A stretch of 34,188 nucleotides of DNA from Nitrospina sp. (GTDB lineage Bacteria; Nitrospinota; Nitrospinia; Nitrospinales; VA-1), in the NCBI GenBank assembly GCA_018664975.1, contig JABIXH010000036.1, positions 1-34,188 on the forward strand, read 5' to 3'. The notes beneath the pieces were generated by a model that was given only the letters and a program-made list of their open reading frames with translations, was not told the origin of the DNA and made no database searches. The translations under genes were made by a program, and so were the position numbers. Shown piece after piece: positions 1 through 34,188 of the stretch; positions within the stretch are counted from its first letter, which is position 1, and every line of letters begins with the position of its first letter.

Positions 1-547
1 ATGGTTTCTACATCGGTGGGCGCTAAGTTATGCGCTTCAGATAAGACCTTGATACCTTCCTTAATCTGCCCCTTTCGCAGGTAAATTTCACCGATCACCC
101 GGTAAGGGACTTGCAATTTTGGGTTTATCTTTAGAGCTTGCGCGACAAATCAAGAGCTTCATTAAATTCTTTGCGCCTATAATGTACCTCGCCCAAAATT
201 GCCTTGGCTTCTGGTAAGCTGGGGTCAATTTCCAGAATGTCGTTGGCTTTTTCTCGAGCTTTTAAAAGTTGGTCGGTCTCGACCAGCACTTGTGCGTAAA
301 AATACAGGGCTTCAACGTCTTTCGGGAATTGTGCCAGAAAATATTCCACGTTACTTTTGGCTTTGTCATAATTTTCCTCGTCAAAAGCTATTTTTGCCTC
401 TTCAATTTTGGAGCGATCAGGTTTTTCCTCCCCGCTATCTCCGCAAGAGATTAAAAAACAAATGGAAATCAAAACCAGAAGTCCAATTTGAAAAAATTTT
501 AATCGGATTTCTGAATGATGTTTAGTGGGAAAATATTTCAATTTCAT
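1..547 (-). pseudogene. TPR-repeat lipoprotein, partial at window edge, with apparent 1-nt frameshift near position 137
   Basis: ORF 131..547(-) has a signal/lipobox-like start (LLVLISICFLISCGD) and TPR repeats, and stops at DLSRKL*. Positions 1-137 on the minus strand in the next frame read ALKINPKLQVPYRVIGEIYLRKGQIKEGIKVLSEAHNLAPTDVET, a continuation of canonical TPRs. Confidence 0.75.
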
Positions 548-783
548 AAGATCAGCAATTGGAATTCAGCGAATAAACGTCAAGGGATAAATAGATGTTG
601 GCTATTAGTTTTTCATGGGTTTGCAAGGTGAATTCTAGGTGGGTAATACCCATTTGTCAATAACTCTGATGGCATTTAACTTTTTTCTAACAAGATTCTA
701 ATTTTTAATTGGAGTCTTGAAAAAATTATAGAATGTTAAAATATTGAATTATTGAGACCTCTTGAATGATTATCGATTTAAAA

Positions 784-1203
784 TTATTCTCCGACATAAT
801 GCAGAATAATCATTCTTTTGTGGGGAGCGGTGCGATGCTCGAACAGATAAATTCCCTGCCAGATTCCCAGGGTCAGTTTATTTTCTGTTACGGGGATGGA
901 TAGCTGGGTCTGGGTGAGTGCGGATCGAACATGAGCCGGCATGTCATCAGGACCCTCTGCCCGGTGCTTAAAAAGGGAATCGCCATCGGGAACCAAACGG
1001 TTAAAAAACTGGTTTAAATCTTCCAGAACATCCGGGTCGGCATTTTCTTGAATTAGTAAAGATGCTGAGGTATGGGGGATAAAAAGCGTCACCAAACCAG
1101 TTTGAATGTCTTGACGATTCACCCAATCGCAAACCTCATGGCTGATGCAATAAATCCCCCGGCCCCGTGTTGAAACTGAAAACCTGAATTGTTTCTGCTT
1201 CAT
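784..1203 (-). CDS. yjbQ: YjbQ/UPF0047 family protein (secondary thiamine-phosphate synthase-like)
   Basis: Family-typical sequence LVTLFIPHTSASLLIQENADPDVLEDL...GIWQGIYLFEHRTAPHKRMIIL. Confidence 0.9.
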   Translation of the reverse strand: MKQKQFRFSVSTRGRGIYCISHEVCDWVNRQDIQTGLVTLFIPHTSASLLIQENADPDVLEDLNQFFNRLVPDGDSLFKHRAEGPDDMPAHVRSALTQTQLSIPVTENKLTLGIWQGIYLFEHRTAPHKRMIILHYVGE

Positions 1204-1372
1204 TTTCCAACCTTGAAATCTATGATTTATAGTCTTTTATCGGTTCCCCACTCTCGACTTTGAGGGAGTTTCAAGATATCATTCTAGGGCTTGGCCTGAA
1301 AATGCACCATCTGCTCTGCCATAATGGACGAACCGAAGCTTAGGTTCAAAATTTTTTTTAGGGGAATTGATA

Positions 1373-2803
1373 ATGCCTTTACCCGCTGATAAAGAAGTGA
1401 GTTTTAGGGAAAGTGTAAACCTGTGTTGTGATTTAGCTATGACCACTCTTGATATTGAAGATGGCATGGCTAAATATATTCGGAATGTGAACAACGTCTA
1501 TCAGGTTCGGTTCCCAGTAAAAATCAAAGGAAATATTGAAACTTTCATCGGATGGCGAGCGGTCCATAGCGATCATAAATTGCCGGCAAAGGGAGGAATC
1601 CGCTTTGCACCCAATGTCAATCAGGATGAGGTCGAAGCCCTGGCCGCGCTCATGTCTTATAAGTGTGCCCTGGTTGATGTTCCGTTCGGCGGGTCCAAAG
1701 GCGGGTTGTTGATCGATCCCAAAAAATATGAGCGTGATGAGATGGAACGGATCACCCGACGTTTTGCCTTCGAGTTAATCCAGAAAGATTATATCGGATC
1801 GGCCACCAATGTCCCCGCTCCGGATATGGGGACGGGCCAACGTGAAATGGCATGGATCGTCAGCACCTACGCGTCTCATCGTCATGGAGACATTAACCAA
1901 CTGGGCTGTGTGACGGGCAAGCCTGTTACCATGGGAGGCATCCAGGGGCGAGTCGAAGCTACTGGCAGAGGGGTGGTGTTCGGACTCAGAGAATTTTTTC
2001 GCCACCCGGAAGATGTCAAAAAGGCGGGCTTGCAGGGTAACTCGATGGAAGGAAAAAAAGTCATTATCCAGGGCCTGGGCAATGTGGGTTATTACACCGC
2101 TAATATTCTTCAACAGGAAGATCAGGCTAAAATCATTGCTATTCTGGAATGGGATGGGGCGTTGTACGATCCCAATGGGTTGGATGTTGACGATGTGTTT
2201 CAATATAAAATTGGCAACAAGGGAGGCGTGACGGGTTACCCTAAAGCTGAATATTTTGAGGACAGCAAATCTCTTCTGGAAAGGGAATGCGATATTCTCA
2301 TTCCTGCGGCAATGGAAGCGGTTATCAATCAAGGTAACGCCAGTAAAATTCAAGCAAAACTGATCGCTGAAGCCGCGAACGGCCCGGTGACATTTGCGGC
2401 TGAGGCCATTTTAAAAGAAAAAGGGGTTGTCATCATTCCTGATGTTTATCTTAATGCTGGGGGTGTGACCGTTTCTTATTTTGAATGGATCAAAAACCTT
2501 TCCCATATTCGGTTTGGTCGCATGCAAAGGCGATATGAAGAAGGGCAGAGCCAGACTATAATTAAGGCCATTGAGGCAACTGGAACCAAAATTCCCCAAA
2601 ATCTGGTAGATAAACTCAGCCAGGGTGCCAGTGAGCTTGACCTCGTCCGATCTGGCCTCGATGACACCATGCGCAAAGCTTTTCAGGACATTCGCGAACG
2701 CTACTGGTCCTCGGATAAAATTGACAGCTATCGTACTGCCGCAATGGCCCTGGCCATCGAAAAAATTGCCACCAGTTACAACACTATGGGCATCTACCCC
2801 TAG
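1373..2803 (+). CDS. gdhA: Glu/Leu/Phe/Val dehydrogenase family (glutamate dehydrogenase)
   Basis: Motifs HSDHKLPAKGGIRFAPNVNQDEVEALAALMSYKCALVDVPFGGSKGG, and a Rossmann GLGNVG. ATG at 1373 follows a GGGGAA Shine-Dalgarno-like sequence; the track start is the TTG at 1367. Confidence 0.95.
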   Translation: MPLPADKEVSFRESVNLCCDLAMTTLDIEDGMAKYIRNVNNVYQVRFPVKIKGNIETFIGWRAVHSDHKLPAKGGIRFAPNVNQDEVEALAALMSYKCALVDVPFGGSKGGLLIDPKKYERDEMERITRRFAFELIQKDYIGSATNVPAPDMGTGQREMAWIVSTYASHRHGDINQLGCVTGKPVTMGGIQGRVEATGRGVVFGLREFFRHPEDVKKAGLQGNSMEGKKVIIQGLGNVGYYTANILQQEDQAKIIAILEWDGALYDPNGLDVDDVFQYKIGNKGGVTGYPKAEYFEDSKSLLERECDILIPAAMEAVINQGNASKIQAKLIAEAANGPVTFAAEAILKEKGVVIIPDVYLNAGGVTVSYFEWIKNLSHIRFGRMQRRYEEGQSQTIIKAIEATGTKIPQNLVDKLSQGASELDLVRSGLDDTMRKAFQDIRERYWSSDKIDSYRTAAMALAIEKIATSYNTMGIYP

Positions 2804-2891
2804 CGGCCACCAGGAGTGAGGCCAATGAATATTACATCTGGTGAGCAAACGCTCTCTCGGCGTGATGCGGGTCTTGTCCAAAGCATTCCAT

Positions 2892-3137
2892 ATGAAAAAT
2901 GAAAATGGTTCTTCTTTTGTCGACCCCATTCGTAAGCCCTGGGTGAGCGTAGGTCTGCTCGTATTATTTTTCATGCTCCTCCCCATTTGGCCGATTGAGG
3001 GAAACTGGTGGGGAATCCCTGCCTGGTCACTTCTGGCGCTTCTCGCAAGCCTGCTAACCAGCATTTTCACCGCTTTTGTAATTCTCCGTGTCTGGCAAGA
3101 TCCAGATGAGTCTATGGAAGAGGAGACCGATGACTGA
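2892..3137 (+). CDS. Small two-helix membrane protein, probable partner of the downstream SSS symporter (DUF3311-like)
   Basis: 81 aa from ATG 2892, two hydrophobic segments, stop overlaps the symporter start by 8 bp. Confidence 0.65.
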   Translation: MKNENGSSFVDPIRKPWVSVGLLVLFFMLLPIWPIEGNWWGIPAWSLLALLASLLTSIFTAFVILRVWQDPDESMEEETDD

Positions 3138-4617
3138 AACACCGCCTCTGCCTTTCGGGCCAGGTGCCTTGGTCGTTGTCTCGATCTATGTATTAAGCCT
3201 GCTTGGCATCGGTGCCTATGCATATTCCCAGCGACGGGAAAATAGTCTGCACGATTTTTTTCTTGCCGGAAGAACTATGGGGTTCACAGTTCTTGTGCTA
3301 ACCCTCTACGCAACACAATATAGCGGCAATACCCTATTGGGATTCAGTGGGGCGACCTATCGCCAGGGATTAAGTTTTCTCGTATGCGTACATTTCATGA
3401 CTGCAATTGTCGTCTGTTATTTGTTGTTTGCGCCCAGGCTTTACCGCTTGAGTCGAGAGAATAATTTCTTAACACCAGGAGATTTTATCTTTCATCGGTA
3501 TCAGAGCCGACTTCTTCGCATACTGGTGACCTTGATCATGGTATATGCACTGTGCAATTTTACCCTGGCGCAAATGCGTACTTTGGGAACCGCATTTGCC
3601 GGTATATCGCAAGGCAGAGTGCCTATGTGGGTGGGAGTGGTGGGCCTGGCACTGGTCATGCTCGTTTACGAATCTTTGGGAGGCATGCGCAGTGTTGCCT
3701 GGACCGATTCCATTCAGGGTGCAATGTTGTTGGTGGGATTCAGCCTGCTCATGGTCCTGGCATTTACCCAATTCGGATCTATCCCGGATGCGTTATCGAA
3801 ACTTGCCAGCCAACCTGAAACAATGCACAAAGTTCAAGCTCCTTCTGCAGAGGGGGTGCGAAACTGGTTCAGTTTTATTGTTCTGGTGGGGTTGGGTGCG
3901 GCGATCTATCCGCAGGCCATACAGCGAGTTTATGCCGCCCGCAATGCCAGAGTGCTTAAACGTTCGCTTGCATTGATGGCATTTTTGCCGCTCACCACGG
4001 CCCTGGTATCGGTGATGATCGGCCTGCTCATGGCGGCGAACCGACCTGAACTGGGCGGGGCAGGCCTAGCGGGTGCGCCCATTCCCTCTGAAACCATTTT
4101 GACATTGATGTGTCTTGAAATCATGCAGGCTTCTACATTGGGCTATTGGCTGGTGGTATTCATCTTCTCAGCCTTACTTGCGGCGGTGATGTCTACTGCT
4201 GACTCAGCACTACTTAGCATCAGTTCAATGGTGACGCACGACCTCTATGCTAAAACCTTCAGGCCCGATGCTAATCAGGCCCATTTAACCCGGGTCGGAA
4301 AAACAGTGACCTGGGTCATATTGATGCCGATTGTCTGGGCGGCCCTGGTTTATGAGGGAAACCTGATTCAACTTTTAAAACTAAAGTTTGAACTTCTCAT
4401 TCAATGCGTACCGGCAATTTATCTGGGTGTGCATAGCAGAACATTGAGCGCCCGTTCTGTAATCACAGGTCTGGTAGCGGGACTGTTAGTAACCCTGATC
4501 CTTATCACTTTGGATATGGGCCGGGTGAGTGGCATTCATGCCGGTATTATTGGTTTGGTCGTCAATTTGGTAATTTGCTGTATAGGAATTACCAGAAGCT
4601 CGTGGTCGAACAAATAA
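3130..4617 (+). CDS. Sodium:solute symporter (SSS) family transporter
   Basis: Multi-TM protein with DFFLAGRTMGFTVLVLTLYATQYSGNTLLGFSGATYRQG and SALLAAVMSTADSALLSISSMVTHDLY. ATG 3130 overlaps the upstream stop. Confidence 0.92.
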   Translation: MTETPPLPFGPGALVVVSIYVLSLLGIGAYAYSQRRENSLHDFFLAGRTMGFTVLVLTLYATQYSGNTLLGFSGATYRQGLSFLVCVHFMTAIVVCYLLFAPRLYRLSRENNFLTPGDFIFHRYQSRLLRILVTLIMVYALCNFTLAQMRTLGTAFAGISQGRVPMWVGVVGLALVMLVYESLGGMRSVAWTDSIQGAMLLVGFSLLMVLAFTQFGSIPDALSKLASQPETMHKVQAPSAEGVRNWFSFIVLVGLGAAIYPQAIQRVYAARNARVLKRSLALMAFLPLTTALVSVMIGLLMAANRPELGGAGLAGAPIPSETILTLMCLEIMQASTLGYWLVVFIFSALLAAVMSTADSALLSISSMVTHDLYAKTFRPDANQAHLTRVGKTVTWVILMPIVWAALVYEGNLIQLLKLKFELLIQCVPAIYLGVHSRTLSARSVITGLVAGLLVTLILITLDMGRVSGIHAGIIGLVVNLVICCIGITRSSWSNK

Positions 4618-4636
4618 AAATTCTAGGCGATACGAA

Positions 4637-5098
4637 TCAATTTTTTTGGCATTTAAGATCCGACTCAAAACATAACCCATCTGGTTTTCGACCTTCGCAA
4701 ATGCTTTGAAGTAGGGGCAGGGCGTGTTCCCGCCACCCTTGACCGAATGAATCTGCCGCAGGTTTTAAACGAATATTGTAATGCCTGAGTGTCAATTGAG
4801 TGCCATCCCCTTTAGACTGCAAAGTAATTTCAACCGTTGATTCACCGGATTCGAGTTTTTCAGCACCTCCCCACGTAAAAACAACTTTTGAGTGCGGGAC
4901 AAGTTCTACATATTTGCCGGTGCAATCGCAGGTGCCATTTTTATTTCCCACATGAAAAATGCCGCCGGGTTTGGCATCGGCTTCCACGATTTCTCCAAAC
5001 CACTCCTTCATTTTATCTTCAACGGTAAGATACGAAAATACCGTTTCGGGTTGGGCCTGAATAAAGATTTCACGTGTCAGTTCATAGGTTTCAGTCAT
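4637..5098 (-). CDS. SRPBCC / AHSA1-like domain protein
   Basis: IFIQAQPETVFSYLTVEDKMKEWFGE...VELVPHSKVVFTWG. Overlaps the ArsR-type gene by an ATGA junction. Confidence 0.88.
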   Translation of the reverse strand: MTETYELTREIFIQAQPETVFSYLTVEDKMKEWFGEIVEADAKPGGIFHVGNKNGTCDCTGKYVELVPHSKVVFTWGGAEKLESGESTVEITLQSKGDGTQLTLRHYNIRLKPAADSFGQGWREHALPLLQSICEGRKPDGLCFESDLKCQKN

Positions 5099-5415
5099 GG
5101 TTTTCTCCTTTTTTTCTTTTCTTCTTTTTCAGCGGCAGTTTTTAGTTTTTCCAGTCTCGGGTCCCAAAAATTTTCCAGTAACGCTTTTATGGGCTCAAAT
5201 CCTTCTGGGCTAAGTCGATAAATACGGCGGGTTCCATCGCGCCGTTCGATGAGGAGTCCGGCTTTTTTGAGAACTCCAAGATGCTGGGATACGGCAGGAC
5301 GCGTAACACCCTTAAAGTTGCCGGCAATATCACCCGCAGACATTTCGGACCTTTGCACTAATTGCAAAATTGCGAACCGGGTTGGTTCGGCCATGGCTTG
5401 TAGGGTTCCAATCAT
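5095..5415 (-). CDS. ArsR-family winged-helix transcriptional regulator
   Basis: AMAEPTRFAILQLVQRSEMSAGDIAGNFKGVTRPAVSQHLGVLKKAGLLIERRDGTRRIYRL. Confidence 0.92.
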   Translation of the reverse strand: MIGTLQAMAEPTRFAILQLVQRSEMSAGDIAGNFKGVTRPAVSQHLGVLKKAGLLIERRDGTRRIYRLSPEGFEPIKALLENFWDPRLEKLKTAAEKEEKKKRRKP

Positions 5416-5420
5416 TTCAT

Positions 5421-5454
5421 TAAGTTAGTATAAACTTACGTAAGTGTCAACTTA
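5421..5454. promoter_or_regulatory. Probable operator of the ArsR/SRPBCC operon (nested palindromes)
   Basis: Perfect 12-bp palindrome ACTTACGTAAGT (5434-5445) inside an outer inverted repeat TAAGTT (5421-5426) / AACTTA (5449-5454), directly upstream of the ArsR start at 5415. Confidence 0.6.
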
Positions 5455-5553
5455 AATATTAAATTATTTTTGGCGTCTTTAAAAAATCAAATTTTCTTGG
5501 GCCCAGTGCGTGATATGATACGCGCCCGAGTAACTTTTCATACAGGACAGTCC

Positions 5554-6639
5554 ATGTCAGAATCTTCTGAATACGATAAGAGCGGTGTTTCCAGTAAAGG
5601 AGCAGAAACAGCACTTTCTGGTTTGCTCAAACATGTTTTACCAACACGAAAATTCAGCGAGCGCTACCCGCTCGCGGCAGACATAGGTTATTTTGCTAAC
5701 GTTGTGGACTTGGGTAACGGCGAGGGTATTGCCTTTGGCACCGATGGGGTGGGAACAAAAGTGATTGTGGCAGAATTACTCGGTCGTTATGACACCATTG
5801 GCATTGACTGCATTGCCATGAACGTTAACGATGTTATTTGCGTTGGGGCTCGCCCTGTCAGCATGGTGGATTATATTGCCTGCTCTCACACCGACCCTGA
5901 AGTGTTTGAACAATTGGGTCAGGGGTTGGCGGAAGGCGCCCAGCAGTCGGGCATCAGTATCTCCGGCGGTGAGATTTCGCAAATAAAGGAAATAATTTCT
6001 GGCATAGATCTCATAGGGGCCTGCATCGGCCATGTTTCTCTGGATAAGGTAAATACGGGTCGCGACATAAAACCTGGAAACCTGATTGTAGGTCTGGCGT
6101 CCAGCGGGGTGCATTCGAATGGTTTGACTTTGGCCCGCAGGGTACTTTTGGGAGACAGTCTGGAAGAGCAGAAATCCCGCATTAACGATTATGAAGAATT
6201 TTTAGGTCAGACTCTGGGCGAAGCCTTGCTCGAACCGACACGCATTTATGTCCAGCCCGTTATGGAAATGCTCGATGCAGAAATAGATCTCAAAGCAATG
6301 GTCCATATTACCAGTGGAGGATTTTGTAACCTGAACCGGGTGCAAAGTGACAATATACGTTTTGTCATTGATACCCTACAGCCCGTTCCTGAAATATTTA
6401 ATCTCATTCAGGATAGAGGGGGAGTGAGCGAGGCCGAAATGTTCGAAGTTTTCAATATGGGAACAGGTTTCTGCCTCATCGTTGAGGGAACGAAACAAGT
6501 CGAAGCCATTTCTGAAATCTGTAAAGAATACGATCTCCCCTGTCAGGTCATTGGACAGGTTGAAGCCTGTCAGGGAAAAGAAGTCACTCTCCCACAAAAG
6601 CAACTCATAGGAAAAGGTAGCGGATTTAAGAGTTCATGA
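5554..6639 (+). CDS. purM: Phosphoribosylformylglycinamidine cyclo-ligase
   Basis: GEGIAFGTDGVGTKVIVAELLGRYDTIGIDCIAMNVNDVICVGARPVSMVDYIA, SGGEISQ, GLASSGVHSNGLTLAR, FNMGTGFCLIV. ATG at 5554 is preferred over the track start at 5470. Confidence 0.95.
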   Translation: MSESSEYDKSGVSSKGAETALSGLLKHVLPTRKFSERYPLAADIGYFANVVDLGNGEGIAFGTDGVGTKVIVAELLGRYDTIGIDCIAMNVNDVICVGARPVSMVDYIACSHTDPEVFEQLGQGLAEGAQQSGISISGGEISQIKEIISGIDLIGACIGHVSLDKVNTGRDIKPGNLIVGLASSGVHSNGLTLARRVLLGDSLEEQKSRINDYEEFLGQTLGEALLEPTRIYVQPVMEMLDAEIDLKAMVHITSGGFCNLNRVQSDNIRFVIDTLQPVPEIFNLIQDRGGVSEAEMFEVFNMGTGFCLIVEGTKQVEAISEICKEYDLPCQVIGQVEACQGKEVTLPQKQLIGKGSGFKSS

Positions 6640-6718
6640 TTGGTGTTATCCCTGCCAGGCAACTCATAGGAAAAAGTAGCGGATTTAAAAGTTCATGATC
6701 GGTGTTATCCCTGCCAGG
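6601..6718. repeat. 59-bp direct tandem duplication (two copies, 3 mismatches) spanning the purM stop codon
   Basis: Copy 1 6601-6659: caactcataggaaaaggtagcggatttaagagttcatgattggtgttatccctgccagg. Copy 2 6660-6718: caactcataggaaaaagtagcggatttaaaagttcatgatcggtgttatccctgccagg. A third partial start, caactcat, follows at 6719. Confidence 0.97.
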
Positions 6719-6846
6719 CAACTCATTGAACCCGGCCACCCTTTGAATATACCGTGACTCCTGCACTTTAAGGTAATCCGAGCCAAATACTTTTTCTGAC
6801 TTCGTGATACATTGAGGCTGAACTTTTATTCCCCCCTTTTTATTTT

Positions 6847-9057
6847 ATGTGTGATTTCGAACTTTCTGAAGCCCTGAAGCAAAGGCTTGATTCTTTTTGC
6901 AACCAGTACGATTGCAGGAGTTTCCATGTTTTCCTGGCGTCGTTTCAAGTTTTGCTGTATCGCTATACCTCGCAAAAAGATCTGGTCACAGGCACCCGAA
7001 CACATCCAGATTCTTCAGGAATTTTGGTTCAATGTATTGCCAGTATTGAAAATTCTTTAACGTTCAAGCAACTTTTAGATGAGGTGTCCAAGCCTCAAGA
7101 ATTTCCGTTGAATGCCGATTCTTCTTCATCTGAAATATTATTGGAAGCACTGGAAACAAAAGAACCCGGACTTGCCCCGCTATATCAGGTTTATCTCAAT
7201 GTAGTGGACGAATCCACATTGTCAGGAGATATGATAATGTCAGAGGATTCAGATTCGTCTGTGCCTCCATTCAAGTTAACCATCGACATTAAAGAAAAAG
7301 ACAACAAACTCATTGGGCAAATAGCATCCAGTATCAAACTATTCGATGCGGGTCTTTTTTCTCGTTTAGCTACTCATTTTGTAAATATAGTGGAAAGTGG
7401 AATCAATAACCCAGACCAAAGTATTTCTGAACTAAAGTTATTATCGAATAAAGAGCATGACAAAATTGTAAATGGATGGAACGATAACAAGAGTAATTTT
7501 CCGGGTGATGGACTCATTCATCACTGGATTGAATCTGTGGCTAAAGAGAATCCGCTGGCCCCTGCCATAGAGCTGGAAGGCAAAACTCTTTCCTATTCTG
7601 CGTTGGATATCCGCGCAAATCAGCTGGCAAATTATTTGAAGACTGTTGGTGTGTATCCAGATTGTTGTGTGGGGATATACATGTCCAGGTCTTTTGAAAG
7701 CATTATTGCTATTCTGGCTATTTTAAAAGCTGGAGGTGCTTACGTGCCCTTGGACCCCGTTTACCCGGTTGAAAGGTTGCAGTCTATTTGGCAGGAAATG
7801 GATTCACCTCTCCTGATATTACATTCGGATTTGAAAAACAGGATTGATGTTGGAGGCAAGAAGACATTGTATCTGGACACAGATTGGGAATGTGTGGAGG
7901 GATTCAGCAAGGAACCTCCGATTGTAGAAACTAAACCAGAAAACCTGTCTTATGTAATTTTTACTTCTGGATCAACAGGAAAACCAAAAGGGATTCTTTT
8001 AACTCATGCGGGGCTTAATAATTTGACCCATACATCGAATCGGTTTTTCGGAGTCCATAAAAAAAGTAGGGTGCTCCAATTTTCATCTTTTGGATTCGAT
8101 GTTGCGGTTTGGGAAATATTTATGGCACTGGCGGCTGGGGGGACCTTATGTCTGGGAACGGGGAAATCCCTGTTCTCTCTTCTAAGTTTACCAAAGACTT
8201 TAAGAGAAGAAAAAATAACCATGGCATTGCTTCCGCCTTCATTGCTGAATGTCATTTCTCCTGAAGGATTGGATTCTTTGGAAACGGTTATTGCGGTTGG
8301 AGAACGATGCACTAATGAAAATGTAAAAAAATGGGCGCCTGGGAGAAAATTCTTTAATGGTTATGGACCTGCAGAAGGGACGGTGACGGTTTCCGCTTAT
8401 CTTACAAATGCAGAGGAACCCCAGCGTCCATTAGGGCCTCCCATTGGTCGGCCATTGGAAAATATTGAAATTTATATTTTAGATTCCGCATTTAACCCAG
8501 TGCCGGTAGGAGTTCCGGGAGAAATGTGTCTTGGCGGCGGATGTATTGCGCGGGGCTATATGAATCAGGAACAAAAAACGAAAGAGAAATTTGTAAAGCA
8601 TCCATTTCGTTCTGGTGCCCGTATCTACCGTACCGGTGACCGGGCCCGATATTTGCCAGATGGCCAGATGGAATTTTTAGGCAGGGTGGACCATCAAGTT
8701 AAGATTCGTGGTTATCGGGTTGAGCCGGGAGAGATTGAAGCGGTGTTGATGGGATGTTCCGGCGTACAGGCTTGTACTGTTTCGGTAAAGAAACATGCGA
8801 ACGGTCAACCTTATCTTGTTGCATATCTAGTTGCGGTAAACCCTGAATCACTTCTTTTGCATAATATAAAGACAATTCTCCAACAAAAACTTCCTTCATA
8901 TATGGTTCCCGGAGTGTTTATGATTTTGAAAAAAATGCCATTGACTCCCAATGGAAAGGTAGACCGATTTGCGTTGCCGGAGCCAAAACCATCGGATTTC
9001 CAAGAGGTTTCGGGAGATATCTCTGGAAATTGGTTGAAAAACTTTTTTAGTCGCTGA
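6847..9057 (+). CDS. NRPS-type protein: C-terminal half of a condensation domain + complete adenylation domain, no carrier domain
   Basis: A-domain core motifs LKAGGAYVPLDP, YVIFTSGSTGKPKGI, FNGYGPAEGT, YRTGDRARYLPDGQMEFLGRVDHQVKIRGYRVEPGEIE, NGKVDR. The N-terminus resembles the second half of a C domain (FLASFQVLLYRYTSQKDLVTGTRT), and no HHxxxDG motif is present. Confidence 0.93.
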   Translation: MCDFELSEALKQRLDSFCNQYDCRSFHVFLASFQVLLYRYTSQKDLVTGTRTHPDSSGILVQCIASIENSLTFKQLLDEVSKPQEFPLNADSSSSEILLEALETKEPGLAPLYQVYLNVVDESTLSGDMIMSEDSDSSVPPFKLTIDIKEKDNKLIGQIASSIKLFDAGLFSRLATHFVNIVESGINNPDQSISELKLLSNKEHDKIVNGWNDNKSNFPGDGLIHHWIESVAKENPLAPAIELEGKTLSYSALDIRANQLANYLKTVGVYPDCCVGIYMSRSFESIIAILAILKAGGAYVPLDPVYPVERLQSIWQEMDSPLLILHSDLKNRIDVGGKKTLYLDTDWECVEGFSKEPPIVETKPENLSYVIFTSGSTGKPKGILLTHAGLNNLTHTSNRFFGVHKKSRVLQFSSFGFDVAVWEIFMALAAGGTLCLGTGKSLFSLLSLPKTLREEKITMALLPPSLLNVISPEGLDSLETVIAVGERCTNENVKKWAPGRKFFNGYGPAEGTVTVSAYLTNAEEPQRPLGPPIGRPLENIEIYILDSAFNPVPVGVPGEMCLGGGCIARGYMNQEQKTKEKFVKHPFRSGARIYRTGDRARYLPDGQMEFLGRVDHQVKIRGYRVEPGEIEAVLMGCSGVQACTVSVKKHANGQPYLVAYLVAVNPESLLLHNIKTILQQKLPSYMVPGVFMILKKMPLTPNGKVDRFALPEPKPSDFQEVSGDISGNWLKNFFSR

Positions 9058-9061
9058 CTCT

Positions 9062-9086
9062 CCCCCTCATTCGCGGGGGTATTTTT
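9062..9086 (+). terminator. Rho-independent terminator-like hairpin
   Basis: CCCCC tcattcgc GGGGG followed by TATTTTT, immediately after the adenylation gene stop. Confidence 0.6.
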
Positions 9087-9164
9087 GACAATTTTATTTT
9101 TAAGAATGTTAAACTTCGAGCCTGAATTGGGTGATATTTCTATTCTTGGGGAGTTATATCAGGC

Positions 9165-10622
9165 ATGAGTTTTAAGGGCGAGTATCGGTCGGCCAATCTG
9201 GAACAAAGGTTATCGGATAACGAGGTGCTATGCAATTTGTCGCCCAGAAATTGCAAAATGAAAGAGGGTCAAACAGGTTTTTGTGGGGTGAGGGGCAACC
9301 GAAATGGGAGACTGGTCACCTATACCTATGGCAAAGGGGTGCACCTTACAGAAGAGTTGATCGAAACAGAAGCCATCTATCATTTTGCTCCTGGCGCAAA
9401 GATTCTTTCCCTTGGCAATATCGGATGTAATTTAAATTGCCAGTATTGTCAGAACTGGAAAACCTCGCAAGCCAAATTTGTGGAGGATAAGGATGTCCAT
9501 TCTTTTACTCCCGAATCCATTGTTGAAACCGCCTTAAGACATAATATCAAAGTTCTTTCCTGGACCTATAACGACCCGGTAGTCTGGCACGAATTTGTAA
9601 TTGACACCGCTAAACTGGCTAAAGAGGCCGGGATTTATAATTTATACAAGTCGGCCTGTTTCATCACCGATGAAGCGCTAGATGAGTTGCTACCACACAT
9701 AGACATATTTTCTGTTTCCATCAAAGCGATTGATGAAGTTTATTATCGCAAGCTCACTACCGGATGGTTGCAACCGGTTCTGGATGCAACGAAAAAAATT
9801 TATCAAGCGGGAAAACACCTGGAAGTGAGTAACCTGATGATTACAGACATCAGTGATAATGAACAATCAGCTAGAAATATGGCGAGCTGGGTGCTGGAAA
9901 ACCTTGGGCCGGAAGTTCCTCTGCATTTTGTCAGGTTCCATCCAGAATACAGGATGCGGGAAACTGTGAGAACACCCCTGGACCGTTTGGAAAAAGCGCA
10001 GGTCATCGCAAAAGATATGGGTCTTCAGCACGTCTATCTTGGGAATGTAGCAAATACAAAGGCAACAAGTTCCTATTGCAGTTCCTGTGAAGCCAAATTG
10101 ATTCACCGATTTGGTTTGACGGCCCATTACGAAAATTTAAATAATGATGGAAGTTGTGGGAATTGTGGCAACCCATCCCATTTTAAAGCGCTGGATTTAA
10201 AAGAGTCTGCAAAAAACACTTTTGCAGAACTTCCTGCTAAAGATTTAATTCGACATGCTTATGAATGGAGAGGAGATATCACTTCCCTTCATGTTCAAGT
10301 AAAAAATCCTACCGATCAAACGGCAACCATTTATTACAGAGCGCAAAAAAAGAAGAAAGGCCCTTGGACAGAAGTATTAATGGGCCCAGGCGAAAGTTAC
10401 CGCTTTATTCTGGCAAAATGGGACACAAATGAAACAGGCCAGGAAATTGCGTTGCCAGAATTTATAACATCAAACTTGTTTGAGGTTTTTGACAGAGCCC
10501 ATTTCCCCACAATCTCCATTGAAGAGGATGTGTCAGATAACGATAGGACCGCCCTGCCGAAGTTTGAGGGAAAACAAATTCCAGAAAAATTAAAACTTTC
10601 GCTCGCGGAGCCGAACTCATAG
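9165..10622 (+). CDS. AmmeMemoRadiSam-type radical SAM enzyme with long C-terminal extension
   Basis: C-x3-C-x2-C motif in GNIGCNLNCQYCQNW, family-typical CNLSPRNCKMKEGQTGFCGVRGN N-terminus and a CxxC...CxxC pair (SSYCSSCEAKLI...SCGNCGNPSHF), followed by ~150 extra residues. Confidence 0.9.
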   Translation: MSFKGEYRSANLEQRLSDNEVLCNLSPRNCKMKEGQTGFCGVRGNRNGRLVTYTYGKGVHLTEELIETEAIYHFAPGAKILSLGNIGCNLNCQYCQNWKTSQAKFVEDKDVHSFTPESIVETALRHNIKVLSWTYNDPVVWHEFVIDTAKLAKEAGIYNLYKSACFITDEALDELLPHIDIFSVSIKAIDEVYYRKLTTGWLQPVLDATKKIYQAGKHLEVSNLMITDISDNEQSARNMASWVLENLGPEVPLHFVRFHPEYRMRETVRTPLDRLEKAQVIAKDMGLQHVYLGNVANTKATSSYCSSCEAKLIHRFGLTAHYENLNNDGSCGNCGNPSHFKALDLKESAKNTFAELPAKDLIRHAYEWRGDITSLHVQVKNPTDQTATIYYRAQKKKKGPWTEVLMGPGESYRFILAKWDTNETGQEIALPEFITSNLFEVFDRAHFPTISIEEDVSDNDRTALPKFEGKQIPEKLKLSLAEPNS

Positions 10623-11731
10623 AAAACGAAAATAAATTTAATCCCATTACACGGGCATTGCATTTACGCGAAGACGATGCAGGGGCTCACCCAGCGGTCA
10701 CTCCCATCTATCAAGCCAGTGCCTTCGAGGCGGACTCGCCCTACTTTTACAGTCGTAAAAATAACCCTAACGTGGCAGAGCTTGAAAAGGTCCTAAAAAT
10801 CCTGGAAGGAGCCAGACACGCCATTGCGGTAACCTGCGGTATGTCAGCCATATATATGACGCTCGAATTATTACGCTCTGGAGACACCCTGATTGTGAAC
10901 CCATTTATTTATGGGTGCAGTTACCGGTTATTACAACGGATCAGTCAGCGAAGGGGATTTAAGCTGGTTGACCTGGATTTTTCTGAAGAATCAAATATCG
11001 AAAAAATTCCTGCAGAAACAAAAATGGTATTTTTTGAAACCCCTACGAATCCATTTTTAAAAACCATTTCCATTGAGAAAATTTCTCAGCATGTTAAGAA
11101 GAAGAATCCGAATGCTGTAATTGTTGTAGACAATACCTGGGCGACACCTTTATTTCAGCATCCTTTGGAATTAGGGGCTGATGTGTCTCTTCATAGCGGC
11201 ACCAAATATTTTTCGGGTCACAGCGATGTGATGAATGGAGTTTTGCTGACCAATCGGGAAGATTTGGCCGAAGAGTTTCAGGAAACCCGTTTTTATGGCG
11301 GATTGATTCTTTCGCCAGAAAATGCGTGGCTCACACGTAGAAGTTTGCAAACCCTGGAAATTCGATTAAAGCAACAGCAAAATACTTGCGCGGAGATGAG
11401 GGATTTTTTAATCCAACAGTCTCAGGTTGAAAAAGTATACTACCCGGAAATAGACGGTCACCAATTAAAAGGATATGCCGGAATTTTATTTTTTGAATTA
11501 AAAGGCTCTTACCAAAAATTCATGCAGGCTTTGAAAATTTTTAAGACAGGGACTGCCATGGCCTGTGTAACTTCGATGGTGGCTCAACCCTGGTCTGGCA
11601 GTCATGCGTCTATGACCGCAGAGGAAAAGAAACAAATTAATCTAGGTGAAAATCTGGTTCGGTTGTCATTTGGACTGGAAAACCCGGATGATTTAAAAAA
11701 TGACCTGCTGGATGCTTTTCGGGTTTTATAG
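10619..11731 (+). CDS. Cys/Met metabolism PLP-dependent enzyme (cystathionine gamma-synthase/lyase family)
   Basis: PIYQASAFEADSPYFYSRKNNPNVAELEKVLKILEGARHAIAVTCGMSAI; PLP-lysine region SLHSGTKYFSGHSDVMNGVLL. Homologous N-terminal sequence (FNPITRALHLRED) begins upstream of the TTG 10658 track start; ATA 10619 is proposed. Confidence 0.9.
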   Translation: MENENKFNPITRALHLREDDAGAHPAVTPIYQASAFEADSPYFYSRKNNPNVAELEKVLKILEGARHAIAVTCGMSAIYMTLELLRSGDTLIVNPFIYGCSYRLLQRISQRRGFKLVDLDFSEESNIEKIPAETKMVFFETPTNPFLKTISIEKISQHVKKKNPNAVIVVDNTWATPLFQHPLELGADVSLHSGTKYFSGHSDVMNGVLLTNREDLAEEFQETRFYGGLILSPENAWLTRRSLQTLEIRLKQQQNTCAEMRDFLIQQSQVEKVYYPEIDGHQLKGYAGILFFELKGSYQKFMQALKIFKTGTAMACVTSMVAQPWSGSHASMTAEEKKQINLGENLVRLSFGLENPDDLKNDLLDAFRVL

Positions 11732-11770
11732 GAATGATCGAAAGTACAATATTTATAAAAGGCATTTTCA

Positions 11771-12040
11771 ATGTCCAACGTAGAAATCGACAGAGAAAAA
11801 ATTGTTTCAGAATTAATTCACTTTTTTCAAACTGAATTTCCCAACCCTGGCATAGAACTTACCAGGACCTCAGATCTTCCCTCCTTGTTTTTGATAGATT
11901 CGCTTCGAGTTTTAACAACAGTTATTCACCTGGAACAGCAGTTTGGAATTTCTCTGGTTGAATCGGATATCAATGCGGATATATTTCAAAATATTGAAAG
12001 CCTTACGAATTTTGTTTTAACCAAACTAAGTACTACATAA
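11771..12040 (+). CDS. Stand-alone acyl/peptidyl carrier protein (DltC-like)
   Basis: 89 aa with a phosphopantetheine-site-like DSL (FLIDSLRVLTTVIHLEQQFGI), between the PLP enzyme and an MBOAT-like gene. Confidence 0.85.
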   Translation: MSNVEIDREKIVSELIHFFQTEFPNPGIELTRTSDLPSLFLIDSLRVLTTVIHLEQQFGISLVESDINADIFQNIESLTNFVLTKLSTT

Positions 12041-12043
12041 ACC

Positions 12044-13762
12044 ATGTCCTTTTTAGGCCAAAAACAACCTACCTGGGAACAGCAAGAACAAAATGACTCT
12101 CAAGTTAATTGGGGTGTTGTTGTCGCTGTCATCGGCTTGTTATTTATTTATGCCTACCTTTTTACTCATGTGGCCGATTGGGTCAACCTCCCCAGACCGC
12201 AGGAGATGGCCGAGCATTTTGGTATAGAAAATGAAAAAATATTTGATAGGGATAAAAATGTTGATAGCGAAATGTTTATTTCATCTACACGGCAGTTTAA
12301 TAGTGATGATGAACGATTGATCCTTTTTGCAATTATTTCCTGTGCATTTTTGAGTGCTTACTTCCTTCCGCTTCGATTCAAGAAGGGTTCCCTTTTTATT
12401 TGGTTCCTGATCGGAATGGGGGTTTTATATGGAATACGCACCACTACCTGTTTGTTATTTGCCCATTGGATAGTCTATCTGGTTTTACATGTTCCACGCC
12501 CTTCGCTCAAGATTCCTTTTGGTTTTCTGGCAGGAGTATTTGCCTGTATTTCATTTGCGGAAACAGGGGACTTATGGATTAAGAATACTGCCGTTCTGGC
12601 TGGTTGGGGAGTGGGGCTTTGCCTTTTGTTCAATTTGATCGTCTGGCCAGCCATGCGTTTCAATTTAATAGCCAGAGGATTGAGAACATTAGTGATCCAA
12701 TCTGCGTTGATTACTGTTGGTGTAGGCGCGATTTGGCAGGGGATTCAGGGTGAAGCCTGGAAATTACCGCTGGGTATTCTTTTATTTTTCTGGCATTGGG
12801 AACGGCTGATGCTTTATCACGTTGACTATAAAAGTGGACGAATGCCAAAAGAAATTTCTCCAATTGCGTACCTTTCCATTTTCTTGACTCCTGCTTCCCT
12901 GCCCAATTGGAAATGGGGAGTGACTATAGGACAAGGCTACACTTATCTGGAAAACAACTTTTATTGTCAGGATAAAAACCGGCTGGCGATAGAAGGAATT
13001 AAAATATGGGGAATTGCCCTCATATACCTTGTGTTCAATGATGTGATTCGTTATGGACTGATTTCGTTATTTGAATTTTTCAAAATTGAAGTTTATGGGG
13101 CGCGAATCACACGAATGGTATCCCATTATGTTGCCGGAGGGGAAGTAACAACATCCTCCGTGCTGGCAACGACCATTTTAGACCAAATTCGCTGGATGAT
13201 GTTATGGGGAGGGTCGGTACATTTTAAAACAGGAATCTGGAGAGTTTGCGGTTACCAGATGGATCCTTATTTTAATAAGCCCTGGCTCTCTACCAACCTG
13301 GTAACCTACTGGACTCGTTTTACATTTCATTATCGTGAGTTTCTGGTGAGATGTTTTTATTACCCGGTATTTTTTAAATACTTCAAAAATAATATTATTT
13401 TACGAGTAACTTTGGCAACTTTTGCGGCAGTTACGGTAGGCAACTTGGTTTGGGGCCATGTTACGGAGGGAATGTTTTATCATGGTATGTATTTTCACAA
13501 TTTTGCAGAAGTTTTAAAAACCTGGCCCTATTTCGTTCTTCTCACTCTGGGAATTACTGTAACCGAATTGTATTTATTTTGGATGAAATCCACCCGGAAA
13601 CCCTGGACCCTGGATCGGTTTTGGTTTACAGATTTTATCGCAATGTATTGCACCATCCAGTTTTACTGCATTATTCATGTATTTGCTAAGCCCAGTTCAG
13701 GAGCCACGTTGACAGATTGTACAAAATTATTTTTAATCGGATTCGGTATCCGGGTCGATTAG
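12044..13762 (+). CDS. MBOAT-like (DltB-type) membrane O-acyltransferase
   Basis: Multi-TM protein with LLFFWHWERLMLYHVDY, WTRFTFHYREFLVRCFYYPVFF and GNLVWGHVTEGMF (candidate MBOAT His). 3 nt downstream of the carrier gene. Confidence 0.75.
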   Translation: MSFLGQKQPTWEQQEQNDSQVNWGVVVAVIGLLFIYAYLFTHVADWVNLPRPQEMAEHFGIENEKIFDRDKNVDSEMFISSTRQFNSDDERLILFAIISCAFLSAYFLPLRFKKGSLFIWFLIGMGVLYGIRTTTCLLFAHWIVYLVLHVPRPSLKIPFGFLAGVFACISFAETGDLWIKNTAVLAGWGVGLCLLFNLIVWPAMRFNLIARGLRTLVIQSALITVGVGAIWQGIQGEAWKLPLGILLFFWHWERLMLYHVDYKSGRMPKEISPIAYLSIFLTPASLPNWKWGVTIGQGYTYLENNFYCQDKNRLAIEGIKIWGIALIYLVFNDVIRYGLISLFEFFKIEVYGARITRMVSHYVAGGEVTTSSVLATTILDQIRWMMLWGGSVHFKTGIWRVCGYQMDPYFNKPWLSTNLVTYWTRFTFHYREFLVRCFYYPVFFKYFKNNIILRVTLATFAAVTVGNLVWGHVTEGMFYHGMYFHNFAEVLKTWPYFVLLTLGITVTELYLFWMKSTRKPWTLDRFWFTDFIAMYCTIQFYCIIHVFAKPSSGATLTDCTKLFLIGFGIRVD

Positions 13763-13789
13763 AATTTAAATGAGATTCTGCCCATGCAA

Positions 13790-15499
13790 TTAGAAACCAA
13801 AACCGGTAAGGAATAAACGAAAATTATCGGAGAGTGAGGCTTCCGGGGTAGTGTAGAAAAAAACATGGATCAGGGCAAAGTATTGTAATGTGACGTAAGC
13901 GGAGAGAACATCCCACCCAATGTATTTATCTGGAGTCCAGGGTCTGCGAGAAGTTTTTTTCTTATGCAGGAGCCAGAACTCGCTGACTGTTATTCCCAGC
14001 CCTAATAAAACAAAATAAGGCCATTGTTTTAACGATAACAGAAGGACATTGCTCTCTATATTTGAATAAAACATTGCTTCGGTCATATGACCCCAAATGA
14101 GATTACCAAAGCAAGCCGCCGCCATCGTGGCGGTGAAAATTCGCAAATGGGTGTGGCCTTTAAAAAATTTGAAAAACACAGGGTAATAAAAGGCGCGGAC
14201 CAGAAACTCGCGGTAGTGAAACGTGAACCGCGACCATAAGGTGACCAGATTTGTGGATAGCCAGGGATAATTGAAGTAGGGGGCAATTTTATAACCGCAC
14301 ACACGCCATAAACCCACCTTGAAATGCAATACTCCTCCCCATGAAAAAGTCCATTTCATCAATGCGAGCAAAGTGGTGAGCAAAACTGTGGCGGGTCCTA
14401 AGTTGCTACCAAAAACAAAATCGGATGACATATGTTCAATGCGTCCATAGACCAGAATTCCCTGATCGTTAAAAAAATCGAGCAAACCGGCATGAATCCA
14501 ACTCCCGAATATCAGGTAGCCGAGAGATACCGTCCATAATTGTAATCCGCTCATAACCAACTTATTTTTATCTTCACATAAAAAATTATTCACCGTGTAA
14601 GCGTATCCCTGGCCTATGGTGGCACCCCAGTTCCAGTTGGAAATTTGTCCGGGAGTCAGGAAAACGGAGAGGTAGGTCATCAAGGAAATATTTTTTGGGA
14701 TTTTGCCATCCTGATAATCAATGTGGTACATGAAGAGCCGTTCCCAATGCCAGAAGAATAAAAGAACTCCAAGTGCCAGTTTCCAGGGGCCGGTGAGCCA
14801 TCCTTCGATTAAGGCTCCAATGAAAACGGTAATCAAAGCAGATTGAACAACAACGACCCTTAATATTTTTGCGGCAGGCGAAAAGGCGAGAAGTCGCAGA
14901 ATCCCATAACGATAAATCAATACAGAAATACTTCCTGCCAGAAGAGATTGAATTAGAACGTTGGAACCCAAAAGCATATAAGGATCAAAAGTCCAGAATC
15001 CAAAGAACCCAGGAAGGAAGGCTATCCACAAGCGAAAACTGGAAACAGGGTGGAGAATCAAATAAACCAGAGAATGGGCGCAGAGCAACCCGGATACTCC
15101 TTCCATCCCATACAGAACTCCTATAATGATGAGGGATGAAAAAACCAGGGAGCGCTGTTTGTGCTCAAAAGGAATAAAATAAACCAGAAGGAAAGCAAAG
15201 CCGGCTCCAAGGAATAACACCAGGCGTTCATCATCATTTTTAATAAAAACCCAGGTAAAGGGCACATAGAGACTGCTGTCCACATTGCGATCCACATCAA
15301 AGACATGATCGACGTATAAGCCAAGAGACTCAGATAAATCTTGTGGCATGGGTAGATCAAGCGATTTTGAGGCATAAGTGAACAGGTAAATATAGACAAC
15401 CAAAAATGCAAGTACGGCTAAAACCATTACCGGATTGTGACGGTCGTTTTCCTGTTGCAGTTTTTTGGATACAGGTGCGTCACCTAGAAGTCCTGTCAT
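13790..15499 (-). CDS. MBOAT-like (DltB-type) membrane O-acyltransferase, paralogue of 12044..13762
   Basis: LLFFWHWERLFMYHIDY, WSRFTFHYREFLVRAFYYPVFFKFFK and GNLIWGHMTEAMF, strongly matching the + strand copy. Start overlaps the carrier stop (ATGA). Confidence 0.75.
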   Translation of the reverse strand: MTGLLGDAPVSKKLQQENDRHNPVMVLAVLAFLVVYIYLFTYASKSLDLPMPQDLSESLGLYVDHVFDVDRNVDSSLYVPFTWVFIKNDDERLVLFLGAGFAFLLVYFIPFEHKQRSLVFSSLIIIGVLYGMEGVSGLLCAHSLVYLILHPVSSFRLWIAFLPGFFGFWTFDPYMLLGSNVLIQSLLAGSISVLIYRYGILRLLAFSPAAKILRVVVVQSALITVFIGALIEGWLTGPWKLALGVLLFFWHWERLFMYHIDYQDGKIPKNISLMTYLSVFLTPGQISNWNWGATIGQGYAYTVNNFLCEDKNKLVMSGLQLWTVSLGYLIFGSWIHAGLLDFFNDQGILVYGRIEHMSSDFVFGSNLGPATVLLTTLLALMKWTFSWGGVLHFKVGLWRVCGYKIAPYFNYPWLSTNLVTLWSRFTFHYREFLVRAFYYPVFFKFFKGHTHLRIFTATMAAACFGNLIWGHMTEAMFYSNIESNVLLLSLKQWPYFVLLGLGITVSEFWLLHKKKTSRRPWTPDKYIGWDVLSAYVTLQYFALIHVFFYTTPEASLSDNFRLFLTGFGF

Positions 15500-15759
15500 G
15501 ATCTGTCTATGCTATTCATTTGGTTGGCGACATATTGGGAAAGGCTTTCTATACTGCGGAAGGTAACAGCGTTGATATCTGCGCGGGATATTAAGATACC
15601 AAATTGTTCTTCAAGAAACAATGTGGTGTTTACAATGCCAAAAGAATCAACAAACCAGTCATCCAAAAGATTGGTGTCATCGGTCAAAGAAGCACCTGGG
15701 TTGGGGAATTCTTCCTCGAAGAAACTTTTTAACTGGGATTTAATATCAGTTCTCTGCAT
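15496..15759 (-). CDS. Stand-alone carrier protein (DltC-like), paralogue of 11771..12040
   Basis: FFEEEFPNPGASLTDDTNLLDDWFVDSFGIVNTTLFLEEQFGILISRADINAVTFRSIESLSQYV, collinear with the + strand carrier (FFQTEFPNPGIELT...DSLRVLTTVIHLEQQFGISLVESDINADIFQNIESLTNFV). Confidence 0.88.
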   Translation of the reverse strand: MQRTDIKSQLKSFFEEEFPNPGASLTDDTNLLDDWFVDSFGIVNTTLFLEEQFGILISRADINAVTFRSIESLSQYVANQMNSIDRS

Positions 15760-17269
15760 TTTTTGGCCGCATTATTTTTTCGCGCAAGGTTTTATAATCC
15801 ACTTTTCCATTCTTTGTTGTGGGAAACCGATCAATCTGGTGGAAGCTGTGGGGAATCATATACTGGGGGAGAATGCCAGACAACAAGCTTCTAAAAGGGG
15901 GTTGGGATTCTAGTAGACCCGCAGAGTAAAAAGCCATAATCCGTTTTCGTGAAAAATCATAAAGCACGCAACTTTGCAAAACAAACTCGAATTGGTTGAG
16001 GGCATTTTCTATTTCACCGGCTTCAATGCGATAGCCATTATGTTTGAACTGGTTGTCTTTTCTACCGCTCATATAGATGAGTCCATCTTTGGAGGATTGG
16101 TAACCTAAATCTCCTGTCTTATAAATAATTTCATCTTGCTTTCCAGATTCAGGATTGAAAATAAATACATCACATGTGGTTTGGGGGTCTTTCCAATATC
16201 CCAATGCTACCCCGGGTCCGGCGATACAAATTTCGGCAATTTCATCCGGGGAGGATACCGGCCTTTCCTCTTCATCCAAAAACAAAACCCGATGGTTAGC
16301 GCAGGGTTTTCCTAGAGGTACTTCTTTCAGGTTCGCTATATCTTCTCCAAAGATCCAATAGATGGCATCCACAGTTATTTCAGTGGGGCCATATAAATTA
16401 GAAAGCAGGGCAGAAGGAAAGCTGGATTTAAGAAGCTTCAAAGTATTTAGCGGCATAGCTTCCCCTGCAAACAAAATTTTCTTCAAGCAACTCAACTCGT
16501 ACTCTTCATGTAGTTTTAGGGAAACCAGATTACCCAGTAGTGAAGGAACGAAAAATATAAAATTAATCTTGTGGGTAGAAACATAAGTACCAAAATCGGC
16601 CGGGAACCTGAGCACATCTTTAGAAAGCAGGTGAAGGGTACCCCCCTTGGCGAAGGTGAGGTAAAGATCGAGAACCGAGTTGTCAAAAAATAGTGGGGCT
16701 TGATTTCCGATAATTTCCGCTTCGGTAATTGCATAGGTATCCACAGCCCAGTCGATGTAGTCTATCACTGAAGCGTTGCTGATGGTCACACCCTTTGGGG
16801 TCCCTGTTGTTCCAGAGGTGAAAATAATATAAAGAGGGTCGTCAGGTTTTCTCTCTGACAATTCGTTCAGCACCTGTTTTTCAATTTGGGGTAGATCTTC
16901 GTAGGTGCTCGAAAATATTTTTCCTGCCAGATTAAATTTCCCGGCTTTATGCTCAATTACTCGATCACTACCCAGTGCCTCCAAAATTTTATTCCTTCGG
17001 GGGAGAGGTGTTTCGATATCCAGAGGAACATAAATATTTCCACTCATTTGGATGGCGAGCAGAGCGATGACCGCATCAATAGATTTAGGCAGTCCCACGC
17101 ATATGGGCTGATTAGTTATTTGAAATTCTGTATTTATCCAATAAGCTAGGGTGAGGGAGTTTTTCCACAATTGGTTGAATGTAATTCCCTGTCCTTCATC
17201 AACAATTGCGGTTTTTTCAGGGAACTTGTTTTTGGTGCTTTGAAGGTATTCTATCGCCAGATTTTGCAT
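15746..17269 (-). CDS. DltA-like amino-acid adenylating (AMP-binding) enzyme
   Basis: LYIIFTSGTTGTPKGVTISNAS, NQAPLFFDNSVLDLYLTFAKGGTLHLL (DltA-like), NLYGPTEITVDAI, YKTGDLGY, GRKDNQFKHNGYRIEAGEIE, NGKVDYKTL. 14-bp overlap with the carrier gene. Confidence 0.92.
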   Translation of the reverse strand: MQNLAIEYLQSTKNKFPEKTAIVDEGQGITFNQLWKNSLTLAYWINTEFQITNQPICVGLPKSIDAVIALLAIQMSGNIYVPLDIETPLPRRNKILEALGSDRVIEHKAGKFNLAGKIFSSTYEDLPQIEKQVLNELSERKPDDPLYIIFTSGTTGTPKGVTISNASVIDYIDWAVDTYAITEAEIIGNQAPLFFDNSVLDLYLTFAKGGTLHLLSKDVLRFPADFGTYVSTHKINFIFFVPSLLGNLVSLKLHEEYELSCLKKILFAGEAMPLNTLKLLKSSFPSALLSNLYGPTEITVDAIYWIFGEDIANLKEVPLGKPCANHRVLFLDEEERPVSSPDEIAEICIAGPGVALGYWKDPQTTCDVFIFNPESGKQDEIIYKTGDLGYQSSKDGLIYMSGRKDNQFKHNGYRIEAGEIENALNQFEFVLQSCVLYDFSRKRIMAFYSAGLLESQPPFRSLLSGILPQYMIPHSFHQIDRFPTTKNGKVDYKTLREKIMRPKNAEN

Positions 17270-17313
17270 TTATTAGTTTTTCAAAATTGTTCTTTCATCG
17301 GGACAAAGTTATC

Positions 17314-18759
17314 ATGGAACCGATTATTAAAAACAGCAAATGGAAGTTGGGATGGATCGCCGGAATTCTTTTGGCGGGTCTCTTTGCTTTTAAGCTGTTC
17401 TCCATAATTACAGGTACTATACCCAAGCGGCCTAATTTACTTTTACTCACTCTGGATACACTGCGCCCCGATCATTTGAGTGTATATGGTTATCAACGGG
17501 CAACCAGCCCTTCTCTTTCCAGTTTAACGAAAGATAGTTTTGTTTTTGAAAATGCTTTCACGGTGGCGACAAATTCGGGTCCATCTCATGCGACCCTGTT
17601 GACAGGATTATACCCTGCCCAGCATGGGTTGGTGGATAATGGTCAAAGAATTAAGGTGCCCACAATCTCTAAAACCTTGAGTCAAATAGACTATGACACC
17701 GCAGGGTTTGTTGGCTATTACGCATTGGGAGAGGAGTCGGGACTGGATAAAGGTTTTGAGAATTTTGAATATCATCCCATAGCAAGTCATGACCATGACG
17801 AAGAAAAAGATGACCTGAAAGGATTTAATGCGGCGATTAAATGGATTAAATCCTGGAATAAAACTCCTACAAACTCTCGTTCTCCATTTTTTGCCTGGGT
17901 GCACGTTCAAAATATCCACGAAAGTTATGATCCTCCCTCTCCCTATAACTCCATGTTCGGGAAAATTACCAGCCCCCAGGCACTGGAGGGGTTTGAAGGA
18001 GAATTTGATTTACGTTGTGCCAACGATCTGGCCAAAGCCTGGCGGGCAGGGATATTACCCGCTCATTTCAAGAAGGAGGCGATGGCTTTGTATGACGGGG
18101 AAATACGTTTGGTAGATGACCAGCTCGGCCGGATTTTTGCAATGCTAAAATCTATGGAAGTTTATGATGATACGGTGATCGTTATTGCTTCCGATCATGG
18201 AGAAATTTTATTTGAACTATATGAAAACGAATTTTACAAGAGGGGTCCCGGTCACTCCGCTCGCTATACGGATGCCTCCATTCATGTACCTTTGATTATA
18301 AAGCCAGCAAAAATCAATGAATTCGATAAAAAACATCACATAAAACAAATGGTATCCACCATTGACCTGGTTCCAACACTTCTGCAATTACTGGGACTAC
18401 CGATTCCCTCTGATTTACCGGGTGTATCTTTGGTGAACGCAATGCGTCAACCAAGTGCCTCCCCAATCAATGAGAAAGTATATTTTCATGAAAAACCTCA
18501 TGGGGTGGAATACATAGGACTTCGCACCGAGCAATGGAAGTTTGTGACGAAAATTAAAGAGGGTGTCGAAAGCTCCCTGCTCATTGACTTGGTAAATGAT
18601 CCGGATGAAAACTTCAATTCCCAATCCATTGCCAAGGTTCGAGAGTTTGAGGCCTCTTTAAAAGCATGGAAAAAAAATATGGGGTCAATTTATAATAGAA
18701 GTGAAATAACCGATGAAATGAGGCAGGTGTTGAAAGACGGAGGGTATCTGCGCGAATGA
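17314..18759 (+). CDS. Membrane-anchored sulfatase-family (alkaline phosphatase superfamily) hydrolase/transferase
   Basis: N-terminal TM segment, RPNLLLLTLDTLRPDHLSVYGY, TNSGPSHATLLTGLYPAQHG, VIVIASDHGE, VPLIIKPA. ATG 17314 is preferred over the track start. Confidence 0.88.
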   Translation: MEPIIKNSKWKLGWIAGILLAGLFAFKLFSIITGTIPKRPNLLLLTLDTLRPDHLSVYGYQRATSPSLSSLTKDSFVFENAFTVATNSGPSHATLLTGLYPAQHGLVDNGQRIKVPTISKTLSQIDYDTAGFVGYYALGEESGLDKGFENFEYHPIASHDHDEEKDDLKGFNAAIKWIKSWNKTPTNSRSPFFAWVHVQNIHESYDPPSPYNSMFGKITSPQALEGFEGEFDLRCANDLAKAWRAGILPAHFKKEAMALYDGEIRLVDDQLGRIFAMLKSMEVYDDTVIVIASDHGEILFELYENEFYKRGPGHSARYTDASIHVPLIIKPAKINEFDKKHHIKQMVSTIDLVPTLLQLLGLPIPSDLPGVSLVNAMRQPSASPINEKVYFHEKPHGVEYIGLRTEQWKFVTKIKEGVESSLLIDLVNDPDENFNSQSIAKVREFEASLKAWKKNMGSIYNRSEITDEMRQVLKDGGYLRE

Positions 18760-19439
18760 AATATATGCAACCATCCAGGGTTTTGCTTGTTTTGCTCCTG
18801 ATGGATGCCGGAGTGGGTGCTCTGCATCTTTTATTTTTGTCCGACCCGGAATGGGGCACAATGTTTAACATGGCCTATGAAGAAAATTTCCCGACCTGGT
18901 ATTCCAGTTTTCTATTTTTGCTAGGTGCCGGGGCAGGGTGGTTTTGCTATATCGTGGAAAATAACTCGAATCGGAAAAAACCGTGGGGGTGGCTAGTGGT
19001 GGCTTTAGGTATGCTGGGATTAGCCATGGATGAGATTTTGCAGATTCATGAAAGTCTCATTGATCTGATCATGAATGGAAGTGCAGGAGACAACCTGCGC
19101 CAGTATTTTGGTGTCACACAGGATACAGATTCGCTTTTATGGACAGTGGTCTTCGCCCCGGTTATCATTCTTGCGGGAACAGCACTAATCATGTTCTATT
19201 ATTCTCGCCTACATAAAAACCTGGCCCTTTTTCGATTTTCTATACTCCCTTCTGGTTTATTGGTTTTGTCTGCAGGGTTGGAATTTATGGAAGCCAAAAC
19301 ATTAAATTCATTTTCTCAAGATTCCCTGGCCCGATACTGGCAATTTATATTTATAGAAGAAATGTTAGAATTTGTTGCCGCATCCCTTTTTATATGGATT
19401 CATTATAAATATGCCATGTGGCAGAAAATTGAATCTTAA
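18756..19439 (+). CDS. Polytopic membrane protein of unknown function
   Basis: Several hydrophobic segments with acidic motifs LAMDEILQIHE and EEMLEF. ATGA overlap with the sulfatase-family gene. Confidence 0.75.
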   Translation: MKYMQPSRVLLVLLLMDAGVGALHLLFLSDPEWGTMFNMAYEENFPTWYSSFLFLLGAGAGWFCYIVENNSNRKKPWGWLVVALGMLGLAMDEILQIHESLIDLIMNGSAGDNLRQYFGVTQDTDSLLWTVVFAPVIILAGTALIMFYYSRLHKNLALFRFSILPSGLLVLSAGLEFMEAKTLNSFSQDSLARYWQFIFIEEMLEFVAASLFIWIHYKYAMWQKIES

Positions 19440-19503
19440 AAGTAGCTTAATTAATAGATTGTCCTAGTCTGTTTTTTTATAGATCCTATTTTTATAAGTT
19501 TAT

Positions 19504-21612
19504 ATGCCACGACTCATATTTATATTAATTCCATTCTTAATGGCGCTGATAGTGCTTTTCTCTAATGATGAAGCCTATGCGCTTAAATCTTACAACCGGC
19601 TGGTGGATGAGAAGAGTCCCTACCTTCTACAACATAAGGATAACCCCATCCACTGGTACCCGTGGGGAGAAGAAGCGCTTGCAGCGGCACAGCGGGAAAA
19701 TAAACCCATTTTCCTTAGCATTGGTTACTCAACCTGCCACTGGTGCCATGTGCTGGAAAAAGAATCTTTTGAAGATGAAGAAGTTGCCGCGTTACTGAAT
19801 AAAGCATTTATCTGCATAAAGGTGGATCGTGAAGAGCATCCGGATGTGGACCAGTTTTATATGAACGTGGTGCAGGCGATGACGGGCAACGGGGGCTGGC
19901 CTTTGACAGTGGTGATGACGCCGGAAAAAATACCGGTCTTCGGGGGGACCTATTTTCCCCGAAACGAACTGATGAAAATTTTAGGGCTAATCAGTTCAGC
20001 ATGGATAGAGCAACCCGAAAAAATAAAAGAAGTGGGCGACACGGTTCGAAAATTTATTGAGGCCGAAGATCGTGTTTCAACTCAATCCGTCACACTTGAT
20101 GAAAAATTGCTTAAAGATTTTTACAAAAAATCACTCATCAGTTATGACGAAGATAATGGCGGATTTGGTCTTGCCCCTAAATTCCCACCAACCATGAAAA
20201 TGCGTTTATTGTTACGTATTGCCCAACGTACGGGAGATCAACATGCAATTAAAATGGTGCAGACCACTTTAGTAAATATGGGACGCGGGGGAATTTATGA
20301 CCATCTCGGAGGTGGGTTCCATCGCTATTCGACTGATCCTGTTTGGTTGGTGCCACATTTTGAAAAAATGCTCTACGATCAAGCCGCTTTGGCAACCGTT
20401 TATCTTGAAGCGTATCAGGTTACAAAAAACCCAATGTTTGAATCTGTGGCAAGAGGCATATTAGATTATGTTCTGACTGACATGACCGGCCCTCAAGGTG
20501 GATTCTATTCTGCCGAAGATGCTGACAGCGAGGGAGAAGAAGGAACCTTTTATGTATGGGCGGATGCGGAACTAAAAAAAATTCTGACTTTGGCAGACTA
20601 TCAACTTGCTTACAAAATATTTGGTGTAACATCTGGCGGAAACTTTGAAGAAAGTGGAAAAAATATTCTCCACCTTCAAAAGAAGAATAGTTGGAAGGTG
20701 CATGAAAGAATTGAGGTAAAGAACCTCAAGAAAAAACTGTTGAAGGTCCGGGGGAAACGGGAGAGACCCTTCAAGGATGATAAAGTTTTAACCGCCTGGA
20801 ATGGGTTAATGATAAGTGCTATGGCAAAAGCCGCGCAAGTATTAAAAGATAGCAAATATCTGATAGCGGCACAGAAATCAGCGAGTTTTTTGAAAACTAA
20901 ACTTTATGAAAAGGGCAAGCTGGCTCGAAGATACCGAACTGGCGAGGCAAAGTTCACCGCCAGCCTTGATGATTATGCTTATCTCATACAGGGATTAGTC
21001 GACCTTTACGAATCAGATTTTGATGAGCAATGGTTGAGTTGGGCCAGTGGCCTGCAAAAAATGCAGGATGAACTGTTCTGGGACAAGGATGCGGGAGGAT
21101 ATTTCTTTTCTGAGGAAGAGGGGAGCCTTTTGCCCGGTCGCAATAAAATGTTCGAAGATAACGCCAGGCCTAACAGCAACGCAGTCTCAGCGTTGAACCT
21201 TTTAAAATTGTATAACTTTACTTTGCACAAACCTTACAGGGAAAAAGCTAAAACAATTTTTTCCATGGCGGGAGATATGATGAATCGCATTCACAACGCT
21301 TTCGCGCAAATGTTTATCGCGCTGGATTTTTATCTCGATCGATCCAAAGAGGTGGTTGTGGTGGGTCCAAAACAATCCCATGAAAAAGAATCCATCCTGG
21401 AAATGTTGCGTGATGAATTTCTTCCTAACAAAACCGTAGGTTATATTCCGCCCGATGCCAAATCATCTTTCCCGGTTTTTGAAAACAAAACCACTGCTGA
21501 GGGTCACACCCTTGTGTATGTCTGCGAGAATAATGTTTGCAAATACCCAACCGAGGAAATTGCTAAAGCTCGGGAACTGGTGAAAGACAACAAGCGCTAT
21601 CCTTTAAATTAA
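19504..21612 (+). CDS. YyaL/SSP411-type thioredoxin-domain (DUF255) protein with N-terminal signal sequence
   Basis: [99 protein letters not shown]. Confidence 0.93.
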
Positions 21613-21627
21613 TGGGACTGTGCCTAT

Positions 21628-21957
21628 TTAAACCATGGACTTGATGACAGAGGGACCGAGGAAGGGAAATTTTTTCTCAAGAAAATAGGGGTCAGAGCCC
21701 GGCTCTCTTGCTTGCAGTTCTTCAGAGTAAAACACATTCATAATATCATCAGGTCTTTTAAATTCTGGCAGCCCTCCCTTTTTGGTGTCTGTTTTCTCGG
21801 AGCTGAAAGAGGATCTAATGATCTGCAGTTCGATCAATATTTTGGAGAAGTCTCCGCCCGCTACCGCATCGGCTTTTTCTTTTTGCTCAGGGGTAAGATT
21901 ATTCAGTAAGCAATTACATGTTGGGTTTACAGGTTCCATACCTTTATTGACGGCCAA
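21628..21957 (-). CDS. Hypothetical protein, 109 aa
   Basis: Open frame filling the gap between yyaL-like and hupE-like genes, hydrophilic with plausible composition; no family recognised. Confidence 0.5.
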   Translation of the reverse strand: MAVNKGMEPVNPTCNCLLNNLTPEQKEKADAVAGGDFSKILIELQIIRSSFSSEKTDTKKGGLPEFKRPDDIMNVFYSEELQAREPGSDPYFLEKKFPFLGPSVIKSMV

Positions 21958-22027
21958 AATTGATATATCTTGAATTTAAACCCTCTTTAAAATAGGGTTG
22001 AAACGAAACCCATTGATTTTATGACAA

Positions 22028-22837
22028 CTATTCGAGATGGAGGCTCCCCGCATCAGGAGCAGGTCTATATTCGCTTCCCGGAACGGGTGATGGAGTTTCC
22101 ATTTTTTCATGGGCGTGCGAATGACTGTCTTCCGCGAATCCAAATTCGTCAGGGTTTGTGGTATGAGAGTATCCATGCATTTGCATTAAAAATAAAAAAG
22201 CTCCAGCGACAATCAGTCCATTATTAGAGATAGAGCTTATTTGCAGGAAAGACGGAGTATGCCGCCATTTAAAAAGCAAGGCGACCATTAGGCACAAAGC
22301 TGCAATTTGTCCAAATTCAATTCCTAAATTAAAGGAAAGAATTCTAAGAACAATCCCCTCCTCTCCAAGAGGTAACTGTTGAAGCCTTGTGGAGAGTCCC
22401 AATCCGTGAATCAGACCAAATATAAATACTGCCCAAATTAAGTCGGGTGATTTTTCGAAAAACTTACGGAACCCTCCAATATTTTCATAACCGATATAGC
22501 AAACGCTCAAGGCAATCACGGCATCGATCAAAAAGTAGTTGACGGTAACTCCCATCAGGGTTGCTGAAATGAGGGTGATGCTGTGCCCGATTGTGAAAGC
22601 GGTGATGTACTTCACTACGTCTATGAAAGTAGTCAGAAAAAAGATAATACCGAAGACAAATAATAGATGGTCGTAGCCTGTCAACATGTGGGTCGCGCCA
22701 ATTTTCATAAATTGAAGATTACCGCCATCCAGAATAGTTTGCTTCTCCGCTTCAGACATTCCGTGGGCAAACGCAAATGAGGCTACAATAAACAGAGAGG
22801 CAATGAAAAACATTTTACCTAATAGAAATTTATTCAT
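22028..22837 (-). CDS. HupE/UreJ-family membrane protein with His-rich C-terminus
   Basis: Signal peptide then THMLTGYDHLLFVFGIIFFLTTF, AFTIGHSITLI, FGLIHGLGLS, NLGIEFGQ. Tail DSHSHAHEKME. Confidence 0.88.
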   Translation of the reverse strand: MNKFLLGKMFFIASLFIVASFAFAHGMSEAEKQTILDGGNLQFMKIGATHMLTGYDHLLFVFGIIFFLTTFIDVVKYITAFTIGHSITLISATLMGVTVNYFLIDAVIALSVCYIGYENIGGFRKFFEKSPDLIWAVFIFGLIHGLGLSTRLQQLPLGEEGIVLRILSFNLGIEFGQIAALCLMVALLFKWRHTPSFLQISSISNNGLIVAGAFLFLMQMHGYSHTTNPDEFGFAEDSHSHAHEKMETPSPVPGSEYRPAPDAGSLHLE

Positions 22838-24639
22838 GAGTTATTTCCATCACTTTTTTTGTATGAGAAACTTATGATCGTATCTCCTGGTTTTGTGGGG
22901 GTTTGGGCCTCGAAGAAATCCATATTCAGATCACCGTTACTCTGAAGCCTAATGAAAGGTTTTACTTTTCCTTCATTCATAGTTATAAGGCTTTCCAGAT
23001 TAAACTCTTCAGTGAGTCGGGTTGTTTGAAATCTCCACCCCTCTAAAAATTGAACGATCAATTCCTTATAAACAAGGTTTCCGCCAAACAGCACTTTACC
23101 TCTGAAGGAACTGCTCAATTGTTTTTCCTCTTGTTTTTTTTCAGTGGTTGCGATTTGAAAAACATGGTTCCTGCCAAAATGTTGAATATAGGAATTGCAC
23201 ACCAGGGAATTGTAAGCATGATTACCGGTGTTTGCCAAAAGATACCCCATGTCGGCAAGCTCCAGGCTTTGGTGAACATTTTCAGAGAGGACTTCCCCAT
23301 AATGAATGGGAACCCCCAAGAGGCGGGCCTGTTTCAAATTATTCCAGGAGTCACTCACCAATAAAACCGGCAAACCCGCTTTTTCCAAGGTTAATGCAAG
23401 ATCTACGCTCCATTTATGAGCTCCTACTATTAAAACTCCATTGTTTGAATGGCCAGCTAATTCTAAATGTCGAGCCAGCCACCCGATGCTGAATCCATGT
23501 AAAATTACAGTAGAAAAAACAACGGCAAATACCAAAGGAAGCAATAACTCAGCATTTTGGAAATGAAGCACTTCTAATTTGAGGCCCAACAATCCTGCGA
23601 TGGAGGTGGCAACGATTCCTCGTGGGGCAATCCAACCAATAAAAATTCTTTCCTGCCAACTCAAGCCAGCACCAATAGTTGAAAGCCATACCGATGCGGG
23701 TCGAACCAGAAACAAAAAACAAAACAAGAACCCAAATACGCGCCAGTTTAAATTCATTAGATTTTCAAGCACAATATCTGCTGTTAATAGAATAAAAACC
23801 ACAGGAACCATAATGACAGTAATATTTTCTTTAAATTTCCTAAGGTCATGGATGATTACCATTCCAATGTTTCCCATTGTGATGCCCATAACAGTAACCG
23901 TTAGTAGTCCGACCTCTTCCTGAAAAATATTTGAGAGGGCATACAAAGATAAAACCGTTGCGAACACCAGGGGTAGTTTCAAAAATTCAGGGGCATGACC
24001 TTTCTGGAAAATAAACTTCAAAAGGTGTCCTCCACCAATTCCAATTAATATGGAGGAGGCCACAGTTCCTAATAGATAAAAAACGGTAGCTTTATTTAAT
24101 TCATTAAACTCACTGGCGACGGTGAACTGAAAAACAAGAACCGCCAATATGATTCCGATAGGATCATTAATGATACCTTCCCATTTCAAAAGAGAAGAGG
24201 TACGTGTCTTCAATTTTGTTTGTCGAATCAAAGGCAAAATAACGGTAGGTCCGGTAACAACGAGGATGGCAGATAATAGCAGGGATAATGAAAAGGAGAG
24301 ACCTGCTACCCAATAGCAAACCAGAAAACCTAAAAACCATGCAAGGGGTAGACCTAAGCAAATGAGTTGTTTAATTGCACGTCCGGTATGCTGTAATTCG
24401 TGGAATTTAAGATTAAGTCCCCCCTCAAATAAAATAATTGCCAGGGCGAGTTTGATAACTGATTCCAGGAGGACTCCAAAATCCTGACTGGGGTGTACTA
24501 AATGAAATACGGGGCCAATGAGAAGGCCAACAAAAGAAAATAGCGCGATAGAAGGAATTTTTAAACGCCATGCAAGCCAATGGCAAAGAATCCCTAAAAT
24601 TACAATCAGGACAAGCTTATGTAGAACAACATATTCCAT
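22834..24639 (-). CDS. CPA-type Na+/H+ (or K+/H+) antiporter with C-terminal nucleotide-binding/TrkA-like domain
   Basis: Many TM segments, ALAIILFEGGLNLKFHEL, VTGPTVILPLIRQTKLKTR...EGIINDPIG, GWIAPRGIVATSIAGL, and a C-terminal Rossmann-like region (NNGVLIVGAHKWSVDLALTLEKAGLPVLLVS). ATGA overlap with the HupE-like gene. Confidence 0.92.
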   Translation of the reverse strand: MEYVVLHKLVLIVILGILCHWLAWRLKIPSIALFSFVGLLIGPVFHLVHPSQDFGVLLESVIKLALAIILFEGGLNLKFHELQHTGRAIKQLICLGLPLAWFLGFLVCYWVAGLSFSLSLLLSAILVVTGPTVILPLIRQTKLKTRTSSLLKWEGIINDPIGIILAVLVFQFTVASEFNELNKATVFYLLGTVASSILIGIGGGHLLKFIFQKGHAPEFLKLPLVFATVLSLYALSNIFQEEVGLLTVTVMGITMGNIGMVIIHDLRKFKENITVIMVPVVFILLTADIVLENLMNLNWRVFGFLFCFLFLVRPASVWLSTIGAGLSWQERIFIGWIAPRGIVATSIAGLLGLKLEVLHFQNAELLLPLVFAVVFSTVILHGFSIGWLARHLELAGHSNNGVLIVGAHKWSVDLALTLEKAGLPVLLVSDSWNNLKQARLLGVPIHYGEVLSENVHQSLELADMGYLLANTGNHAYNSLVCNSYIQHFGRNHVFQIATTEKKQEEKQLSSSFRGKVLFGGNLVYKELIVQFLEGWRFQTTRLTEEFNLESLITMNEGKVKPFIRLQSNGDLNMDFFEAQTPTKPGDTIISFSYKKSDGNNS

Positions 24640-24953
24640 AAGTGCTGAATCCTAATGAATGTGAATCAATATGCAAGTGATTATCAATTAATACTATAGT
24701 AAAGTATGATTGTTTTCCGAACAATTTTACGGGACAGGATTGCATGCAACGAATCGAGTATACCTGCAAAATTTGCTCGTCCTCTTGATGCTTTCCCCTA
24801 TTCCGGCCCGGGTTAAAAATTTTAAATGGATGGATAAAAAAAGAAAGCACGCTTCACGGATAATCCTGGATAATGTCTTCGATGAACTTGTAGGATCTTA
24901 AATCAATAAATAATATTTAATCATTCCCACCACATAATTTTGTCTTTGAAAAA

Positions 24954-26663
24954 ATGGGATTAATGACCGCAAGACCTTCTTCCATCAACTTTATTATGGA
25001 AGACCCCTGTTTTGTTGATGCAGAGCAACACCCCGATTGGAAACTTCAATTTGGAAGCCACCAGCCCCTCAAGCTGGAAATTGGTTTTGGCATGGGGGAT
25101 TTCTTAATTGAAATGGCCACCCGAGAACCACAAAGCAATTTTGTCGGGATAGATTTTTCCCAGGATGGAATTCGAAATATTCTAGACCGGATTAATAACC
25201 TTCAAATAAAAAATATCAGGGTTGTCTATGGAGACGTTCGGGAAAAAATTACTCATTTATTTAAAGATGAGGAACTGGACACGGTTTATATTAATTTTCC
25301 CGATCCCTGGCCCAAAAAAAGGCATTTCAAGAGAAGACTGGTGAAACCCGGATTGATAAGCCAAATTACGCATAAGCTGTCTCCTGAAGGCCGCCTTCAT
25401 GTAGCGACCGATAGTGGGTCCTATGCCCTGGAAATTCTCGAATATTTGAATGCGGAGTCCTTGCTAAAAAACTGCAATCGAGAGTCCGGTTTTCTCGCGG
25501 AACGTTGCAACCTTCCCAAAACAAAATATGAAAAAAGTTTTATCTACGCGGGCGATCAAATATTTTATCTGGAATATTTTCGATTGGGTACCAACGAAAC
25601 AACAACTGAATCGATTGAAGAAAACCGGGGAAATATAGAAAATCAGGAAAAGGCATTGAGTAATGATGAATTTCTAATTAGAAAATTTAAAAGAGCTGAA
25701 GTGAAAGCAAACGATGCCTGTGACCTCAAACAGGTGGCCGATCAATTAGCGGAGGCAGGGGATAAACAATGGGCCAAGGAGGTTTATTTGAAAGCTGAAG
25801 AAAGGGCTGAGGACAGCCTGGACCTAAATTGGCTGGCTTATAGTATTAATGAAGCACTGGGTGATAAAGAATGGGCCAGGCAGTTATATAAAAAAGCTGA
25901 GGACTTATCGGAAAGCAGTCTCGATCTTAATTGGCTGGCTTATAGTATTTTTGAAACGCTTGGAGATATAGATTGGGCAAGAGAATTATTTGAAAAGGCA
26001 GAAACCCAACCGGAAAACATTCGTGAATTATGCGATCTTGCTGACAGTATCTCTGAAGTGTTAAATGATAGGGAGTGGGCAATAAAAGTATACAAGAAAG
26101 CTGAAGAAAAGGCTCAAGCGCATTCAGAATTTTATGAACTTGCCGACAACGTTTTTGCCAGGCTTGGCGACCCGCAATGGGCCAGGCAGTTATACAAGAA
26201 AGCAGAAGATAAAGCAGAGGACAGTAGCGACCTGCTTAGCCTGGTAGAGTGCCTTTGTGAAAAACTTGATGATAAGGAATGGGCCAGGCAGGTTTATAAA
26301 AAAGCTGAGAGGTTAGCTCAAGACAGTATGGACTTCTGTGGTCTTGCAGATAGCCTGTGCCAAAACTTGGATGACGAGGAATGGGCAAAAGGGTTATACC
26401 AAATAGCAGAGGAAAAATCTGCGGAAAGCCATGAATTCCGATGGTTGGGTGATAGCTTGTGTGAAAGGCTGGGTGATAAAAGCTGGGCCAGCGAGCTATA
26501 TAAGAAAGCAGAAGATAAAGCGGATGTTTTTTATGAATGGCTCAGGTTGGCCGATAGCTTGCGTCTGAAACTGGGAGATGAAGAATGGGCCCGGCAGGTT
26601 TATCTAAAAGCCGAAACCAAAGCAAAAGACCCTTCTCACTTCAACCGCCTTCCTCATAGATAG
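24954..26663 (+). CDS. trmB: tRNA (guanine-N7-)-methyltransferase fused to a 34-aa repeat array
   Basis: KLEIGFGMGDFLIEMA, NFVGIDFSQDG, TVYINFPDPWPKKRHFKRRLV, and FLERCN-like/KSFIYAGDQIFYLEY region. After residue ~250, tandem 34-aa units of the type DLxxLADSLxExLGDKEWARQLYKKAEDKAE. Confidence 0.93.
   Translation: MGLMTARPSSINFIMEDPCFVDAEQHPDWKLQFGSHQPLKLEIGFGMGDFLIEMATREPQSNFVGIDFSQDGIRNILDRINNLQIKNIRVVYGDVREKITHLFKDEELDTVYINFPDPWPKKRHFKRRLVKPGLISQITHKLSPEGRLHVATDSGSYALEILEYLNAESLLKNCNRESGFLAERCNLPKTKYEKSFIYAGDQIFYLEYFRLGTNETTTESIEENRGNIENQEKALSNDEFLIRKFKRAEVKANDACDLKQVADQLAEAGDKQWAKEVYLKAEERAEDSLDLNWLAYSINEALGDKEWARQLYKKAEDLSESSLDLNWLAYSIFETLGDIDWARELFEKAETQPENIRELCDLADSISEVLNDREWAIKVYKKAEEKAQAHSEFYELADNVFARLGDPQWARQLYKKAEDKAEDSSDLLSLVECLCEKLDDKEWARQVYKKAERLAQDSMDFCGLADSLCQNLDDEEWAKGLYQIAEEKSAESHEFRWLGDSLCERLGDKSWASELYKKAEDKADVFYEWLRLADSLRLKLGDEEWARQVYLKAETKAKDPSHFNRLPHR
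25710..26660 (+). repeat. Nine complete tandem 102-bp (34-aa) repeats plus a truncated tenth, in frame in the trmB fusion
   Basis: Register starting NDACDLKQVADQLAEAGDKQWAKEVYLKAEERAE (25710), each following unit 102 bp. Last full unit VFYEWLRLADSLRLKLGDEEWARQVYLKAETKAK (26526-26627), then DPSHFNRLPHR*. Confidence 0.95.
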
Positions 26664-26722
26664 AGCAAATATTTTTAATGAAGAACAGAGGGATGGACTA
26701 TTTTTAAAATCGAATTAATAAA

Positions 26723-27250
26723 TTAAGCACATACTTTAATGCAAGCATCTGGATCTTTGTCAATGGTTTCTATTATTTTATTTTTCACCGTTTCGTTTAA
26801 GTCATTAATGTTGTCTTCATCACAATCTTCAATTTTCCATTCATAATTTTCAAATGAGGTTTTATCAGCGCATAATTTTTTGACTTCTGCGATCGCATCC
26901 TCTCTTTTTTCGGATTTCAATTGCACTTCCAGATTGGTGTTTACCGAAATATGCCCAACGTTCAAATCATAATGGGCAGTGAACCCATCCCAGAAGATAT
27001 TTTCATCGGTTTCCTCTTGCTCTATTCGTTCTATGACATCGTCCGCTAATTTATCATCAAAGCGATTGATCCCTCCTTGTTCGCATCCTTCAATCTTCCA
27101 CTCATATCCCTCGAATATTTTTCTTTTATCTATCATTCTTTCAACTTCCTTATTAGCCTCTTCTTTGGTTGTTCTGGATTTTAACCGTACTTCCAGATTT
27201 GCATGCACATCAATATTCTGAATTTTTAATATAAAATTTCCCATTTCCAA
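26723..27250 (-). CDS. Hypothetical protein composed of two tandem copies of one domain
   Basis: Copy 1 DVHANLEVRLKSRTTKEEANKEVERMIDKRKIFEGYEWKIEGCEQGGINRFDDKLADDVIERI. Copy 2 SVNTNLEVQLKSEKREDAIAEVKKLCADKTSFENYEWKIEDCDEDNINDLNETVKNKIIETI. Confidence 0.85.
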   Translation of the reverse strand: MEMGNFILKIQNIDVHANLEVRLKSRTTKEEANKEVERMIDKRKIFEGYEWKIEGCEQGGINRFDDKLADDVIERIEQEETDENIFWDGFTAHYDLNVGHISVNTNLEVQLKSEKREDAIAEVKKLCADKTSFENYEWKIEDCDEDNINDLNETVKNKIIETIDKDPDACIKVCA

Positions 27251-27398
27251 CCCCTTTTATTAAATTGCCGGTCCTGCTTGTTAGGGGTTAGAGTTGAAAA
27301 CCAATAGAAGGATTTTATTTTAAAGCCGATTTTTGAAAAAATATTGGTGGGTAAAAGATTAGTTGAGGAATAACAGGATTGTGCAGCCAGTCTGGATT

Positions 27399-28760
27399 TT
27401 AGTGGAGCACCTTGGCGATGAAGACGATGCCCACCGCAACAGGAGTGATATAGCGGATGAGGAACTCCCAACATTGTGCCCAGGGGAAGCCAAACACATT
27501 TTCATGTGTCTCAATTTCTTTATGCGCGTTTTGGGTGCCCCAAACCCAGCCGACAAAAACTGCTGTCAACATGCCGCCTAAAGGCAGAAAATAATTGGAA
27601 GCGATGTTATCGACATGATCAAAAAAGTTCATGCCAAATAACTTCATGTCTGCCATGACTCCGAAAGACAAACCGCTGGGAATGCCAAACGCAAAAATAG
27701 CGGAACCGACAATGAGCACGGCTTTTTTTCGATCCCAGCCACGTTGGTCGATGAAGTAGGCCACGACTACTTCCAGTAGGGAAATCCCTGAAGTGATGGC
27801 GGCAATGGCAAGAAGGATGAAAAAAATTACTGCCACGCCATGACCCAAAGGCATATCGGCAAATACTGTGGGCAGAACACTGAAAACCAGTCCCGGTCCT
27901 TCGGTAGGTTCGAGTCCCATTGCGAATACCGCCGGAAATATGACCATGCCAACCAGGAGGGCGATGAGCGTGTCAAACATCACTACGTAAACGGTGCAGG
28001 ACGTCAGGTTTTCTTTTTCGGATAAATAACTGCCATAGGTGATCATGCATCCCATTCCCAGGCTGAGCGAAAAAAAGGCTTGCCCAAGCGCAATGAGGAT
28101 AACATTGGTGTTGATTTTGCCGAAGTCAGGAGTCAAATAAAAGGCCACCCCTTCCATAGCTCCGTCAAGGGTGAGTGAGCGGATCATCAGCAGAAAAAGT
28201 ATAACAACCAAAGTGGGCATGAGGATGTCACAGGCCCGTTCGATACCTCCATGCACACCCCGCCAAACAATGGCGATGCAGGTTCCCATGAACAGGGCAT
28301 GATAGAAAAGAACTTCTCCTGTGTTACCGATAAAGTTTCCAAAAAAGACTCCCGCTTCCTTGGGGGAAGAAAATGCTAGTACAGATCCTGAAATGGATTT
28401 GACAACATAAGCATACGTCCAACCCCCTACTACCCCATAAAAGGAAAGGATGAAGAAGCCGGCAAGCACCCCCATATAGCCGATACCGGTCCAGGAAGAT
28501 TTGGGTTTAAGTTGGTCGAATGCCCCAACAGGATTGAGATTGGTTTTCCGGCCCAGGGTGAACTCGGCCAGCATGATGGGTGTGCCGATCACAAAGATAC
28601 AAATCAGGTAGATGAGCACAAAAGCGCCGCCACCGTTTTGCCCCACTATATAAGGAAACTTCCAAATATTTCCGAGACCTACGGCAGAACCGGAAGCGGC
28701 AAGGATGAACCCCATGCGACTTGCCCAGAACCCGCGTTGATTTTTGTTTTCGGTCTTCAT
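27399..28760 (-). CDS. Neurotransmitter:sodium symporter (NSS/SNF) family transporter
   Basis: FWASRMGFILAASGSAVGLGNIWKFPYIVGQNGGGAFVLIYL plus multiple TM segments. Confidence 0.94.
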   Translation of the reverse strand: MKTENKNQRGFWASRMGFILAASGSAVGLGNIWKFPYIVGQNGGGAFVLIYLICIFVIGTPIMLAEFTLGRKTNLNPVGAFDQLKPKSSWTGIGYMGVLAGFFILSFYGVVGGWTYAYVVKSISGSVLAFSSPKEAGVFFGNFIGNTGEVLFYHALFMGTCIAIVWRGVHGGIERACDILMPTLVVILFLLMIRSLTLDGAMEGVAFYLTPDFGKINTNVILIALGQAFFSLSLGMGCMITYGSYLSEKENLTSCTVYVVMFDTLIALLVGMVIFPAVFAMGLEPTEGPGLVFSVLPTVFADMPLGHGVAVIFFILLAIAAITSGISLLEVVVAYFIDQRGWDRKKAVLIVGSAIFAFGIPSGLSFGVMADMKLFGMNFFDHVDNIASNYFLPLGGMLTAVFVGWVWGTQNAHKEIETHENVFGFPWAQCWEFLIRYITPVAVGIVFIAKVLH

Positions 28761-28814
28761 CTAAATCGGAGTATATTTTTAAGATATTGAGCTGTTGGCA
28801 TAAGGAGGTCCCCC

Positions 28815-30638
28815 CTGGAAAAAAATATCAAAGATATTATAGAGAATATTCCCAAGTTACCCGGAATTTATATCATGAAGGATTCCAGGTCGGAAATTCT
28901 TTATATCGGCAAGGCAAAAATCCTGAGAAACAGGGTGCGTTCCTATTTCCAGAGTTCGCGGACTCTTCACCCCAGGACAAGGATGTTTCTGAACAAAGTC
29001 CGGGATATCAAGTTCCTGACTACAAAAACAGAAGCGGAAGCACTGATTCTGGAAAGCAACTTCATCAAGAAACATCAACCTCGCTACAATGTCCTGCTCA
29101 AGGATGACAAGCATTATCCGTATTTACGTTTGACCACTCAGGAGTTATATCCCCGGTTGGAGGTGGTGCGTCGGGTCCGAAAAGACGGGGCGACTTATTT
29201 CGGCCCTTACACCATGGTTAAGGAAGTCCGGGAAACGATTCGCTTGATTTACAAAATTTTCCCGCTTCGTCAGAGCAAAGACAAACTGGACGGCAATGCC
29301 CAGCGTCGTCCCTGCCTCAATCACCAAATGGGGCGGTGCCTGGCCCCCTGTGCTGGGCAAGTTTCCCCTGATGAATATAAAAAAGTGGTGGAAAATGTCG
29401 AGTGGTTTCTTAAAGGGAAAAACACAACGCTCCTGAAAAATTTGAAGGCGGGGATGGATTCGGCATCGGCAGAGAGGCGTTACGAAGAGGCCGCAATATT
29501 CAGAGATAAAATCCAGGCGGTGCAAACGGTGCTGGATAAACAGAAAATTGTTTCAACTTCTCTGCAAGATCAGGATGTCATCGCCTATTGTTCAGAAAAA
29601 GATCAGGCCATGGCCCAGGTTCTGATCATCCGTTCCGGAAAAATGCTGAGTGAAAAAATATTCAAGCTGAAATCTCTCAACCAGATGGAAGAGGATGAAA
29701 CCTTGTCCTCTTTTCTCAAACAATACTATGCGGAAGAGGTGGTCCTGCCTGCGGAAATATTGTTACCTCACCCTGTTGAAGATTCTGATTTGATCGCTGA
29801 TTGGCTGTCCGAAAAAAAGGGGACGCGGGTGAGGCTGGAAATACCTGTGATCGGTAAAAAACGTGATTTGGTGAAAATGGCGGAAGAGAACGCTCGTTTC
29901 GCTATGAGAATGGAGCGCGACAAAGGAGATGTCGGTACCCGCTCGCTGGAAGAATTGCAGACGGCTCTGGGACTCAAGCACTTTCCTGAAGTGATTGAGG
30001 GATTCGACTTGTCCAATATTTCGGGAAGCCATGCAGTGGGCTCCATGGTGGTATTTGAGAGCGCATTGGCAGAAAAATCAAAATATCGCCGCTATAAAAT
30101 CGCCACCGTAAAAGGCATTGACGATTATGCCATGCTTAGAGAAGTGATGACCCGCCGTTACCGTCGCCTTTTAGATGAAGGAAGTCCTCTGCCCAATTTG
30201 GTGCTCATTGATGGAGGCAAAGGCCATTTGAATTCAGGACGGGAAGTTTTTGAGGCATTGGGGCTTCTCGATCTGGTCGATCTGGCCTGCATTGCCAAAG
30301 GAAAATATCGTAATAATCTGGAAACGGATGAGGTTTATTTGCTGCATAAAAAAGACCCCGTGCTATTTAACGAGAACTCTCCTTCCAGATTTCTCATGCA
30401 ACGCATTCGTGATGAGGCACACCGGTTTGCAATTTCCTATCATCGCCGATTACGGGGAAAAGAGGCTTTGAGTTCTCCGCTGGAAAATATTTCAGGAATT
30501 GGGAAAAAACGACGATTACTACTTTTGAAGCAATTTGGCAGTCTGGAAAATATCCGCAACGCATCTTTGGAGGAATTGACAGCCTTGCCGGGAATCACCC
30601 TTCCTCTGGCCGAAAAATTGAGGACCGTAAACAGCTAA
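28815..30638 (+). CDS. uvrC: Excinuclease ABC subunit C
   Basis: GIY-YIG region (NIPKLPGIYIMKDSRSEILYIGKAKILRNRVRSYF), RPCLNHQMGRCLAPCAG, EGFDLSNISGSHAVGSMVVFE, LVLIDGGKGHL, HhH end. GIY domain requires a start upstream of ATG 28875; CTG 28815 has a perfect AGGAGG 6 nt upstream. Confidence 0.95.
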   Translation: MEKNIKDIIENIPKLPGIYIMKDSRSEILYIGKAKILRNRVRSYFQSSRTLHPRTRMFLNKVRDIKFLTTKTEAEALILESNFIKKHQPRYNVLLKDDKHYPYLRLTTQELYPRLEVVRRVRKDGATYFGPYTMVKEVRETIRLIYKIFPLRQSKDKLDGNAQRRPCLNHQMGRCLAPCAGQVSPDEYKKVVENVEWFLKGKNTTLLKNLKAGMDSASAERRYEEAAIFRDKIQAVQTVLDKQKIVSTSLQDQDVIAYCSEKDQAMAQVLIIRSGKMLSEKIFKLKSLNQMEEDETLSSFLKQYYAEEVVLPAEILLPHPVEDSDLIADWLSEKKGTRVRLEIPVIGKKRDLVKMAEENARFAMRMERDKGDVGTRSLEELQTALGLKHFPEVIEGFDLSNISGSHAVGSMVVFESALAEKSKYRRYKIATVKGIDDYAMLREVMTRRYRRLLDEGSPLPNLVLIDGGKGHLNSGREVFEALGLLDLVDLACIAKGKYRNNLETDEVYLLHKKDPVLFNENSPSRFLMQRIRDEAHRFAISYHRRLRGKEALSSPLENISGIGKKRRLLLLKQFGSLENIRNASLEELTALPGITLPLAEKLRTVNS

Positions 30639-30672
30639 ACTAATTTTTAGACTTTGCCGTTAAGACAGCATG

Positions 30673-30678
30673 TATAAT
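30673..30678 (+). promoter_or_regulatory. Possible -10 element (TATAAT) for the 30733 gene
   Basis: Exact TATAAT 55 nt upstream of ATG 30733; the -35 region is weak. Confidence 0.3.
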
Positions 30679-30732
30679 GTCGATTATAGTCTGGGAAGTC
30701 AGTTCCCTATATGACTCAGGAGGGTTGAAATA

Positions 30733-31482
30733 ATGCGCGGTATCCCAAAAATAACAGGTTATTTTTTAAGTGGAATGTTTTTGCTGAGCTGGGTTTTTGT
30801 TCCCGGAAAAAGCTGGGCCCAGGTGTCCGATGAGTTTTTAAACGAAGCCAAAAAATTGGCAAAATTGGAAGATAAGCTTTTCCATAAACGTTTGAAAAAT
30901 GATTTGGAGGGAACTTATGAGTTTCAGCATCCTACCTATAAAGAAAAAATCTCGCTAGAAGAGTTTTTATATTTCGAGGGCCGAGTGGTGACGGGTTACC
31001 GAGATGGCTCCATGGCTCATATTTCGGGGGGGATGATCCCCAATCTGGATTTCATTAAAAAGAACCCCAGAAAAAGGGACGCCCTCGGTTTTCCGCGACC
31101 CTTTCGTTACAGATGGTTTTTGAATCCTTTTATTGAGGTAAAGCGTTATTCTCTGGATCGAATCTCTATTAGTGAAGATGGAAAATACGCCATGGTGGAA
31201 ATTGTACTCAAGGGTAGAGAGCGCCTAAACCCAGTATTGATAAGAGGGGATATTTCATTTGATATGGCCCGTCCCTATGTGGACTATTGGGAAAAGGTGG
31301 ATGGAAAATGGGTGATAACGGTATTGATCGACAAATCTGCGATAAGTGGTGGAATGAAAACCCTGTATTTTATCCCAAACAATAATGATGCATGGGAAAA
31401 GAAGGAATATGTCCAAATCGATCCGGCCAGCTTGCTGGCAGATCCTGATCCTGAGCGTCATGCCCTGAACGGAAAGCATTAA
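30733..31482 (+). CDS. Secreted hypothetical protein, 249 aa
   Basis: Signal peptide MRGIPKITGYFLSGMFLLSWVFVPGKSWAQ; AGGAGGG Shine-Dalgarno at 30718. No family recognised. Confidence 0.8.
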   Translation: MRGIPKITGYFLSGMFLLSWVFVPGKSWAQVSDEFLNEAKKLAKLEDKLFHKRLKNDLEGTYEFQHPTYKEKISLEEFLYFEGRVVTGYRDGSMAHISGGMIPNLDFIKKNPRKRDALGFPRPFRYRWFLNPFIEVKRYSLDRISISEDGKYAMVEIVLKGRERLNPVLIRGDISFDMARPYVDYWEKVDGKWVITVLIDKSAISGGMKTLYFIPNNNDAWEKKEYVQIDPASLLADPDPERHALNGKH

Positions 31483-31490
31483 ATCCCATT

Positions 31491-32648
31491 ATGAGTGTTG
31501 ACCTGCCGTTTCATAAATCATGGTTGGGGGAAGAGGAACACCGGGAAGTTGAAGACACCCTGAATTCAGGGTGGCTAACTACGGGTCCCAAAACCCAAAA
31601 ATTCGAAGAGCTGTTTAAGGAATATATAGGTTGCAAGCACGCGATCGCTTTGAATTCCTGTACGGCTGGGTTGAATCTGGCGCTTACGGTACAAAATTTT
31701 GCTGATGGGGATGAGGTGATCACCAGCCCGATGACCTTTCCCGCTACCGCCAACGTAATACTGTTGCAGAGGTTGAAGCCGGTTTTTGCCGATATCGAAC
31801 CGGGCACGCTCACTATTGATCCTCGAAAGATTGAAGAAAAAATCACCCCTCGTACCCGAGCCATTATTCCTGTTCATTTTGCGGGCCATCCTTGTGACAT
31901 GACCCCTATCCAGGAATTGGCAGACCGACACAAGCTACTCATAATCGAAGATGCGGCCCACGCATTGGAAACCAAATATAAAGGGAAAAAAATCGGCAAC
32001 CTCGGTAACGCCACCGCTTTTAGTTTTTACGCCAATAAAAATATTACCACTGGGGAAGGCGGCATGCTGGTAACCAACGATGATGCCCTTGCCGAGACCT
32101 TCCGCGTCATGCGCCTGCAGGGGATCAGCCGTGATGCCTGGAAACGCTACGGCAAGAGCGGATTTTCCCATTGGGAACAAACTCTGGCCGGGCATAAATG
32201 CAATATGCCCGACCTCAACGCCTCCATTGGATTGCACCAGATTAAAAAAGTCGAGCAGTTCATGACCTTACGCAAAAAGTATGTGGCCATGTATGATCAT
32301 GCTTTTGCGGAAGTGCCAGAAATCGAAACTCCGGTCGTTAAAGACTATGCCACTCATGCCCATCATATTTATGTGATCGCCCTTAATCTGGACCGGTTGA
32401 CCATAGACCGCGATGGATTTCTGGATGCGATTCAGTCTGCGGGTATAGGGGTGGCTCTGCATTATATAGCTTTGCACCTGCAACCTTATTATGTGAAAAA
32501 CTTTAACACCAAGCCTCAGGATTTCCCGGTCGCGTCCAATTATTCCGAGCGGGTCATCAGCCTGCCTTTGTATCCAAAAATGTCTCCCGAAGATGTTGAG
32601 CGGGTGATCGGGACAGTAAAAGACCTCATCAAAAAATTCAGGAAATAA
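31491..32648 (+). CDS. DegT/DnrJ/EryC1/StrS-family sugar aminotransferase
   Basis: LPFHKSWLGEEEHREVEDTLNSGWLTTGPKTQKFEELFKEYIGCKHAIALNSCTAGLNLAL, IIEDAAHALETKYKGKKIGNLGNATAFSFYANKNITTGEGGMLVTND. Confidence 0.94.
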   Translation: MSVDLPFHKSWLGEEEHREVEDTLNSGWLTTGPKTQKFEELFKEYIGCKHAIALNSCTAGLNLALTVQNFADGDEVITSPMTFPATANVILLQRLKPVFADIEPGTLTIDPRKIEEKITPRTRAIIPVHFAGHPCDMTPIQELADRHKLLIIEDAAHALETKYKGKKIGNLGNATAFSFYANKNITTGEGGMLVTNDDALAETFRVMRLQGISRDAWKRYGKSGFSHWEQTLAGHKCNMPDLNASIGLHQIKKVEQFMTLRKKYVAMYDHAFAEVPEIETPVVKDYATHAHHIYVIALNLDRLTIDRDGFLDAIQSAGIGVALHYIALHLQPYYVKNFNTKPQDFPVASNYSERVISLPLYPKMSPEDVERVIGTVKDLIKKFRK

Positions 32649-32745
32649 TCCCTCCTTAAATTTCATGCTCCAAAGGGGTAGAAAGAGTACAATTACCCGT
32701 CAAGCCTCAACAATTTTGATGGCAGGTTAACTCGGTCCCATTGCT

Positions 32746-32762
32746 ACCGGCGGCTCGCCGGT
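32746..32762. repeat. Perfect 7-bp stem / 3-nt loop inverted repeat in the 5' region of the TPR gene
   Basis: ACCGGCG GCT CGCCGGT, 23 nt before ATG 32786; no following T-tract. Confidence 0.8.
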
Positions 32763-32785
32763 GCTCCCTGTATTAAATAACAATC

Positions 32786-34072
32786 ATGAAAAAATTATTA
32801 TCGCTTTTAACAGAAAAACTAAACGGACAGTTGACCCGTTTTAAAGAAGTCATTATTCCGCTTTTGGACAAGTTCATCCGTAGGGGAGAGAAAAGTCCAG
32901 CGGCGGAAGAGGTTCCCACACGTTCTCCCTCCGAACTAAAAATTCTTGCAGAAACCCTGAAGGGAAGGATCCAGAAAAATCCCAAGGACATTAAGGCTCT
33001 CTACAGTTTGGGGGAAGTGTTTATAGAAATGCACCGCTTTGGGGACGCCATCCCTCCATTACGGGAATTGGTAAATTTGGAACCCAATCAAAAAAGTGCC
33101 CGTTTGCAGTTGGGGCGGGCGCAAATGGAAATGGGGCGGGATGAAGCCGCCCTTGAGACTCTGGAGGAGGCCCGACGCCTTGATCCTGAAAGCGAAGTGG
33201 TTAAAAAAACCCTTTGCCAGGCTCACAGCAACCTTTCGACGGCTTTTGGAAGAATTAAAAATCAGAAGCAGGCCGAGCACCATTTTCATGAGGCGGTGAA
33301 AATCATTCCTAATTTTGGTCCTGCTCATCTTTCAATGGGAATTTGTTTTACTGAATGGGGCCGATATAAAGAGGCCCTGGCTAAGATCAAGGAAGCTTTG
33401 AAGCTGGACAAAAACCTGACAGTGGAAGCCCATTACCGCTTCGGCGAAGTGTATACCAAGCTGAAGGACATTAAAAAAGCCATCAAGCATTATAACGAGG
33501 CGATCTCCGTAGACCCTTCTGCCGCAATGCCCAACCTGAGGTTGGGAATGCTTTATTTTAAATTGAAGAAATACAAGGAAGCGGTTCAGCCTTTACGTTT
33601 ATCCATCAAGCAAAGTCCTAAATATGCGGCGGAAGGTTATTTCCGGCTCGGCGTATCCCTGGTAAAACTCAAACGTTACAAACCTGCGGAAGAACCTCTG
33701 AGAAAAGCGGTGGAGTTGAGTCCGGATAATGAATTGGCTAACGATACCCTGGCTGATAACCTCTTTCAACTGAGTATGGACTTGGGAGTCGATGCCAAAC
33801 CGGGTGAACTGATCGACCAGTTACGCGAAGTGGTTTATTTCAATCCCGAGCATATCCAGGGCCATGAACAACTCAGCCAGGCTTATGACGCAATCTTGAA
33901 GGGGGACAAGGCAATCACCCACTGCATCATTGTCCAGCGATTTTTAGTCGATAACAAAATGATGAAAGAATTAGCCAAATGCCGGGCAAACCTTCAAGCC
34001 CTCTACAAAAAATATAAAACCAGCCCGGATGAATTTAAGAAAGTCATCACTCCCAGCAAAAACTACCACTAG
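32786..34072 (+). CDS. TPR-repeat protein
   Basis: Repeated TPR units, e.g. VEAHYRFGEVYTKLKDIKKAIKHYNEAISVDPSAAMPNLRLGMLYFKLKKYKEAVQPLRLSIKQSP. Confidence 0.9.
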   Translation: MKKLLSLLTEKLNGQLTRFKEVIIPLLDKFIRRGEKSPAAEEVPTRSPSELKILAETLKGRIQKNPKDIKALYSLGEVFIEMHRFGDAIPPLRELVNLEPNQKSARLQLGRAQMEMGRDEAALETLEEARRLDPESEVVKKTLCQAHSNLSTAFGRIKNQKQAEHHFHEAVKIIPNFGPAHLSMGICFTEWGRYKEALAKIKEALKLDKNLTVEAHYRFGEVYTKLKDIKKAIKHYNEAISVDPSAAMPNLRLGMLYFKLKKYKEAVQPLRLSIKQSPKYAAEGYFRLGVSLVKLKRYKPAEEPLRKAVELSPDNELANDTLADNLFQLSMDLGVDAKPGELIDQLREVVYFNPEHIQGHEQLSQAYDAILKGDKAITHCIIVQRFLVDNKMMKELAKCRANLQALYKKYKTSPDEFKKVITPSKNYH

Positions 34073-34083
34073 GCGTGGGGCCG

Positions 34084-34188
34084 ATGAGCAATATAGTTTT
34101 TTGGTGGCGAATTTCTTCTCGGCTGAATAGGAACTTTCAATTAGCTTCCCCCCTGATGTTATGTCTCTTCATTTGCCTTCATGCCCCG
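34084..34188 (+). CDS. Start of a further gene with signal-peptide-like N-terminus, truncated by the window end
   Basis: ATG 34084 opens MSNIVFWWRISSRLNRNFQLASPLMLCLFICLHAP to the window edge without a stop. Confidence 0.45.
   Translation, partial: MSNIVFWWRISSRLNRNFQLASPLMLCLFICLHAP

Follow-up and report, generated by a model that had tools for sequence, protein, structure and literature searches.

Radical SAM and cystathionine-gamma-synthase-family genes in a Dlt-like cassette of Nitrospinota suggest a custom amino acid for the envelope

The locus described here raises the question of why a radical SAM gene and a cystathionine-gamma-synthase (CGS)-family gene lie between an adenylation gene and its carrier and MBOAT genes. 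In the window, the whole 34,188-nucleotide stretch of a Nitrospinaceae MAG that was analyzed, five genes follow one another on the + strand: the adenylation protein A1 (6847..9057), a radical SAM enzyme (9165..10622), a CGS-family fold-type-I PLP enzyme (10619..11731), the stand-alone carrier protein CP1 (11771..12040), and the divergent MBOAT-fold membrane protein MB1 (12044..13762). This series, cassette 1, had been described in an initial annotation, and its gene order and families were confirmed, the MBOAT by predicted structure. Like the dlt operon (DltA-DltC-DltB-DltD), which acts in the D-alanylation of teichoic acids, cassette 1 has a stand-alone adenylation protein, a carrier, and an MBOAT. 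Unlike that operon, it has an NRPS-like A1 with a half Condensation domain, and radical SAM and CGS-type enzymes are added. We give about even chances to the reading that cassette 1 encodes a Dlt-like system for envelope aminoacylation together with the enzymes that make its substrate.

The CGS-carrier gap of 39 bp and the carrier-MBOAT gap of 3 bp were exactly as annotated, and the CGS-family gene probably overlaps the radical SAM gene by 4 bp, judging from the codons available. No ATG, GTG, or TTG start was conserved among the cassette copies of the CGS-family gene, and the only initiator-type codon common to them was ATA, within the ATAG or ATAA that contains the radical SAM stop; we placed the start at this codon. 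A1, by comparison, is set apart from the radical SAM gene by 107 bp. This gap holds a terminator-like hairpin (CCCCC-loop-GGGGG then TATTTTT, a consensus match only; 9062..9079, + strand) and a TTGACA-like element, and A1 may accordingly be transcribed separately. Similar hairpins were found in the same gap in two other genomes (G040 and G041), and none was obvious there in G063, G064, or G009. With a possible terminator and promoter at this position, a single five-gene operon including A1 is unsupported.

The cassette was sought in 77 other Nitrospinota genomes (78 with the source MAG), and wider comparisons covered 387 genomes. The gene set recurred in six of the 77, complete in three and cut by contig ends in three. 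Order was kept in five of these (G041, G063, G065, G064, and G009), with A1 off the contig in G065 and the MBOAT gene truncated at the contig end in G064; in the sixth, G040, A1 and the radical SAM gene lie at a contig end. G009 is a genome of another family, and its cassette shows 42–72% identity and has different flanking genes. Since gene order was conserved with different flanks, including in this distant genome, we reject chance adjacency. The linkage of radical SAM and PLP genes with carrier and MBOAT genes, on which the annotated proposal turned, is thus conserved, as the two pairs adjoin in five further genomes. Outside the phylum, two of the MBOAT matches sit in adenylation-carrier-MBOAT sets without radical SAM or CGS genes. 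Separately, a scan of genome contigs returned only three close relatives.

The radical SAM enzyme was assigned to TIGR04337 (AmmeMemoSam_rS), where its score of 319 bits exceeds the cut-off of 220. It keeps the family core (residues 14–337) and an intact CxxxCxxC 4Fe-4S motif (C88, C92, C95; 9426..9449, + strand), which is invariant across cassette copies. Unlike the AmmeMemoRadiSam family, it has changed motifs and an extra C-terminal domain and stands apart from Memo and AMMECR1, whose genes, in the genomes searched, were either distant or on different contigs. Fifteen of 70 conserved family columns were fixed differently, and the family motifs SNGY, TYNEP, and DLK were altered to KSAC, TYNDP, and SIK. 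A second copy in the genome, 36% identical and cassette-free, sits in a SUF locus. The C-terminal extension (about 141 aa; 10197..10619, + strand) occurred in cassette copies only among the 387 genomes, with no named family or solved relative found. In a low-confidence predicted structure (mean pLDDT 51), the core matched PFL-activase and the extension resembled a beta-sandwich; structural matches of the extension to enzymes that have carbohydrate-binding modules should not be relied on. The C-terminus of the G065 copy is split between frames, by error or decay. A literature search found, by its terms, no paper describing the function of an AmmeMemoRadiSam enzyme.

These features bear on the possibility that tailoring occurs on the carrier, in the manner of NRPS tailoring: A1 would load CP1 with an ordinary amino acid, one or both of the radical SAM and PLP enzymes would modify the bound aminoacyl group, and MB1 would transfer the product. 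The tight packing of the radical SAM, CGS-family, CP1, and MB1 genes, from which A1 may be transcribed separately, is in keeping with this order of events, and the C-terminal domain found only in cassette copies of the radical SAM enzyme might serve for contact with another protein. However, between G064 and G063 the trio of A1, radical SAM, and CGS-type proteins was 89–95% identical while carrier and MBOAT were only 44–46% identical, which does not suggest a close fit of the enzymes to CP1, and we consider modification on the carrier unlikely. Because the G064 carrier-MBOAT pair, of a divergent type, differs as a unit, the trio is, by sequence comparison, a tight unit, tighter than its link to carrier and MBOAT.

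The loading and transfer proteins were compared with both Dlt and NRPS systems. A1 joins an adenylation domain (PF00501, AMP-binding, 246 bits) to the C-terminal lobe only of a Condensation domain (PF00668, matched over positions 230–455 only), and a complete NRPS module, with catalytic Condensation motif and fused carrier, was not found in it. Its pocket code, read as DVWLIVGVT from an ungapped alignment with GrsA (1AMU), was nearly invariant, with the same residues in five genomes and a conservatively altered version in G009, and had no confident match to a known substrate. CP1 matched the PP-binding family weakly, below the Pfam cut-off; it has a D-S-L motif with a predicted phosphopantetheine serine (11900..11902, + strand), and the D-S was conserved in every CP1 and CP2 copy compared. 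MB1 had no Pfam match. Its predicted structure (pTM 0.80) had DltB, PORCN, HHAT, and LPCAT3 as best PDB matches, and on this model MB1 is an MBOAT with a DltB-like fold. It has conserved H429 (13328–13330) and H472 (13457–13459), and the G009 MBOAT has N in place of the predicted catalytic H472. No MB1 relatives were found in a plasmid search. Beside cassette 1, on the − strand, lies the paralogous cassette 2, which comprises the MBOAT-like MB1 paralogue MB2 (13790..15499), the carrier CP2 (PF00550; 15496..15759), and the DltA-like adenylation protein A2 (15746..17269), whose pocket code differs from that of A1.

If A1 and CP1 were instead a residual NRPS module, the product could be a small diffusible metabolite that MB1 acylates or releases. 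A1 is nearer to NRPS A-domains than to DltA and keeps its half Condensation domain, and the cassette contains no envelope acceptor gene, all of which would suit such a product. Yet a second module, a thioesterase, and an exporter are all absent, what is left of the Condensation domain is without the N-lobe and its catalytic motif, and the neighboring cassette 2 is Dlt-like without tailoring genes. We regard a diffusible product as improbable.

The CGS-family enzyme (PF01053, 333 bits) has the fold-type-I PLP residues (Lys, Asp, Tyr/Arg, and Arg), including a predicted Schiff-base lysine in HSGTK (11204..11206, + strand) present in cassette copies and references. In a changed strand of the PLP pocket (11549..11602, + strand), the ESLGGVES type is replaced by T(A/G)MACVTS and MTH by GSH; the new forms were fixed in all cassette copies, and the usual type was found in 21–24 of 24 references. 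The Ser and Glu that are conserved close to the pocket are lost. Identity to the references was about 30–35%. The best score against named NCBIfam equivalogs was 265 bits versus cut-offs of 440–730 among the models shown, and none was reached. Across the 387 genomes, orthologs scored 733–792 bits and everything else at most 271, and the enzyme occurs in these cassettes only. BesB and CalE6 are CGS-family PLP enzymes of natural-product pathways that place this fold in an amino-acid tailoring setting. CalE6 was among the solved relatives of the cassette enzyme, which, unlike enzymes of this type, forms a distinct clade on a long branch with the changed pocket motif and an 8-residue deletion.

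Could the CGS-type enzyme be a racemase that feeds a D-amino acid to Dlt-like machinery, with the radical SAM enzyme separate or epimerase-like? D-alanine is the substrate of Dlt systems, a PLP Ala/Glu racemase (NF041088) is among the members of the superfamily, and the lost Ser and Glu would be compatible with altered chemistry of this kind. However, the match to NF041088 was weak (209 versus a cut-off of 629) and no better than those to lyase models, and the radical SAM partner is left unexplained, so we hold a racemase to be rather improbable.

The initial annotation also raised the concern that this gene might be the genome's only ordinary methionine-biosynthesis enzyme. It is the only strong PF01053 gene of the source MAG, an incomplete genome. 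In a profile search of 78 genomes, full-length PF01053 members came up in the genomes with the cassette and in only a few more, and PF01837, the alternative homocysteine enzyme, was absent from the group. The genome paper of Nitrospina gracilis (PMC3578206) is silent on the synthesis of homocysteine and of methionine. Because nearly all relatives lack full-length PF01053, we reject the CGS-type gene as the enzyme that ordinarily serves methionine biosynthesis in this lineage. The reading in which ordinary genes of methionine or sulfur metabolism and of the AmmeMemoRadiSam type lie between loading genes by chance, to which family names and the single PF01053 gene might point, is very improbable and already contradicted by the order conserved across families, the PF01053 distribution, the second radical SAM copy elsewhere, and the changed motifs.

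For a tailored aminoacylation pathway, as first proposed, the argument is that both enzymes have motifs that are changed but conserved and that the A1 code is near-invariant. The proposed "sulfur-containing or unsaturated" substrate is unsupported, with nothing for or against it. In the pathway that we envisage, the CGS-family and radical SAM enzymes would together make or modify an amino acid outside the standard set, probably a neutral, apolar one; A1 would adenylate it and load it onto the phosphopantetheine arm of CP1; and MB1 would pass it on from CP1 to an acceptor on the outer side of the membrane, presumably an envelope molecule. The order of these steps is our inference, as is the action of both enzymes on the substrate of A1, whether free or bound to the carrier. 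Against envelope aminoacylation count the lack, within the cassette, of a gene for an acceptor or a DltD-like protein, the possible terminator and promoter between A1 and the radical SAM gene, the N at H472 in G009, the split radical SAM gene in G065, and a pocket code that points to no known substrate with confidence. No DltD or SGNH partner was found in cassette 1, and one is present in a cluster outside the phylum (G174).

The Nitrospinota lineage is not known to have teichoic acids. In Vibrio cholerae, AlmEFG adds glycine to lipid A, with a DltA-like ligase and a carrier decorating a Gram-negative envelope; the AlmG transferase is not known to be an MBOAT. Cassette 1 would likewise use a ligase and a carrier to decorate the envelope, whereas AlmEFG has no radical SAM or PLP enzyme. 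The Alm proteins are a topic in PMC3783018. Our literature search found no paper joining an MBOAT, carrier, and adenylation set with a radical SAM enzyme.

Together, these data suggest that the cassette is a variant of Dlt-like systems with tailoring enzymes, placing a custom amino acid on an envelope molecule. Known Dlt-like systems rely on the cell's general amino-acid pool, taking D-Ala or Gly, for example. More tentatively, and with the balance somewhat against it, a dedicated radical SAM and PLP pair would make a new amino acid that a stand-alone carrier and MBOAT put on the Nitrospinota envelope. The five-gene cassette is compact, and its chemistry is therefore directly testable in a laboratory host. 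If this reading is true, the cassette, with two enzymes altered at conserved motifs, would give access to new amino-acid chemistry at the surface of bacteria, in the phylum to which the main marine nitrite oxidizers belong.

Cassette 1 lies on the + strand and comprises an adenylation gene carrying a half Condensation domain (A1, 6847-9057), a radical SAM gene (rSAM, 9165-10622), a cystathionine gamma-synthase (CGS)-family PLP gene ending at 11731, a carrier gene (CP1, 11771-12040), and an MBOAT-like gene (MB1, 12044-13762). The 39-bp and 3-bp gaps reported in the initial annotation are exact. A1 is attached less tightly than the other genes: the 107 bp that separate it from rSAM hold a hairpin resembling a terminator, as well as a TTGACA-like element kept in five genomes. 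The N-terminal residues of the CGS-type enzyme, NPITRALH, show synonymous variation among copies and match the distant copy in genome G009, which has an ordinary ATG start. Upstream of these residues, the window's genome, G041, G063, G064, and G065 share no ATG, GTG, or TTG codon; the common candidate in these five genomes, which span two genera, is an ATA within the ATAG/ATAA that contains the rSAM stop (window 10615-10625), possibly a conserved non-canonical start. Separately, the purM 3' end is partly duplicated immediately downstream of that gene (6630-6730; repeat GTTCATGATYGGTGTTATCCCTGCCAGGCAACTCAT).

Genes of the MB family occurred in 13 of the 78 Nitrospinota genomes searched. The genomes compared were almost all metagenome-assembled, including that of the window (contig C308 of a Nitrospinaceae genome, 78% complete in 321 contigs), and cassettes were often interrupted by contig ends. 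Besides the window, G041, G063, and G009 carry the whole of cassette 1 in the same gene order; A1 lay past the contig end in G065, the MB gene was truncated at a contig end in G064, and a short contig of G040 held A1 and rSAM. Linkage of the radical SAM and PLP genes with carrier and MBOAT, on which the initial annotation depended, is thus conserved in five relatives. Cassettes were flanked by purM and DUF255 neighbours outside G009, a member of another family with Sel1-repeat, cNMP/PAS, and PMT_2 genes as flanks. A short MB C-terminus remnant between purM and DUF255 in G062 (C30, L044:2360-2575) is likely the deletion scar of a lost cassette. In G065, the radical SAM gene (C173, L034:12913-14214) is split over two frames near its 3' end, through either sequencing error or decay.

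The PLP enzyme was considered as the genome's ordinary methionine-biosynthesis enzyme, and this role was rejected because nearly all cassette-free relatives lack full-length PF01053 proteins. In a profile search across 78 genomes, full-length proteins above the cut-off were found in cassette genomes and in G022, G070, G071, and G001, with longer proteins in G003, G014, G015, and G025, and were absent from the remaining Nitrospinaceae, including the single-contig, 97%-complete G047; phylum-wide, most Nitrospinaceae had neither full-length PF01053 nor PF01837 (HcyBio). Across 387 genomes, cassette orthologs scored 733-792 bits and all other proteins at most 271, and the orthologs formed one clade on a long branch. 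They retain PLP-binding residues and carry a changed pocket strand (SLGGVES to (A/G)MACVTS), F to W in DNTFATP, and an eight-residue deletion.

The radical SAM enzyme is changed as well. Of 70 columns that are highly conserved when 24 non-cassette TIGR04337 proteins are compared, 15 were fixed differently in the five cassette copies, including E137 to D, V162/N164/G165 to K/A/C, D185 to S, C26 to S, and a KKP stretch to TEA, with the cluster motif intact. A 141-residue C-terminal extension occurred in cassette copies only (387 genomes). This genome encodes a second, 36% identical rSAM on C300, directly 3' of SufBD-, SufS-, and NifU-type genes (locus L109:54-4211); in the genomes searched, Memo and AMMECR1 genes are sited elsewhere.

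Cassette 2 places A2-CP2-MB2 on the - strand, tail to tail with cassette 1 and without rSAM or CGS genes. It is adjoined by a small gene and a divergently placed, divergent sulfatase-fold gene (17206-18759; SGPSH instead of a CxPSR-type motif), forming a five-gene block (13790-19439) conserved in several Nitrospinota genomes; the A2-CP2-MB2 set was found, whole or cut by contig ends, in eight further genomes. The A1 pocket code, DVW(L/M)(I/V)VGVT in six genomes, presumably means only "neutral, apolar". The A2 pocket has D-N-L at 235/236/239 and L-V-D at 322/330/331 in seven genomes. Since the two codes differ and each is conserved, A1 and A2 probably load different substrates.

MB1 had no match in Pfam or NCBIfam. 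An AlphaFold2 model was built from 12 relatives (pLDDT 77.5, pTM 0.80). Its best 12 matches in the PDB included 6bug (E 1.1e-4), a membrane protein that we take to be a DltB structure, together with DltB 8jem (E 2.8e-4), PORCN, HHAT, and LPCAT3. All named proteins were MBOATs; E-values were moderate, and lower-ranked matches were not significant. The cassette-1 MBOAT of G009 (C49, L041:9923-11641) has N and other changes at the predicted catalytic WGH motif of the others.

Between G064 and G063, the A1-rSAM-CGS trio is 89%, 95%, and 94% identical, respectively, whereas carrier and MBOAT are 46% and 44% identical, and the G064 MB fragment clusters, on long branches, with that of G009 (91/88). 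Carrier and MBOAT were therefore probably swapped as a unit while the trio was retained. It is also possible that the G064 contig is chimeric, as its MB gene lies at the contig end.

The gene arrangement suggests a pathway, proposed here, in which rSAM and the CGS-type enzyme would produce or modify a non-standard, apolar amino acid, A1 would load it on CP1, and MB1 would transfer it to an outer acceptor. Comparative evidence supports the first half, and the transfer by MB1 is predicted from its fold. Possible variants are that rSAM and/or the CGS-type enzyme tailor the aminoacyl group on CP1, or that the CGS-type enzyme is a racemase supplying a D-amino acid. Beyond Nitrospinota, among the weak MBOAT-type matches listed, those in G174 and G268 had adenylation and carrier neighbours (with an SGNH lipase gene in G174) and no rSAM or CGS gene nearby. 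Adenylation-carrier-MBOAT sets thus belong to a wider Dlt-like type, and what sets cassette 1 apart is its additional rSAM and CGS genes.
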